From positions 310,001 through 374,000 of the forward strand of contig NZ_CP110820.1 in assembly GCF_034359465.1 (NCBI RefSeq): 64,000 nt of DNA, written 5' to 3'. Shown one piece after another: positions 1 through 64,000 of the stretch. A program made the position numbers and the translations under genes. This stretch comes from Candidatus Bandiella woodruffii. Lineage in GTDB: Bacteria; Pseudomonadota; Alphaproteobacteria; Rickettsiales; Midichloriaceae. How positions within the stretch are numbered: position 1 is the stretch's first letter; each line of letters starts with the position of its first letter. Below the pieces are notes generated by a model. That model was not told where the DNA came from and searched no databases. It saw only the letters and a list, made by a program, of their open reading frames with translations.

Positions 1-840
1 AAATTTTGGAAGGAGTGGTTTACTTTCTTTTAATAGAAAAGAACATTTTTTTGCAATTAACTCTGTATTTCGTACTGCCTCTGGGACATCTGAAAACAGC
101 TCTTCCATCTGTCTTTTGCTTTTAAAATAAGACTCACTCCCTGCTTTGTTGCGATCATCCTCAATTAGGTACCTTCCTTCTGTAATGCATATTAGGGCAT
201 CAAGTGCATCTTGCATTGTTTGGTTAATGTATTGGGCAGGATTGGTTGCAACAATTGGAATGGATTTTTCCAGTGCGACTGTGGCCAAAAATTTCTCAAA
301 TTCATATTGATGTTCATGGTTCTCCGTTCTGGTTAGTTCTAAGAATAAGTTATCTTGAAAATTTTCCAATAATAAGTTAACCAAATCTTTGGCTGCTTCA
401 TGTTTATCTGCGTAAAAAAGTTGTTCCATCGGAGAATTATTGCTTCCGCATAGCGCTATCAGTCCTTTTGAATTTTCAAAAATATCCTCCAGTAAAACAT
501 GTGGGGGAGTTGTATGATCCGTATTACCCAAGTAGCAGTTGCTTACTAATTTCATTAGGTTTTCATATCCTTCCCTGGTTTTGGCTATCAGTAAAATGTT
601 TGCGTATTGTTCCTTTTCATTACCATAATTGAGAGTTAATACTGAACCTATGATGGGTTGAACTCCCTTTTTTTGGCATTCCAACGAAAACTCTAATGAT
701 CCAAACAAATTATTAAAATCCGTAAGAGCAACTGCTGGTATATGGCTTTTAAAGCAATGCTCCGCAAGGTCCTGAACTTTGATAACACTTTTTCCTATAG
801 AGTAATCAGAGTATGTGCGGAGATTGATGTAGTTGGACAT
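1..840 (-). CDS. dnaE: DNA polymerase III subunit alpha, N-terminal part (runs off window)
   Basis: The reading frame starts with ATG at 840 and stays open to the window edge, giving 280 residues of the replicative polymerase alpha subunit. The N-terminus is the PHP domain: the segment NLRTYSDYS matches the family's HLRVHSDYS, followed by ALTDFNNLFG and a QPIIGS motif. The two histidines of the metal-binding HLRVHSDYS motif are replaced (N and Y), as expected for a PHP domain that has lost metal-dependent exonuclease activity, common in Proteobacteria. The ruvC stop lies 2 bases downstream of its start on the same strand, so ruvC is upstream and probably cotranscribed. The polymerase domain lies outside the window. 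Confidence 0.93.
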   Translation of the reverse strand, partial: MSNYINLRTYSDYSIGKSVIKVQDLAEHCFKSHIPAVALTDFNNLFGSLEFSLECQKKGVQPIIGSVLTLNYGNEKEQYANILLIAKTREGYENLMKLVSNCYLGNTDHTTPPHVLLEDIFENSKGLIALCGSNNSPMEQLFYADKHEAAKDLVNLLLENFQDNLFLELTRTENHEHQYEFEKFLATVALEKSIPIVATNPAQYINQTMQDALDALICITEGRYLIEDDRNKAGSESYFKSKRQMEELFSDVPEAVRNTELIAKKCSFLLKESKPLLPKF

Positions 841-841
841 C

Positions 842-1342
842 TTACTCTCCTTTTTGTTTGTAATGGCTAGCATAACACAAAGCTATTGCCAAAGCATCTG
901 CTTCATCAGAAATTTCAGTTGTAACTTCTGGTAGCCAGTACTTGATCATTTTGATTACTTGTGTTTTATCTGCGCTTCCGCTCCCAGTGATGGTCTTCTT
1001 CACTTTTTTGGCTGGGTAATCAACAAGTGGGATTTTATGATGGGAAATTGCAATAATTGCTGCCGCTTTGGCTTGAGCCAGTTTTATTGAACTTTGGTTG
1101 TTGATGTTGATATATGTATCTTCAATTGCTGCAGCATCTGGGGTGTGTATATTTACAACGTCCATAATCTTAGAAAAAAGCTGGTGTAGTCTTTCTGGAT
1201 AAGGTGTTTTTAACGATGTTTTTATTACACCAGATGCAATATATACAAATTTATCTGCCCCTTTATGCTCAATCACCCCCCATCCTGTAAAATTAAGTCC
1301 TGGGTCTATGCCCATAAATCTGTTATTCACCTTGTTTTTCAT
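842..1342 (-). CDS. ruvC: Holliday junction resolvase RuvC
   Basis: Endonuclease that cuts Holliday junctions with RuvAB. Visible motifs are the N-terminal MGIDPGLNFTGWG (catalytic Asp), AAIEDTYI (catalytic Glu) and the C-terminal DEADALAIAL with the remaining acidic residues. I chose the ATG at 1342 (166 aa) over a TTG at 1354; the start lies inside the end of midA (stop at 1323-1325), so the two genes overlap by about 20 bases and are probably translationally coupled. Length is usual for RuvC. Confidence 0.93.
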   Translation of the reverse strand: MKNKVNNRFMGIDPGLNFTGWGVIEHKGADKFVYIASGVIKTSLKTPYPERLHQLFSKIMDVVNIHTPDAAAIEDTYININNQSSIKLAQAKAAAIIAISHHKIPLVDYPAKKVKKTITGSGSADKTQVIKMIKYWLPEVTTEISDEADALAIALCYASHYKQKGE

Positions 1343-2360
1343 AACTTGATGCAATTAAAACTTTAAATAATTCCCCCATTTCTTCCTTAGAGGTAAGCTT
1401 ATTAATCTGGTGCTGAATTTTTTCAACCGAGGCAGATTTGCTTTGTAACATCTCTGCTCTTTGTAAAATGCCAAGGTTTAATAAAAAATCCCTTTGTGTT
1501 GTGATTGTTGTTTGTATACCAAATTTAGCAAATGAGTTGGCAAGGCTGCTGAAATCTACCAAAGAAGTTATGTCACAACAGCCGATCAATTCCAATATTT
1601 TAGCCTGTGCATGTGATTTTAACGCTTGTAACGTGCTTCCACTTTGAGTGGTTTTATAACCATAATCTATTATAAGCGCATGACCGTTTTTATCGCGAAT
1701 CTTACCAGCTATACTTTTTGCATACTCCTCTCTCTGGAGCGACACCTCAATAAATTGATGTTCCTTCAATTTATCAACATAAAAAGGGGGGCAATTACTT
1801 AGAGCCGAACCAAAAATCAAATTGTGATTCTGATCCATCATGACGACGACTTCACATAAAGTACCATTCTGAAAATGATACTGTTTGATTGGCAAAGCAT
1901 CAAAAAACTCATTCGCCAGTATAAAAAGATTATTCTCTTTGACCTCTTCAATGTTTTGGTACCATACCATGTTAATATCACCGAAACATTCCAATCGCTT
2001 TTGTTGTTTTGTTTTTAGAAGGTGACTGTTTTCTATCAATATAACCCTATTAATATTTTCATACACTTCTTGAAAGGTCTTTATTGTTCTTAGTACATCA
2101 TACATCATCGTCCCATTACCTGGCCCCAATTCGACTAGGTGGATAGGTTTTTGAATTGAGTTATACCAAATGTCAACAATATAGATACCTATCATTTCTC
2201 CAAACATTTGGCTGATTTCTGGGGCGGTAATAAAGTCTTGCCCTATGGAGTTGTAGTTAGAGTAGTAGTAGTGAGAAACAAGCTGCATAAAGCGGTCAAG
2301 CGTCAAAGCCCCGCGGTCAATTATAATGTTCTTGATGTAATTTTCTAAGTTATAAATCAT
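1323..2360 (-). CDS. midA: MidA/NDUFAF7-type SAM-dependent methyltransferase
   Basis: Class I methyltransferase of the MidA/NDUFAF7 (DUF185) family; the mitochondrial member methylates an arginine of complex I, so a role in complex I assembly is likely but inferred. The N-terminal half shows the family signature with DFITAPEISQMFGE, and the SAM-binding glycine motif VELGPGNGTMMYD at about residues 75-87. The product of 345 residues is full length. The start overlaps the stop of hda by about 10 bases and its end overlaps ruvC, so it sits in one tight minus-strand operon. Confidence 0.88.
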   Translation of the reverse strand: MIYNLENYIKNIIIDRGALTLDRFMQLVSHYYYSNYNSIGQDFITAPEISQMFGEMIGIYIVDIWYNSIQKPIHLVELGPGNGTMMYDVLRTIKTFQEVYENINRVILIENSHLLKTKQQKRLECFGDINMVWYQNIEEVKENNLFILANEFFDALPIKQYHFQNGTLCEVVVMMDQNHNLIFGSALSNCPPFYVDKLKEHQFIEVSLQREEYAKSIAGKIRDKNGHALIIDYGYKTTQSGSTLQALKSHAQAKILELIGCCDITSLVDFSSLANSFAKFGIQTTITTQRDFLLNLGILQRAEMLQSKSASVEKIQHQINKLTSKEEMGELFKVLIASSYEKQGE

Positions 2361-2991
2361 CGGTTTGATAGTATTTTATGAGCATTTCTCTAACGAATGG
2401 CAATGTTACGCTTCTTTTAGTTATTTTCGATAATTTATCAATAAACTTAACAACTTCATAAGCGGATTCATAATTTCTTTCTATGCTGCGAAATATCAAG
2501 CTGATTATCTCGTCTGAGATTTTTATTTGAAGCTGTTTAAATGACTTTGCTAGGATTAACTTTAACAACTCTTCATCTGGTTCTTTTATTATAACTTTGT
2601 ATATGGATTTTATTCTAGAATTTAGGTCTTTTAAATTAAAAGACGGGTATTGGTTCGCGGTAAGCAATAATGGCAGGCCCCTCTCATTGGTGAAATTTAT
2701 TATATTAACCAGGTTAATTTCAGATAACTCTTCTATATTATCAACAATGACTTTTTCTGCATCTTTAAAATCTTCTACATTCTTAATAACTACAGCATCA
2801 GTATTTTTTCTCCATATGGTAGTTAATAAAGTTTTGCCAGACTTGTGTGGCCCTATTATAAGTAACTTTTTATTTGGCCATTTTTCCCAATGTAAAATAC
2901 TGTTGTATGCTTCCAAGTTTGCACAAGATAATATAAAGTCTTCTATACTAAACTTCTGCTCATTTTCTAAATTCAGTAATCCTTGTATCAT
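2350..2991 (-). CDS. hda: DnaA-like regulatory protein Hda
   Basis: A 213-residue protein resembling the ATPase domain of DnaA and the Hda/HdaA family that restrains DnaA after initiation. It shows a Walker A-like GPHKSGKT at about residues 43-50, the region NERGLPLLLTANQYP matching the sensor 1 segment, and a C-terminal KRSVTLPFVREML like the family's lid domain. The start is the ATG at 2991, which forms an ATGA overlap with the stop of the upstream transporter gene; a longer frame to 3105 exists but lies wholly inside that gene. No DnaA DNA-binding domain is present. Confidence 0.82.
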   Translation of the reverse strand: MIQGLLNLENEQKFSIEDFILSCANLEAYNSILHWEKWPNKKLLIIGPHKSGKTLLTTIWRKNTDAVVIKNVEDFKDAEKVIVDNIEELSEINLVNIINFTNERGLPLLLTANQYPSFNLKDLNSRIKSIYKVIIKEPDEELLKLILAKSFKQLQIKISDEIISLIFRSIERNYESAYEVVKFIDKLSKITKRSVTLPFVREMLIKYYQTDDL

Positions 2992-3899
2992 CAAAAAAAT
3001 TGTAAAAAGAATGGTATATATATGGTGGCAATCAATGTGCCAATCAAGACGCCAACAGCAGCTTTTTCTGGGTGTTTGTGATATAAGGAGCACAGCACTA
3101 TGCAATCCACACCTGTAGGGAGTGCAGAGATTGTGAATAATAACTTATACATCTCGTTATCGTAAATGTGTAGCACAAATTTATCTAAGAGAATAAATAG
3201 TAAATAAATTCCAGGTGATATTATCGTTTTTAGTACAATGAATAAACTAATGAATGTCTTGCCAACGCTAAAGTTCACCTTACTTAAGCTTAAGCCAAAT
3301 ACCAGCATTCCCAAGACTAAATATGTAGTTCTCATTTGAGAAAACAAGTGGTTAAACCCATCGAATAGCTGAATATCAAATAAGTTACCGCATAAACCCA
3401 TGATAAAAGCATATATTGGTGGAAGTCTGATAAGATCGTAGGACATTTTTTTCCATGAATCTGTGTTGGATGATATTACGATATATCCCACACTATAAAC
3501 AAATAACACGATGCCGATACTGGATAGCATAAAAATTCTTATGTGCTCATCATCAAAAACCAACAGTACAATTGAAAGTCCAACACTACTTGTGTTAACA
3601 CTACCAGCGGCATAAGCTATCACCGTTTCTCTTCCATCGTTAAATAGTTTTGATGCTATGTAAAAACCAATTCCCATTAAAGCACATGAGGCTGTAAAAC
3701 ATATAACTGGCAGTATCGCGTACTTTAATTCTATTTTGGTATTAAGTGCAACATCAAAAAATATCACAGGTAAAATGAAATGAAACATCAATTTACTCAA
3801 CGATTTAGTATCTATTTCATATAACTTGCCTGCTATATATCCCTGGATTGCTATAATGTATAATGGTAAAATTTTTGATAACAAACTAAAAAAACTCAT
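2991..3899 (-). CDS. AEC family membrane transporter
   Basis: A 302-residue membrane protein of the auxin efflux carrier (AEC) family, with about ten hydrophobic segments and the family's N-terminal pattern GYIAGKLYEIDTKSLSKLM followed by ILPVIFF. The second half repeats the five-helix fold. The substrate cannot be told from the sequence; family members move organic anions. The stop overlaps the hda start (ATGA), suggesting cotranscription with the replication and repair genes downstream, without an obvious functional link. Confidence 0.83.
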   Translation of the reverse strand: MSFFSLLSKILPLYIIAIQGYIAGKLYEIDTKSLSKLMFHFILPVIFFDVALNTKIELKYAILPVICFTASCALMGIGFYIASKLFNDGRETVIAYAAGSVNTSSVGLSIVLLVFDDEHIRIFMLSSIGIVLFVYSVGYIVISSNTDSWKKMSYDLIRLPPIYAFIMGLCGNLFDIQLFDGFNHLFSQMRTTYLVLGMLVFGLSLSKVNFSVGKTFISLFIVLKTIISPGIYLLFILLDKFVLHIYDNEMYKLLFTISALPTGVDCIVLCSLYHKHPEKAAVGVLIGTLIATIYIPFFLQFF

Positions 3900-3951
3900 T
3901 TCACTATTACATCCATTTTTCTTTTTTTATTTCTATACTACCTTAGCTTTC

Positions 3952-5349
3952 CTAAGATGCAAAATGTTTGAGGACCAAGGCCCTAAAAACATCACCTCTT
4001 TCCTCAAAGTTTTTCCACTGGTCAAAAGAAGCACAAGCTGGGGAAAGCAACACAGTTCCTTTTGGCGTTTCTTTTTTTATTTCTAGTAAAGCATTTTCAA
4101 TACTTCCTGCCCTCATATAAGGGACACTGTGCTTGGCCAATAATGGAATAAAAATTTCAGCATCCATCCCAACTAAGTAACAACGTTTTACATTCCGAAG
4201 ATGAGAGCCCAATGAAAAAACGTCTTTTTCCTTAAATATGCCACCTGCTATCCAATATATATCTTGATATAAATCCAGCGCTTTTGATGCAGATGCAATA
4301 TTGGTCGCTTTGCTGTCATTTATAAACGTCATCTGGCCTCTTTGGAAAACCAACTCCATCCTATGTGGCAACCCAACAAATGTACTTAGGGCTTGTATAA
4401 TTTCTTGTGTCGTAATGCCAAGTATTTTTGCCGCTACATAAGCTACTGTAATATTTTCTGCATTGTGTTGCCCCCTCAATGATTGTGGTAAGAAAATGTG
4501 CAAAGTTTCATGCTCAAAATAGCAATCATAAAGTTTATCTTCAATGATAGAAACGCCAGAATCTAATATTTTTTCACTTGATATTGGAATAATTTTTTGT
4601 GCGCAAACTTCATTAAGCTTGTAGTGAATATTCCTACCATTCTCTGTATTGATTGAAATAATGGCAAAATCATCAGGCATTTGATTTTGGAATATCCTTA
4701 ATTTTGCCTCAGTATAAGAATCAACCGATTCATACCTGTCTAAGTGATCTGGCGTTATACTTAATAAAGCTGCTATGTTGAACTGAAAGTTGTTAAGTAT
4801 TTCCAGTTGATAAGAAGAAAGTTCAAGAACATAATTTTCTGACGGATCCTGCAAAATTGGTAAACTTAAAGCAGGAGTACCAATATTTCCGCCCAATACA
4901 GAACGGCGATTACTAACCTCAAGAACATGGTTGATCAAAGATACAGTCGTTGATTTACCATTTGTTCCAGTTACTCCTATGAAGTTGGCGTTTGGGCTGG
5001 CCTCAAACAATAATTCAATATCAGTTTTGATTGGAATGTTATATTTTTGGCAATACGTAAATATCCTATGCGGCGCTGGATACTTAAAAGGTATGCCTGG
5101 ACTTACAATAACAAACTCTAAATCTGCGATCTCATCCTCATTTAGCACATTGGAAAACATAACGTTGTTATCCTTTATGATCTTCTTGACTTCCAGGACT
5201 TTCCCTTCACTATCATCCCAGGCATTAACTATAAAGCCCTTTGCCAACAGTGTTTTTACAGATTGAACTCCAGTTTTACCAAGTCCAAATACTCCAACTT
5301 TCCTGTTGCTAACAGAGCCAATTTCAGATTGCACAACATGTACAGCCAC
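3952..5349 (-). CDS. murD: UDP-N-acetylmuramoylalanine--D-glutamate ligase MurD
   Basis: Cytoplasmic ligase adding D-glutamate to UDP-MurNAc-L-alanine. The N-terminal Rossmann domain begins VGVFGLGKTGVQS, the ATP-binding loop is GVTGTNGKSTT at about residues 123-133, and SSYQLEIL and TPDHLDRY are Mur-ligase landmarks; the C-terminal domain has NDSKATN. At 465 residues it is full length. The start is a GTG at 5349; no ATG is available in frame. Together with murE and the dap operon in this window it supports meso-DAP peptidoglycan synthesis. Confidence 0.93.
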   Translation of the reverse strand: MAVHVVQSEIGSVSNRKVGVFGLGKTGVQSVKTLLAKGFIVNAWDDSEGKVLEVKKIIKDNNVMFSNVLNEDEIADLEFVIVSPGIPFKYPAPHRIFTYCQKYNIPIKTDIELLFEASPNANFIGVTGTNGKSTTVSLINHVLEVSNRRSVLGGNIGTPALSLPILQDPSENYVLELSSYQLEILNNFQFNIAALLSITPDHLDRYESVDSYTEAKLRIFQNQMPDDFAIISINTENGRNIHYKLNEVCAQKIIPISSEKILDSGVSIIEDKLYDCYFEHETLHIFLPQSLRGQHNAENITVAYVAAKILGITTQEIIQALSTFVGLPHRMELVFQRGQMTFINDSKATNIASASKALDLYQDIYWIAGGIFKEKDVFSLGSHLRNVKRCYLVGMDAEIFIPLLAKHSVPYMRAGSIENALLEIKKETPKGTVLLSPACASFDQWKNFEERGDVFRALVLKHFAS

Positions 5350-5463
5350 TAATAACTAAATAGTATGTTTTTGGTTTTTATAAAACAATCTGTAAATAAT
5401 AGCAATCTACTTGTTTATCCTCGTCAACTGCTAGCCTCACTTTGGGTGCCAAAACTAAAGCTA

Positions 5464-7086
5464 TTACGCTATAGTTTTTATGGCACAGTCAACAAAAGAC
5501 ACAAATAATGGATGAGGCTCAAATGGTTTAGATTTGTACTCTGGGTGAAACTGCACCGCGATAAACCATGGATGTTCATCTACCTCTATGGTTTCAACAT
5601 ACTTGTTATCCAAAGATATTCCGGCTAATGACAGTCCGCTGGATTCAAAACTTTTTTTGAAATCGCCATTAAATTCATACCTATGCCTATGCCTTTCCTC
5701 TATGAACGTTTTTCCATATGCTTTATGGATTTTGCTATTAGTCTTTAATTGACATTTATAACTGCCTAACCTCATTGTTCCACCTATTTCTCTGGTTTCT
5801 GAGAGTTTTTCCAAATTATTCCCTTCAATCTGGTCATCCATTATATCTATGACGTTTTGGCAGTGTATATCAAATTCAGTAGAGTTGGCATTTTCTAAGT
5901 TTAACACATTTCGGGCATATTCTATCACCGCAAGCTGCATACCTAAACATATGCCTAAAAACGGTATTTTTTGAGTACGTGCAAATTTTATGACTTCTAT
6001 TTTACCCTCGACTCCCCTTTTACCAAACCCGCCTGGCACCACAATGCCATTTACGTTTTTGAGCTTTTCAACGACGTTTGAGGCTGTTAAATTTTCTGAG
6101 TTCACCCAAACAAGTTCCACTTTTCTTTTATGGAACAGTTCAGCATGCTTGAAGGATTCTATTAATGACTTATACGAATCTTGATAAGAATCATACTTTC
6201 CTACTATTGCAATTTTGACACGTCCCTGGATTAGACTTTGATTATTTTTAATGCTGCGCCAAACAGACAAATCCACATCCTGTTTATATGGTAAATTCAG
6301 GCTCTTTAATATCTGATAATCAAGTCGTTCTTCATGATAATCAAGTGGTATGTCGTAAATTGAATTTACATCCTGAGATTGTATTACATTTTCCTCCTTG
6401 ATATTGCAAAATAGCCCAATTTTCTTTCTTTCATTATGCATAAGTTTCTTTTCTCCTCTGCATAATATAATATCTGGTTGGATTCCAATAGAGCGCAACT
6501 CCTTTACTGAATGTTGTGTCGGCTTTGTTTTAAGCTCTGATGCGCTGCGAAGATAAGGGATAAGTGTTAAATGCACATATAAGACATTTTCTTTTTCAAG
6601 TTCATAGCCTAATTGTCTGATTGCCTCAAAATATGGCAGCCCCTCTATATCGCCAACCGTACCTCCTATTTCGCAAAGCATAAAGTCAACCTCTTCTTTG
6701 CCATCCAATATGAATTCCTTAATCAGGTCTGTTACATGTGGTATAACTTGCACCGTACCACCTAGATAATCACCAGCACGTTCTTTGGCAAGCAATTTAG
6801 AATAAATTTGCCCACTTGTTACTGAATCACTTTTTCTGGATGCAATGCCTGTGAATCTTTCATAGTGCCCTAAATCCATATCTGTTTCTGCACCATCATC
6901 CGTGACAAAAACCTCACCATGTTGCAGAGGGCTCATTGTTCCAGGGTCCACATTTAAGTATGGATCTAGTTTTTTGATCCTCAATTTATACCCATGCGCC
7001 TGTAACAGAGCAGCTATCGAAGAAGTTGAAATTCCTTTCCCTAATGAAGAAACAACTCCTCCGGTGATGAAAATAAACCTTGCCAT
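5464..7086 (-). CDS. pyrG: CTP synthase
   Basis: Makes CTP from UTP, ATP and glutamine. The N-terminal synthetase domain begins FIFITGGVVSSLGKG and includes DPYLNVDPGTMSP; the C-terminal class I glutamine amidotransferase domain shows PGGFGKRG, the nucleophile motif FLGICLGMQ, the CTP synthase signature ERHRHRYEFN and the final HPE of the triad. At 540 residues it is complete. secG lies immediately upstream with 6 bases between, so the two are cotranscribed. Confidence 0.96.
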   Translation of the reverse strand: MARFIFITGGVVSSLGKGISTSSIAALLQAHGYKLRIKKLDPYLNVDPGTMSPLQHGEVFVTDDGAETDMDLGHYERFTGIASRKSDSVTSGQIYSKLLAKERAGDYLGGTVQVIPHVTDLIKEFILDGKEEVDFMLCEIGGTVGDIEGLPYFEAIRQLGYELEKENVLYVHLTLIPYLRSASELKTKPTQHSVKELRSIGIQPDIILCRGEKKLMHNERKKIGLFCNIKEENVIQSQDVNSIYDIPLDYHEERLDYQILKSLNLPYKQDVDLSVWRSIKNNQSLIQGRVKIAIVGKYDSYQDSYKSLIESFKHAELFHKRKVELVWVNSENLTASNVVEKLKNVNGIVVPGGFGKRGVEGKIEVIKFARTQKIPFLGICLGMQLAVIEYARNVLNLENANSTEFDIHCQNVIDIMDDQIEGNNLEKLSETREIGGTMRLGSYKCQLKTNSKIHKAYGKTFIEERHRHRYEFNGDFKKSFESSGLSLAGISLDNKYVETIEVDEHPWFIAVQFHPEYKSKPFEPHPLFVSFVDCAIKTIA

Positions 7087-7092
7087 CAGATT

Positions 7093-7407
7093 TTATTCCA
7101 TTTTTGGTACATTCTGGTCGCTAACGTCATTTTCCAAAGGAGCTGGCTCGTTTTCTAGGGCGTTGATAATTGACTTTTCTCTCTGATACCTGCTGATACA
7201 ATCCTTAGCCAAAATGAGGCTGTTGGCCATAAAAACAAAAACCAAAAAGATTGTAAATTTGCTAATAAATGAAGTCTGAGAGTTGCTTGGTAACTGGTTG
7301 CCAATATTACTTGATACTATACCATCGCTACTTGATTTCTGAAACACAATTACAATCGCAATCAATATTGTAATAAAAATTTGAAACCCAAACAGAACAG
7401 AATACAT
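7093..7407 (-). CDS. secG: Preprotein translocase subunit SecG
   Basis: Small membrane subunit of the SecYEG channel. The N-terminal transmembrane segment is followed by the family landmark VFQKSSSDGIVSSN (usual form QxSxxxGL) and a second hydrophobic segment near residues 52-68; the C-terminal tail is charged. Gene order secG-pyrG is common in Alphaproteobacteria. 104 residues is normal. Confidence 0.87.
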   Translation of the reverse strand: MYSVLFGFQIFITILIAIVIVFQKSSSDGIVSSNIGNQLPSNSQTSFISKFTIFLVFVFMANSLILAKDCISRYQREKSIINALENEPAPLENDVSDQNVPKME

Positions 7408-7427
7408 TAATTTAATAATAATTGTTA

Positions 7428-7456
7428 TTGATGCTAATTGCCAAGCAGAATATAAT
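7428..7456 (+). promoter_or_regulatory. Predicted sigma70-type promoter for ftsB-like gene
   Basis: TTGATG (7428-7433), a 17-base spacer and a perfect TATAAT (7451-7456), placing transcription start about 20 bases before the ATG at 7485. This supports that ATG over the TTG at 7422, which would lie inside the promoter. Confidence 0.55.
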
Positions 7457-7484
7457 AATAATCGAAATTAATCAAAGCCTTTAT

Positions 7485-7799
7485 ATGCAAAAGCATAAGA
7501 AAATAACTTTTAGTTTCGTTATATTGAATTTTGTTTCCCTAATTACCCTGGTATATTTTATATACCATAGTTTTATTGGAAATAGAGGGTATTTTGAGAT
7601 GTTAAGATTAGAGGACGAAATAGAAAAACATAAAGCGATGCTACACAAGAGTAAATCTGAGAGAGAGTACTTAAACAATAGGGTCAGTTTATTATACGAT
7701 AAAAGTCTGAATAAAGATCTTTTAGACGAGGTTGCAAGAGATTATTTTGGCCTGATAGCCCCAAATGAGCTATGCATAATGCTAGATGATCAGAAGTAG
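7485..7799 (+). CDS. ftsB: FtsB/DivIC-type septum formation initiator
   Basis: A 104-residue single-pass membrane protein: a short basic N-terminus, one transmembrane helix at about residues 8-27, then a coiled coil (LEDEIEKHKAMLHKSKSEREYLNNRV) and a C-terminal DEVARDYFGLIAPNE that matches the ARxxLG/Y..PgE ending of FtsB/DivIC proteins. These act with FtsL and FtsQ at the division site. The start at 7485 is chosen because an upstream TTG lies in the promoter. It is divergent from secG. Confidence 0.78.
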   Translation: MQKHKKITFSFVILNFVSLITLVYFIYHSFIGNRGYFEMLRLEDEIEKHKAMLHKSKSEREYLNNRVSLLYDKSLNKDLLDEVARDYFGLIAPNELCIMLDDQK

Positions 7800-7844
7800 G
7801 TTGTGGCCCAAAAAGTATTTGACGAAATGCGAATTATAAAGGAT

Positions 7845-8563
7845 TCAACGTCTGGCAATTGATATCACATTGACTTGTGATGCTTTATGGTGCATCAGGA
7901 CTTTTGAACATTCATTGATGGTTGTCCCGGTTGTTATTATATCATCAACCAATAGTATTTTTTTGTTTTTTATAAGATGAATATTGCCAGGGTAGGGGGC
8001 AAATGTGTTTTTGAGGTTTTTTTCCCTTGCCTCTTTGCCAAGATTGCTTTGGCTAATGGTATTTTTATTTTTTATCAGAATCTTGGAATGGTATTTTACC
8101 TTGATTATGCGTGAAATAGTTTTTGCAAGGATTGCAGTTTGATTATAGCCCCTTGCTTTCAATCTTTCTTTATGCAAGGGGACAGGGATAATATAGTCCA
8201 TGTCTGAGTATTCGGAGTCGTTTAATATGCAACTAAACCAATTTTTGAACAGTTTTAATACCTCAAAATTTGCATAAAATTTGAACTGAGCAATCAAATC
8301 TTTAGCCACATTCCCATATTCCATTAACGATCTTGTTGAGTGGTAATGGTGTTCTTTGTTTACACAAGAATCTTTCATACATAGACAAATATGGTTAGGG
8401 TTTGCAAGAGAAGAGCTGCATTTTTTACAATATGGTCTTGTTATAAATACTATATCTAGCCAGCATTTTTCACATAATAAATTTGCATTATAGCATTCAG
8501 ATTTGCATCTGATGCAAGTGGGGGATAGAGTATGTTAAATAATGGGGTGAAAAAATTATGCAT
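7845..8563 (-). pseudogene. comF: ComF family phosphoribosyltransferase-like protein, frameshifted near the start
   Basis: ComF proteins combine an N-terminal zinc-binding Cys region with a phosphoribosyltransferase fold and are linked to DNA uptake. The main frame gives the PRTase signature ILLVDDIITTGTT and PVPLHKERLKARGYNQ. Upstream, the same frame continues with the cysteine region (CIRCKSEC, CEKCW, YCKKC) to a stop at 8535-8537 with no ATG, GTG or TTG. A start ATG at 8563, six bases from the lgt stop codon, opens MHNFFTPLFNILYPP in another frame; the two join if one base is changed in the run of five G (plus strand, 8520-8524). The gene is therefore frameshifted at a homopolymer about 14 codons in, by mutation, by sequencing error, or as a slippage site. 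Confidence 0.8.
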
Positions 8564-8568
8564 TTTTA

Positions 8569-9363
8569 TTACTGTCTATAATCCCTCTTAAGGTATAGAT
8601 ATGTGCCCAATATCAACATTGGAATTGAGAGCGACTGGCCAAGGGTTATGATATTCATAATATATCCTATATGTGCATCTGGTTCCCTGAAAAGCTCGAT
8701 TACAATTCTGAATATGGAATAGAATATCAAAAACACACCACTAATACGTCCTTTATATTTTCGTATATTTTCTATTTTTACGACAATAAGCATTATAGAG
8801 AGCAATAAAATCCCTTCTGCAAATGCTTCATATAGTTGACTGGGGTGTCTGGGATAGAAATCTGTACCTGGAAAAATCACGCCCCATGCGACTTCTGTTC
8901 TTTTTCCATATAATTCAGCATTAACAAAATTGGCAATACGACCAAAAAATAATCCAACTGGTGCGGCGCATGCAATTAAGTCCGTAACCCTTAAAAAATA
9001 TTTCTTGTATTTAACAGAAAACATCCAAATTGTTACAATAATTCCAATAACACCTCCATGGAAAGACATACCGCCATGCCATATTTTGAACACCTCAAAG
9101 AAGTCATTGATAACTAAGTGCGGCATATAAAAAATCACTTCTCCCATTCTTCCGCCTACTATTATCCCGATTACTATATAAATGACTATACGATCAAAAT
9201 CTTCAGAGGTAAGATGTGCAATTTTATACCTTTCCTCTAATTGCTGCATGATGTAAGTTCCTAGAATAATGCCAACAACATAAGCTATACCATACCAATG
9301 TATGGATATAGTTCCTAAATTAATTGCAATTGGGTCTATATTAGGAAAAAGTATTGCAAGCAT
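8569..9363 (-). CDS. lgt: Prolipoprotein diacylglyceryl transferase
   Basis: Inner-membrane enzyme that transfers diacylglycerol from phosphatidylglycerol to the lipobox cysteine. Multiple transmembrane helices and the family signature GRIANFVNAELYGK (about residues 141-154) are present, with HPSQLYEA downstream and the N-terminal IHWYGIAYVVG. Complete at 264 residues. comF starts six bases beyond its stop. Confidence 0.95.
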   Translation of the reverse strand: MLAILFPNIDPIAINLGTISIHWYGIAYVVGIILGTYIMQQLEERYKIAHLTSEDFDRIVIYIVIGIIVGGRMGEVIFYMPHLVINDFFEVFKIWHGGMSFHGGVIGIIVTIWMFSVKYKKYFLRVTDLIACAAPVGLFFGRIANFVNAELYGKRTEVAWGVIFPGTDFYPRHPSQLYEAFAEGILLLSIMLIVVKIENIRKYKGRISGVFLIFYSIFRIVIELFREPDAHIGYIMNIITLGQSLSIPMLILGTYLYLKRDYRQ

Positions 9364-9417
9364 TGTTCCGGTGATGATATCTTATGGGTAACAGTTTAAT
9401 AATCAATATTTGAAAAA

Positions 9418-9678
9418 ATGAAAAAAGACAATAAAATAATGGACGATATTGCGAAACTTGCAGGTTCTACTTTTGCAGGAGCGGTAAATGCGAAAAATGA
9501 ATTGCTTGAGTATATTACTAAACAAGTTGAGACTTTATTAAAAAAAATGAAGTTTGTAACTCGTGAGGAATTTGAAGTCGTTAAAAAATTGGCAGAGGAT
9601 GCGAATATGAGGTTAAAAAACTTAGATAAAGCTAAAAATTCGTCTTCAAGAGCGGCAGCAAAAAAAAACTACAACTAA
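9418..9678 (+). CDS. UbiK family accessory factor (BMFP domain)
   Basis: An 86-residue protein of the YqiC/UbiK type: an N-terminal amphipathic helix, then VTREEFEVVKKLAEDANMRLKNLDK, the coiled-coil region typical of the family (usual core V.R.EFD....L...R..L..LE). UbiK helps ubiquinone biosynthesis in Proteobacteria; the role here is by homology. A lysine- and alanine-rich tail follows. Confidence 0.68.
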   Translation: MKKDNKIMDDIAKLAGSTFAGAVNAKNELLEYITKQVETLLKKMKFVTREEFEVVKKLAEDANMRLKNLDKAKNSSSRAAAKKNYN

Positions 9679-9755
9679 AAAGAAGCAAGAGACACCCCGC
9701 TAGCTTTAAAATACTTTGAGTATACTCTATGTCTTTTAATAGAGCATATGTGCTT

Positions 9756-10457
9756 TCATTTTTGAAAGAAGCTTAATGTATCATCATGAACCTGGTAAGA
9801 ATCAAGCTTATTTAAAAAACTCATCCCAAGTAAAGACACATCCAAACCCTCATCTATACTAACAGAAGCAGATACATCGTTGACTGTTATGTCTCCAACT
9901 TGTATGGAATCTAATTTTATGGGGGCACTCCATGTTGTACCATTGGCTGTTAATACTTTTTTTGTGTATGAGAGTGACTCCAAATTAATCCCCAATTTTT
10001 TGGCATCATTCCTTGTTAAAGCCACGTCTGTTGCACCTGTGTCAATCAAAAAGCTTATATCAACACCATTAACTTGCGCATTTGCAAAGAAATGTGCAGA
10101 TTGGTTGGCAACAAGCATTACAACCTTTCCATTTCCATCTTCGCTCTCTCCTTGAATTACAGTTCCGGGGATAAGATTGGCGTATACTTTGTTAAAAACA
10201 TTCTGCAGATCGGCTTTATATGTGTACCCCGTTAATAATGTCCCGATAATCAATGTCCAAACTGCGGCATAACTTAACACCTGCCCCAGAGGAATCCTTG
10301 AACTTATGATATTCATGCCAATTGTGCTAATGATTATGACAGCATATACAACATTCAGCAATCTATCGTTATCTAAACTGATGTGCCCCACCCGTTCTTT
10401 TAGTAAATATACCAACACTGCTGTAATCAAAGCGATAAAAAAGAATTTGTTTTTCAT
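9756..10457 (-). CDS. Membrane-anchored retropepsin-like aspartic protease (clan AA, TIGR02281 type)
   Basis: Four N-terminal hydrophobic segments (about residues 4-90) are followed by a soluble domain with the retropepsin motif FLIDTGATDVALT (catalytic Asp-Thr-Gly) and a C-terminal LLGMSFLNKLDSYQV that closes the fold. This arrangement is common in Alphaproteobacteria. Substrate unknown. I use the ATG at 10457; a TTG two codons earlier is the only alternative. 233 residues. Confidence 0.82.
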   Translation of the reverse strand: MKNKFFFIALITAVLVYLLKERVGHISLDNDRLLNVVYAVIIISTIGMNIISSRIPLGQVLSYAAVWTLIIGTLLTGYTYKADLQNVFNKVYANLIPGTVIQGESEDGNGKVVMLVANQSAHFFANAQVNGVDISFLIDTGATDVALTRNDAKKLGINLESLSYTKKVLTANGTTWSAPIKLDSIQVGDITVNDVSASVSIDEGLDVSLLGMSFLNKLDSYQVHDDTLSFFQK

Positions 10458-10619
10458 ATTCAAACTCTCGCTATACCTCTGTTTTGTTCGTTTTTACAGT
10501 GTATAATACTTTTAGATTTTTAGAAAGAGTTATTACTTCAAAAATTGGTGTCGTCATGTTTCGGAGTTTGCATCTTGTTGTGTACTTTTGTACGTTCCTC
10601 ATGCAAATGAAGTAATATA

Positions 10620-10648
10620 TTGACAATATTAACTATAGGTGGTTAAAT
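10620..10648 (+). promoter_or_regulatory. Predicted promoter of the dap operon
   Basis: A perfect TTGACA (10620-10625), a 17-base spacer and TTAAAT (10643-10648), 28 bases before the dapB ATG. Confidence 0.5.
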
Positions 10649-10676
10649 TCCGCCATAAACGTAAGTGTTTTTTAGT

Positions 10677-11405
10677 ATGAGAATTGCAATTATAGGTTAC
10701 GGCAAAATGGGTAAAATGGTTGAGCAAGAAGCCTTAAATGCGTCCATACCTGTGTCTAAAGTTATTGATAATCAGGACGTTTTGTTAGCAAGTAGCTTTG
10801 ACAAAGATGAGGTTGCCATAGAGTTTACAGAGCCATCTGTATGTATTGCCAATATAGAAATACTTGCTTCTAAAGGGGTGAACATTATATGTGGTACCAC
10901 AGGGTGGCACGCAGACGTTGGGAAAGTCAAAAAGATAGTTAACGAACATAATATAGGTTTCTTGTACGCCACCAATTTTGGAATTGGAGTGAACATTTTT
11001 TGGAGAATTATCAAAAATGCCGCGCAAATTATAGATAAATTCGAAGAGTATGACATTTTTGGGCATGAGATTCACCATAGCAGAAAAAAAGATTCCCCGT
11101 CTGGTACGGCTTTAACGACAGTCCAGATTTTACTTGATAACGTAAGAAGAAAGCGCCAGCTGATTACCCAAATGGTTGATAGAGAAATCAGCGAAGATGA
11201 GTTGCACTTTAGTTCCACAAGGGGTGGTTATGTGTTTGGTAAACACGAAGTGGTGTTTGATGGGCCGTCTGATACTATTAAAATCTCACACAATTCTAAA
11301 GGACGCTCTTCTTATGCTAAAGGAGCAATTAATTGTGCCAGGTGGATTGAGGGCAAACAAGGGTTTTTTGACATTAATGATTATATGGAGGGACTATTAA
11401 TATGA
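10677..11405 (+). CDS. dapB: 4-hydroxy-tetrahydrodipicolinate reductase
   Basis: Second committed enzyme of lysine/DAP synthesis, NAD(P)H-dependent. It shows the Rossmann GYGKMGKM at the N-terminus, CGTTGW, and the signature EIHHSRKKDSPSGTA with the catalytic His-His pair and Lys. I start at the ATG at 10677 (MRIAIIGYG) rather than a GTG four codons earlier. Its stop overlaps the dapA ATG (ATGA). First gene of a four-gene dap operon. Confidence 0.94.
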   Translation: MRIAIIGYGKMGKMVEQEALNASIPVSKVIDNQDVLLASSFDKDEVAIEFTEPSVCIANIEILASKGVNIICGTTGWHADVGKVKKIVNEHNIGFLYATNFGIGVNIFWRIIKNAAQIIDKFEEYDIFGHEIHHSRKKDSPSGTALTTVQILLDNVRRKRQLITQMVDREISEDELHFSSTRGGYVFGKHEVVFDGPSDTIKISHNSKGRSSYAKGAINCARWIEGKQGFFDINDYMEGLLI

Positions 11406-12283
11406 AATTTTCTGGATTATACACTGCTTTGGTTACACCATTTAATGGTAATAAAAGCATAGATTATATCGCTCTTGACAAGTTGTTTGCAGAACAAGTT
11501 GAAGCTAGGGTGGATGGGTTGGTGATTTTGGGTACAACTGGGGAAAGCCCAACAGTTGATGAGCGAGAAGGTGAGGAGATTGTAAAACGTGCGGTAAAGG
11601 CTTCCAATGGAAAGGTCAAAATTATTATGGGAACTGGCAGCAATGATACTAAGATTGCAGTACAAAAAAGCAAAAAAGCGCAGGATTTAGGCGCAGATGC
11701 AATTCTTTGTGTAAACCCATATTACAACAAACCAACGCAGGAAGGTTTGTATCAACATTTCATGAGTATCGCAGATGGTAGTGATATACCTATGATATTA
11801 TATAATATCAAGGGTAGGACTGCGGTTAACCTTGAGATAAAAACATTAATGAAACTTGCTCAACACGAAAGAATAGTTGGAATAAAAGAAGCCAGCGGTG
11901 ATCTTGTGCAGATCATGAATGTAATAAAAAGCGTTCCACAGAATTTTGCTGTTCTGTCTGGTGATGATGTGCTTACATACCCTATTATGTGCCTTGGTGG
12001 GCATGGTGTGGTGTCTGTTGCATCTAATGTATTGCCGATGGAGATGAAGAATATGGTGTGGGAAATATTCACGGGTAATTTTGATTCAGCTAAAAAACGT
12101 CATTACAAGCTATATAACTTAATGATTTCGCTTCTGTCATTATCAAGCAACCCTATTCCTATTAAGTCACTATTGGCATATCTTGGTAAGATACAAGAAG
12201 AATTTAGGTTACCACTTTGTAGTATGAGCGAAGAGGCACGTGAAGAACTGGTAAAACATTATGAGGAGTCCATCAGTGGCTGA
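11402..12283 (+). CDS. dapA: 4-hydroxy-tetrahydrodipicolinate synthase
   Basis: Condenses pyruvate with aspartate semialdehyde. TIM-barrel enzyme with LGTTGESPT near residues 41-49, the tyrosine segment ILYNIKGRTAVN (usual YNVPGR) and the Schiff-base lysine in GIKEASGD near residue 161. Complete at 293 residues. Start overlaps dapB; dapF begins before its end. Confidence 0.95.
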   Translation: MKFSGLYTALVTPFNGNKSIDYIALDKLFAEQVEARVDGLVILGTTGESPTVDEREGEEIVKRAVKASNGKVKIIMGTGSNDTKIAVQKSKKAQDLGADAILCVNPYYNKPTQEGLYQHFMSIADGSDIPMILYNIKGRTAVNLEIKTLMKLAQHERIVGIKEASGDLVQIMNVIKSVPQNFAVLSGDDVLTYPIMCLGGHGVVSVASNVLPMEMKNMVWEIFTGNFDSAKKRHYKLYNLMISLLSLSSNPIPIKSLLAYLGKIQEEFRLPLCSMSEEAREELVKHYEESISG

Positions 12284-13145
12284 TTTCTATAAATATCATG
12301 GACTGGGTAACGATTATTTGGTTATTGATCCCAGAAAAATTAGTTTTGGTTTAAATCTTCACGAAGAAAATATCAGGCTGATTTGCCATAGAAATTATGG
12401 AATTGGGTCTGATGGAATTCTGTATGGTCCAATACAATGTAAGGATGGGGAGATTGGGTTTAAAATATTTAACCCAGATGGCTCTGAAGCGGAAAAAAGC
12501 GGTAACGGGATTAGAATCTTTGCGCTTTACGTGCTTGACCAATTATATGTAAACCCCGAGGCTTTTGAAAAAGAGAGCCCATATTTTAACCTTCATACTA
12601 AGGGAGGTAAAGTATGTGTTCAACTAATAGATGCAAAAACCAATACGATTAAAGTCGATATGGGTAAATATTCATTTATCACTTTAGACGGACTTGAAGC
12701 AATCAATAAGGAGATTAAAATATTAGGCCAGAGTGAAATGATCAGTTGTGTTGATATTGGCAATCCCCATTGTGTAGTCATTAAAGAAAAGGCAACTGAA
12801 GAGTTGGCAAGGCAGTTGGGGCCAGTTTTAGAGAATCACGAACTTTTTCCAAATAGAACCAATGTACAAATTATGGAGATTCTGGATCAATCCAATATTA
12901 AGATAGAGATATGGGAAAGAGGCGCTGGTTACACACTAGCATCTGGTACAAGCAGTTCTGCATCCAGTTGTGTTGCACATAAACTTGGTTTTGTTGGGAG
13001 GAGTGTAACTGTCCACATGCCTGGCGGAAAAGTCAATGTTGAGATAGCGAAGGAAAACGTGTATCTAACTGGTGTGGCTACACGAGTCTTCAAAGGTGAT
13101 TTTGCAAAAGATTTAAAATACCAATTAATAAGTAACAAGAGTTAA
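12276..13145 (+). CDS. dapF: Diaminopimelate epimerase-like protein lacking both catalytic cysteines
   Basis: DapF converts LL- to meso-diaminopimelate by a two-base mechanism using two cysteines. This 289-residue protein has the family frame from start (YKYHGLGNDYLV) to end, but the first active-site motif reads EKSGNGIR with Ser75 in place of Cys, and the second reads ERGAGYTLASGTSS with Ser223 in place of Cys (usual ACGTG). Both are seen directly in the DNA (AGC at 12498, TCT at 12942). The start is a GTG at 12276, preceded by GAGGAG at 12263-12268, inside the end of dapA. Fold and operon place it in DAP synthesis; whether it is an active epimerase is open. Confidence 0.82.
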   Translation: MADFYKYHGLGNDYLVIDPRKISFGLNLHEENIRLICHRNYGIGSDGILYGPIQCKDGEIGFKIFNPDGSEAEKSGNGIRIFALYVLDQLYVNPEAFEKESPYFNLHTKGGKVCVQLIDAKTNTIKVDMGKYSFITLDGLEAINKEIKILGQSEMISCVDIGNPHCVVIKEKATEELARQLGPVLENHELFPNRTNVQIMEILDQSNIKIEIWERGAGYTLASGTSSSASSCVAHKLGFVGRSVTVHMPGGKVNVEIAKENVYLTGVATRVFKGDFAKDLKYQLISNKS

Positions 13146-13146
13146 T

Positions 13147-14319
13147 ATGAAAATAATTTATTCAGATTTAATTAATGACACGCCAAAGTATGCATTTGCT
13201 GAAATAGATAAAAAAGCACAGGAGTTAAAAGCAAAAGGGATAGAGGTAATAGATTTTGGTGTGGGGGACCCGAAAAGTCCAACCCCAGATTTGGTAATTG
13301 ATAACTTGTCCAGGTTTGCAAAGGATAGGGCAACATCTGGATATCCTAGTTATATCGGGGATATTTCATACCGTAAGGCATGCGCTGAATATATAAAGAG
13401 GGAATATAACGTTGCACTCAATCCAGAAACCGAGATATCATCAACAATTGGTTCAAAGGAAGCAATTTTTAATTTTCCAATAGGTTTTGTTAATCCAGGA
13501 GATTTTGTTATATGCCCAACACCCGGATATCCAGTGTATAAATCAGGCACTAGATTTAGAGGGGGGGAGGCGTATTTTACACCGCTTCTTGAAAAGAACA
13601 AATTCTTAATAGACTTCTCATCAATTCCAGATGAAGTGGCGCGTAAGGCTAAGATTATTTGGACGAATTATCCCAATTCCCCAACAGGAGTTACGGCACC
13701 CAGAGAGTGGTTGCAGGATTTAGTCGCATGGGCAGAGGAGTATAATGTGATAATAGCTGCAGATGAGGGATGTTACAATGACATATATTTTGAGAAAAAG
13801 CCTATTAGTATCCTGGAGATTCAAAAAGAGGGGGTGATCACATTTTACTCACTTTCAAAACGTAGTAATATGACTGGGTATAGAATTGGTTTTGTTGCTG
13901 GTGATGAGAGAATTGTCTCTGGTTTCAAAAAGGTGAAAACAAACATTGATTCTGGAACTCCAACATTCATTCAGGATGTTGCGGTATTAGCCCTTAAAGA
14001 TGAAAGTGTAGTTTCTGAAATGATCGCTCAATACAAGCAAAAGCGTGATATTATGATGGACGTCTTAACTTCGAGAGGTTTGGAGAAACCAATTGGTGAT
14101 TCTACTTTTTATCTGTGGCAGAAAACGCCAAAAGGTATGAATAGTTTGGAGTTTGCCAATAGTTTGGCCGATCTTGGGATTATTGTAACCCCTGATCAGC
14201 TGATTTCTGACGAAGTTGGTGGAATAAATCCTGGTGAGAATTTTGTTAGATTTGCATTGGTTCCAACAATCGAAGAAGTTGTTGAAGCTGCAAAAAGAAT
14301 AAGGGGCAATAAATTTTAA
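13147..14319 (+). CDS. Class I/II aminotransferase of the DAP pathway (LL-DAP or N-succinyl-DAP aminotransferase type)
   Basis: PLP-dependent fold type I aminotransferase of 390 residues with IDFGVGDPKSPTP at the N-terminus, NYPNSPTGVTA, the Asp of AADEGCYNDI and the PLP lysine in SLSKRSNMTGYRIGF. It begins one base after the dapF stop. Because dapB, dapA and a dapF homologue precede it and no dapD or dapE is seen here, the one-step LL-DAP aminotransferase (DapL) route is the simplest reading; the SLSKRSNMTG motif is also found in the DapC (succinyl) type, so the exact substrate is not settled. Confidence 0.75.
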   Translation: MKIIYSDLINDTPKYAFAEIDKKAQELKAKGIEVIDFGVGDPKSPTPDLVIDNLSRFAKDRATSGYPSYIGDISYRKACAEYIKREYNVALNPETEISSTIGSKEAIFNFPIGFVNPGDFVICPTPGYPVYKSGTRFRGGEAYFTPLLEKNKFLIDFSSIPDEVARKAKIIWTNYPNSPTGVTAPREWLQDLVAWAEEYNVIIAADEGCYNDIYFEKKPISILEIQKEGVITFYSLSKRSNMTGYRIGFVAGDERIVSGFKKVKTNIDSGTPTFIQDVAVLALKDESVVSEMIAQYKQKRDIMMDVLTSRGLEKPIGDSTFYLWQKTPKGMNSLEFANSLADLGIIVTPDQLISDEVGGINPGENFVRFALVPTIEEVVEAAKRIRGNKF

Positions 14320-14527
14320 GCTCGTGACTACAATCTTTGGAAAGAAGCTGGTAAATTTATAGATGACAGGGAACTTCAAAAAGAACTAGAAACGTATAAA
14401 AATACGTTAGGAAATGCTAATCCCAACATATTTTGAGACCAATTTCTAAAGTTAGCAGAGTTATACTTCCAGAACTTTGTCAATGTGGGTACTATAAGAA
14501 AAAATATAGATATCTTTTTTCTTACTT
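14320..14527 (+). other. Coding-like remnant between the dap operon and the GTA fragment
   Basis: Directly after the dapL-like stop the same frame stays open for 38 codons (14320-14436, beginning ARDYNLWKEAGKF) without a start codon. A second open stretch in another frame (LKLAELYFQNFVNVG, ending near 14540) overlaps the next gene start. Both look like protein tails, possibly of decayed phage/GTA genes, but I recognise neither. Confidence 0.3.
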
Positions 14528-14746
14528 ATGTCCTCAATGATTTTTAATGGCATTGGCTCTCTTATTAAACATGGGTTATCTGGTGGTGATTTTGGCTCAG
14601 GTATTGGAAAAATAGCCAGTACGTTTTTGAGGCAAAGTCTTGATAGATATCTGTGGAGTAACAGCTATTACGCAAGTTATGATGGGAAAAGGTTGGAGCA
14701 AATAAATGTGCAAACCGTTAAGTATGGTAAGGATATCCCAATAATT
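14528..14746 (+). pseudogene. GTA/phage tail 'megatron' (gp15-type) protein, N-terminal stump
   Basis: About 73 codons ending at an IS6-type insertion. The N-terminus is glycine-rich with FGSGIGKIASTFLRQSLD and then LEQINVQTVKYGKDIPIIG, which matches the N-terminus of the gene-transfer-agent baseplate protein (typical pattern LxDLxVQTSxYGxxIPxxYG). The rest is removed. A later part of the same protein family lies at 36380-36939 on the other strand. Confidence 0.6.
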
Positions 14747-15578
14747 GGCTCTGTCGCATCTGTAATATGATGCAAAAACTTTCAAATTATTTGTATATTT
14801 TTCCATTAAGCAGTTAGTGAAAGAAATTTATCAAAGTCAGAATTATAATTGTCATTGTCAGCAAGTTGTCCTTTTTTAATCATGTGCAAGAGCTCTATTC
14901 CTGCAATAGTCCTGGCGGCACTTCTAAAGGATTTGAAACCAAGCATCGGTCTAGTTCGTTTCTTTACAAATCTGTGATCGCCTTCTATCCTATTGTTTAG
15001 ATATTTGTTATGCCTAATTTCTATTTGGTCTTCTTTAGATAATGGCTTATTGATCGAATTCAAAGCAGAAGTATTAGAGCCACTTTTATCTATATTAACC
15101 TTTATAGGCTGGCCACTAGATTTAATTGCTTTCCTGAAAAACGCTTTAGCTGCCCTTTTATCTCTTTTTGCTCTTAGCATAAAATCTATGGTATCCCCGT
15201 ATTTATCAACTGCTCTATACAAATAGACCCATTTACCTTTAACCTTGATATATGTCTCGTCCATTCTCCAGCTGCCGTTGACTGGCTTTTTTCTTTTTCT
15301 GAATCTTCCTTCAAGTATTGGCATAAACTTTACTACCCATCTTTGTAGAGTGGCGTGATCTATGTTGAGTCCTCTCAACCCGCCTATCTCTTCTATCTCT
15401 CTGTAACTTAAAGAATATCTTCCTTTCATATACAGCGATACCATAATGATTTCTGCGCCATATTCATGGTTCTTAAAATACTTCATTAATTTTGGGTCTA
15501 CTTTAAACATTATTACCAGCAACTATTTCTTTCAGAATATCAAAAATTCTTATGTGTTTCAACAGATGCGACAGAACC
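14747..15578 (-). mobile_element. IS6-type element, copy 1 (complete, 832 bp)
   Basis: Ends are 17-bp inverted repeats GGYTCTGTCGCATCTGT (left end with C, right end with T). It carries one DDE transposase. Left flank is the GTA gene stump and right flank is the interior of an IS1-type element, with no matching 8-bp direct repeat, so the flanks have been rearranged. The same element recurs at 31255, 34995, 36940, 40705, 57489, 57596, 57686 and 63589. Confidence 0.93.
14806..15510 (-). CDS. IS6 family transposase (copy 1)
   Basis: 234 residues from the ATG of MFKVDPKL. An N-terminal helix-turn-helix (SYREIEEIGGLRGLNIDHATLQRW) precedes the DDE core: WRMDETYIKVKGKWVYLYRAVD (first Asp), NIDKSGSNTSA (second Asp) and the Glu in NRIEGDHRFVKKR. 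These are the marks of IS6/IS26-type enzymes. Copies at 35063, 37008, 40764 and 57745 encode the same protein. Confidence 0.93.
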   Translation of the reverse strand: MFKVDPKLMKYFKNHEYGAEIIMVSLYMKGRYSLSYREIEEIGGLRGLNIDHATLQRWVVKFMPILEGRFRKRKKPVNGSWRMDETYIKVKGKWVYLYRAVDKYGDTIDFMLRAKRDKRAAKAFFRKAIKSSGQPIKVNIDKSGSNTSALNSINKPLSKEDQIEIRHNKYLNNRIEGDHRFVKKRTRPMLGFKSFRSAARTIAGIELLHMIKKGQLADNDNYNSDFDKFLSLTA

Positions 15579-16082
15579 TGATTTTCCACAATTTTCTAAA
15601 GGTTGTAACGTTACGCTTACCAACCACCCAGGCAACAACTCTCTTGAGCTCCCTACTATAGGCTTTCCATATCCATAATTTGTTTTTTTGAATCTACAAA
15701 ATGCCACATCTCATCTATTTCAACTTCTCTCAATTCTTCCGGCACTGTTGGTCTTGGTATCTTTTTAGCATACAGTATTATCCACTTATATACGCTAGTA
15801 TGAGCTACTTTAAATAATTTCCCTAGCCATCTAAAGCTACTTTTTCCCATGCTGTACAATAACACTGCCAGAGCCTTCATCTCTGGCGAACAGCCTCTTA
15901 ATTTAGTGTTTGTAAAATTACATCCACACTCTTTGCATTTATACCTTTGCATACCCCTAATATTACCATTCTTAACGTATTTACTGCTACTGCATTTTTT
16001 ACACTCTGTATTCATATTTCTATTTTCTTTGTTGCTCGCTATATTCATTTTAGCATCTTATCTATCTTATGGCAACACTCCC
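15579..16082 (-). mobile_element. IS1-type element, copy 1 (truncated, 3' part replaced by IS6 copy 1)
   Basis: The outer end CCC at 16080-16082 matches the element's terminus GGGAGTGTTGCCATAAG. The zinc-ribbon/HTH ORF is present (15656-16048), but the DNA coding for the second half of the transposase is missing beyond 15579, where the IS6-type copy abuts. It lies just after the xerC stop. Confidence 0.9.
15656..16048 (-). CDS. IS1 family transposase, first ORF (copy 1)
   Basis: 130 residues: two CxxC pairs (CKKCSSSKYVKNG, CKECGCNF) forming the InsA-type zinc ribbon, then a helix-turn-helix and the start of the DDE domain (EEVEIDEMWHF-like REVEIDEMWHFVDSKK). It stops just after a run of seven A. 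The continuation in the other frame is cut by the IS6 copy. Confidence 0.85.
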   Translation of the reverse strand: MNIASNKENRNMNTECKKCSSSKYVKNGNIRGMQRYKCKECGCNFTNTKLRGCSPEMKALAVLLYSMGKSSFRWLGKLFKVAHTSVYKWIILYAKKIPRPTVPEELREVEIDEMWHFVDSKKQIMDMESL

Positions 16083-16091
16083 ACTTTTTTC

Positions 16092-17036
16092 TTAGTTTTT
16101 TTGCACTTTTCTAGGGTGAAAAGCAACAAAGCTCTTCATAAGTTGGTTGGTGTCAATTTTTGTATATCTTTGAGTGGTGGACAAGTTCCTGTGTCCCAAT
16201 AGTTCTTGAATGGTTCTTAAGTCACCATCAGAATTTGCAAGCAAATGTGTTGCGAAACTATGCCTCAGAGAATGTGGAGAGGTATGATCTGGCAAATACA
16301 ATTTTGCCTTCAATTTTCGTATGGTCTTCCTAAAAACATCCGCATTCAACTTTTCCCCCTTCTCACCCCAAAACATATAGCTATTCCATTCCAAGTTATA
16401 CGGACAGCTGGACATATATTGCATGATCTGTTTTTTTATCACTGGCAGTAATGGTAATTCCCTCTCTTTATTCCCTTTGCCCAGAACTATGACTTTATCA
16501 AACTGGTCTTTAAAATCACTAACTTTAAGGTTTAATGCCTCACTTATCCTTAATCCACATCCATAAAGCAAATAAGTAACAGCTTTATCCCTTTGTCCTA
16601 CCCATTTAACTTTGCTTATACTATCTATGACATCCAGGATTTCAACAGCAGATTTTACAGATAATGCTCTTGGCAAAGGCTTGTGTAATTTTGCAATTTT
16701 TAGACGGTTGATCCCATGGTTGTCTATACCATATTCATTCTTTATAAACTTATAAAAGTTTTTTAAGGAAGATAGAGTTCTATTATTAGAAACGCACGCT
16801 ATTTCATTTTTTTTTCTGTATGCAAGAAAGGACCTGAAATCATAAATCTCTAATTCACCCAATAATTTAAGCGTTACAGTCTCTTCGTAATGCTTAAAAA
16901 TAAAGTCTAAAAAATAATATATATCCGTAATATACGCATTTGTCGTATTTTTAGAATATTTGAGATTCACATCAATATAGGTGACCCAATTTTTTAAACA
17001 ATCTTGTAATATTTTATCAATTCTTATGCTTTGCAT
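16092..17036 (-). CDS. xerC: Tyrosine recombinase XerC
   Basis: Site-specific recombinase that resolves chromosome dimers at dif. 314 residues: N-terminal SAM-like core-binding domain (about 1-100), C-terminal catalytic domain with Arg in GCGLRISEALNL, Lys in LGKGNKERELPL, HxxR in SPHSLRHSFATHLL, His in LGHRNLSTTQ and Tyr in RYTKID. The ending FHPR resembles XerC rather than XerD, which is an inference. An IS1-type element ends ten bases from its stop codon, so the gene is intact but has lost its original downstream context. Confidence 0.86.
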   Translation of the reverse strand: MQSIRIDKILQDCLKNWVTYIDVNLKYSKNTTNAYITDIYYFLDFIFKHYEETVTLKLLGELEIYDFRSFLAYRKKNEIACVSNNRTLSSLKNFYKFIKNEYGIDNHGINRLKIAKLHKPLPRALSVKSAVEILDVIDSISKVKWVGQRDKAVTYLLYGCGLRISEALNLKVSDFKDQFDKVIVLGKGNKERELPLLPVIKKQIMQYMSSCPYNLEWNSYMFWGEKGEKLNADVFRKTIRKLKAKLYLPDHTSPHSLRHSFATHLLANSDGDLRTIQELLGHRNLSTTQRYTKIDTNQLMKSFVAFHPRKVQKN

Positions 17037-17219
17037 TCCTAATTTTTTTGCATATATGTATTTTCAAAATCAACCACTCAAATATATAGAACTTACACCA
17101 ACCAAGTTGTCAATATGAGTTGTGATTTTTAAAACCAAATTTAAGATAAAGTACGCTTTTCATACTCTTTACTTTTTTAAGCTTATCTTGACTTGAGGTA
17201 TGCACTATTCTAGGCGTTT

Positions 17220-17307
17220 TATTTACAAGTTTTGCTCAGATCAGTGACCAATATTATATCATCATTGGCATAGATATTGCAAAATATAAATTTGATGTCG
17301 TAACAAT
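17220..17307 (+). pseudogene. IS110-type transposase, N-terminal remnant
   Basis: A frame reading YYIIIGIDIAKYKFDVVTM matches the N-terminus of IS110 family transposases (pattern IGIDIAKxKFDV with the first catalytic Asp). It is lost after about 25 codons where a palindromic repeat begins. No start codon or further parts were found. Confidence 0.5.
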
Positions 17308-17311
17308 GGGT

Positions 17312-17428
17312 TATACTCCGCCAACTTTAAAAATTGGCCTTGTAGTATCGTATAACGTCTGAGTACTACTTGTGCGCTCCTAATGCTCATCGCTCGTATT
17401 TCTAACTCTTTTTAAGTTGGCGGAGTAT
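17312..17428. repeat. Palindromic intergenic repeat, copy 1
   Basis: Inverted arms 17312-17333 and 17409-17428 share the core GTTGGCGGAGTAT (second arm) and its complement, around a loop of about 75 bases. A diverged copy lies at 40195-40325, where the arm reads AAAGTTAGCGGAGTATA and the loop shares a GCGCTCCTAATG/ACGCTCCTTATG-like segment. The region 17037-17456 otherwise holds only the IS110 remnant. Confidence 0.55.
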
Positions 17429-17456
17429 GCAAACAAGGTTTTATCGCAGTTGCTTA

Positions 17457-18290
17457 GATAATGTCGTCATGAGATTTTAAGCCAAAGAGATAAGCATCTA
17501 ATCTGAATTGCGGCAAGGAAAGAAGCTGAATTTTTAGCATATCTGGTTGCAATTCCCCTCCATCTTTTAAGATGAAGAAAGGTGTTTTCTACAATATGCC
17601 TTATTTTGTATAAATCTTTATCGTATTTTCTCTGGGTGATTCTGTTCTTTTTAGGAGGAATAACAACGCTCATGCCCAATTCTTGGGCATGGTCAATTAT
17701 GTAATTAGCATCGTACCCTCTGTCGGCTAGTAAGTACTCAGCTTTCATCTCTTCAATAAGATTAACAGCCTGCTTGCAATCAGCTTCTGAGCCTTTTGTG
17801 ATAATAACTTTGAGTGGCATACCATGTGAATCCAAGGCAAGGTGAATCTTTGTATTGAGCCCCCTTTTGTACGACTCATATCTTGATTGCCGCCTTTTGC
17901 ACCTGAAGCATGTGGATGCACTTTACTATGACTTGCGTCTATCATTAACCATTCCATATCAGGTTCTTTCACAAATATCTCCAATAAAGCCTCCCATATC
18001 CTTTTGTCTCTCCATCTGCAAAATCTTTTATGTGTATTTTTCCATCCTCCATATTCTGAAGGCAAATCTCTCCAGGGAGAACCTGTTCTTAATATCCAAA
18101 ATACTGCGTTAATGAATCTTCTGTTATTATGTGCCAAACCTCCCCACGTACCTTCCCTTCCTGGCAAATGATCCTTTATCAAATCCCACATATTATCTGT
18201 TATATCATGCCTATGTAGCCCTAAATCCATTTTTACTCCTGATTTATCTTTTCTTTCATATTATACCACAAATCTCATGACGACACTATC
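17457..18290 (-). mobile_element. IS5/IS427-type element, copy 1 (834 bp)
   Basis: Termini are GATARTGTCGTCATGAGATT in inverted orientation; insertions sit at TA, giving a TA duplication. Left flank GCTTA, right flank TAAAGGTTG which is the interior of an IS1-type element. The flanks do not form one insertion site. Other copies: 18492, 45035, 49691, 63188 (cut), and end fragments at 19370 and 40639. Confidence 0.9.
17467..18230 (-). CDS. IS5 family transposase, two overlapping frames (copy 1)
   Basis: ORF A (17745-18230, 161 aa) has DITDNMWDLIKDHLPGREG and the first catalytic Asp in MIDASHSKVHPHA; ORF B (17467-17835) has LADRGYDANYI (second Asp) and the Glu in RHIVENTFLHLKRWRGIATRY. The frames join by a -1 shift at the run AAAAGGGGG, which restores GGLNTKIHLALDSHGMPL, the normal IS427-group sequence. 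A TATAAT and an AGGAG ribosome site precede the ATG inside the element. Confidence 0.88.
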
Positions 18291-18491
18291 TAAAGGTTGT
18301 AACGTTACGCTTACCAACCACCCAGGCAACAACTCTCTTGAGCTCCCTACTATAGGCTTTCCATATCCATAATTTGTTTTTTTGAATCTACAAAATGCCA
18401 CATCTCATCTATTTCAACTTCTCTCAATTCTTCCGGCACTGTTGGTCTTGGTATCTTTTTAGCATACAGTATTATCCACTTATATACGCTA
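18291..18491 (-). mobile_element. IS1-type element, internal fragment trapped between two IS5-type copies
   Basis: Two hundred bases identical to the middle of the IS1-type element (including the seven-A run), bounded on both sides by IS5-type termini at TA sites (TTCTAAAGG and CGCTAGTAT in the intact element). The outer halves of the IS1 element are not next to the other IS5 ends, so recombination between IS5 copies followed the insertions. Confidence 0.88.
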
Positions 18492-19325
18492 GATAGTGTC
18501 GTCATGAGATTTGTGGTATAATATGAAAGAAAAGATAAATCAGGAGTAAAAATGGATTTAGGGCTACATAGGCATGATATAACAGATAATATGTGGGATT
18601 TGATAAAGGATCATTTGCCAGGAAGGGAAGGTACGTGGGGAGGTTTGGCACATAATAACAGAAGATTCATTAACGCAGTATTTTGGATATTAAGAACAGG
18701 TTCTCCCTGGAGAGATTTGCCTTCAGAATATGGAGGATGGAAAAATACACATAAAAGATTTTGCAGATGGAGAGACAAAAGGATATGGGAGGCTTTATTG
18801 GAGATATTTGTGAAAGAACCTGATATGGAATGGTTAATGATAGACGCAAGTCATAGTAAAGTGCATCCACATGCTTCAGGTGCAAAAGGCGGCAATCAAG
18901 ATATGAGTCGTACAAAAGGGGGCTCAATACAAAGATTCACCTTGCCTTGGATTCACATGGTATGCCACTCAAAGTTATTATCACAAAAGGCTCAGAAGCT
19001 GATTGCAAGCAGGCTGTTAATCTTATTGAAGAGATGAAAGCTGAGTACTTACTAGCCGACAGAGGGTACGATGTTAATTACATAATTGACCATGCCCAAG
19101 AATTGGGCATGAGCGTTGTTATTCCTCCTAAAAAGAACAGAATCACCCAGAGAAAATACGATAAAGATTTATACAAAATAAGGCATATTGTAGAAAACAC
19201 CTTTCTTCATCTTAAAAGATGGAGGGGAATTGCAACCAGATATGCTAAAAATTCAGCTTCTTTCCTTGCCGCAATTCAGATTAGATGCTTATCTCTTTGG
19301 CTTAAAATCTCATGACGACATTATC
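18492..19325 (+). mobile_element. IS5/IS427-type element, copy 2 (834 bp)
   Basis: Complete copy in inverted orientation to copy 1. Its left flank is IS1-type DNA in minus orientation, while its right flank (TAAGTGAGCAGGG) is the far end of an IS1-type element in plus orientation. Confidence 0.92.
18552..19315 (+). CDS. IS5 family transposase, two overlapping frames (copy 2)
   Basis: ORF A 18552-19037 and ORF B 18947-19315, joined by the same -1 shift site as copy 1. One residue differs in ORF B (DVNYI for DANYI). Confidence 0.88.
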
Positions 19326-19432
19326 TAAGTGAGCAGGGCAATTTATATCTATCTTTGGCTAACACTCTGTCCATTTTTACTCCTGATTTATCTTTTCTTT
19401 CATATTATACCACAAATCTCATGACGACACTA
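19326..19432 (+). mobile_element. Two IS end fragments fused to the broken 5' end of traC
   Basis: 19326-19369 is the right end of the IS1-type element (ending CTAACACTCTG). 19370-19432 is the left end of the IS5-type element in minus orientation, ending CGACACTATT. Together they replace the first part of traC; the frame remains open through them, so a chimeric start from IS DNA (ATG near 19355) is possible but unlikely to be meaningful. Confidence 0.85.
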
Positions 19433-21037
19433 TTTAAGAAGACTGGGATGTTGGCGAAGGCATCTAGGGTGGAGTCACAGGCATCATCGCCACTTGGGAA
19501 TTGGATACCGGCACTTAAGCGAGAAGCGAAGGAATGGGAATTTGTGAGGGAGCAATTAGAAAAGAATGAGAGGTTGGTGAGGACTGGAATGCAGATAGTG
19601 CTTATAGATAGAAAAGAGAGTATAGGATCATCTGAGCAAATAATGAATAGTTTGTATAGAGCGAATGGATGGGAGTTAAAGAGAGATAGGTTTGTGGTGA
19701 TGTTATCACTTAAGAGTATATTGCCGTTATCATGGGGAGAAGATATGGCGTTAGATATGAGTTACTTAAAGAAGTTAAGAACGACACTATCGCATGAGCC
19801 TGTTAACATGATGCCACTACAAGGAGAGTCAAAGGGATGTAAAAAGGCAGGAATGTTGCTTGCAGGAAGGAGAGGGCAGTTATACTACTGGTATCCATTT
19901 GATGAGAGTTTAGGAAATACAAATTACAATGTATCGGTAGTAGGAAGGAGTGGAGCTGGGAAGTCAGTATTTATGCAGGAGCTTGCGGTAAGTATACTTA
20001 GGAGGGGAGAGAAGGTATATGTACTTGATGTGGGAAGGAGTTTTGAGAAGCAGGTTAAGATGTTAGATGGGCAGTTTATAGAATTTAGCACGGAATCAGG
20101 ATTATGTTTAAATCCATTTAGCAGTATAGATGAGAGGTCAAAGGAGCATATAGAGGATGCGCTATCGGTAATGAAGCCAATAATAAGTATGATGGCAGCA
20201 CCGAAAGAAGGGACAAGTAGTTATGAAGATTCATTGATAGAGAAGGCGTTAATGGAAGTGTGGAGTGAGAAAGGATCTAAAGCAGGAATTGGAGAAATAG
20301 CTGAGTGGTTTTTGAATCAGGAAGAGGATAGAGTTACGTGTCAAAGGATAGGGACGATGTTATTTCCATATACGAGGGATGGAGCGTACGGGAAATATTT
20401 TAATGGTAAGGCTAATATAGATTTTAGTGCGAGATTTTTTGTAACAGAATTAGAGGAGTTAAAGAGTAAGAAGGATTTGCAGAGAGTTGTAGTACAGATA
20501 TTGATGTTACTGATTACAAATCAGGTGATACTTGGAGGAAGGAAGGTAGAGAGTGCAATAATATTTGATGAGGCATGGGACTTACTTAAGGGTAAGCAGG
20601 GAGGAGAATTTATAGAGAGGCTTGCAAGAACGCTTAGAAAGTATAGAGGAGCGCTGGTGGTGGGAACACAGAATCTAGATGATTTTTATTCAAGTCCTGG
20701 AGCTGAGGCTGCATTTATGAATAGTGATTGGTTATGTTGTTTGAAGCAGAAGAGTGAATCGATAGCGTTACTTAAGAAGAGTGAAAAATTTAAGATCAAT
20801 GATTATCAGCAGAAAATGTTAGAGTCGGTAACGTCAAAGCCTGGTGAGTATTCAGAAGTGATGATAATGACATCTGAGCATGCGAGCATAGGTAGATTGA
20901 TGCTTGAACCATTTTCTAGGGTGTTATATTCAACAAAGCCGGAGGAGTATGAGAGAGTTAAGAGATATGGGGGAGATGGGAAGAAGTTAGAAGAGGCTGT
21001 TGAGCAGGTAGCGAAGGAGATGTATGGAGATGGTTAG
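19433..21037 (+). pseudogene. traC: F-type conjugation ATPase TraC, 5'-truncated
   Basis: TraC is the VirB4-like ATPase that energises F-type pilus assembly. About 534 residues remain of a protein usually above 800. Visible are VVGRSGAGKSVFMQELA (Walker A), SAIIFDEAWDLLKGKQGG (Walker B) and LRKYRGALVVGTQNLDDF near the C-terminus. The N-terminal region is replaced by IS ends. The coding strand is strongly purine-rich and uses AGA/AGG heavily, unlike the housekeeping genes. It overlaps the start of traW. Confidence 0.88.
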
Positions 21038-21740
21038 GAAGAATCATAGTAAAAACCAGAAAATAGAAGATAAGGTTTACTCTTGGGTTAGAGTTATAAC
21101 GACAACTGGTATCGCTATAGTAGGGGTAGCGATGTTAATAGTAATATGTTTTTTAATACTTTCAATTAATGCAAAGGCAAAAGATTTTGGAGTGGTGGGA
21201 AGGACGAGTGAAATTAAGGAAGTAGATGCGATAGAGGAGATAAAGGGAAAGTTAAGTGATATGGAGGCAAGGGGAGAGTTGGATGAGCATAACGAGAGAA
21301 TGAAGAAAGAGGTAAGTGATAGAATTAAGAGTCCTAAATCTTTGAATTTAGGAAGGGCTAGTGAAGTAAAGGAATATGAATATGATCCGAGCATAGAGGT
21401 AAAGGAAGATTTAAGAGACGCAAGAGGTATAGTGTTCCATAGGAAGGGAACAAAGGTAAATCCACTGGATGTGGTTAGTATGCCATATGAGTTAATATTT
21501 TTTGATGGGGAAGACGAGGATCAATTAAAGTATGTAATTAAAAAATACGAAGAATCAGAAATAAAGCCAAAGTTAATATTAACAGGAGGATCTCCTGTTA
21601 AATTAGAAGAGGAATATAAATTAGATTTTTACTTTGATCAAAGAGGAGTTCTGATAAAGCAGCTTGGGATAAAAGCAGTTCCTGCGATAGTTATGCAAGA
21701 TGGGAAGGTACTCAAGATAAGGGAGGTGATGGTAAGATGA
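21030..21740 (+). CDS. traW: F-type conjugation protein TraW (island 1)
   Basis: Periplasmic pilus-assembly protein. A signal/anchor helix at about residues 22-45 ends in SINAKA; the mature part has KDFGVVG, a long charged helix, YDPSIEV followed by HRKGTKVNPLD and the C-terminal YFDQRGVLIKQLGIKAVPAIV, all TraW hallmarks. It begins inside the end of traC, downstream of AAGGAG, without the S26 peptidase gene that precedes traW in island 2. The second ATG at 21030 has better ribosome-site spacing than that at 21024. traU would normally follow but here an antisense gene does. Confidence 0.85.
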   Translation: MVRKNHSKNQKIEDKVYSWVRVITTTGIAIVGVAMLIVICFLILSINAKAKDFGVVGRTSEIKEVDAIEEIKGKLSDMEARGELDEHNERMKKEVSDRIKSPKSLNLGRASEVKEYEYDPSIEVKEDLRDARGIVFHRKGTKVNPLDVVSMPYELIFFDGEDEDQLKYVIKKYEESEIKPKLILTGGSPVKLEEEYKLDFYFDQRGVLIKQLGIKAVPAIVMQDGKVLKIREVMVR

Positions 21741-21742
21741 AG

Positions 21743-22069
21743 TTAAAGAAGTTTCAGCGCAATTCCAACTGCAATACCGACGATAGTAAGCATCATAGGG
21801 ACAATCCATTTAAGCATATCATGTTTAATACTAGAGATGCTTTCTTTGAGTTCAGATTTAAGTTCGATAATCTTTTTCTCAAGATTAGATTCGACCTTAT
21901 CAATTTTACCGTCAAGTTTTGCAACCTGTTCACGAGTAGCAAGAATAGAGAGGTCAAAGTCTCTGGATTCAAGAAGGGATTTAACAAGCATTTCAGCTTG
22001 TTTTTCATTAAAGCCACTTTCTTGAAGGCTTTTAATGTATTTATGAGTATCAAAAGTTTTATAATGCAT
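21743..22069 (-). CDS. DUF1640/CCDC90-like coiled-coil membrane protein, antisense within tra island 1
   Basis: 108 residues starting MHYKTFDTHKYIKSLQ with GFNEKQAEMLV, then a long coiled coil and a single C-terminal transmembrane helix (WIVPMMLTIVGIAVGIAL). This is the DUF1640 layout, related to the mitochondrial CCDC90/MCUR1 family. AGAGG five bases before the ATG at 22069 supports that start over 22090. Its stop is 2 bases from the traW stop (convergent). A homologue holds the same place in island 2 (56732-57121). Function unknown. Confidence 0.75.
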   Translation of the reverse strand: MHYKTFDTHKYIKSLQESGFNEKQAEMLVKSLLESRDFDLSILATREQVAKLDGKIDKVESNLEKKIIELKSELKESISSIKHDMLKWIVPMMLTIVGIAVGIALKLL

Positions 22070-22272
22070 AGTAACCTCTTCGTCTTTCATAAAAAAGTAA
22101 GTAGTGTAATTCGTAATTCATGTAATGAGTGTAGCATAGATATAGAGAAAAATCCAGAAGAAAGCAACATCCATATAGAAGCTCACAGGCGGTATGAAGT
22201 CATAAGGTTTGGAAAAAATAGTGGGCCCACCTGTAAGCAACAATGTGACCGATTAAAGTATATAAAACCATT
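22070..22272 (+). other. Unrecognised coding-like stretch upstream of IS1 copy
   Basis: On the plus strand a frame from an ATG at 22064 stays open to the IS1-type element and contains CNECSIDIEKNPEES and GPTCKQQCDRLKYIKP. In island 2 this position is the start of traU, but this sequence does not look like TraU. It could be a displaced fragment of another tra gene. Confidence 0.3.
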
Positions 22273-23058
22273 GGGAGTGTTGCCATAAGATAGATAAGAT
22301 GCTAAAATGAATATAGCGAGCAACAAAGAAAATAGAGATATGAATACAGAGTGTAAAAAATGCAGTAGCAGTAAATACGTTAAGAATGGTAATATTAGGG
22401 GTATGCAAAGGTATAAATGCAAAGAGTGTGGATGTAATTTTACAAACACTAAATTAAGAGGCTGTTCGCCAGAGATGAAGGCTCTGGCAGTGTTATTGTA
22501 CAGCATGGGAAAAAGTAGCTTTAGATGGCTAGGGAAATTATTTAAAGTAGCTCATACTAGCGTATATAAGTGGATAATACTGTATGCTAAAAAGATACCA
22601 AGACCAACAGTGCCGGAAGAATTGAGAGAAGTTGAAATAGATGAGATGTGGCATTTTGTAGATTCAAAAAAACAAATTATGGATATGGAAAGCCTATAGT
22701 AGGGAGCTCAAGAGAGTTGTTGCCTGGGTGGTTGGTAAGCGTAACGTTACAACCTTTAGAAAATTGTGGAAAATCATAAGTAGAGATAATTGCACTTATT
22801 ACACAGACGATTGGTCTGTTTATTCAGAGGTTATACCTCGCCATCAACATGTTGTTGGCAAACAACATACACTCTCAATTGAGTCCAATAACTCAAACAC
22901 AAGGCACAGAATTGCAAGAATGACCAGAAAAACAAAGGTAGTTTCAAAATCTGAAGAAGTTGTCGATCTTACGATTAAGCTCTGGGTACATTTTGAGGAT
23001 AACAATAATTTCCTAAGTGAGCAGGGCAATTTTATATCTATCTTTGGCTAACACTCTG
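22273..23058 (+). mobile_element. IS1-type element, copy 2 (786 bp)
   Basis: Complete copy between GGGAGTGTTGCC and its imperfect inverted partner (TAGCCAAAG complement side, ending ACACTCTG). The frameshift run is A7. No direct repeat is evident in the flanks (AAAACCATT left, AATTCAAAT right). Confidence 0.9.
22307..23051 (+). CDS. IS1 family transposase, two frames (copy 2)
   Basis: First ORF 22307-22699 (zinc ribbon and HTH, ending just past the A7 run at 22666-22672), second ORF 22728-23051 (DDE part with YYTDDWSVYSEVIP and IESNNSNTRHRIARMTRKTK). With seven A the second frame is +1 (or -2) to the first, so fusion needs a shift other than the -1 known for IS1. Confidence 0.87.
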
Positions 23059-23322
23059 AATTCAAATAGACCAGGAAGAGCTGATTTAATAATTAGCAGC
23101 GGCTCAAATAGTGCTCCATGTTGGCGATTATATCCGAATAACGGTCAAAATCACTATGATTATGTGGGAAAAGATGCCGGGTCATATTTAAGAGAAGGCT
23201 GGAATGAGATAGAAATAGAATTAGTATATTCTTGGGAAGGTCAAGTAAATGTGGTTTTTGAAGCAGAGCAGTATTGTTGTAAAGAATGGAGTGATGAATG
23301 GGATGGAGATTGTCCGCTATGA
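23059..23322 (+). pseudogene. traN: Fragment resembling the middle part of TraN
   Basis: An open frame entering from the IS1-type element, with no start of its own: it contains DYVGKDAGSYLREGWNEIEI and ends QYCCKEWSDEWDGDC, which resembles the lectin-like/cysteine segment CCxxWxxxWxxxC of TraN mating-pair proteins. The stop TGA overlaps the ATG of the next gene (ATGA at 23319), hinting at translational coupling. Confidence 0.5.
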
Positions 23323-24728
23323 TAATAAAAGGCAATAAATTGGTAAAAATGGAAAGCTCGGGATCTTGGGGGTATAGATATTTTAAAATCCTGCTACTGG
23401 GAATTGCGTTAATAATGACATTAATAATTATTTTAATACTTTCAATTAATGCAAAGGCGGAAGATGTTGGAGTATCAGGGGAAGGTTATAAAGTAAGTGA
23501 AGATATGGATGAATTGATAGAAAAAGCAAGGAAAGAGCGAGAAGAAAAAGAAGTAGAGTTAAATGGGAAGTGTGAGAGGGTTGGAAGGGATTGCATAGAG
23601 CCAGGAGCAAGCAGAGTAATAAATGGAAAAACTGTTTACAGGGACTGTTGGAGATATAAGGATGCATATAGATGTAAGGGATATGCAAGGAATAACTGCA
23701 CGGAATATGATGATGCATCATATTGCAATCTAAAGAGTACAGAATGCAAAAAGAAGGTGGGAGATTGGTGCGTGGCGCAGAATAGAGTATATAATTGTGA
23801 AGAAAGTGAGAAATATATAAGAAAGGAGAAGAGGTATAGGCCTCCATCATTTAAAAGGGATAACATAGAAGAGAGAAAGAGAGTTGTGTGTGGGGAGGAA
23901 ATAAAGTGCATAGATGGAAAATGCTTTGATATGAGTTACAAGGCAAATGATGAGATGGGGAACGCTGCAGGGATGTTGGCTACACTTAAGGAGATGCAGG
24001 GTGAGTGGAAAGCTAATGGTTCGGTGTTTAAGGGTAATAATGAAAAATGTGATAATAAGATAACAAATTGGACAAATTGCTGTGAAGATATGGGGGGATG
24101 GGGAGAAATATTAGGAGCAAAATGTAGTGCAAGAGATAAGAATCTGGCAAAGATGAAGCAGGAGGAAAGGTGCATAGAAATAGGGACGTACTGTAGTAGT
24201 GAGCTATTGGGAGCATGTATAATAGAGAGAACAACATATTGTTGTTATGATTCGAAAATAGCGAGGGAGATAAATAAGCAGTCAAGGGAGAAAGGATTAA
24301 TAAATAAGGGATGGGGAGATGTAGAGTCACCAAATTGTAATGGATTTAACATAGAGGAGCTACAAGGTATAGATTTTGAAAAGATAGATTTTGAGTTTTT
24401 GTCAGAAGATATTAAGAAAAAGAATATATGGAGCAGGATGGGAGATATGAAGAAGGCGCTTGAGCATACGCAAAGATTAATGGAAGGAGAGATTAATACA
24501 ATTAAAAAGGAGGTGATGGCAGAGGGTGGCACAGGTACTGTTACAGAAGATATAAATGAGCAGATAGATGATCAGAAGTTATATGAGAAGAAGTTTGCTG
24601 AAGCAGAGGATTTAAACGAAAGTAGGCAAAAAAAGCCAGATGGAAGAGATAAGAGCAAAGATACAAAAGATGCAGAGACTTTATACAATAAGGAAGAGTG
24701 TAAAAATAGGGATAATGGGGGATTATAA
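23319..24728 (+). CDS. traN: TraN-like mating-pair stabilisation protein, C-terminal half with its own signal anchor
   Basis: 469 residues, rich in cysteine: CWRYKDAYRCKGY, NCCEDMGGWGEILGAKCS, YCCYDSKIAREINKQSREKG and CNGFNIEELQGIDFEKIDF are typical of the C-terminal half of TraN, the outer-membrane protein that stabilises mating pairs. Unusually it opens with a fresh transmembrane or signal segment ending ILSINAKAED, nearly the same as the leader of traW at 21030. The C-terminal tail is a charged coil. The normal N-terminal half of TraN lies separately at 26589-27206 on the other strand. Confidence 0.75.
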   Translation: MIIKGNKLVKMESSGSWGYRYFKILLLGIALIMTLIIILILSINAKAEDVGVSGEGYKVSEDMDELIEKARKEREEKEVELNGKCERVGRDCIEPGASRVINGKTVYRDCWRYKDAYRCKGYARNNCTEYDDASYCNLKSTECKKKVGDWCVAQNRVYNCEESEKYIRKEKRYRPPSFKRDNIEERKRVVCGEEIKCIDGKCFDMSYKANDEMGNAAGMLATLKEMQGEWKANGSVFKGNNEKCDNKITNWTNCCEDMGGWGEILGAKCSARDKNLAKMKQEERCIEIGTYCSSELLGACIIERTTYCCYDSKIAREINKQSREKGLINKGWGDVESPNCNGFNIEELQGIDFEKIDFEFLSEDIKKKNIWSRMGDMKKALEHTQRLMEGEINTIKKEVMAEGGTGTVTEDINEQIDDQKLYEKKFAEAEDLNESRQKKPDGRDKSKDTKDAETLYNKEECKNRDNGGL

Positions 24729-24762
24729 ATGTTAATAATAGTGCAAAAAAGTTATAAATATA

Positions 24763-24813
24763 GCACTTATATAAAGTGCAGTAGTTGCATTAGAGTAATA
24801 AATATGATACAAT
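24763..24813 (+). promoter_or_regulatory. Promoter and possible operator of the VapBC operon
   Basis: A palindrome GCACTT-ATATA-AAGTGC (24763-24779) lies just upstream of TTGCAT (24785-24790), a 17-base spacer and TACAAT (24808-24813). Autoregulation by the RHH antitoxin through such a site is usual for the family. The promoter rules out the ATG at 24812. Confidence 0.45.
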
Positions 24814-24841
24814 GCAATATGTAACAAATAATTATAATATT

Positions 24842-25099
24842 ATGAAAGAACCGCAAAGACCAACAGTGACAATTACATTTAGTCCTAAAATAAGAAATTT
24901 AATAATCAGCATGTCTGAAAGATATGCCATGTCTAGAAGTAAAATTATATCAGAAGCAGTAGAAATGTATGCGGAAAGGAAAGCAAAAGAAGTAGGAACT
25001 TTAATGAGTTTTGCTGGAAGTATAAAAGATGACCAAGGTAAAGAGATATTAGAGATAATTAAAAAGCACAGAATAAATAAAGAGGAGATAATGCAATGA
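24842..25099 (+). CDS. Ribbon-helix-helix antitoxin (VapB-like)
   Basis: 85 residues: a basic strand (RPTVTITFSPKIRNLI) followed by two helices (ISMSERYAMSRSKIISEAVEMY), the RHH fold of CopG-type antitoxins, with an acidic C-terminal tail for toxin binding. It starts at 24842 because the preceding ATG is in the promoter. Its stop overlaps the toxin start (ATGA). Confidence 0.78.
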   Translation: MKEPQRPTVTITFSPKIRNLIISMSERYAMSRSKIISEAVEMYAERKAKEVGTLMSFAGSIKDDQGKEILEIIKKHRINKEEIMQ

Positions 25100-25494
25100 A
25101 TTACGTACTAGACTCAGATACAATTATATACTTTTTACAAGGTCAAAATGCTCTTGTAAATAAGATAGGTTCAATAGATATAGATAAAATACACACAACA
25201 GCAATAAATGAAGCTGAATTATATTTTGGAGCGTATAACTCATCTCAAGTAAAGGGTAATATAGAAACTGTTAGAGGATTTATAAGAAATATTAAGGTAC
25301 TGGATTTTGATAGTAGTGCTGCAAAGAGATATGGGGAGATTAAGGCAGAATTAAAAAAGCAAGGCAAGATAGTTCCTGATATGGATATTTGTATAGCATC
25401 AATAACCAAAAGCAAGAAAATGACTTTAGTTACAAATAACATTAAAGATTTTGCTAGAATAGAAGGACTTAAAGTAGAGAATTGGATTAAATAA
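25096..25494 (+). CDS. vapC: VapC-type PIN domain toxin
   Basis: 132 residues with the four PIN acidic positions: MNYVLDSDTIIYFL (first Asp), INEAELYFGA (Glu), VPDMDICIASITKSKK (Asp pair) and TNNIKDFARIEGL (last Asp). PIN toxins are ribonucleases cutting tRNA or rRNA. Overlaps its antitoxin by 4 bases, the standard arrangement. Confidence 0.85.
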   Translation: MNYVLDSDTIIYFLQGQNALVNKIGSIDIDKIHTTAINEAELYFGAYNSSQVKGNIETVRGFIRNIKVLDFDSSAAKRYGEIKAELKKQGKIVPDMDICIASITKSKKMTLVTNNIKDFARIEGLKVENWIK

Positions 25495-25567
25495 AAAAGA
25501 AATCATGTTGATTATAAAAAGCATAAAAAGTATAATAAAAGATATAGTAACAATATACAGCAACATA

Positions 25568-25780
25568 ATGTTTAAGACACAATTATATTTACCTAACAGT
25601 GCAAATGAAATGTTAGATAAGTTAGCTAAAAAAATAGGAAGCTCAAAGTCAGAGTTGGTGAGGAAGGCGGTAGATGAGTTTTTACAGAAATATGACAAAA
25701 CCAAGCTCAAAGAAGCATATGGAATATGGGACGGATATGAAATTGATTTAAGAGGTATGAGAGATGACTGGAAAAGGTAA
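25568..25780 (+). CDS. Second ribbon-helix-helix antitoxin
   Basis: 70 residues: MFKTQLYLPNSANEMLDKLAKKIGSSKSELVRKAVDEFL is an RHH DNA-binding domain, followed by a tail ending WDGYEIDLRGMRDDWKR. I begin at the internal ATG at 25568 because residues before it are not part of the fold. Its toxin (next entry) has been cut to a stump, so the antitoxin may now be an orphan. Confidence 0.7.
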   Translation: MFKTQLYLPNSANEMLDKLAKKIGSSKSELVRKAVDEFLQKYDKTKLKEAYGIWDGYEIDLRGMRDDWKR

Positions 25781-25802
25781 ATACCTATATGATACAGATG
25801 TA
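25764..25802 (+). pseudogene. PIN toxin stump cut by IS1-type element
   Basis: ATG at 25764 overlaps the antitoxin end by 17 bases and gives MTGKGKYLYDTDV, the first strand of a PIN domain with its first Asp, before the IS1-type element begins at 25803. The remainder is not at the other end of that element. Confidence 0.6.
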
Positions 25803-26588
25803 GGGAGTGTTGCCATAAGATAGATAAGATGCTAAAATGAATATAGCGAGCAACAAAGAAAATAGAAATATGAATACAGAGTGTAAAAAATGCAGTAGCA
25901 GTAAATACGTTAAGAATGGTAACATTAGGGGTATGCAAAGGTATAAATGCAAAGAGTGTGGATGTAATTTTACAAGCACTAAATTAAGAGGCTGTTCGCC
26001 AGAGATGAAGGCTCTGGCAGTGTTATTGTACAGCATGGGAAAAAGTAGCTTTAGATGGCTAGGGAAATTATTTAAAGTAGCTCATACTAGCGTATATAAG
26101 TGGATAATACTGTATGCTAAAAAGATACCAAGACCAACAGTGCCGGAAGAATTGAGAGAAGTTGAAATAGATGAGATGTGGCATTTTGTAGATTCAAAAA
26201 AACAAATTATGGATATGGAAAGCCTATAGTAGGGAGCTCAAGAGAGTTGTTGCCTGGGTGGTTGGTAAGCGTAACGTTACAACCTTTAGAAAATTGTGGA
26301 AAATCATAAGTAGAGATAATTGCACTTATTACACAGACGATTGGTCTGTTTATTCAGAGGTTATACCTCGCCATCAACATGTTGTTGGCAAACAACATAC
26401 ACTCTCAATTGAGTCCAATAACTCAAACACAAGGCACAGAATTGCAAGAATGACCAGAAAAACAAAGGTAGTTTCAAAATCTGAAGAAGTTGTCGATCTT
26501 ACGATTAAGCTCTGGGTACATTTTGAGGATAACAATAATTTCCTAAGTGAGCAGGGCAATTTTATATCTATCTTTGGCTAACACTCTG
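25803..26588 (+). mobile_element. IS1-type element, copy 3 (786 bp)
   Basis: Complete copy, frameshift run A7. Left flank is the toxin stump, right flank is the traN 5' fragment on the opposite strand; the flanks share no direct repeat. Confidence 0.92.
25837..26581 (+). CDS. IS1 family transposase, two frames (copy 3)
   Basis: First ORF 25837-26229, second ORF 26258-26581, as in copy 2 apart from Ser for Asn in the zinc ribbon (NFTSTK). Confidence 0.87.
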
Positions 26589-27206
26589 CTTTCTTATACA
26601 ATAAAACAATCTATCCTCATCTTCCTCACATTTCTTATCCTCTTTTATTAACCTACTATCTTCCACATCTACATAATATTCCTCAAACTCTACATTCTCC
26701 CCTCCCACATCTTTATCTACTATTTTACACTCTGTTTTCCCTTCTACATTCAATCCTGATATCGGATTCGAAGTTACCGCATCACTCTTTTTTATAAATT
26801 CTTCATGCTGCAATTTCCCAACTGTGTAACTCGATCTATGTGGATTCTCTGCATACGAACTCTTTGCCGCTCCTATCGCCTCCCTAACCCCTTCGTTTTC
26901 ATCCTTTTCTTCTCCCTTTACCCTAGCGTCTCCCTTGGACCTTAGTTCATGCTCACTATACCCTACTTCCTTTGGCTTATCCGTATATCCATCTAATTCC
27001 TTTACTTTTCCTGCAAGATCTCCCTTGCCAGTCTCCCCCACATACTCTTTTGCCTCTTTTTTATAATCATCTATGTAATCAAAATTATACTCTTCTCCCT
27101 TAACTTCCCTCATCAACAACATTCCCGCCATACTCAATATTACTAAAAACACAATTACCCTTAGGCTCTCTTGAATCATTGTTTTAACAACCTTCGCTAG
27201 CCACAT
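26589..27206 (-). pseudogene. traN: TraN-like N-terminal half, cut by IS1-type copy 3
   Basis: A signal-anchor helix (SLRVIVFLVILSMAGMLLM) precedes YNFDYIDDYKKEAKEYVGE, then the low-complexity charged region and EFIKKSDAVTSNPISG, which resembles the N-terminal region of rickettsial TraN proteins; it ends in the first cysteines (TECKIVD, EDRLFYC) where the IS begins. It lies on the minus strand, opposite to the C-terminal half at 23319, between two IS1-type copies in inverted orientation, so an inversion is likely. Confidence 0.55.
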
Positions 27207-27229
27207 ACCATTTCACCAGATTTTTTAAA

Positions 27230-28016
27230 CAGAGTGTTAGCCAAAGATAGATATAAAATTGCCCTGCTCACTTAGGAAATTATTGTTATCCTCAAAATGT
27301 AGCCAGAGCTTAATCGTAAGATCGACAACTTCTTCAGATTTTGAAACTACCTTTGTTTTTCTGGTCATTCTTGCAATTCTGTGCCTTGTGTTTGAGTTAT
27401 TGGACTCAATTGAGAGTGTATGTTGTTTGCCAACAACATGTTGATGGCGAGGTATAACCTCTGAATAAACAGACCAATCGTCTGTGTAATAAGTGCAATT
27501 ATCTCTACTTATGATTTTCCACAATTTTCTAAAGGTTGTAACGTTACGCTTACCAACCACCCAGGCAACAACTCTCTTGAGCTCCCTACTATAGGCTTTC
27601 CATATCCATAATTTGTTTTTTTTGAATCTACAAAATGCCACATCTCATCTATTTCAACTTCTCTCAATTCTTCCGGCACTGTTGGTCTTGGTATCTTTTT
27701 AGCATACAGTATTATCCACTTATATACGCTAGTATGAGCTACTTTAAATAATTTCCCTAGCCATCTAAAGCTACTTTTTTCCATGCTGTACAATAACACT
27801 GCCAGAGCCTTCATCTCTGGCGAACAGCCTCTTAATTTAGTGCTTGTAAAATTACATCCACACTCTTTGCATTTATACCTTTGCATACCCCTAATATTAC
27901 CATTCTTAACGTATTTACTGCTACTGCATTTTTTACACTCTGTATTCATATTTCTATTTTCTTTGTTGCTCGCTATATTCATTTTAGCATCTCATCTATC
28001 TTATGGCAACACTCCC
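27230..28016 (-). mobile_element. IS1-type element, copy 4 (787 bp, A8 run)
   Basis: Complete copy with one extra A in the frameshift run (27616-27623), inverted relative to copy 3. Together they bracket the traN N-terminal fragment. Outer flanks do not match as a target duplication. Confidence 0.92.
27237..27982 (-). CDS. IS1 family transposase, two frames (copy 4)
   Basis: First ORF 27509-27982 reads past the run in a third frame to a longer, unrelated tail; second ORF 27237-27641. With eight A the DDE frame is -1 to the first, the shift known for IS1 InsAB'. Confidence 0.85.
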
Positions 28017-28268
28017 AAAAAAGGAATAGAACAACTTAAATCAAAGTGTCCAAAGGTTGAAAGAACTAGAATAATTGGGACAATAGCTGCATTTGATCTC
28101 AAGAATTCAACGCATTTGATGTCTTCTCTGAAGCAACAATTCTTAGAGCAAGGTATTTTACTTAGACCACTTGGTAACACAATTTATTTGTTGCCGCCAT
28201 ATTGTATTACAAATGAGGAAATGGAATTGGCTTATAATAAAATAATTGCAAGCGTCTTATATTTATAG
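28017..28268 (+). pseudogene. bioA: BioA C-terminal stump
   Basis: About 83 codons open from the IS edge to a TAG: VERTRIIGTIAAFDLKN and LEQGILLRPLGNTIYLLPPYCITNEEMELAYNKI match the C-terminus of adenosylmethionine-8-amino-7-oxononanoate aminotransferase (usual RPfGxxvYlmPPyiis). The rest of the gene is absent here, so biotin synthesis by this copy is lost. Confidence 0.72.
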
Positions 28269-28605
28269 GGAAAATATTTTATTAAAATCTGCATTTATTT
28301 AACGACACAATCAAAGCCCCGATTGAAAAGTTGTTTTTTTAGTCGTTTAGCTGTACAATCTGTACTGTTGTGCTTTATGTCTTTTTAAGAGTTGGTGTTA
28401 GAAAAAGTTTGTGCTTTTGTATGTGCAACATATATTGAGCACATGTGTTTTAGCTGCAACTTAAAAATGTTTTGAGCTTGTGTTCAAAGTGTTTTTAAAT
28501 TTGATATCAGGTGGTGAACATGGCAGCATGTGAAGAAGTAAGTAACGTCAAATTTAAAAGACTTATAGTTATATAACCTAATAGTATTAAAATGTGTTGA
28601 GTTAA
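28269..28605 (+). other. Upstream region of pdhA
   Basis: AT-rich, no clear promoter. A short frame of 18 codons (28520-28576, MAACEEVSNV) follows AGGTGG at 28509-28514; it could be a leader peptide or chance. Otherwise I see nothing. Confidence 0.25.
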
Positions 28606-29586
28606 ATGAAAAAAGAAAATTTAAGTTTTACCAAAGAGGAATTTTTAGCCATTTATAGAGAAATGCTTTTGTTAAGAAGATTTGAGGAGAACGCAGGTCA
28701 GCTATATGGAATGGGATTAATAGGTGGTTTTTGCCATTTGTATATAGGGCAAGAGGCTGTGGCTGTTGGCATTAAAAGAGCGATAAAAAACACAGATACT
28801 ATTATAACCAGTTACAGAGATCATGGACTGATGTTGTCAGCTGGTGGGTGTCCAAAAAGCATTATGGCTGAGTTGCTTGGGAAAAGTACTGGTTGCTCCA
28901 AAGGAAAAGGGGGATCAATGCACATGTTCGATTTGGAAAAAGGTTTTTACGGCGGGCATGGAATTGTTGGGGCCCAAGTTTCGCTTGGCACTGGTCTTGC
29001 GTTTGCTCATAAGTATAAGGATACAGATAACATATCGGTAACTCTTTATGGTGATGGTGCGTCCCATCAGGGGCAGGTTTATGAATCTTTTAACATTGCA
29101 AAACTATGGGGTCTGCCAGTTTTATACATAATAGAGAACAATGAATATGCGATGGGAACCTCTGTAGAGAGAGCATCAAGTACTAAAGAGTTGTATAAAA
29201 GGGGTGAATCTTTTGGTATCACAGGGAAACAAGTTGATGGGATGAATTTTTTTGCGGTATACGAGGCAGTAAAAGAGGCTGCAGATTTTATTAGGAAAAA
29301 TAGCACCCCGTTTTTACTGGAGATGAAAACCTATAGATATAGGGGGCACTCCATGTCTGACCCTGCAAAATATAGAGCAAAAGAAGAGGTGGAAGAATAT
29401 AAAGCTCATCATGACCCATTGACTTCATTAAAAGAATTCTTTGCTCAAAATCAAGTAGTGAGTGAAGAAGAATTAAAAGCCATAGAAGTGGAGGTGAAGG
29501 AGATTGTGAAGGAAAGCGCGGAGTTTGCGCAAACTAGCCCTGAGCCTGATGAGGAAGAGTTGTACACAAATGTTTATAAGGACTAA
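28606..29586 (+). CDS. pdhA: Pyruvate dehydrogenase E1 component, alpha subunit
   Basis: Thiamine-diphosphate enzyme subunit that decarboxylates pyruvate. 326 residues with MLLLRRFEENAGQLY, GFCHLYIGQEAV, the ThDP motif YGDGASHQGQVYESFNIAKLW ... ENNEYAMG, and the phosphorylation-loop region YRYRGHSMSDPAKYR. Complete. pdhB follows after an inserted flavodoxin-like gene. Confidence 0.95.
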   Translation: MKKENLSFTKEEFLAIYREMLLLRRFEENAGQLYGMGLIGGFCHLYIGQEAVAVGIKRAIKNTDTIITSYRDHGLMLSAGGCPKSIMAELLGKSTGCSKGKGGSMHMFDLEKGFYGGHGIVGAQVSLGTGLAFAHKYKDTDNISVTLYGDGASHQGQVYESFNIAKLWGLPVLYIIENNEYAMGTSVERASSTKELYKRGESFGITGKQVDGMNFFAVYEAVKEAADFIRKNSTPFLLEMKTYRYRGHSMSDPAKYRAKEEVEEYKAHHDPLTSLKEFFAQNQVVSEEELKAIEVEVKEIVKESAEFAQTSPEPDEEELYTNVYKD

Positions 29587-29593
29587 TTTGCGT

Positions 29594-30151
29594 ATGACAA
29601 AGACTGTGGCTATCATATATTATAACCGCTATTGTTATAGTAGCATACTTGCTGAGCATATTGGAAAGGGTGTTGAAAAGCAAGGAGCTAACGCTGTTAC
29701 ATATGATATAGCACACGCCGGTAACAGTATGATTTCACTCAATGAGGCAGATGCAATAATTTTTGGGTCCCCAACATACTTTGGATCAGTCGCTGCTGAA
29801 GTGAAAGGGTTTATGGATGCAACCGTTGACATTTGGAACAACAAACAGTGGAATAATAAAGTCGCTGCTGGGTTTACACATTCTTCCGCCTTAAGTGGTG
29901 ATAAACTTGCAACTCTGATGACCATGTTTGTTTTTGCTGCGCAACATGGAATGATTTGGGCCGGACTTGATTTAAGAAGTTGTGAAAAGGTTAAAGACTA
30001 TGGTTTAGAGTTGAATCAACCCGGCAGTTGGATTGGTCTTATGGCACAATCGCCTAAAGATGGTGAAAAAAAACCCAGTGATCTTGAAACCGCTGAATAT
30101 TTTGGAACAAGAATTGCTAAAGTAACACAAAAAGTAGGATATTATGAATAA
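29594..30151 (+). CDS. WrbA-like NAD(P)H:quinone oxidoreductase (flavodoxin fold)
   Basis: 185 residues with a flavodoxin-like N-terminus ([19 protein letters not shown]), the FMN-binding [18 protein letters not shown] and GLDLR further on. WrbA proteins reduce quinones with two electrons and protect against oxidative stress. The start at 29594 ([10 protein letters not shown]) is seven bases after the pdhA stop; an upstream extension lies within pdhA. It overlaps pdhB by 8 bases. Its place between the two E1 genes is unusual. Confidence 0.78.
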
Positions 30152-31121
30152 AATTACTATCAGAGAAGCATTGCGAGATGCAATGGCTGAAGAAATGAGG
30201 AAAGACAAGGATGTATTTATCCTGGGTGAAGAAGTTGCAGAATATCAAGGTGCATACAAAGTAACGCAAGGTTTGTTGCAGGAATTTGGTCCAAAGAGGG
30301 TGATAGATACTCCAATAACAGAGCATGGGTTTGCTGGGATTGCTGTTGGTGCATCATTCACCGGGCTGAAGCCGATAGTTGAGTTTATGACTTTTAACTT
30401 TGCAATGCAGGCAATTGATCAAATCATTAACTCTGCTGCAAAGACACATTACATGTCCGGTGGTCTTATTGGCTGCCCAATTGTGTTTAGGGGGCCAAAC
30501 GGAGCAGCTGCAAGAGTGGGAGCCCAGCACTCCCAGTGCTATGCAAGTTGGTATGGTCACATCCCTGGGCTTAAAGTGATTGCGCCATATTCTGCTGCTG
30601 ATCATAAGGGGTTGTTAAAAGCAGCAATTAGAGACCCAAACCCAGTTGTGTTTCTTGAAAACGAGATGTTATATGGGCATACTCATGAGGTGCCAGAAGA
30701 AGAATTTGTGGAAGAGATAGGTAAAGCAAAGGTTTTAAAGACGGGCTCAGATGTGACCATAGTTGCGTTTTCTATACAGGTTGGGGTTGCGCTAAATGCT
30801 GCGACTGAGCTTGAGAAGCTTGGGATTAGTGCTGAAGTGATAGATTTAAGAACAATCCGCCCACTTGATATAGACACTATTATTGGCTCTGTTAAGAAAA
30901 CCAACAGGTTGGTTAGCGTTGAAGAAGGATGGCATTTTGCAGGCATTGGTGCGGAGATTTCAGCGGTAGTTTCTGAGCGTGCTTTTGATTATTTAGATGC
31001 ACCTGTGATGAGGATTGCTGCAAAGGATGTGCCTTTGCCATATGCAGCAAACTTAGAGAAGTTAGCGCTTCCTAATGTTGATGATGTTGTTGCGAAAGTA
31101 AAAACAATCTGCTACAGATGA
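30144..31121 (+). CDS. pdhB: Pyruvate dehydrogenase E1 component, beta subunit
   Basis: 325 residues with [51 protein letters not shown] and the C-terminal transketolase domain ([29 protein letters not shown]). Complete and coupled to the flanking genes; the stop overlaps the start of an RDD-family gene stump. Confidence 0.95.
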
Positions 31122-31254
31122 ATAGGATTTTGGAAAGAGAATTAGCTGTTACATTGAATAAAATGAAATATTCTGGACTTTTACAAAGAATAGTAGCTTG
31201 GATTATCGATGGCATTACTTGTATTGCAATTAGCTACCTTGCTTTTGTATTGAT
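31118..31254 (+). pseudogene. RDD family membrane protein, N-terminal stump
   Basis: ATG at 31118 overlaps the pdhB stop (ATGA). About 45 codons remain: KYSGLLQRIVAWIIDGITC followed by a hydrophobic segment is the RDD pattern (yaGfwrRllAfiiDxii). Cut by an IS6-type element. Confidence 0.65.
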
Positions 31255-31747
31255 GGCTCTGTCGCATCTGTAATATGATGCAAAAACTTTCAAATTATTT
31301 GTATATTTTTCCATTAAGCAGTTAGTGAAAGAAATTTATCAAAGTCAGAATTATAATTGTCATTGTCAGCAAGTTGTCCTTTTTTAATCATGTGCAAGAG
31401 CTCTATTCCTGCAATAGTCCTGGCGGCACTTCTAAAGGATTTGAAACCAAGCATCGGTCTAGTTCGTTTCTTTACAAATCTGTGATCGCCTTCTATCCTA
31501 TTGTTTAGATATTTGTTATGCCTAATTTCTATTTGGTCTTCTTTAGATAATGGCTTATTGATCGAATTCAAAGCAGAAGTATTAGAGCCACTTTTATCTA
31601 TATTAACCTTTATAGGCTGGCCACTAGATTTAATTGCTTTCCTGAAAAACGCTTTAGCTGCCCTTTTATCTCTTTTTGCTCTTAGCATAAAATCTATGGT
31701 ATCCCCGTATTTATCAACTGCTCTATACAAATAGACCCATTTACCTT

Positions 31748-32552
31748 GGGAGTGTTCATAAATAGATAGAAAGAGCTAAAGCTTTGTTAAAAAATAAAAC
31801 AAGGGATAATCTTAGCATTTCAGAACACTTGCTAAAGCGTTTAGTCTTGCGATTTAATCTAGCAAGCATATCCCTTAAGGAGGAATTGAAGCTCTCAACC
31901 AAACAAGTTTCAGACTTTGTCTGCAGATGTATTTGAGCAATTTTATAATGACAATAGACCTCATACCCATCTGTACACATATAACGAATTTGGTATTTTT
32001 CTCCTAGCTCACGAGCTAAATCTACGTAATTTTCTTTATCACCTGAACCTACTTTAAACGCAACAGTTTTGAATCTGTCCCTATCGACAGCAGTCCATAT
32101 TCTTGTTTTATTCTCTTTTTTTTGACGTATGTATATAGCTCATCCATCTCTAATATCTCTATACGCTTCTTATCTCCCTCTATCTTTTGATTCGTCACCA
32201 TCTCATCTACTACTTTCCCTGCTTGTTTGATCCAATAAAATACTGTACTTAACGGGATATTTAATATGTGAGCTATCCTCCTAATTCCGCAGTTATTTAG
32301 ATACATCTTTATCACCATGCTCCTCTCTTTATTACCATATTTCCAATTCTTCCTACCATCTCCTTCTGTAAAGTTTTTATTACAACTCTTACATTTGTAT
32401 CTCTGCTTTTTCCTTGCATATCCATTTTTTGATACCCCTTTCCCTTTGCAATATTTACATTCTATTTTCTCCATTTTTCCCTTTCTTTTTTTTCCTTCCC
32501 TCTCCTTATATCACATTCTTTTCTTCTTTCCTATCCCTTTTAAAACACTCCC
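31748..32552 (-). mobile_element. Second IS1-type element (805 bp) nested in the IS6-type copy
   Basis: Begins GGGAGTGTTC and ends ACACTCCC, with perfect TTTACCTT duplications at 31740-31747 and 32553-32560. The uninterrupted IS6 sequence is restored by removing the element and one repeat, so this is a recent single insertion. Confidence 0.93.
31756..32474 (-). CDS. IS1 family transposase of the nested element, two frames
   Basis: First ORF 32049-32474 (141 aa): zinc ribbon CKYCKGKGVSKNG / CKSCNKNF, helix-turn-helix and MDELYTYVKKK. Second ORF 31756-31980 with the DDE end (VESFNSSLRDMLARLNRKTKRFSK). It differs clearly in sequence from the other IS1-type element, although the termini share GGGAGTGTT. 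Confidence 0.82.
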
Positions 32553-32922
32553 TTTACCTTTAACCTTGATATATGTCTCGTCCATTCTCCAGCTGCCGTT
32601 GACTGGCTTTTTTCTTTTTCTGAATCTTCCTTCAAGTATTGGCATAAACTTTACTACCCATCTTTGTAGAGTGGCGTGATCTATGTTGAGTCCTCTCAAC
32701 CCGCCTATCTCTTCTATCTCTCTGTAACTTAAAGAATATCTTCCTTTCATATACAGCGATACCATAATGATTTCTGCGCCATATTCATGGTTCTTAAAAT
32801 ACTTCATTAATTTTGGGTCTACTTTAAACATTATTACCAGCAACTATTTCTTTCAGAATATCAAAAATTCTTATGTGTTTCAACAGATGCGACAGAACCA
32901 ACAGAGTATATCAAATAATACT

Positions 32923-34284
32923 TTACGCAAATGGATTTTTATTCAATATAAAATTAATTTGTATTGGAATCCCATATAATCCAAATTCCTTGCGTAAGGA
33001 ATTTGTTAAAAAAATTTCAAAATTTTTATTCACAGTTAATTGGGTGGCTATGTTTATAAAAAAAAGAAAAGTGGGTGGTGCTATACTACTTTGTTTTACA
33101 TATTTTACTTTAAGCTTTGTATTGTTTTTCACAATTGGCATGCTATACGTTGCAAGTGTTTTGCTCAACCAATCATTTAATTTTGATGTTGGAATTTTTG
33201 TTTGATATAACTGCCATAGTTTAATAATCCACTCAAATAAAAGCTTTGGATTAAAGTTTTTTTGGGCACTAGTATAAAGTACTTTTACATCTTTTATCTG
33301 TGGCAGCTTTTTTTTGATTAAGTAACTTATTTCGTCTTTGAATTCGGCGAAGTTATTAATTAAGTCTTGTTTATTAATTATGGGAATTAGAAGCTTATTT
33401 TGTTTCAGCGCCAAATTGGCCAATATTAAATCTTGTTTTTCTAAAGCAGCTTGAGAATCCATGACCAACAAAACAACATCCGAGATTCTAATGGCCGACA
33501 TAGCCTTTTTAACCGATAATTCTTCAATCTCTTCATAAACTTTCCCTTTTCTCCTCACACCTGCAGTATCGATTAAGTTAATCTTATTATCCAGCATTTC
33601 AATCTCATAAATTACATGGTCTCTTGTTGTGCCAGCCATGTCGGAAACCAAACTTCTTTCAAACCCCAATATCTCATTAAACAAAGTAGATTTACCAACA
33701 TTCGGTCTGCCAATAATTGAAATAGATATTTGCCTTTCGTTTGGCCTATCTTCAAGATTATCATCGTCCTTCGCTTCTTGGATTTGAAGTTTTTGCTCCA
33801 TCATCGGTGATATCACTTGGTATATGTCATTAAATCCCATCTTATGCTCAGCAGCAATGAAAATTGCTTCGCCAAACCCAAGTCGTAATAACTCATCTTG
33901 GGTCAGCACTCTTTTAGATTCAGCTTTGTTTGCCAGCAATATGGTTTTTTTATTCAACTTTCTGATTTTCTTTGCAAAGAAAACGTCTTCGTCAGATAAA
34001 TATGTTCTAACATCAACAACAAAAAATATCAGGTCAACTTCATTAATAGCTGCCATGGTATTATTCTTGATCTGCACGTTCAGATTGTTTTTATCTTTAC
34101 CCAAGTACCACCCGGCTGTGTCAACCAGTTCAAATTCCAAATCAAATAACTTTCCCACATGTGTGATGTAATCACGCGTTACCCCAGGGCTGTCGTTTAC
34201 AATTGAAACATCTTTTTGGCATAATTTGTTGAAAATGGTAGATTTACCAACATTTTCTCTACCAATAATCGCTATCTTAAACAC
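32923..34284 (-). CDS. der: GTPase Der (EngA)
   Basis: Ribosome-assembly GTPase with two G domains: GRENVGKST near residues 8-16 and GRPNVGKST near 191-199, each followed by DTAG (DTAGWYLG, DTAGVRRKG) and NK.E motifs (ANKAESK, INKQDL). The KH-like C-terminal domain ends LYGIPIQINFILNKNPFA. 453 residues, complete although an IS6-type copy ends 23 bases beyond its stop. Confidence 0.95.
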   Translation of the reverse strand: MFKIAIIGRENVGKSTIFNKLCQKDVSIVNDSPGVTRDYITHVGKLFDLEFELVDTAGWYLGKDKNNLNVQIKNNTMAAINEVDLIFFVVDVRTYLSDEDVFFAKKIRKLNKKTILLANKAESKRVLTQDELLRLGFGEAIFIAAEHKMGFNDIYQVISPMMEQKLQIQEAKDDDNLEDRPNERQISISIIGRPNVGKSTLFNEILGFERSLVSDMAGTTRDHVIYEIEMLDNKINLIDTAGVRRKGKVYEEIEELSVKKAMSAIRISDVVLLVMDSQAALEKQDLILANLALKQNKLLIPIINKQDLINNFAEFKDEISYLIKKKLPQIKDVKVLYTSAQKNFNPKLLFEWIIKLWQLYQTKIPTSKLNDWLSKTLATYSMPIVKNNTKLKVKYVKQSSIAPPTFLFFINIATQLTVNKNFEIFLTNSLRKEFGLYGIPIQINFILNKNPFA

Positions 34285-34293
34285 AATTCTTAA

Positions 34294-34860
34294 TTATAAA
34301 TTTTCCTCTCTCACCATAAACTCGTAACTTCTCATCCTTTCAATCTCAAGAACATCACCAGCTGCTTTAATCACAGAAACAATGCGTCCTATATCACGTA
34401 TTGTCTCTGGTGAACAACCTTGTTCCCTCAATTTTTTGATGTGGATGTTTATGCAATACTCGCACCCATTTATAATGGAAGCTGCAAGACAATACATTGA
34501 AAAATCTTTTTCGTCTATGTTATGGCTATTTAAATTTTCCAACGAAAGCAACGATGACATTTTCCGTATTTCTTCATCATTTATTTTTTTGCTAAAGTTA
34601 TAATAGGTGTTTGTCATAGACATCGTGCTGGCGGCGATTTTACAAGCATTTGCCTCGTTACTGTCTAGGTATCTTTTTGCTTCTGGGCGAATGTAATTTA
34701 ACAACCATTCATGTTTTAAGGCATATCCCACCGTTAATGTTATGCCAAAAGTTTGATATTTTGCCAGTGTGTTTGAATCTTGAAGAAAAATTTCCTTAAT
34801 GCTTTTGCTGATGTCAGATGCGTAGGGAGGAAGTTGTTCTAGTATGGTTTTTATACTCAT
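34294..34860 (-). CDS. ahpD: AhpD-like alkyl hydroperoxidase
   Basis: 188 residues of the carboxymuconolactone decarboxylase/AhpD family: the catalytic NGCEYCINIHI contains CxxC with the downstream His, and the N-terminal part (EQLPPYASDISKSI) resembles AhpD rather than short CMD proteins. AhpD supports peroxide reduction with AhpC; no ahpC lies here. The end is nine bases from the der start, so the two are cotranscribed. Confidence 0.8.
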   Translation of the reverse strand: MSIKTILEQLPPYASDISKSIKEIFLQDSNTLAKYQTFGITLTVGYALKHEWLLNYIRPEAKRYLDSNEANACKIAASTMSMTNTYYNFSKKINDEEIRKMSSLLSLENLNSHNIDEKDFSMYCLAASIINGCEYCINIHIKKLREQGCSPETIRDIGRIVSVIKAAGDVLEIERMRSYEFMVREENL

Positions 34861-34994
34861 ATTCTTAATGTAATCCTCAAAGGAATATATAAATTTGGTT
34901 AATGCTCAGCATTGTATCACTTTTATTTAAATTTACAAAAAAAATACTTTACAAATTCAATTTATGTGTCAGATATATGTGCAGAAGAAAATTA

Positions 34995-35826
34995 GGTTCT
35001 GTCGCATCTGTTGAAACACATAAGAATTTTTGATATTCTGAAAGAAATAGTTGCTGGTAATAATGTTTAAAGTAGACCCAAAATTAATGAAGTATTTTAA
35101 GAACCATGAATATGGCGCAGAAATCATTATGGTATCGCTGTATATGAAAGGAAGATATTCTTTAAGTTACAGAGAGATAGAAGAGATAGGCGGGTTGAGA
35201 GGACTCAACATAGATCACGCCACTCTACAAAGATGGGTAGTAAAGTTTATGCCAATACTTGAAGGAAGATTCAGAAAAAGAAAAAAGCCAGTCAACGGCA
35301 GCTGGAGAATGGACGAGACATATATCAAGGTTAAAGGTAAATGGGTCTATTTGTATAGAGCAGTTGATAAATACGGGGATACCATAGATTTTATGCTAAG
35401 AGCAAAAAGAGATAAAAGGGCAGCTAAAGCGTTTTTCAGGAAAGCAATTAAATCTAGTGGCCAGCCTATAAAGGTTAATATAGATAAAAGTGGCTCTAAT
35501 ACTTCTGCTTTGAATTCGATCAATAAGCCATTATCTAAAGAAGACCAAATAGAAATTAGGCATAACAAATATCTAAACAATAGGATAGAAGGCGATCACA
35601 GATTTGTAAAGAAACGAACTAGACCGATGCTTGGTTTCAAATCCTTTAGAAGTGCCGCCAGGACTATTGCAGGAATAGAGCTCTTGCACATGATTAAAAA
35701 AGGACAACTTGCTGACAATGACAATTATAATTCTGACTTTGATAAATTTCTTTCACTAACTGCTTAATGGAAAAATATACAAATAATTTGAAAGTTTTTG
35801 CATCATATTACAGATGCGACAGAGCC
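34995..35826 (+). mobile_element. IS6-type element, copy 3 (832 bp)
   Basis: Complete, with flanks GAAAATTA and GCTTTTAG that do not match; the right flank is the interior of a sugar-nucleotide gene. Confidence 0.93.
35063..35767 (+). CDS. IS6 family transposase (copy 3)
   Basis: Same 234-residue protein as copy 1, intact. Confidence 0.93.
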   Translation: MFKVDPKLMKYFKNHEYGAEIIMVSLYMKGRYSLSYREIEEIGGLRGLNIDHATLQRWVVKFMPILEGRFRKRKKPVNGSWRMDETYIKVKGKWVYLYRAVDKYGDTIDFMLRAKRDKRAAKAFFRKAIKSSGQPIKVNIDKSGSNTSALNSINKPLSKEDQIEIRHNKYLNNRIEGDHRFVKKRTRPMLGFKSFRSAARTIAGIELLHMIKKGQLADNDNYNSDFDKFLSLTA

Positions 35827-36352
35827 GCTTTTAGAAAGCAAAGGTTGCTATATATACTCCAAAGACATGTTCACAGCTGCAATAGGATTAAAAGATGTTA
35901 TAATAATATCAACAAAAAATGCGATACTAGCCGTTCATAAAGATAAAGTTGAGGAAGTGAAAAAAGTTGTTCAGCATCTGGAAAAAAACAATATGCTTAG
36001 TTTATTGAATAGTGAAGTTGAGTATCGTCCCTGGGGTTATTATGAGAATTTGACTGAAAATGTTGGATATAAAATCAAAAAAATCACCGTAAACCCAATG
36101 AGTAAATTATCCTTACAAAGCCACCAATACAGAGCAGAACAATGGACGGTAATAAATGGCATAGCACAAGTGACAATTGACGACAAAACATTTGAACTAA
36201 CCTCAGGACAGTCAACCTATATCCCTATTGGAGCAAAGCACAGACTGGGAAATATGCAAGAGATTCCACTGGAAATCATCGAGATACAACTTGGAAACCA
36301 CCTTAAAGAAAGTGATATAACAAGATTTGATGATATTTATGGCAGAGCCTGA
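35827..36352 (+). pseudogene. Mannose-1-phosphate guanylyltransferase/mannose-6-phosphate isomerase type protein, C-terminal part
   Basis: 175 codons open from the IS edge. AVHKDKVEEVKKVVQHL is the end of the nucleotidyltransferase domain and EYRPWGYYENLTENVGYKIKKITV opens the cupin domain (SLQSHQYRAEQWTVINGIAQVTID, ending YIPIGAKHRLGN), as in ManC/XanB bifunctional enzymes. The N-terminal catalytic half is missing. Confidence 0.72.
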
Positions 36353-36379
36353 GCTTGGTAACACCTAGCCCTTTTTAAC

Positions 36380-36939
36380 TTATTTAGAGTCTGTGTTATC
36401 ATGGCTTGCCATAACACCAAAAATCTCAATAGTATGTCGTATGGTTATTGCGATATTCAGAATTCTGATTAAATGCTTTTGATTATTGTGTTCGATTTCA
36501 ACTATATCTCCAAGCTCTAACAACATGTATGATACGGGTAAAATAAAGTAATACATAACTCTCTCAAAAATTACATTTTCCATAATTTTATTAACCATAT
36601 CTTTGGCTTGCGCCTCTTGAAGAACGATCGGGATGTTTAGATTTTTGTGATTCTTGTTATGTGTGTTGTTGTCTTGTGCATAAACATTGGTGATAACAAA
36701 CGCATGTTCTTGCTTTATGTAATGCAAACAAGCTCTTTAAATCATTTGACTTTTGCTCACGGTTTGAAGATACATGCTACTTTTACCATTGTCCAATAGT
36801 ACTACATCTTCACAGTTGATTTTATGGACACTTTTATTTTCTCTAGGAATGAATCTGATCACACCATCTGAATCTGCCACATCAAAAAATATAAACTCCT
36901 CAGGTCTTCGATTATACTTTTTGCGGTTGTATGTGCTAG
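36380..36939 (-). pseudogene. GTA 'megatron' (gp15-type) tail protein, later segment with in-frame stop
   Basis: One frame with a TAA at 36737-36739. Before the stop: RRPEEFIFFDVADSDGVIRF; after it: NIPIVLQEAQAKDMVNKIM and YFILPVSYMLLELGDIVEIE. The pattern (G.IRFRPR, then PLVL...A..LA...L, then FxLP...L.LEPGDVV) is the C-terminal part of GTA baseplate proteins. The 5' part adjoins IS6 copy 4. Probably the same ancestral gene as the stump at 14528. Confidence 0.58.
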
Positions 36940-37771
36940 GGTTCTGTCGCATCTGTTGAAACACATAAGAATTTTTGATATTCTGAAAGAAATAGTTGCT
37001 GGTAATAATGTTTAAAGTAGACCCAAAATTAATGAAGTATTTTAAGAACCATGAATATGGCGCAGAAATCATTATGGTATCGCTGTATATGAAAGGAAGA
37101 TATTCTTTAAGTTACAGAGAGATAGAAGAGATAGGCGGGTTGAGAGGACTCAACATAGATCACGCCACTCTACAAAGATGGGTAGTAAAGTTTATGCCAA
37201 TACTTGAAGGAAGATTCAGAAAAAGAAAAAAGCCAGTCAACGGCAGCTGGAGAATGGACGAGACATATATCAAGGTTAAAGGTAAATGGGTCTATTTGTA
37301 TAGAGCAGTTGATAAATACGGGGATACCATAGATTTTATGCTAAGAGCAAAAAGAGATAAAAGGGCAGCTAAAGCGTTTTTCAGGAAAGCAATTAAATCT
37401 AGTGGCCAGCCTATAAAGGTTAATATAGATAAAAGTGGCTCTAATACTTCTGCTTTGAATTCGATCAATAAGCCATTATCTAAAGAAGACCAAATAGAAA
37501 TTAGGCATAACAAATATCTAAACAATAGGATAGAAGGCGATCACAGATTTGTAAAGAAACGAACTAGACCGATGCTTGGTTTCAAATCCTTTAGAAGTGC
37601 CGCCAGGACTATTGCAGGAATAGAGCTCTTGCACATGATTAAAAAAGGACAACTTGCTGACAATGACAATTATAATTCTGACTTTGATAAATTTCTTTCA
37701 CTAACTGCTTAATGGAAAAATATACAAATAATTTGAAAGTTTTTGCATCATATTACAGATGCGACAGAGCC
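36940..37771 (+). mobile_element. IS6-type element, copy 4 (832 bp)
   Basis: Complete. Its right flank CCTATAAT (37772-37779) is the reverse complement of the right flank of copy 5 (ATTATAGG, 41537-41544): the two halves of one original 8-bp target duplication now separated by inversion. Confidence 0.94.
37008..37712 (+). CDS. IS6 family transposase (copy 4)
   Basis: Intact 234-residue enzyme, identical in the key motifs to copy 1. Confidence 0.93.
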   Translation: MFKVDPKLMKYFKNHEYGAEIIMVSLYMKGRYSLSYREIEEIGGLRGLNIDHATLQRWVVKFMPILEGRFRKRKKPVNGSWRMDETYIKVKGKWVYLYRAVDKYGDTIDFMLRAKRDKRAAKAFFRKAIKSSGQPIKVNIDKSGSNTSALNSINKPLSKEDQIEIRHNKYLNNRIEGDHRFVKKRTRPMLGFKSFRSAARTIAGIELLHMIKKGQLADNDNYNSDFDKFLSLTA

Positions 37772-38754
37772 CCTATAATTTGTTTCACTTTTATAATATT
37801 TTTTTCGGCGACGCTTTGAGCTTTTATCTTTCCCTCTTCTATTATTCTTTTTAGATACTCTTCGTCAGATAATATTGTTAGTGCAGTTCTGTTTATAGGG
37901 CATATTTTTTCCATTATAGCATGTGACAGTATATCCTTAAACTCTGCACTCTTCATATCCTTAAATTGCGCAGTTGCAGTTTTGGTTTCAATGTTTTTAA
38001 TACCACAGTATATATCGATAAGATTAGATATCTCAGGCCTGTTAATAGGGTCATAAGTAATGCCCTCGATATCATCTGTTTTGGCTTTTCGAATTTTTTT
38101 TACAATTAAATTCTCATCATCAGACATATTAATTCTGGAAAAATCAGAGACATCTGATTTACTCATTTTTTTGCTTGCATCCCTTAAACTCATGATCCTT
38201 TTGACTTTATCATCAATCACAGGCGCTGGCATTGTAAAAAAATCTACACCCATTTTTCTGTTGAAGGAGATTGCAATATCCCTAGCAAGTTCTATATGCT
38301 GCTTTTGGTCTTCACCAACTGGCACTAAATCTGCATTGTAAAGCAAAATATCAGCGGCCATCAATACCGGGTATGCATACAAACCCAAATTTGCTGTTTC
38401 CTTATCTTTGCCAGCCTTATCCTTGAATTGAGTCATTCTGTTCAACCAACCCATTTGAGTAAAGCAACTCAATATCCACGCAAGCTCAGCATGTCCAGAT
38501 ACCATAGACTGTTGAAATATCGCAACTTTGGCTGGATCTAAACCAGCGGCTATGTAAAGAGCAATATTATATCTGATGCTTTTTCTTAACTGTATGGGGT
38601 CAAACTTTGTAGTAAGTGAGTGCAAATCCACGATGCAAAATAAGCAATCGTAAACATTCTGCATCTCAACCCAACTTTTAATCGCTCCAAGGTAGTTACC
38701 AATGGTAATATTACCAGTAGGTTGTATACCAGAAAACACCCTTTTTTTATTCAT
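37753..38754 (-). CDS. trpS: Tryptophan--tRNA ligase with IS-encoded last residues
   Basis: Class I synthetase: [18 protein letters not shown] (HIGH-equivalent TIGN) at the N-terminus and KKMSKSDVS (KMSKS). 333 residues. The last codons, LSHL and the stop, come from the terminus of the adjoining IS6-type copy. Joining across the split target repeat gives the likely original ending IIGAFTQ-stop at 41537 onward, so only the final three residues changed and the enzyme is probably active. Start overlaps the glyA stop (ATGA). Confidence 0.93.
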
Positions 38755-40013
38755 ATGTATATCGGGAACTTATTGCATAATACATGCACTTTTTGTAACA
38801 CCGCATTTTCTATGTAACTGTTATCATTAGGATTGGTAACAAGGTAGTCTAATACATCTGCGATTAAATTGCCAACCAACATAAACTCATTCTCCTTGAA
38901 CCCTCTGGTGGTTGCGGATGGCGTTCCCAACCTAATGCCTGAAGTGACAAATGGTTTCTCGGTGTCAAATGGAATGGTATTTTTATTGCATGTAAGCCCA
39001 GCTTTTTCCAAACTTTCATCTGCTGCTTTTCCACTAAGCCCCTTATTTCTTAGATCAACAAGTAGTAAATGAGTATCTGTGCCCCCCGTCAGTATGTTAT
39101 AGCCTCTTGACATCAGTGTGTCTGCCAAACACTTAGCGTTTAAAAGCACTTGTCTTATATACTCTTTATATGAAGGCTGGAGTGCTTCTTTGAAAGCAAC
39201 TGCTTTAGCAGCAATAATATGCATAAGTGGGCCGCCTTGTAACCCGGGGAAAACCGCAGAATCTATCTTTTTTGCAATATCAGCATCATTGGTGAGTATA
39301 ATCCCTCCCCTTGGGCCACGCAGTGTTTTATGAGTTGTTGAGGTGACAGCATGTGCATATTTTAGCGGATTTTGATGAAACCCAGCAGCTATAATTCCTG
39401 CGATGTGGGCCATATCCACAAGTAAATAAGCACCCACTTCATCAGCGATTTCTCTGAACTTTTGGAAGTCAATTTTTCTTGGATATGCTGAACCTCCAGC
39501 GATAATAAGTTTGGGTTTTACGTTCTTTACAATTTTGGCAACTTCTTCGTAATTTAGTTCATATGTATTGCGGTCTACGGAGTAATGGTTGATTTCGAAC
39601 CATTTGCCAGCAATATTAACTTTTGAGCCATGAGTCAGGTGCCCACCACAATCTAAAGATAGACTGACAACTTTGTCACCAGGATTCAATAACGCCAAAA
39701 AAACAGCTTGATTCGCCTGAGAGCCAGAATGCGGCTGTACGTTAGCAAAATTCGCACTGAATAATTCCTTAAGCCTATCCCTTGCAACATCCTCAACTGC
39801 ATCAACAAATTCACACCCACCATAATATCTTTTGCCTGGGTATCCTTCCGCATATTTATTAGTTAATATGGAACCTTGAGCCTCCAGCACTGCTTTGCTT
39901 ACAATGTTTTCAGATGCAATCAGCTCTATAGTTTTTTGCTCTCTGTCTAACTCTGCATTGATGTAAGAATGAATGGCTTCGTCAGACGCTTTTAAATTTA
40001 TATTAAAGAAAAT
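38751..40013 (-). CDS. glyA: Serine hydroxymethyltransferase, apparently with an ATT start
   Basis: PLP enzyme making glycine and methylene-THF. Motifs: [36 protein letters not shown], the PLP lysine in [14 protein letters not shown] and [13 protein letters not shown]. The homology runs upstream of the first ATG-type codon (39890) through [17 protein letters not shown]. In that region there is no ATG, GTG or TTG before a TAA; an ATT at 40011-40013 sits where Met is expected, two bases after GGAGG, giving a normal 420 residues. tRNA-Leu lies 20 bases upstream on the same strand. Confidence 0.9.
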
Positions 40014-40033
40014 ATCCTCCGATTAAAACCCAA

Positions 40034-40119
40034 TGGTACCCGCGGCCGGACTTGAACCGGCAAGGGATTGCTCCCCACGGATTTTAAGTCCGTTATGTCT
40101 ACCATTCCATCACGCGGGC
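40034..40119 (-). tRNA. tRNA-Leu (UAA)
   Basis: Eighty-six bases with acceptor stem GCCCGCG/CGCGGGT, anticodon arm ACGGACTTAAAATCCGT (anticodon TAA), a long variable arm (type II tRNA) around GGGGAGCAATCCC, T arm GCCGGTTCAAGTCCGGC and an encoded CCA. The long variable arm and anticodon fix the identity as leucine. Confidence 0.93.
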
Positions 40120-40194
40120 ATGACCTAAAAGCATTATCCCTATTAAGAATATTTTTTCAACTACTTTTTTCATTCTGTACAAGTTCACAACATA

Positions 40195-40325
40195 TTCGAG
40201 TATTAACGAGGGCATAAGGAGCGTATAAAAGTACGCAACTGAATACGAAGTCCGAAATATGACAACGCTAATTCTTAAAGTTAGCGGAGTATATATCTCG
40301 TACTTTTAAAAATTAGCGTAGCTTA
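40195..40325 (-). repeat. Palindromic intergenic repeat, copy 2 (diverged)
   Basis: Read on the minus strand it aligns with 17312-17428: TCCGCTAACTTTAAGAATT, then a CTCCTTATGCCCTCG segment. A further degenerate arm is at 40304-40325 (TTAAAAATTAGCG). No gene is seen here. Confidence 0.45.
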
Positions 40326-40336
40326 TATTCCAATTT

Positions 40337-40638
40337 TTATTTCCCCTTGTTGGGTCCATCTTGACCTTTTTGCGCATATTTCCCAACAAATGTATCGTTA
40401 CTCTTTGTGTCAGATGGCTCGCTTAAGGTGTCATAAAACAAATCACCATCTTTGTCCAACACACCCTCTTCCATTACAGTGCCATCATTGTTTTTTTCAT
40501 CCTCAAAATACATGTCATCCGTAGGATCATAACCTGTCGATTCACTGGATGTTACTACCTTTTGGTTTTTTGGAATCACTTTGCCATAGGTTGGACTTTT
40601 GGGATTATCGTCAATGTCTTGATAATCCTTATTATTTA
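40337..40638 (-). pseudogene. C-terminal acidic tail of an unrecognised protein, cut by IS DNA
   Basis: A frame open from the IS edge for about 100 codons, very rich in Asp, Glu, Ser and Gly (SSESTGYDPTDDMYFEDE, VGKYAQKGQDGPNKGK at the end). Such acidic low-complexity tails occur in secretion-system VirB6-type and surface proteins of Rickettsiales, but nothing here is diagnostic. A GTG at 40579 gives an 80-residue product. Confidence 0.4.
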
Positions 40639-40704
40639 GATAATGTCGTCATGAGATTTTAAGCCAAAGAGATAAACATCTAATCTGAATTGCGGCAAGG
40701 AAAG
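40639..40704 (-). mobile_element. IS5-type element, 66-bp end fragment
   Basis: Matches the terminal 66 bases of the IS5/IS427-type element (GATAATGTCGTCATGAG onward) and is cut by IS6-type copy 5 within the last codons of the transposase. Confidence 0.88.
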
Positions 40705-41536
40705 GGCTCTGTCGCATCTGTAATATGATGCAAAAACTTTCAAATTATTTGTATATTTTTCCATTAAGCAGTTAGTGAAAGAAATTTATCAAAGTCAGAA
40801 TTATAATTGTCATTGTCAGCAAGTTGTCCTTTTTTAATCATGTGCAAGAGCTCTATTCCTGCAATAGTCCTGGCGGCACTTCTAAAGGATTTGAAACCAA
40901 GCATCGGTCTAGTTCGTTTCTTTACAAATCTGTGATCGCCTTCTATCCTATTGTTTAGATATTTGTTATGCCTAATTTCTATTTGGTCTTCTTTAGATAA
41001 TGGCTTATTGATCGAATTCAAAGCAGAAGTATTAGAGCCACTTTTATCTATATTAACCTTTATAGGCTGGCCACTAGATTTAATTGCTTTCCTGAAAAAC
41101 GCTTTAGCTGCCCTTTTATCTCTTTTTGCTCTTAGCATAAAATCTATGGTATCCCCGTATTTATCAACTGCTCTATACAAATAGACCCATTTACCTTTAA
41201 CCTTGATATATGTCTCGTCCATTCTCCAGCTGCCGTTGACTGGCTTTTTTCTTTTTCTGAATCTTCCTTCAAGTATTGGCATAAACTTTACTACCCATCT
41301 TTGTAGAGTGGCGTGATCTATGTTGAGTCCTCTCAACCCGCCTATCTCTTCTATCTCTCTGTAACTTAAAGAATATCTTCCTTTCATATACAGCGATACC
41401 ATAATGATTTCTGCGCCATATTCATGGTTCTTAAAATACTTCATTAATTTTGGGTCTACTTTAAACATTATTACCAGCAACTATTTCTTTCAGAATATCA
41501 AAAATTCTTATGTGTTTCAACAGATGCGACAGAACC
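40705..41536 (-). mobile_element. IS6-type element, copy 5 (832 bp)
   Basis: Complete, inverted to copy 4. Right flank ATTATAGG continues into GGCATTCACTCAATAA, which supplies the lost end of trpS. Confidence 0.94.
40764..41468 (-). CDS. IS6 family transposase (copy 5)
   Basis: Intact 234-residue enzyme as in copy 1. Confidence 0.93.
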   Translation of the reverse strand: MFKVDPKLMKYFKNHEYGAEIIMVSLYMKGRYSLSYREIEEIGGLRGLNIDHATLQRWVVKFMPILEGRFRKRKKPVNGSWRMDETYIKVKGKWVYLYRAVDKYGDTIDFMLRAKRDKRAAKAFFRKAIKSSGQPIKVNIDKSGSNTSALNSINKPLSKEDQIEIRHNKYLNNRIEGDHRFVKKRTRPMLGFKSFRSAARTIAGIELLHMIKKGQLADNDNYNSDFDKFLSLTA

Positions 41537-41763
41537 ATTATAGGGGCATTCACTCAATAAACACCGCATACTAATCAGTCATATCCCTGGCTTTTTTGAG
41601 GGTATCTGTCGTCCATATATTTTCCAATTCTCAATTTTACTTGAGGTACACTCCCCCTTTTTTTACTTAGTTGGCAATCTATAATTGAGGTTTTTAGCAT
41701 TTGTGTTGCTGAAATTTTGTTATATACTGTCAATTAACAAATAATTATTATAACCTATATCCT

Positions 41764-43566
41764 ATGGATGATTTTGGGAATAGCTTCAGAAATTTTGTTT
41801 TGGCAGTATTTCTAGGAGCTGTGCTGCTTTTGCTTAGTTTGTATATATCAGGGATTATTTTGACATTTTTGGAATACAAACAATTGACCGAAGATTTTGC
41901 TTTATCCATAAAACCAATTGAGACATTAATAGAATTGGTTGAATTTTGGATTATTAATTACAGTACGATTGATTTGCAGTATGATAACTATTTTGTAGCT
42001 AGAGTTATAGGTTCTATATTGGGACCGTTAGTTATTATAGGATGGTGCACTTTTCATTATAAATCAGCCATTTATGCACTTAGACCATATAAAAAGAAAG
42101 AAGCTGTGCATGGAGATGCAAGATGGGCAACAGAAGAAGACATAAAAAAAGCAAGATTAAGAGTGAAAAAAGGAATGCTATTGGGGCGGGATAGCAAAGG
42201 CTTTCTTGTGGCAGACGGATATCAACACACATTGCTTTTCGCTCCAACCGGTTCTGGTAAAGGGGTTGGGTTTGTAATTCCTAATCTACTTTATTGGGAA
42301 GATTCTGTGGTGGTGCATGACATCAAGTTAGAGAACTATGAATTAACTTCTGGTTGGCGTAAGAAAATGGGGTAGCAAGTGTTCGTATGGAGCCCTGCAA
42401 ACCCAGATGGAAATACTCATTGTTATAACCCTATTGACTGGATAAGCAATAAACCTGGTCAAATGGTGGACGATGTTCAAAAAATAGCAAGTCTTATCAT
42501 GCCAGAAAAGGAGTTTTGGAATAATGAAGCTCGATCACTCTTTGTGGGGGTGGTGCTGTATCTGCTAGCTGATAAAAACAAGGTTAAGTCATTTGGAGAA
42601 GTTGTAAGAACTATGCGTAGCGATGACGTTGTGTATAATTTAGCGGTTGTGCTTGACACCATGGGAAATGAAATACACCCTGTGGCGTATATGAATATAG
42701 CTGCGTTTTTGCAAAAAGCAGATAAAGAAAGGTCTGGCGTAATCTCAACGATGAACTCAAACTTAGAACTTTGGTCTAATCCGCTGATTGACACAGCAAC
42801 CGCATCAAGCGACTTTAGTGTATTGGATTTTAAGAAAAAACTAACAACAGTGTACGTAGGGCTGACTCCAGATAACCTCAAGAGGTTACAGCCTTTAATG
42901 CAGGTGTTTTATCAGCAGGCAACGGAATTTTTCTCCAGAAAACTCCCAAGCGATGATGAACCATATGGTGTGATGTTTATGATGGATGAGTTTCCAACGC
43001 TTGGAAAAATGGAGCAGTTCATGACAGGTATCGCTTACTTTCGTGGGTACCATGTAAGGTTGTTTTTGATTATACAAGATACGCAGCAGCTAAAAGGAAT
43101 ATATGAAGAGCATGGAATGAACTCATTTTTATCAAACTCAACATATAGGATTACTTTCGCTGCTAATAACTATGAAACCGCGAATTTAATTTCACAACTA
43201 TGTGGTAACAAAACAGTTGAGCAAATTTCACAAAACAAACCAAAGTTTTTGGATTTCAACCCAGCTTCCAGGTCTCTTAGTGTTTCAAATACACAAAGGG
43301 CTTTGCTTCTTCCGCAAGAAGTAATAAACTTGCCTAGAGATGAGCAGATACTTTTAATTGAATCCAGCCCTCCTATAAAATCGCAAAAAATCAAATACTA
43401 CGAGGACTCCATGTTTAAGAAAAGGTTATTAAAACCAACTACAATTCCTCAACAAGAACCTTTTGATATAAATAAATTCAGGCAGAGTATGACGTCCAAT
43501 AAAAACAAAGCGCAATCTACGGAAAAAGAGCAGGAGACTTTAAGTATTGAGAGTGAAAACAGCTAA
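41764..43566 (+). pseudogene. virD4: Type IV secretion coupling protein VirD4 with an in-frame amber codon
   Basis: VirD4 is the membrane ATPase that feeds substrates to the vir-type T4SS. Part one (41764-42375, 203 aa) has the two N-terminal membrane segments, GDARWATEEDI and Walker A LLFAPTGSGKGVGFVIPN; the TAG at 42373-42375 falls inside GWRKKMG-stop-QVFVWSPANPDG, where homologues have a residue such as Gln or Glu. The same frame continues to 43566 with MFMMDEFPTLGKM (Walker B) and the C-terminal charged tail. Nothing else is damaged, so the lesion is a single substitution. Unless suppressed, the ATPase domain is cut off. A downstream start at 42379 lacks Walker A. Confidence 0.87.
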
Positions 43567-43573
43567 GAGAGAA

Positions 43574-45004
43574 ATGGAGATAGAACAACTTTTAAAAAGG
43601 GTTACTGGCATTGCGGATAACTCAGAAAACGTTAGAGAAGGGTTTGCTTTTTTTGCGCTTTCTGGTTCTCAGAATGATGGACTGGATTACATTGAGCATG
43701 CCATTAAAAATGGAGCTAAATTTGTGATTTTGGATCAAAACGCAACATTACCAAAAAAATATGATGGTGCTGTTGAGTTTATTAAAGTTGATAACCCAAG
43801 AAGCTATATTAGTTTGGCTTCCTCAATATTTTATAAGGAAAAACCTCAATATATTGTTGCTGTTACTGGGACAAATGGCAAAACCTCTGTAGCAAATTTT
43901 TTTCAGCAAATCTGCGATTTAACAGGATATAAAAGCGCATCTATTGGAACTCTTGGTGTCATCACTTCAGAACAACAATATGAGGCCAAAGATCAACCGT
44001 CATTAACGTCGCCCTGTGCCATAGAGTTGCATGAAATTTTGCATAACTTAAGCAACAGCTCATACACGCATGCATCGATAGAAGCATCCAGTCATGGCTT
44101 GCGCCAACACAGGCTTGATCATGTAAATTTTCAAGCCGCAGGGTTTACAAACTTAACCCAAGATCATTTAGATTACCATGGCACTATGGAAGAATATTTT
44201 GCTGCTAAGTTACGATTGTTTGACGAGGTTTTAAAACCCGGAAGCTATGCAGTTTTAAATGCTGACACCAATGAGTTCCAACGCATGAAAGACATCTGCA
44301 ACAGTCGCTCAATCAAAGTACTGGATTATGGCAAAAAGGCAAAAGAGTTGCAAATTGTATCTTCTTCTGGTGTTTTGGAAGTTCAAGTTTTCGGCCAAAA
44401 GTATAAATTACAACCAACTGTTAAAGGGGAATTTCAGTTGTATAACATTTTGTGTTCTACAGGACTAGCAGCGGCTTGCGAACTGCCAGTCAATAAGATT
44501 TTAGATGCACTAAACGATCTAAAAGCAGCAAAAGGACGTTTAGAACTAGTTGCAAAACATAATGGTGCTGATGTTTATGTGGACTATGCACATACCCCAG
44601 ATTCTCTCCAAACTATATTGACAACCTTGCGTCAGATATGTAAAGGAGAACTGCATGTGCTTTTTGGTTGTGGAGGTAATAGAGATGCTACGAAAAGACC
44701 TATTATGGGAGAAATTGCAAGTAGATGCGCAGATCATATCATCATAACAGACGATAACCCACGAAAAGAACATTCGGATGCCATCAGAAAGGAAATTATG
44801 GCTGCTTGTAATAATGGTGTTGAAATTGAGGGCAGAGCTAATGCCATAGAATACGCAATGAGCCATTTAAAAGAGAATGATATATTGGTGATTGCTGGAA
44901 AGGGACATGAAAATTATCAATTGATAGGAAACAGCCAAACATATTTCAGCGATTTTGATGAAGTTCTAAAAATCTCAACTAGAGGCTCTAGCAAATTAGC
45001 ATAA
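43574..45004 (+). CDS. murE: UDP-MurNAc-L-Ala-D-Glu:meso-DAP ligase MurE
   Basis: 476 residues from the ATG at 43574 (preceded by AGAGAGAA), with the ATP loop AVTGTNGKTS, HASIEASSHGL, LTQDHLDYHGT and, near the C-terminus, DNPRKE, the motif that marks ligases using meso-diaminopimelate rather than lysine. This ties peptidoglycan to the dap operon at 10.7-14.3 kb. It begins seven bases after virD4. Confidence 0.93.
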   Translation: MEIEQLLKRVTGIADNSENVREGFAFFALSGSQNDGLDYIEHAIKNGAKFVILDQNATLPKKYDGAVEFIKVDNPRSYISLASSIFYKEKPQYIVAVTGTNGKTSVANFFQQICDLTGYKSASIGTLGVITSEQQYEAKDQPSLTSPCAIELHEILHNLSNSSYTHASIEASSHGLRQHRLDHVNFQAAGFTNLTQDHLDYHGTMEEYFAAKLRLFDEVLKPGSYAVLNADTNEFQRMKDICNSRSIKVLDYGKKAKELQIVSSSGVLEVQVFGQKYKLQPTVKGEFQLYNILCSTGLAAACELPVNKILDALNDLKAAKGRLELVAKHNGADVYVDYAHTPDSLQTILTTLRQICKGELHVLFGCGGNRDATKRPIMGEIASRCADHIIITDDNPRKEHSDAIRKEIMAACNNGVEIEGRANAIEYAMSHLKENDILVIAGKGHENYQLIGNSQTYFSDFDEVLKISTRGSSKLA

Positions 45005-45034
45005 AAGTCACACTATTTATTTGATAGAAACCTA

Positions 45035-45868
45035 GATAGTGTCGTCATGAGATTTGTGGTATAATATGAAAGAAAAGATAAATCAGGAGTAAAAATGGAT
45101 TTAGGGCTACATAGGCATGATATAACAGATAATATGTGGGATTTGATAAAGGATCATTTGCCAGGAAGGGAGGGTACGTGGGGAGGTTTGGCACATAATA
45201 ACAGAAGATTCATTAACGCAGTATTTTGGATATTAAGAACAGGTTCTCCCTGGAGAGATTTGCCTTCAGAATATGGAGGATGGAAAAATACACATAAAAG
45301 ATTTTGCAGATGGAGAGACAAAAGGATATGGGAGGCTTTATTGGAGATATTTGTGAAAGAACCTGATATGGAATGGTTAATGATAGACGCAAGTCATAGT
45401 AAAGTGCATCCACATGCTTCAGGTGCAAAAGGCGGCAATCAAGATATGAGTCGTACAAAAGGGGGCTCAATACAAAGATTCACCTTGCCGTGGATTCACA
45501 TGGTATGCCACTCAAAGTTATTATCACAAAAGGCTCAGAAGCTGATTGCAAGCAGGCTGTTAATCTTATTGAAGAGATGAAAGCTGAGTACTTACTAGCC
45601 GACAGAGGGTACGATGTTAATTACATAATTGACCATGCCCAAGAATTGGGCATGAGAGTTGTTATTCCTCCTAAAAAGAACAGAATCACCCAGAGAAAAT
45701 ACGATAAAGATTTATATAAAATAAGGCATATTGTAGAAAACACCTTTCTTCATCTTAAAAGATGGAGGGGAATTGCAACCAGATATGCTAAAAATTCAGC
45801 TTCTTTCCTTGCCGCAATTCAGATTAGATGCTTATCTCTTTGGCTTAAAATCTCATGACGACATTATC
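45035..45868 (+). mobile_element. IS5/IS427-type element, copy 3 (834 bp)
   Basis: Complete and flanked by TA on both sides; removing it gives CCTAGTGATATA, so the target was CTAG with a TA duplication. It lies 30 bases beyond murE. Confidence 0.93.
45095..45858 (+). CDS. IS5 family transposase, two overlapping frames (copy 3)
   Basis: ORF A 45095-45580, ORF B 45490-45858, with the same -1 shift site and active-site residues as copy 1. Confidence 0.88.
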
Positions 45869-45885
45869 TAGTGATATATACCACA

Positions 45886-46338
45886 TTAACTTGAAGAGTT
45901 GGCAAAATGGTTAGTAGTAATTGTCTGAAAATTATCTGTTATTAAAGTTCGCATCTTTTCCTTATACTTAGGAATTTTGTCAAAGAAATCATGTAATGAG
46001 TTGCTAAAAGCCTCAAAATCAGGATAAAATCTGTTATTGGTGACAATAGAGTGCATAAACTTCCATAATCGTTCTATAGGGTTGAGATTGGGGCTGTATG
46101 GTGGTAAAAATATCAACTCTATCTTGCTATTTTCTAGATACGCTTTAACTTTTCCAGACCTATGGTAACCAGCATTGTCACAGATTAGGTATATTTTGTT
46201 TTTATCTTGGTTTTCTTGTTCCAGTTTCTTCAGAAATTCAATTATGCAATCACCGTTAACCTTGAGATTATCTGTGGTTACTACCTTAAAACTTTTTTTG
46301 GTAAAAGTGATGGCTTCGAGGTGTGAAGTGACTGCCAT
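45886..46338 (-). pseudogene. IS630 family transposase, C-terminal part
   Basis: 150 residues of the DDE_3 domain: KIYLICDNAGYHRSGKV (second Asp) and FLPPYSPNLNPIERLWKFMH (Glu). The N-terminal helix-turn-helix and first catalytic Asp are missing, so the gene is a remnant. Confidence 0.8.
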
Positions 46339-46600
46339 GAACTAGACAGAAAGAAGACAAATCTAAGAGAATCTTTGGTTGAAGATGTTGTGGTATTGTT
46401 TCATTTTTCAACATTTTCACATCTTTAAATTGCTTTCCAAAACCCTGCTGAGGGCGATCATTTTAGGCAATAGCAATCGGCAGGACGCGCATATTTTAAT
46501 GTTTGATGCAGCCTATGGTAATTAGCATAATGAATTTACCAATACCAATTCGCGCTTCCACTAAAGACTCTCTTAGATTTGTCTTCTTTCTGTCTAGTTC
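46339..46600. repeat. Imperfect inverted repeat, arms of about 46 bp
   Basis: 46339-46386 and the reverse complement of 46553-46600 agree over GAACTAGACAGAAAGAAGAC and the following 26 bases with few mismatches. Both encode ELDRKKTNLRESLVE, one on each strand, so this is a duplicated and inverted coding fragment. The 160 bases between hold nothing I recognise. Confidence 0.7.
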
Positions 46601-46726
46601 TTGGGGGTCACCTCAATTACTTACAGTTGCTAGATTATTCTCCGTAGATTCTATTGAAGACGAGATAGCATCCCTAACCTTTCTGAGCAAAAAGTCTTGT
46701 GAAAAATGTTTCCGCGTCTTTTCCAT
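46494..46726 (-). pseudogene. Unrecognised short gene with an in-frame TGA
   Basis: ATG at 46726 opens MEKTRKHFSQDFLLRKVRDA ending in ATVSN, a TGA, then the same frame runs on through GDPQELDRKKTNLRESLVE and a hydrophobic end to a TAA. About 76 codons in all. It contains one arm of the inverted repeat. Family not recognised. Confidence 0.35.
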
Positions 46727-46924
46727 TTTTCTATTATCTTTCCTCCATGAAGCTTCTTATACTAACCAGCATTCTACGAAAAATATTTCTTATAAAACTT
46801 TTTCCCACTCTTTTACTCTCCTCCGGGATTTGCTTAAGAGATATCTGAATATTTGACAGATACTCCAAACGATGCAACAGTAAAGATGTGAAAGTGCTAA
46901 CGTTAAACATAAAGGGGGGTTGCG

Positions 46925-49690
46925 ATGCAAACAACAAAACACACGAGAGAATCAATAACCGAATCAAAGGCTATAGAAGCTGGTGCTAAGGGTGAGGTGA
47001 CAGAACTGACCAGAAAACTGCAGGTGATCTATAAAGCGCAGGACGTGTTGCCGAAGTTGATTGAGGATGCATCGATCCCAGAGCAAAAGATGGACGAATA
47101 CTACGTCAAGCTGCAGATTATCATGGAGGATAAAACCGCAGATGAGGCGAGGCTGCCGATTGAACTGCAAGATATGTTCAATCCTGCCGGCAAACAAGGA
47201 GCAGTGGGCAGAGTGTTGGTACATGGGGTTGCAGGGGTTGGTAAGACGACGTTCTTAAACCACATTGCCTATGAGTGGGGCAAGGGCAGAGTGTTTGGTG
47301 ATAAGTTTGATTATGTGTTTAAGGTAAGGCTTAAGAGCCTGCTTGATGAGAGTCTGTGCGATGAGCTGGACACCCACGATACTAAAGATAAGCTGGCAGC
47401 ATTCATCCAACGTTGCATAGAGCAGCAACAGGTGGAGCAGCAGTATAAGGAAGGAGCAACCAGTACCACAACTGATGCCCCAATGTTCACCGATATCAGT
47501 ATCGCAGAAATAAAAGCAGCAGATAAAACCAGGACAGTGTTGTTACTTGATGGTTATGACGAGATTGAGCATCTGAATAGAGGGACACATGTTGTGCGTG
47601 AGCTCCTCAACAAGATTTTTGATTACCCGAATGTGGTGCTGACCTCAAGGCCCAATGCGGTGTCCTCCAGCTTGGAGAATAGGTTTGAGCGTAAGATTGA
47701 GAACATCGGGCTTGGATATGACGGGGTGGACCAGTATATAGACAAGTACTTCAGCAAACAGGCTGAGAGCCTGAACGGGGAGATTGATGGGTTTATGAGC
47801 ACCCATCCAACTGCCACTAAAGTGATGTTGCTAAGGCATTACGAGAAACAGCGTGACGCAAGGAGTGCGGATATCAGAGCGCACCTGGAGAGCGTTGATG
47901 GTGGGAGAGATTTGGACGAAAGCCTGGCTGACTTCAAAGTTCACATCACCAAGTACCACCAAGAGCTTAAAGATTCGTTATTTGCGATATATAAGGCTAA
48001 CCCAATACTGAGAGAAACCCTCACCACCCCAATTAACACTGCGATGATCTGCTTGGTGAGCTCAGACTTGGAGGTGATGGCGAAGTTTAAGGGATATTTC
48101 AATACCGGGGAGTTATATGAGGGAGTGGTGGTATGGCTTGGGAAGAGATATTTGCATAAGTTTCAGAAGGACGATTTAGAGGACTTGAACTTTGAGCGCA
48201 TATTGAATTTGGATGAGCTGAAGGTATTAAAAACTGCAGCGCATGATAAGTTCATCATCAATAAGCTGATGATCCCTGGGAATGACATAGACAGGCTTGC
48301 TCACGAGGTGAACAACAAACTTGGAATCAGGCAGTTGAATAAGTTCGGTTTACTTAAAGCAGAGACTGGTAAGATTGGCTTGGCGGTTGAGATGATGCTC
48401 TATGGTACTCCTGAGGATGGAGAGATCAAGCCAGGAAAACTATACCTCTATCTGGAAGGCAAACAACTGTGGTATAGCATACTTGGCAGAGCCGGGGTTG
48501 AGAGGAACCTGCTTGATGGTGAAGAAAGCTTAAAATCCATACTTGATTCCATCAAAAATGCTATCACCAAGAAACAAAGGCAGCTGGCAGAGCCAGAGTT
48601 GCAGGCATTGTCTAAGTTTGGTGCAAGCAAGGGATATGCAGTGTATAGCGATGCGAAGGATGCCAAAAGCCCAAAATTAACCGAGACGGATGAGGTGAAA
48701 GAGGCCAAAGACTTAATCCACCGCAATCACTTCTTTATCCACTTAAGCTTCCAGGAGTACCTGACGGCCTATTTACTGAAAGAGAAGTTGATGGGGGATT
48801 TAAAACCAGGTGTAACCGAATCAGCCCACAGGGAGGCGATTATGGTAGCGGACTTCATTGCAGAGCATCGGAACGAGGCCAGGTATCTGATGACGCTGAA
48901 GTTTCTCTCAGGGTTGGTCACCAAAGAGGAGAGCGAGGTTTTGGTCACCAGGTTCTGGGAAGCGATGACCTGTAATGTGGATGGTGTATTAGAACTTGGG
49001 GCTGACAGGAAGGTGACGCTATTGATGCATTTGCTAGCCCAAGCACGGAGGGAGGGAGAGTTAGATGCCAGAATCCCAAACCTTAAGAAGATTGTTGGTT
49101 TTATTGACTCTGTCGTACTCAAAGACTTATTGAATTGGGAGGAGACAATTAAGTTGAGTGGCTACTTATCATCAAATATGAAAGACAGCCTGCTGCATAT
49201 GCTGGAGGGGGATTTGGATTATCCAACTAGCTTACGGGATAAGATTGAGGAGGGGACGTTCTCACCAAAGGCAAAATCTCCACGTACTGCAAAAGAAACA
49301 ACGGTACCAGAAGTGATTGTGGCAAAGACAAGTGCAGCAATATCGATGGTGGCAGCCCTGTCCAATAAATTTGATGCAAGAAAGATATTTGATTTGCTTA
49401 AGACTAAATATTTAGCCGAGGGATGTAACTGGCATATCACCAAAGCTGCCCTCAATGCCATGGCGGAATTTGCAAAGCCCCTCGCCCCACTGCCCAAGGA
49501 AGAAGTAATCAGCCTAAACCATCAATTGATTGATAAGTACTTAAACAATAATGATTTAAGAGATGTAGCAGTAAGTACTATGGGGGTTGTTGTTGGATTG
49601 AGTAATGATATATCGCAGGTATCAGACAAGATGCTAGACAGACTAATTGCGTTTCTGAGGGATAAGGAGAAGGCAGACTATAGAGTGCTA
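46925..49690 (+). pseudogene. NACHT domain NTPase, N-terminal part of a broken NACHT-HEAT gene
   Basis: 921 codons to the IS edge. An N-terminal coil precedes the NACHT module: VHGVAGVGKTTFLNHIAYEW (Walker A, residues 98-107), TVLLLDGYDEIEHL (Walker B, near 205) and VVLTSRPNAV (sensor). FIHLSFQEYLTAYLL near residue 605 is the NACHT-associated helical end, followed by HEAT-like helices. NACHT proteins are STAND NTPases, used in animal immunity and in bacterial antiphage defence. Base composition is visibly more GC-rich than neighbours, suggesting transfer. GGGGGG precedes the start. The gene is cut by IS5-type copy 4 and continues at 50525. Confidence 0.83.
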
Positions 49691-50524
49691 GATAGTGTCG
49701 TCATGAGATTTGTGGTATAATATGAAAGAAAAGATAAATCAGGAGTAAAAATGGATTTAGGGCTACATAGGCATGATATAACAGATAATATGTGGGATTT
49801 GATAAAGGATCATTTGCCAGGAAGGGAGGGTACGTGGGGAGGTTTGGCACATAATAACAGAAGATTCATTAACGCAGTATTTTGGATATTAAGAACAGGT
49901 TCTCCCTGGAGAGATTTGCCTTCAGAATATGGAGGATGGAAAAATACACATAAAAGATTTTGCAGATGGAGAGACAAAAGGATATGGGAGGCTTTATTGG
50001 AGATATTTGTGAAAGAACCTGATATGGAATGGTTAATGATAGACGCAAGTCATAGTAAAGTGCATCCACATGCTTCAGGTGCAAAAGGCGGCAATCAAGA
50101 TATGAGTCGTACAAAAGGGGGCTCAATACAAAGATTCACCTTGCCGTGGATTCACATGGTATGCCACTCAAAGTTATTATCACAAAAGGCTCAGAAGCTG
50201 ATTGCAAGCAGGCTGTTAATCTTATTGAAGAGATGAAAGCTGAGTACTTACTAGCCGACAGAGGGTACGATGCTAATTACATAATTGACCATGCCCAAGA
50301 ATTGGGCATGAGAGTTGTTATTCCTCCTAAAAAGAACAGAATCACCCAGAGAAAATACAATAAAGATTTATATAAAATAAGGCATATTGTAGAAAACACC
50401 TTTCTTCATCTTAAAAGATGGAGGGGAATTGCAACCAGATATGCTAAAAATTCAGCTTCTTTCCTTGCCGCAATTCAGATTAGATGCTTATCTCTTTGGC
50501 TTAAAATCTCATGACGACATTATC
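49691..50524 (+). mobile_element. IS5/IS427-type element, copy 4 (834 bp)
   Basis: Inserted at CTAG in the NACHT-HEAT gene; excision restores GTGCTAGCGATTGAC. Confidence 0.93.
49751..50514 (+). CDS. IS5 family transposase, two overlapping frames (copy 4)
   Basis: ORF A 49751-50236, ORF B 50146-50514; two conservative changes in ORF B relative to copy 2. Confidence 0.88.
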
Positions 50525-51179
50525 TAGCGATTGACAATATTTTTTTAGAGGGATAATTAGCGAATCTCATGCTGCCATGATAGTAGATAAGTTAATTCCG
50601 CTTTTGTGGGATGAAAAGACCCAGTACTATGCAGCAAGAGCAATTGGCGAGATTTTTTTCAGAGAGAAAGGTAGTCAAGCTCAGGCTGTTAGTACGATAG
50701 ATAAGCTAATCCCGCTTTTGGTGGATGCGGATGGACATGTCGAGTATCATGTAGCAGAAACGATTTGCAGGATTTTTAAAAGTGGAAAAGGTAGTGAAGC
50801 TCAAGCTGCCATGATACTAGAGAAGTTGATTCCGCCTTTGGTGGATGAAGATTCTAGTAGGCGCAGTATAGTACAAACAATCGGCGATACTTTTGTAAGA
50901 GGTAAAGGCAGTGAATCTCAGGCTGCCATGATACTACATAAGTTGATTCCGCTTTTGGCGGATGAAAAGCTCCAGTATTATGTAGCAGAAACGATTTGCA
51001 AGATTTTTTCAATTGGTAAAGGTAGTGAATCTCAGGCTGCCATGGTGCTAGATAAGTTAATTCAGCTTCTCAAGGTTAACTCTTTTGGCATTAAGTTAGT
51101 CAGCCAGAGTTTTATAAGTTGGAAAATGAACGATGCTGTTGCCATTAGTGCAATAGAAAAAGGGAGCGTTGAAAGATAA
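50525..51179 (+). pseudogene. HEAT-repeat C-terminal part of the broken NACHT gene
   Basis: At least four repeats of about 40 residues with the theme LIPLLVDE..YVAETICKIF..GKGSESQAAM, closing with a degenerate unit. The frame from 50577 lacks a true start. Just upstream the repeat theme continues (FFRGIISESHAAMIVDKLIP), and the NACHT frame would enter it correctly if the T run at 50540-50546 had eight T instead of seven. So the fragment is the C-terminus of the gene at 46925, separated by an IS and a single-base loss. Confidence 0.8.
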
Positions 51180-51339
51180 AATAAGGATAAATGTGATGGT
51201 TTGATTTAAGGAAGTTTGGACCATGGTCTAAAAAAATTAACAAAAAACTGGTTTCCCCAAGAATTCAAAAGATTTCTTTGAGGTGGGATATGGTAATTTT
51301 TAGCTTTTTATTGATTCTGCGAAGCGTGATTTTATGAGC
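51180..51339. other. Gap between HEAT fragment and IS5-type transposase
   Basis: No gene seen. It probably contains one terminus of the IS element whose transposase begins at 51340, but I could not define its ends. Confidence 0.3.
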
Positions 51340-52403
51340 TTAGGCAGTAAGAACCGTTAAACGTTTTAAATTAAAGCAGATAGCATTCATAAATTCAGCA
51401 AACTGATTTTTGGCAATTCCTATGTATCGCAATCGTTTATTATCTTGAGAAAACACCCTCTCAAACGGAGCCCTTATGGAAGTATAGTATCGATCAAGGT
51501 CAAAATTCTTTTGCTTCATATTGTTTTTCTTGATGGCGCAAAAATGAATACCTCTGCTTTTAGCTGCATTCTTTGCTGGTGCAACACAATACCCTTTGTC
51601 AGCATAAACTGCTCCACTATTTGGTAAAACATGCGCAACTCCCTTTGCATCGGTAACATTAGCAGGCGTTATAGCAACCTTGTTGATCATTCCGGATTGA
51701 ATATCTACGCTTACATGTTTTTCTTATAGCCATACCAAAATTTACTACCACCCTTGCACCCTATTTTGGCTTGTTTATCATGTGCGACTTTAGGCAAGAC
51801 TTCGTTGTTAAGTTTTTCATATTTTTGTTTTCTGGCTTCATCCCGCTCTTCCCATAAATTAGCTTTGGAGATCAAGTGACTTGCATCAACAAAAGTAAAT
51901 ACCTCGCTCATATATCCTTGAGATTTTAGTTGATCTCTAAAAATGGCAAAGATTTTTGATAACAAATTTGTTCCTATCTTTGAGCGGATTCTACTAAAAA
52001 CGCTATAATCAGGTGTGGCTTCGGTTAAATCAAAATCACAAAACCACTTGGCTGCAACACTGTCACTCAAATATCTTTCTAGTTCACGATCTGACAAATC
52101 TTCCATAAACTGTAACAACAAGCATTTAAATAAACGTAAAACACCATATCCCTTATAATTAGCAGGAGATTCAATTCCCTTCAGCTCTTGCTCTGCTGCC
52201 CCAAAATTAAACAGCTCCTTAAATTTGCGATATTGATGCTCACTACCAACCAATTGATCCAAACATACCATTATTATTTGATGCGCTGATGACATTTTTC
52301 TCTTCTTTATTCTGTAATCCACTCCACTATACCTTTCTTTATTCCATCTTGCAACACTCCCAGTCAATATCAATTCCTTTCCCCTGTCAAACTTTTTCAC
52401 CAC
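51340..52403 (-). CDS. IS5 family transposase (ISRpe1-like), two frames
   Basis: First part 51711-52403 has the N-terminal region SSAHQIIMVCLDQLVGSEHQYRKFKELF and VFTFVDASHLISKANLWEERD (first Asp); second part 51340-51690 has AVYADKGYC (second Asp) and APFERVFSQDNKRLRYIG (Glu). They join in sense as YGYKKHVSVDIQSGM if the A5 run near 51718 is read with a -1 shift (AAA AAC site), either programmed or by mutation. One copy only in the window. Confidence 0.78.
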
Positions 52404-52624
52404 TTGTTGACCAGAAGCATATCAAACCAAAAGCCATTTGCCACCAAAACAGTCCTTTTTAAAACCAAGCATCCAACTGTTAATCCATTTGAATTAAAAT
52501 ATACTTAAATATTTACAGAAATACGTTAAATACACAATTAATTAGCCATTTTATAGATTAACAAAAAAGTTCTTTTTAAAATCGAGATCATCAACTATAT
52601 TGCATGAATACAGATCGGGCTGGT

Positions 52625-53770
52625 TTAATAAGATTCAAGATATTTTTCAAGTCCACAAAATATAATTTTATCTTCTATCTGATATTTTTTATTCCCTGGA
52701 CATAGCACATAGAGCTCATCTAATTTAAGATCTTCTATCGCTATTCGCATTGATGGTGTAATTTTTGGAGAATCTGTGAATTTGAATTCATATGCTATTC
52801 TTTTCCCATGATTTATAGTGAACAAATCTATTTCTGCTTTATTCTGTGTCGACCAAAAGTAACAATCTTGAGACCTAAAGTTATGATGCTTGATAAGCTC
52901 TTCTAACGCAAATCCTTCCCAAGAAGCACCTAATTTTAAATGATTGAATAAATCACGATTAGTTCTAATTTGAAGCAGGTTATGTAGTATACCAGAATCT
53001 CTAACATAAATCTTAGGTGATTTAATCTGCCTTTTACTAATATTCTCAAACCATGGATAAAGCTGCCTAACCATAAAAGTTGCCACCAATATATCTAGAT
53101 AATGTCGTACGGTAGTATGAGATATAGATAGTGATTTACCTATATCAGAGGCGTTTAAAATACCCCCATGGTTATTAGCAAGCATCATCCAGAATCTTCT
53201 TATGTTCTCCGCTGGTATTTTTATACCTAGATTAGGAATATCTCTTTCTAAAAAAGTTCTTATATAGCTTTCTCTCCAACGATAACTACTGCTATCATTT
53301 ACGGATAAAAATGACCTCGGAAAACCACCACGAATCCATAACTTTTCTAAATTTTTAACCTCACAATACTGAAACGGTGGTAGTTCAATGTATTCAATTC
53401 GTCCTGCTAAGGTTTCAGATGATTGCTTAATTAATTCTTGAGACGCACTACCTAATATTAGATATTGCTGTTTTAAATTGACGACGTCTACAAGAACTCT
53501 AAGAACAGGAAACAATTCTTTTACTCTCTGTACTTCGTCAATCACTATTAATCCTTTTAGATTTTCTAATACAGCTTTAGGAGATTTTAATGCAGCCAAG
53601 TCATTTGGGTCTTCTAAATCAAAATAATGTATTGGCTTTTCTGTTTTAATTGTATTTATGTATTGCCGTGTTAGAGTGGTTTTTCCAGACTGCCTTGGGC
53701 CTAAAATAGCTACAATTGGATTGACCAAAAATCCATCCGAGATCATCTGTAGAAAGTTTTCACGCTTCAT
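52625..53770 (-). CDS. AAA family ATPase with DUF4143 domain
   Basis: 381 residues: LGPRQSGKTTLTRQYI (Walker A, about 20-30), GLIVIDEVQRVKELFPVLR (Walker B), LGSASQELIKQSSETLAGRI (sensor and arginine region), then a winged-helix and nuclease-like C-terminal DUF4143 region (WEGFALEELIKHH, YFWSTQNKAEIDLF). This is a widespread family of unknown role, frequent in symbionts. It stands alone, on the minus strand, about 170 bases from the next gene. Confidence 0.85.
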   Translation of the reverse strand: MKRENFLQMISDGFLVNPIVAILGPRQSGKTTLTRQYINTIKTEKPIHYFDLEDPNDLAALKSPKAVLENLKGLIVIDEVQRVKELFPVLRVLVDVVNLKQQYLILGSASQELIKQSSETLAGRIEYIELPPFQYCEVKNLEKLWIRGGFPRSFLSVNDSSSYRWRESYIRTFLERDIPNLGIKIPAENIRRFWMMLANNHGGILNASDIGKSLSISHTTVRHYLDILVATFMVRQLYPWFENISKRQIKSPKIYVRDSGILHNLLQIRTNRDLFNHLKLGASWEGFALEELIKHHNFRSQDCYFWSTQNKAEIDLFTINHGKRIAYEFKFTDSPKITPSMRIAIEDLKLDELYVLCPGNKKYQIEDKIIFCGLEKYLESY

Positions 53771-53939
53771 ATTACATCATGTAAATTGCAAATTACTATT
53801 TAAATATACATGGTTATTAAAAGAATACAATAAAATTTATCCTTAGCAATCTACTTCTTCCCTACCCAGTCTGGCAAAGCTAATATACCTCACAAAACTC
53901 TGTAAAAAAGCTAGATTACAACTGTTCCTCCTTCAGCAA

Positions 53940-55239
53940 TCATTCCATATCATACATGCTATCTAGTGTACTATTATTGGATTCATTCTCGACATAAAAG
54001 TAGCTAGATAAGTAATCCTTATAATCATCAAAATAGTCGCTGAAGTTGGTGGTGATGTAGTCACTTATGATATTGGTGGTCATTTTGGTTATGTAATCAG
54101 TGGTAACAATGGTGGAGATGGCGGTTAGCACTTGCTTTGTCAGGAGCATATATGATACTGCACCACCACTTGGCAGATGCATGTGCTTATACGCCACATA
54201 GCCAGCTATCATGTCAGCTACATATGGGATAACCATTTCTGCAACCGATTTTGGTTTGCTATTGTCATGATGATACATCTGATAATACTGCAATCCACCG
54301 ATTGACCCAGCGACTACTGAATCATATATAGCAGACTGTAAACCCAATCCTGGAATCAGCAGCTTAGCCATTCCACCACCCACCAAGCTGAGTACAACTT
54401 GTCCACCGACCATTGCCATGATACCAGCATTATTTGTGTATTGATGGATGTTCTCGTATAACTGCAGCCTTGCACCGTAGTTGGCTGTGCCTATTGCAGC
54501 TGCTCCGAATGTTTGCACATGGGAAGCATCTGGCAGCAACATCATTCCACCAGCTGCACCTAAAGCAAAGTGTGCCCCAAGCCATGCAACAATGTTTACT
54601 TCAGGCATGGTTACGTTAATATGTAACACCTCATGAATAAAGTACTTGATGGTTGGTGTTGATTCCATCACATCGCGCATACTTAACGTCGCCACCGCTG
54701 AAGCTGGGATGGTTGATGTAGCTGTTGGATGGCTGGGGATTTCATTCTTAAGCAACAATGGGGCTTTAGATGCTTCTTGAGGGGTGAAAATGGTATCAAT
54801 AACATACTTTGCACCATATTGATCTGCGGCCTCCATTATGCCCTGTGCCACATCAACATCTTTACCAAGATCAATCAATTGACTGACAGCCTTGTATTTT
54901 ACCGCTTCTTGCAGCAGTTCTTGGCTGTTGAGCAGTTGATTATCAAACACCAGATCATCAACGCGCAGTACCGTACAGCAGCCCTTAGCGACCACCTTTT
55001 GTTGCTCTTCAATTGCATGCCTTATGCGGAACTCAAAGAAATCTTTCTCCTTAAACCTAGTTGCCAAATGCTCTACTGTGCTAAATTGGTGGAACAGGTT
55101 TTCGATGAACTCATCCTGAGCATCAACACTGTCGCTTAAATAACTTACAAGCTCCTTATTAAGACGTATCTTACGCGCTAGTAAAGAAGAAAATTCATCC
55201 TTTGCTACTCCAAGACCAATACCTTCCTTATGTAATTTT
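53940..55239 (-). pseudogene. Unrecognised protein with glycine-rich hydrophobic helices, 5' end cut by IS1 copy 5
   Basis: About 433 codons remain. The N-terminal region left is helical and charged (ARKIRLNKELVSYLSDSVDA); the middle has several glycine-rich hydrophobic segments (AHFALGAAGGMMLL, MAMVGGQVVLSLVGGGMAKLLI) that could be membrane helices; the end is Tyr/Ser/Asp-rich. Base composition is GC-richer than neighbours, like the NACHT gene. An ATG supplied by the IS terminus (reading MATLP) would give a new start. No family recognised; a secreted or membrane effector is conceivable but unsupported. Confidence 0.5.
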
Positions 55240-56027
55240 GGGAGTGTTGCCATAAGATAGATAAGATGCTAAAATGAATATAGCGAGCAACAAAGAAAAT
55301 AGAGATATGAATACAGAGTGTAAAAAATGCAGTAGCAGTAAATACGTTAAGAATGGTAATATTAGGGGTATGCAAAGGTATAAATGCAAAGAGTGTGGAT
55401 GTAATTTTACAAGCACTAAATTAAGAGGCTGTTCGCCAGAGATGAAGGCTCTGGCAGTGTTATTGTACAGCATGGGAAAAAGTAGCTTTAGATGGCTAGG
55501 GAAATTATTTAAAGTAGCTCATACTAGCGTATATAAGTGGATAATACTGTATGCTAAAAAGATACCAAGACCAACAGTGCCGGAAGAATTGAGAGAAGTT
55601 GAAATAGATGAGATGTGGCATTTTGTAGATTCAAAAAAAAACAAATTATGGATATGGAAAGCCTATAGTAGGGAGCTCAAGAGAGTTGTTGCCTGGGTGG
55701 TTGGTAAGCGTAACGTTACAACCTTTAGAAAATTGTGGAAAATCATAAGTAGAGATAATTGCACTTATTACACAGACGATTGGTCTGTTTATTCAGAGGT
55801 TATACCTCGCCATCAACATGTTGTTGGCAAACAACATACACTCTCAATTGAGTCCAATAACTCAAACACAAGGCACAGAATTGCAAGAATGACCAGAAAA
55901 ACAAAGGTAGTTTCAAAATCTGAAGAAGTTGTCGATCTTACGATTAAGCTCTGGGTACATTTTGAGGATAACAATAATTTCCTAAGTGAGCAGGGCAATT
56001 TTATGTCTATCTTTGGCTAACACTCTG
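55240..56027 (+). mobile_element. IS1-type element, copy 5 (788 bp, A9 run)
   Basis: Complete; the frameshift run (55633-55641) has nine A, which fuses the two frames. Flanks (GTAATTTT left, CGGGCGTG right) show no duplication. Confidence 0.93.
55274..56020 (+). CDS. IS1 family transposase, naturally fused single frame (copy 5)
   Basis: 248 residues uninterrupted from zinc ribbon to DDE domain: CKKCSSSKYV, HTSVYKWIILYAKK, EIDEMWHFVDSKKNKLWIWK (first Asp), TDDWSVYSE (second) and SIESNNSNTRHRIARMTRK. In all other copies the region after SKK is out of frame. Confidence 0.92.
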   Translation: MNIASNKENRDMNTECKKCSSSKYVKNGNIRGMQRYKCKECGCNFTSTKLRGCSPEMKALAVLLYSMGKSSFRWLGKLFKVAHTSVYKWIILYAKKIPRPTVPEELREVEIDEMWHFVDSKKNKLWIWKAYSRELKRVVAWVVGKRNVTTFRKLWKIISRDNCTYYTDDWSVYSEVIPRHQHVVGKQHTLSIESNNSNTRHRIARMTRKTKVVSKSEEVVDLTIKLWVHFEDNNNFLSEQGNFMSIFG

Positions 56028-56155
56028 CGGGCGTGATACCTGAGGGACATTATTTTATGGCAGGAAGCCATAAGGACAGTTTTGATTCAAGATATGAAAG
56101 CATTGGATATGTTAAGGATAGCGATATTATTGGGACTATTTATACAATTTACTGA
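56028..56155 (+). pseudogene. Conjugative S26 signal peptidase (TraF type), C-terminal stump
   Basis: 42 codons from the IS edge: VIPEGHYFMAGSHKDSFDSR is the S26 peptidase signature (P.GhyFv.Gd...S.DSR), ending GTIYTIY. In many F-type islands this gene lies between traC and traW, which fits the traW directly overlapping its end. Confidence 0.7.
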
Positions 56156-56723
56156 AAGTTTTGCGAAAGATTTTGGGGTTGTGGGTAAAGTTTATGAGGT
56201 AGCGGAGGAGAATATGCTAGAGGTTATTTTGAATAAGCTAATTACAATGAAGGAAAGTGGCGAGATAGAGAGGAGAAATCAGGATATGAGGGAGAAGCTG
56301 CTTAGTTATTTAAAGAGACCACATGAGGTGCAAGAGGTAATCGATGCGGTGGAAGAGAGGGAATATTATTATGATCCAAGTTATGTAGTGGAGGAAGATA
56401 TGGCGGATCAGGAAGGTATGGTGTTTATAAGAAAGGGGAGGGTGGTTAATCCACTGGAGTATATGCCACTTGGACAAAAGCTCATTTTTATTAATGGAGA
56501 TAATAAAAACCAAGTAGATTGGGCACTTGAAAAATCTAAAAAAGCAACGGCAAAAATAATTTTTACAAAGGGTAATTTACTTGATCTTATGAAAGAAAGC
56601 AAAAGAAGACTATATTTTGATCAAGGAGGTGTGCTGGTAAGGAGATTTGGCATCAAGCAAGTACCTGCGGTGGTTGAGCAAGACGAGCTAAGGTTATTGA
56701 TTAAGGAGGTAGTGATAAAGTGA
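56094..56723 (+). CDS. traW: F-type conjugation protein TraW (island 2)
   Basis: 209 residues: signal peptide to about SFAKD, FGVVGKVYEVAEENM, YYYDPSYVVEEDM with RKGRVVNPLEYMPLGQKLIFINGD, and the C-terminal YFDQGGVLVRRFGIKQVPAVVEQD. Clearly homologous to but diverged from the island 1 TraW. Overlaps the peptidase stump by about 60 bases; an ATG at 56109 is an alternative start. Confidence 0.84.
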   Translation: MKALDMLRIAILLGLFIQFTESFAKDFGVVGKVYEVAEENMLEVILNKLITMKESGEIERRNQDMREKLLSYLKRPHEVQEVIDAVEEREYYYDPSYVVEEDMADQEGMVFIRKGRVVNPLEYMPLGQKLIFINGDNKNQVDWALEKSKKATAKIIFTKGNLLDLMKESKRRLYFDQGGVLVRRFGIKQVPAVVEQDELRLLIKEVVIK

Positions 56724-56731
56724 TACAAAGA

Positions 56732-57121
56732 TTAGAAAATCATCTTAATCATGATAGCAGCAACCATGGCAAAATTAGCAAGGAGAATAGGGATAATCCA
56801 TTTAATCATGTCTACCTTTGCCTCTATTTTATCCATTCTGCCATTGAGTTTAGCTTCAAGATTATCCATTCTGCCATTAAGTTTAACTTCGAGGTTGCTA
56901 ACCTCATTACGAACAGAAGAAATTTCAGCAGTAAGTTTGGTTTCAAGGTTCTCGACTTTGCTATCAAGTTCAGTGACTTGCTCACGAGTAGCAAGGACAG
57001 AGAGATCAAAGTCACGAGAAGCAAGAAGAGATCTAACAAGAGTTTCGGCTTGTTTTTCATCAAATCCAGTAGCTTGAAGTTCTTTAATATATTTATGAGT
57101 ATCAAAAGTTTTGTAATGCAT
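56732..57121 (-). CDS. DUF1640/CCDC90-like coiled-coil membrane protein, antisense within tra island 2
   Basis: 129 residues: MHYKTFDTHKYIKELQATGFDEKQAETLV, a coiled coil with an internal repeat (KLNGRMDNLEAKLNGRMDKIEAK) and a C-terminal transmembrane helix (WIIPILLANFAMVAAIMI). Convergent with traW (8 bases between stops) and divergent from traU with start codons sharing the palindrome ATGCAT (57116-57121). Homologue at 21743-22069. Confidence 0.78.
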   Translation of the reverse strand: MHYKTFDTHKYIKELQATGFDEKQAETLVRSLLASRDFDLSVLATREQVTELDSKVENLETKLTAEISSVRNEVSNLEVKLNGRMDNLEAKLNGRMDKIEAKVDMIKWIIPILLANFAMVAAIMIKMIF

Positions 57122-57488
57122 AACAAATCCGTAAATAGGATTAAATCTCTAAGTGTCAATAATACGATAAGAATACTGAAAATAACAATAATAGCAATAT
57201 TAATCTTTACAAGTGAGGGAAAAGCAGGATGCACTGGAAGGTTTGTGGACCCGATAGGAGATATATGCTGGGAGTGTTTTTTCCCGGTAACGCTTGGTTC
57301 TATAGAGTTAATGGGGGGAGATATGGCAGATACACAGAACCCTAGTTTACCGATATGTTTGTGTCCGAAGCCACCGATTTCTATACCAATACCAGGGATA
57401 GCAGGAGGGTTTTGGGAGCCAGTGAGGCTTGTTGATGTAACAAAGCATCCGTTTTGTTTTGTTAACTTGGGGGGAATGGAGATAGATT
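57116..57488 (+). pseudogene. traU: F-type conjugation protein TraU, N-terminal stump
   Basis: About 124 codons: a signal peptide (ITIIAILIFTSEGKAG), then CTGRFVDPIGDICWECFFPVTLG and LPICLCPKPPISIPIPGIAGGFWEP, hallmarks of TraU, which is needed for DNA transfer. Cut by an IS6-type fragment. Confidence 0.82.
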
Positions 57489-57595
57489 GGCTCTGTCGCA
57501 TCTGTAATATGATGCAAAAACTTTCAAATTATTTGTATATTTTTCCATTAAGCAGTTAGTGAAAGAAATTTATCAAAGTCAGAATTATAATTGTC
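57489..57595 (-). mobile_element. IS6-type element, copy 6 (107-bp end fragment)
   Basis: Left end GGCTCTGTCGCATCTGTAAT to the last codons of the transposase, then interrupted by the end of copy 7. Confidence 0.92.
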
Positions 57596-57685
57596 GGTTC
57601 TGTCGCATCTGTTGAAACACATAAGAATTTTTGATATTCTGAAAGAAATAGTTGCTGGTAATAATGTTTAAAGTAGACCCAAAAT
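57596..57685 (+). mobile_element. IS6-type element, copy 7 (90-bp end fragment)
   Basis: Opposite end of the element (GGTTCTGTCGCATCTGTTGA onward) to the sixth or seventh codon of the transposase, interrupted by copy 8. Confidence 0.92.
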
Positions 57686-58517
57686 GGCTCTGTCGCATCT
57701 GTAATATGATGCAAAAACTTTCAAATTATTTGTATATTTTTCCATTAAGCAGTTAGTGAAAGAAATTTATCAAAGTCAGAATTATAATTGTCATTGTCAG
57801 CAAGTTGTCCTTTTTTAATCATGTGCAAGAGCTCTATTCCTGCAATAGTCCTGGCGGCACTTCTAAAGGATTTGAAACCAAGCATCGGTCTAGTTCGTTT
57901 CTTTACAAATCTGTGATCGCCTTCTATCCTATTGTTTAGATATTTGTTATGCCTAATTTCTATTTGGTCTTCTTTAGATAATGGCTTATTGATCGAATTC
58001 AAAGCAGAAGTATTAGAGCCACTTTTATCTATATTAACCTTTATAGGCTGGCCACTAGATTTAATTGCTTTCCTGAAAAACGCTTTAGCTGCCCTTTTAT
58101 CTCTTTTTGCTCTTAGCATAAAATCTATGGTATCCCCGTATTTATCAACTGCTCTATACAAATAGACCCATTTACCTTTAACCTTGATATATGTCTCGTC
58201 CATTCTCCAGCTGCCGTTGACTGGCTTTTTTCTTTTTCTGAATCTTCCTTCAAGTATTGGCATAAACTTTACTACCCATCTTTGTAGAGTGGCGTGATCT
58301 ATGTTGAGTCCTCTCAACCCGCCTATCTCTTCTATCTCTCTGTAACTTAAAGAATATCTTCCTTTCATATACAGCGATACCATAATGATTTCTGCGCCAT
58401 ATTCATGGTTCTTAAAATACTTCATTAATTTTGGGTCTACTTTAAACATTATTACCAGCAACTATTTCTTTCAGAATATCAAAAATTCTTATGTGTTTCA
58501 ACAGATGCGACAGAACC
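57686..58517 (-). mobile_element. IS6-type element, copy 8 (832 bp)
   Basis: Complete; right flank is the interior of IS1-type copy 6. Confidence 0.93.
57745..58449 (-). CDS. IS6 family transposase (copy 8)
   Basis: Intact 234-residue enzyme as in copy 1. Confidence 0.93.
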   Translation of the reverse strand: MFKVDPKLMKYFKNHEYGAEIIMVSLYMKGRYSLSYREIEEIGGLRGLNIDHATLQRWVVKFMPILEGRFRKRKKPVNGSWRMDETYIKVKGKWVYLYRAVDKYGDTIDFMLRAKRDKRAAKAFFRKAIKSSGQPIKVNIDKSGSNTSALNSINKPLSKEDQIEIRHNKYLNNRIEGDHRFVKKRTRPMLGFKSFRSAARTIAGIELLHMIKKGQLADNDNYNSDFDKFLSLTA

Positions 58518-59126
58518 CAATTGAGAGTGTATGTTGTTTGCCAACAACATGTTGATGGCGAGGTATAACCTCTGAATAAACAGACCAATCGTCTGTGTAA
58601 TAACTGCAATTATCTCTACTTATGATTTTCCACAATTTTCTAAAGGTTGTAACGTTACGCTTACCAACCACCCAGGCAACAACTCTCTTGAGCTCCCTAC
58701 TATAGGCTTTCCATATCCATAATTTGTTTTTTTGAATCTACAAAATGCCACATCTCATCTATTTCAACTTCTCTCAATTCTTCCGGCACTGTTGGTCTTG
58801 GTATCTTTTTAGCATACAGTATTATCCACTTATATACGCTAGTATGAGCTACTTTAAATAATTTCCCTAGCCATCTAAAGCTACTTTTTCCCATGCTGTA
58901 CAATAACACTGCCAGAGCCTTCATCTCTGGCGAACAGCCTCTTAATTTAGTGTTTGTAAAATTACATCCACACTCTTTGCATTTATACCTTTGCATACCC
59001 CTAATATTACCATTCTTAACGTATTTACTGCTACTGCATTTTTTACACTCTGTATTCATATCTCTATTTTCTTTGTTGCTCGCTATATTTATTTTAGCAT
59101 CTTATCTATCTTATGGCAACACTCCC
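58518..59126 (-). mobile_element. IS1-type element, copy 6 (truncated by IS6 copy 8)
   Basis: Outer terminus intact at 59126; the distal part of the transposase gene is missing beyond 58518. The start codon of the first ORF is changed to ATA (plus-strand TAT near 59088). Confidence 0.9.
58700..59059 (-). pseudogene. IS1 family transposase, first ORF with lost start (copy 6)
   Basis: 119 codons from the next ATG (MNTECKKC); the usual ATG 11 codons earlier is mutated. A7 run present. Confidence 0.75.
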
Positions 59127-59171
59127 TGTAATTAGACACCCTCACTCTTTCATAGTTTTAAGACAAGGTAA

Positions 59172-60029
59172 TCACTTCCATCTATTATGGAACCAAAACC
59201 ATTGATTCGGCGATTCTTTGACCCAATTTTCTAAAACACCATTTATTTTAGTCATTATACTCAATTTTGTATCTTTAGGTGTAATTACTAAAGGTTTGTA
59301 GAACTTTGCATAGTATCTGGTATCTCCGGTTCTTATTATTTTAGCCATCACGATTGGTACCTGATATTTTAGAGCTAAAGTTGCAGGCAGTGCCGTTGTC
59401 ATAGCTTTCTTTTTAAAAAACGGGACTGCGATACCGTCGCTTATTTTTTGGTCAACCATCAGCCCAACAGTTTTGTTTTTTTTAAGGTCCCTTACAATCT
59501 CTCTTACCCCTGGCACTCCGGTTGCTATAAGTGAAACATCGAATGAATCACGTAATTTATTGATCAATCTGTTAGCATAAGGGTTATTGGATGGTCTATA
59601 TACCAAACTTAAGTCTAAATTATGTTCCTTTGCAAGCCTGCTTATCAGTTCCCAATTACCTATATGAGCTGAGATAAGCAAGGCTTTGGATGATGGGATA
59701 TTTTCTGGGTTTATAATTTGGACTCGGTCGAAGAACTCTTCTTTCGGCATTTTATGCCAGTGGGGTAGCTCTCCAATTATTGACCCAAAATGTTGCCATG
59801 TGTCCAGAATTAATTTCTTTCTATGCTCGGTGTCTATGTTTGGAAAGCATAACTGTATGTTCTTCTCCATCACCATATTTTCTTTCAGAATAGTACCAAT
59901 GAATCTTAATAAGCGTCCACCAAGTGCTGAAGATGTTTCTATTCTAAAGGACTTGAATAAGAAATAAAAAAAGTATATGAAAAAAGCTTCTACCAAATAC
60001 CGGACTCTTTTTTGCCAAGATAACGACAT
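59172..60029 (-). CDS. Lipid A biosynthesis acyltransferase (LpxL/HtrB family)
   Basis: 285 residues of the lysophospholipid acyltransferase superfamily: an N-terminal membrane helix, LLISAHIGNWELISRL with the catalytic HxxxxE, SLVYRPSNNPYANRLI and VGLMVDQKISDGIAVPFF. It transfers secondary acyl chains to lipid A in the inner membrane. A lipid A-making rickettsia is implied. Three bases separate it from the HIT gene. Confidence 0.86.
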   Translation of the reverse strand: MSLSWQKRVRYLVEAFFIYFFYFLFKSFRIETSSALGGRLLRFIGTILKENMVMEKNIQLCFPNIDTEHRKKLILDTWQHFGSIIGELPHWHKMPKEEFFDRVQIINPENIPSSKALLISAHIGNWELISRLAKEHNLDLSLVYRPSNNPYANRLINKLRDSFDVSLIATGVPGVREIVRDLKKNKTVGLMVDQKISDGIAVPFFKKKAMTTALPATLALKYQVPIVMAKIIRTGDTRYYAKFYKPLVITPKDTKLSIMTKINGVLENWVKESPNQWFWFHNRWK

Positions 60030-60032
60030 GGT

Positions 60033-60404
60033 CTAAAGATGATATTTATCGTTTTGAACCAATTGACCCAATGGCTTGCCCGCAAGTATATGTACGTGAA
60101 AATGTTCCACAGTTTGCATGGCGTTTTTTCCATGGTTGGTTATTAGTCTGTACCCATCTTTTGCAATACCCAATTGCTGAGCGCTTTTTTGTATTGATAA
60201 GAAGAACCCCCTGATTTGTTCATCTGTTGCTTTTTGAGAAAAATCATCAAATGAAACAAATTCGCCCTTGGGAATCGCTACAAGATGAACAGGTGCGCAA
60301 GGATTAACGTCATGAAAAATTAACGAATAGTGGTCCTCATACACAGTCTTGCAAGGAAGCTCTTTCCTCAAAATTTTAGCAAAAATATTGTTTTTATCGT
60401 ACAT
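60033..60404 (-). CDS. HIT family protein (histidine triad)
   Basis: 123 residues with NIFAKILRKELPCKTVYED, HLVAIPKGEF and the triad QTVEHFHVHILAG (HxHxH). Nucleotide hydrolase or transferase of the HinT branch. Start at the ATG 60404; a TTG at 60425 is the only upstream option and lies close to the tmRNA end. Confidence 0.88.
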   Translation of the reverse strand: MYDKNNIFAKILRKELPCKTVYEDHYSLIFHDVNPCAPVHLVAIPKGEFVSFDDFSQKATDEQIRGFFLSIQKSAQQLGIAKDGYRLITNHGKNAMQTVEHFHVHILAGKPLGQLVQNDKYHL

Positions 60405-60433
60405 TTTTAATCCCAATGATGCCAAGAATAAGA

Positions 60434-60700
60434 GGGAGTATTCTGTTGCCCGGCACTCCCAAAACCGCGCTAAAATAACTTATGCCTTAAGCAGCTAGTG
60501 CGACAGGACGGAAGTTATCATTAGCAGGAACAAACTTTGTGTTTGCAACTATAATATGATCTTTTATAGGAATCACCCTAGGTAAAACTACTCCTTTGAA
60601 TGACTGTCGATACTAATTTCGTCCCCGTAAATAATCATTTTGGTGGAGACGTCGGGCACTGCCCCCGAGTCCAAATCATCTATTACAAATAGACTTTATT
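60434..60700 (-). ncRNA. ssrA: Circularly permuted two-piece tmRNA
   Basis: On the minus strand the acceptor piece comes first and ends GTCTCCACCA (CCA at 60641-60643); after a 14-base spacer the coding piece begins GGGGACGAAATTAGTATCGA (5' end 60626), and GGGGAC pairs with GTCTCC as the acceptor stem. The T arm is TCGGG-GGCAGTG-CCCGA. The tag frame (60487-60546) reads ANTKFVPANDNFRPVALAA-stop from GCAAAC; a shorter reading would begin ANDNF. The piece ends in GCCGGGCAACAGAA and a GGGAGT/ACTCCC stem. The permuted form is the alphaproteobacterial type. The 5' limit of the acceptor piece is approximate. Confidence 0.9.
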
Positions 60701-60950
60701 ACCATAGCTATGAAGCATCCTGATTGTAGCAAATTTTTGCATTTTGAGCAAATAATTTTATGATGCTAATCATTCATATTCTTAGCTCTTTTTAAACAAA
60801 GCTATCTGTCTTCTATAAAATTTCCAACTTTTATTTTACGAGAGGTATACAATATTTGGAAATTAGATTGACTATAATTGTTTCTCCAATAGACTCCTTT
60901 CTTTATGTTTTATATTATACAGAGCACATTTTGAAAAATACAGGTTAATC

Positions 60951-62306
60951 ATGAGTAAAAATAAGATGTTTGTTTGCCAAAATTGCGGGACGGTTTTTCA
61001 GAAATGGCAGGGCAAATGCGATGAGTGTGGCACATGGAGCAGTATAACAGAAGAAATACTGGATTCTCAAATCTCCAAGAAAATCTCCAGAAAAGACATC
61101 ATTAGTCTATCCGAATTGAGTAATTTAAGTGACATCAGTGTGGATTTCTCACGTATAGACACTAATATTACTGAGGTTAACAGGCTGTTAGGGGGCGGGT
61201 TGGTTAGTAGCTCTGCCATATTGATTGCTGGAGACCCGGGCATAGGTAAATCAACGTTAATATTAGAGTTATGTAACAAACTTGCCAATCAAGATTTTAC
61301 AACTATCTATATCAGTGGTGAAGAAGCGTTATCACAGATAAAGCTACGTGCTGAAAGACTAGGGGTGCTAAATAAGCATATACACATCGCTAATACCACT
61401 TCTCTTGAACACTTGTTGGCTATGGTTGGTAAAATCAAACCCTTACTACTGGTGATTGATTCAGTACAGACACTTTATTTTGAAAAACTTGATTCCCCCC
61501 CTGGGACAATAAGCCAAATACGTATATGTACCCATGAGTTAATTCAGGTTTGTAAAAAAAATAACGTTACTCTCATCCTTATAGGACATATAACCAAAGA
61601 GGGGCAAATTGCTGGTCCTAAGGTTTTGGAGCATATGGTAGATGTTGTTCTTTCCTTTGAAGGCGAAAATACTCAGCAATTCAGGATCATTAGAGCAACA
61701 AAAAATCGTTATGGTTCAACCAATGAAATAGCTCTGTTTGAGATGAGCTCTAAAGGTTTACATGAAGTGACAAATCCGTCTGAAATATTTTTGCCACAGG
61801 AGAAAGATGGGGTTGATAAGCAAGGTTCTTGCATTTTTGCAAGCATAGAGGGGACAAGAACTATTTTGCTTGAGGTGCAAGCCCTGGTGGTGCCAAGTTT
61901 TCTTCCAACGCCAAGACGGGCAACAATTGGATGGGATTATAACAGACTTGCAATGCTTATTGCCGTGCTGAACGCCAAGATGAATATTAACTTAATGAAT
62001 AAGGAGATTTACTTGAACATTGTTGGTGGTCTTAAAGTAAATGAAACTGCTGCAGATTTGGCTGTTGTTGCATCATTGATTTCTGCGAACAAGAATATAT
62101 CGATCCCAAGGGATATGATATTTTTTGGAGAAGTTGGTTTGTCAGGCGAGGTAAGGCAGGTTAATAATACAGAAAACAGACTTATAGAAGCTAGTAAATT
62201 AGGATTTAAAAAAGCCATTATCCCATCTCAAAGAAAAAAGTTTTCTTGCAATATGGAAATAATTGAGTTAAAGCACATAAATGAACTCAAGAAAGTTTTG
62301 ATCTAA
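60951..62306 (+). CDS. radA: DNA repair protein RadA
   Basis: 451 residues: N-terminal zinc finger CQNCGTVFQKWQGKCDECG, RecA-like core with Walker A AGDPGIGKSTL, the RadA-specific KNRYGSTNE (usual KNRFG) and a Lon-protease-like C-terminal domain (FFGEVGLSGEVRQV). It helps process recombination intermediates. It is divergent from the tmRNA; a possible promoter TTGACT (60868-60873) lies 80 bases upstream. Confidence 0.95.
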   Translation: MSKNKMFVCQNCGTVFQKWQGKCDECGTWSSITEEILDSQISKKISRKDIISLSELSNLSDISVDFSRIDTNITEVNRLLGGGLVSSSAILIAGDPGIGKSTLILELCNKLANQDFTTIYISGEEALSQIKLRAERLGVLNKHIHIANTTSLEHLLAMVGKIKPLLLVIDSVQTLYFEKLDSPPGTISQIRICTHELIQVCKKNNVTLILIGHITKEGQIAGPKVLEHMVDVVLSFEGENTQQFRIIRATKNRYGSTNEIALFEMSSKGLHEVTNPSEIFLPQEKDGVDKQGSCIFASIEGTRTILLEVQALVVPSFLPTPRRATIGWDYNRLAMLIAVLNAKMNINLMNKEIYLNIVGGLKVNETAADLAVVASLISANKNISIPRDMIFFGEVGLSGEVRQVNNTENRLIEASKLGFKKAIIPSQRKKFSCNMEIIELKHINELKKVLI

Positions 62307-62323
62307 AATTAGAAGCCAGAAAT

Positions 62324-63154
62324 ATGGATTTTAGTGCAATGAATTATGTTGACTATACGGTAGTTGTGGTCATTGCTATATCTGGGGTTTTTGGGTTATA
62401 TCGTGGGTTTATCACTTCTGCTGTTAGTCTATTGGGGTGGGTATTGGCCATTGTTCTAACTTACCAACTTTACCCCCAGGCTGAAGTTTATTTGTCCGAA
62501 CACATAAAGTCCAAAGCATTAGTCGTAATAGTTGCCTCTGGTGGGCTGCTGATTGCTTTGCTTATAATTTTTGGAATAATCAACTCCGTGCTTTACAAAT
62601 TGATTGGTGATTTAAAGAAAAGTCTTATTGACAGAGCAGTTGGTCTGTTGTTTGGCTTGGCCAGGGGTTTTTTCATATTATCATTTTTATTCTTATGTTT
62701 TTCCATTAGTTTAAAATTACTTATTGGCAAAAAAGAAGAATTGGTTGAACAGGATTATCCTAAAGCGATTATTGGTGCAACTAGTTTTAAGTTGATGGAA
62801 AATGGGGCTTTAGCTCTAAAAACATTTTTGCCAGAATCCATAAATGAGAGATTTGCAAAATTGTATGATGGTGCCGACAAAAAAGAGGTAGATAAGAGGT
62901 TTATTGATAACGCGATAGATAAACTAACCGAGTTTACATCTGATGAAGAGATAAAAAACATCAACATCATGCGCCAAGATTTATCCTCAACTGAATCTGA
63001 AGAAATGATAGATATTAAAACACTCAGATATTTATTTGACAACTATAAGAAAAAGTTAAAAGACGGAAGTGTAAAGAGTGAGGTGTTCACTCCTAAGGAG
63101 ATGCAGAAAATTGAATCAATTGTGAACGGCGTTTCAACTGGCTCATTAAAGTGA
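62324..63154 (+). CDS. cvpA: CvpA family membrane protein
   Basis: 276 residues: an N-terminal module with four membrane helices (YVDYTVVVVIAISGVFGLYRGF is the CvpA signature) followed by a long charged soluble tail predicted helical. CvpA proteins affect envelope homeostasis and colicin V export; the long tail is typical of Alphaproteobacteria. It follows radA after 17 bases. The IS5-type copy 5 starts 33 bases after its stop. Confidence 0.82.
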   Translation: MDFSAMNYVDYTVVVVIAISGVFGLYRGFITSAVSLLGWVLAIVLTYQLYPQAEVYLSEHIKSKALVVIVASGGLLIALLIIFGIINSVLYKLIGDLKKSLIDRAVGLLFGLARGFFILSFLFLCFSISLKLLIGKKEELVEQDYPKAIIGATSFKLMENGALALKTFLPESINERFAKLYDGADKKEVDKRFIDNAIDKLTEFTSDEEIKNINIMRQDLSSTESEEMIDIKTLRYLFDNYKKKLKDGSVKSEVFTPKEMQKIESIVNGVSTGSLK

Positions 63155-63187
63155 GGCTTAACAAAGTTTTTATTTTAACTTGTATTA

Positions 63188-63588
63188 GATAGTGTCGTCA
63201 TGAGATTTGTGGTATAATATGAAAGAAAAGATAAATCAGGAGTAAAAATGGATTTAGGGCTACATAGGCATGATATAACAGATAATATGTGGGATTTGAT
63301 AAAGGATCATTTGCCAGGAAGGGAGGGTACGTGGGGAGGTTTGGCACATAATAACAGAAGATTCATTAACGCAGTATTTTGGATATTAAGAACAGGTTCT
63401 CCCTGGAGAGATTTGCCTTCAGAATATGGAGGATGGAAAAATACACATAAAAGATTTTGCAGATGGAGAGACAAAAGGATATGGGAGGCTTTATTGGAGA
63501 TATTTGTGAAAGAACCTGATATGGAATGGTTAATGATAGACGCAAGTCATAGTAAAGTGCATCCACATGCTTCAGGTGCAAAAGGCGG
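63188..63588 (+). mobile_element. IS5/IS427-type element, copy 5 (truncated by IS6 copy 9)
   Basis: First 401 bases of the element, with ORF A from 63248 cut after HASGAKGG by the IS6-type terminus at 63589; the IS6 end supplies a chance ALSHL-stop. Confidence 0.92.
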
Positions 63589-63607
63589 GGCTCTGTCGCA
63601 TCTGTAA
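63248..63607 (+). pseudogene. IS5 family transposase ORF A, truncated (copy 5)
   Basis: 119 codons, keeping the HTH region and the first catalytic Asp (MIDASHSK) but ending in IS6-derived codons. Non-functional. Confidence 0.85.
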
Positions 63608-64000
63608 TATGATGCAAAAACTTTCAAATTATTTGTATATTTTTCCATTAAGCAGTTAGTGAAAGAAATTTATCAAAGTCAGAATTATAATTGTCATTGT
63701 CAGCAAGTTGTCCTTTTTTAATCATGTGCAAGAGCTCTATTCCTGCAATAGTCCTGGCGGCACTTCTAAAGGATTTGAAACCAAGCATCGGTCTAGTTCG
63801 TTTCTTTACAAATCTGTGATCGCCTTCTATCCTATTGTTTAGATATTTGTTATGCCTAATTTCTATTTGGTCTTCTTTAGATAATGGCTTATTGATCGAA
63901 TTCAAAGCAGAAGTATTAGAGCCACTTTTATCTATATTAACCTTTATAGGCTGGCCACTAGATTTAATTGCTTTCCTGAAAAACGCTTTAGCTGCCCTTT
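63589..64000 (-). mobile_element. IS6-type element, copy 9 (continues beyond window)
   Basis: Begins GGCTCTGTCGCATCTGTAAT and runs off the end; the C-terminal part of the transposase (from 63648) is readable and intact. Confidence 0.93.

Follow-up and report, generated by a model that had tools for sequence, protein, structure and literature searches.

A clade of DapF homologues, represented here by a 289 aa protein of Candidatus Bandiella woodruffii, carries serine in place of both catalytic cysteines. By descent, fold and substrate site these proteins are DapF; they fail the two-thiol criterion and are hence not canonical DapF, and are called DapF-S here. We infer, with a probability of roughly 60%, that DapF-S is an LL/meso-DAP epimerase in which the serine pair serves as acid and base in place of the thiols. 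That it epimerises DAP by whichever residues is inferred with greater assurance and appears quite probable. Activity data are available for neither statement. Canonical DapF is the standard example of a two-thiol epimerase, and it is also a target for antibacterials.

The dapF gene and its neighbours

The window is the whole stretch of DNA that was analysed, 64,000 nucleotides of contig NZ_CP110820.1. It contains the following features:

10665..11405, + strand: dapB, first gene of the set (TIGR00036, 157.7 bits, cut-off 122)
11402..12283, + strand: dapA, overlapping dapB by 4 and dapF by 8 bases (TIGR00674, 335.7 bits, cut-off 206.15)
12276..13145, + strand: dapF homologue of the Ser/Ser clade, 289 aa (TIGR00652, 225 bits, over the cut-off; Ser/Ser alignment; AlphaFold2 model with pLDDT 91.8)
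12498..12500, + strand: Ser75 codon AGC, first catalytic Cys position (sequence; alignment to solved DapFs)
12942..12944, + strand: Ser223 codon TCT, second catalytic Cys position (sequence; alignment to solved DapFs)
13147..14319, + strand: aminotransferase gene, 1 base after dapF and beside dapF in relatives, too (NF006756, 414.1 bits, below the cut-off of 507; TIGR03540, 405.7 bits, below 593.25)
43547..45004, + strand: murE with DNPRKE, the presumed meso-DAP consumer (NF001124, 543.6 bits, cut-off 476; motif)

The frame of the dapF homologue is open and intact. The start that fits its homologues is a GTG at 12276 (MADFYKYHGLGNDY); the mechanical ORF list has an ATG at 12261. The criterion of a full-length family match is met: The alignment to TIGR00652 (cut-off 114.65) covers profile positions 2-268 of 270, and Pfam PF01678 is matched with 170.9 bits (cut-off 34.7). 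dapB, dapA, dapF and the aminotransferase gene form a tight set: The first three overlap successively, by 4 and 8 bases, and a single base separates dapF from the last. A sequence-only reading of the window had named these neighbours correctly. Both dapB and dapA score above their cut-offs. The families nearest to the aminotransferase are LL-DAP aminotransferases, yet it stays under their curated cut-offs. The same reading had proposed a MurE with the meso-DAP motif DNPRKE; the motif is present, and the score against the DAP-ligase equivalog supports it.

Directly before murE, at 41764-43566, a VirD4-like coupling protein gene is found as two consecutive ORFs matching profile parts 6-208 and then 211-597 of 657; judged by this arrangement, it is a split or broken gene. 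F-type conjugation genes are located at 21024-24728, with traW (21024-21740) above and a traN-like gene (23298-24728) below the cut-off. Two transposase copies lie in inverted orientation at 17467-19315: The proteins of the 161-aa ORFs at 17745-18230 (-) and 18552-19037 (+) are identical, and those of the 122-aa ORFs at 17467-17835 (-) and 18947-19315 (+) differ in one residue. Five ORFs of exactly 238 aa, starting at 14806, 35051, 36996, 40764 and 57745, look like repeated copies; of these, 36996-37712 was scanned and proved to be a transposase of the IS6 family.

Serine at both catalytic positions

Alignments to solved DapFs, among them those of Anabaena (9mro) and Arabidopsis (3ejx), show Ser75 of the motif EKSGNGIR and Ser223 of the motif TLASGTSS where these enzymes have their two catalytic cysteines. 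This confirms the double replacement that had first been read from the window itself. Two facing catalytic cysteines, a criterion for DapF, are thus lacking in the window protein, as in all 96 distinct rows of the clade. The codon count is limited to sequences matching the motif patterns, 74 distinct ones. Ser75 is encoded by AGY in 57 and by TCN in 17 of them, Ser223 by TCN in 72 and by AGY in 2. Both codon families occur at both sites, and no single base change links them without leaving serine. On this codon evidence, serine itself seems to have been kept, i.e. to be under selection, at positions 75 and 223.

In Anabaena DapF, the distal amino acid is described as bound via N66, N164, N197, E215 and R216, the proximal amine via N13, and the proximal carboxylate via helix-end amides and T226 (PMC12039745). 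The matching residues N12, N66, N163, N196, E214 and R215 are invariant in the 96 Ser/Ser rows, which meets the DAP-contact criterion. Position 225 is T in the window protein and either T or S throughout the clade (S in 87 of 96 rows). The AlphaFold2 model aligns with 9mro over 268 residues (Z 34.4, rmsd 2.4), and the criterion of a two-domain pseudosymmetric DapF fold is met. Ser75 and Ser223 are predicted directly before helices 76-88 and 224-236; the thiols of DapF are reported to be located directly before helices likewise (PMC12039745).

The serines did not change alone. The comparison set comprised 50 distinct Cys/Cys rows, mostly from the order Rickettsiales and from Verrucomicrobiota (L021, L025 and L026-L028 were left out). 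Relative to it, Y7, Y14, K74, S75, I81, Q198, E211 (97%), Y219, S223 and S226 are fixed in the Ser/Ser clade, and Y7, K74, I81, Q198, E211, Y219 and S226 do not occur in the respective columns of the Cys/Cys rows. K74 and Y219 are each found in 96/96 Ser/Ser and 0/50 Cys/Cys rows, Y14 in 94/94 and 5/50. Position 226 is Ser in 96/96 Ser/Ser rows, and Gly or Ala in 50/50 Cys/Cys rows. Since K74, Y219 and Y14 changed along with the serines, a DAP epimerase with other acid/base residues (Lys74, Tyr14, Tyr219 or Cys37) is conceivable, in which the serines only polarise or position. Cys37 is the only invariant cysteine (94/94 Ser/Ser rows; Cys166 reaches 90/96), which adds to this possibility. Cys37 is, however, also present in 25 of the 50 Cys/Cys rows, whose catalytic cysteines are elsewhere, and hence looks structural. 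Its distance to the substrate was not computed, and it is not excluded from the active site. Other acid/base residues remain unlikely, albeit worth keeping in mind, because the serines are modelled exactly at the places of the thiols before the two helices and are invariant through both codon families.

Comparison with known enzymes

Canonical DapF (TIGR00652/PF01678; Anabaena 9mro, H. influenzae 1gqz) and the window protein have the fold, the full-length family match, the DAP-contact residues and the dap operon in common. They differ in both catalytic positions and in the clade-fixed residues that are absent from Cys/Cys rows. The best structural match of the model is O-ureidoserine racemase (7vdy; Z 35.2, rmsd 1.9 over 266 residues, 29% identity), a cysteine enzyme. 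The H. influenzae variants C73S and C217S (2q9h, 2q9j; Z 32.9 and 32.4) have serine at one of the same two positions. These changes are engineered and single-site, whereas those in the clade are natural, conserved, present at both sites and accompanied by further changes. Single Cys-to-Ser changes are reported to hinder catalysis in DapF-type enzymes (PMC12039745), which counts against a Ser/Ser mechanism, as does the high pKa of serine (PMC8142540).

A partial precedent comes from enzymes that share the overall fold (Z 24-26) at only 11-16% identity and act on other substrates, the 4-hydroxyproline epimerases and t3HypD. Here, serine is described as a natural acid/base replacing cysteine: 4-hydroxyproline epimerase has a Ser/Cys pair, and trans-3-hydroxyproline dehydratase a Ser/Thr pair (PMC4113996). 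In the former, Ser93 is on one face and Cys opposite, numbered 255 in the text and 236 in the legend of that paper (PMC4113996). By analogy, a Ser/Cys epimerase of the same fold may support Ser/Ser in part. A Ser/Ser pair is not described for the proline racemase superfamily in the available portion of the same paper (PMC4113996). According to it, the catalytic serine of the superfamily is positioned by an Asn three residues on (PMC4113996). This criterion is not met by DapF-S: Ser226 stands at this distance after Ser223 and Gly78 after Ser75, both invariant in the clade. The spacing of Ser226 is analogous to that of the superfamily Asn for Ser223 only, not for Ser75. No report of a Ser/Ser DapF was found in the open-access literature (preprints excluded; judged on titles, abstract openings and counts).

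Extent of the Ser/Ser clade

A search of genome contigs for related loci yielded 34, with the Ser/Ser pair in 32 and Cys/Cys in the other 2. By their labels, the records with Ser/Ser belong to Alpha- and Gammaproteobacteria, Bacillota, Thermodesulfobacteriota, Verrucomicrobiota, Planctomycetota, Bacteroidota, Fibrobacterota (Chitinispirillia), WOR-3, KSB1 and Myxococcales, i.e. about ten phyla. Labels from single records may be wrong, since many hosts are metagenome bins. In Verrucomicrobiota, 178 of 193 sampled genomes match the Ser/Ser profile. All 42 matches at 297-451 bits are Ser/Ser; the other matches listed have at most 247 bits, and the 26 that were read are all Cys/Cys. In Rickettsiales, the order of the window, 115 of 131 genomes match: Six at 406-450 bits are Ser/Ser, the rest score at most 209 bits, and four fetched from the latter read Cys/Cys. 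The nearest named relatives of the window's protein are those of Ca. Bandiella numerosa and Ca. Aquarickettsia rohweri, from which a Midichloriaceae-like host within Rickettsiales is inferred.

The tree of Ser/Ser homologues that had been suggested at the outset comprised 93 of 144 rows after thinning by identity, and the columns of the catalytic motifs were excluded from it. A branch with SH-aLRT 100 separates the Ser/Ser rows from the others; one state change suffices. Of 100 loci, 98 were readable (the fragments L150 and L151 lack the motifs), and mixed Ser/Cys or Cys/Ser DapFs were not found in any of these 98. In-frame TGA codons as selenocysteine were considered for rows flagged '1 TGA' and rejected: Those that were read (L148, L153, L155, L156) have plain Ser or Cys at the catalytic positions.

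Sequencing error, pseudogene or contamination could be suspected, as several host records are metagenome bins. This explanation can practically be dismissed: The frame is intact, the clade is kept across phyla and in isolate records, and the window's genome is 99.97% complete with this single DapF match.

Two Bacillota records (G039 and G042; loci L034, L037, L063, L064 and L203), one of them Desulfosporosinus sp. FKB, contain a Ser/Ser and a Cys/Cys dapF together. A host of this type makes a side-by-side comparison possible within one organism. In addition, a WOR-3 bin (G041) without a LysA match has two Ser/Ser dapF genes (L036, L038).

DapF-S, usually the only DapF match in its genome

The window's genome (1.23 Mb, 3 contigs) encodes the Ser/Ser protein as its single DapF match. 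A second, Cys-containing dapF, for which a full-genome search had been recommended, was not found at the sensitivity of the family model, and Ddh has no match in this genome. One LysA scores above the cut-off (343 vs 297.9 bits). The sequence-only reading had left the choice between a serine-using or neofunctionalised clade and another epimerase. The clade is supported by the tree, and in this genome the second half of the alternative found no support as far as DapF and Ddh are concerned; no activity has been shown. Four genomes of the same family (G007, G011, G016 and G018), each at least 97% complete, have no DapF match by either query, so that the pathway seems to have been lost repeatedly in this family.

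For a broader view, TIGR00652 was run on 32 Ser/Ser genomes and 46 further ones. Five duplicates with coinciding match coordinates (the Rickettsiales pairs G009/G034, G017/G035, G020/G036, G021/G040 and G324/G038) leave 73 distinct genomes, 67 of which have no other kind of DapF match. The second dapF reads Cys/Cys in G039, G042, G052 and G056; in G049 it is in two pieces with Cys seen at the second site only, and in G176 the other match has 156 bits and its motifs were not read. Ddh exceeds its cut-off in six different genomes (3/32: G043, G048, G064; 3/42: G082, G144, G163, in a set that repeats G053). These six and the six with another DapF match do not overlap, and in both groups the epimerase may be a protein other than the Ser/Ser one. 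In 61 of 73 genomes, a further DapF match and Ddh above the cut-off are both absent. Genes missing from incomplete bins escape such a count: Completeness values are available only for the window's genome and its Rickettsiales relatives, and the Verrucomicrobiota sample was requested at completeness 90 without per-genome values.

These numbers bear on the possibility that DapF-S binds DAP without epimerising it and that another enzyme, e.g. a broad racemase, provides meso-DAP. The six genomes with Ddh would fit, as would the hindrance of canonical DapF-type enzymes by single Cys-to-Ser changes (PMC12039745). The 61 genomes with neither alternative speak against it, although broad racemases were outside the search, and so do contact residues kept across phyla and a gene kept in DAP operons. 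We give little credence to such a mere binder.

The remaining pathway is less uniform. A LysA-like match was found in 28 of 31 Ser/Ser genomes (G037 left out), above the cut-off in 14; none was detected in the Ser/Ser-only genomes G041, G045 and G063 among these 31. In Verrucomicrobiota, a profile of a single LysA subtype matches all 42 Ser/Ser genomes; the lowest-scoring match (G149) is divided into two pieces. Strict DapL (TIGR03542) exceeds its cut-off in 25 of 66 Ser/Ser genomes, and the window's genome is not among them. Both the three genomes without LysA and the low share above the cut-off count against a serine-based DAP epimerase. Furthermore, the DapL result leaves the route to LL-DAP open elsewhere, including the window's genome.

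Operon context and substrate

The order dapB-dapA-dapF-aminotransferase is kept in L001-L005, L029-L031 and L035; in L033 no dapA is seen, and L032 begins inside dapF. The Cys/Cys loci L006-L028 have no dapB, dapA or aminotransferase neighbours at E 1e-8 in the roughly 1.5 kb on either side. A KSB1 record has dapB-dapA-dapF-dapL-lysA (dapL 559 bits; lysA 240 bits, below the cut-off), a Bacteroidetes record dapF-dapL, and a Myxococcales contig dapF, dapL in two pieces and lysA. Most other Ser/Ser neighbours scanned are unrelated genes; in two records a MurC/Mpl-like ligase adjoins. Operons with dapA, dapB, dapL or lysA tie the Ser/Ser clade to DAP synthesis. Together with the conserved DAP contacts, they favour 'serine-using' over 'neofunctionalised', without any activity having been shown.

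In two Rickettsiales families (f1 and f2), Ser/Ser genera are found alongside Cys/Cys genera. It looks as if the native Cys/Cys gene was replaced by an incoming operon in both. This replacement is an inference and argues for the same function. In the placozoan Trichoplax sp. H2, the nuclear genome is reported to carry dapF and lysA of bacterial origin, and a rickettsial symbiont to make lysine (PMC6879607).

Alternatively, DapF-S might have acquired a new job, i.e. another stereoisomer, another substrate or an elimination, with LysA or the wall changed to match. Several positions shifted together, some Ser/Ser genomes encode a LysA with unusual motifs, some host groups are described with no or little DAP (PMC5303756, PMC3035286), and C. 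minuta is described with LL-DAP in its wall (PMC7937921). Nevertheless, the residues that bind the distal part of DAP have stayed the same, a DAP-type MurE and a LysA above the cut-off are encoded in the window's genome, and Ser/Ser replaces Cys/Cys within families. The LysA type with EPGT is, moreover, present in Cys/Cys genomes, too (G157, G220, G237, G249). A new job is thus improbable.

This LysA type has EPGT replacing EPGR and occurs in several Ser/Ser genomes (Opitutales-like, KSB1, Myxococcales). As a joint substrate change with DapF-S it was rejected: The subtype is shared by the four Cys/Cys genomes (547-644 bits), and its scores drop to about 126-175 bits in many of the other Ser/Ser genomes. 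In three further Ser/Ser genomes (G061, G046, G044), the best LysA-like proteins (L172, L173, L174) have ECGR or ESGR and CENND; most other rows have EPG and CES. To judge by these motifs, the three may be another decarboxylase.

DAP in the cell wall of host groups

Verrucomicrobia subdivision 4 was described as devoid of DAP; in one study, TLC revealed no DL-DAP, but GC/MS gave 3-7 nmol DAP vs 63 in E. coli, in addition to ornithine, and the authors concluded that sacculi are present (PMC5303756). Coraliomargarita akajimensis is described as lacking DAP (PMC3035286). Named records in which Ser/Ser is the sole DapF match include those of Cerasicoccus arenae, Opitutales bins and a Puniceicoccaceae isolate. 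Low or undetected DAP would be compatible with a slow enzyme and equally with LL-DAP in the wall; the Ser/Ser gene is not established for the strains with wall data. A Christensenella record (G043) has both Ser/Ser and Ddh; only one genome of Christensenellaceae was covered. Wall data on C. intestinihominis were discarded as evidence, as the paper contradicts itself, with meso in the results and LL in the description (PMC7937921).

A possible mechanism and its meaning

In the mechanism we propose, the products of the neighbouring dapA, dapB and aminotransferase genes would make LL-DAP, which DapF-S would convert into meso-DAP for MurE and LysA. The substrate would be bound as in DapF, with the distal amino acid held by N66, N163, N196, E214 and R215 and the reacting carboxylate at the N-termini of the two opposed helices next to T225. 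Ser75 and Ser223, at the helix starts on opposite faces of the alpha-carbon, could then act as base/acid pair replacing the thiols. S226, three residues after S223, may orient S223 like the Asn of the superfamily, and the clade-fixed K74, Y14 and Y219 may tune the pair.

Taken further, this would be a natural cofactor-independent epimerase with a serine pair and no catalytic thiol, present in many phyla and providing, in dozens of genomes, all the meso-DAP that wall and lysine require, a claim to which we assign even odds. If true, it would show that a pair of hydroxyls can invert an unactivated alpha-carbon placed between them. Covalent aziridine inhibitors are described to attack the thiols of DapF (PMC12039745), and the Ser/Ser clade would be expected to escape thiol-directed inhibitors. 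The DapF family model scores Ser/Ser genes as DapF without flagging the change. As a natural collection, the clade lends itself to finding out which accompanying changes allow Ser/Ser to function. It also bears on DAP synthesis in groups described with little or no wall DAP: If the reading is true, a slower Ser/Ser rate could help to explain low or undetected DAP in some of these hosts.
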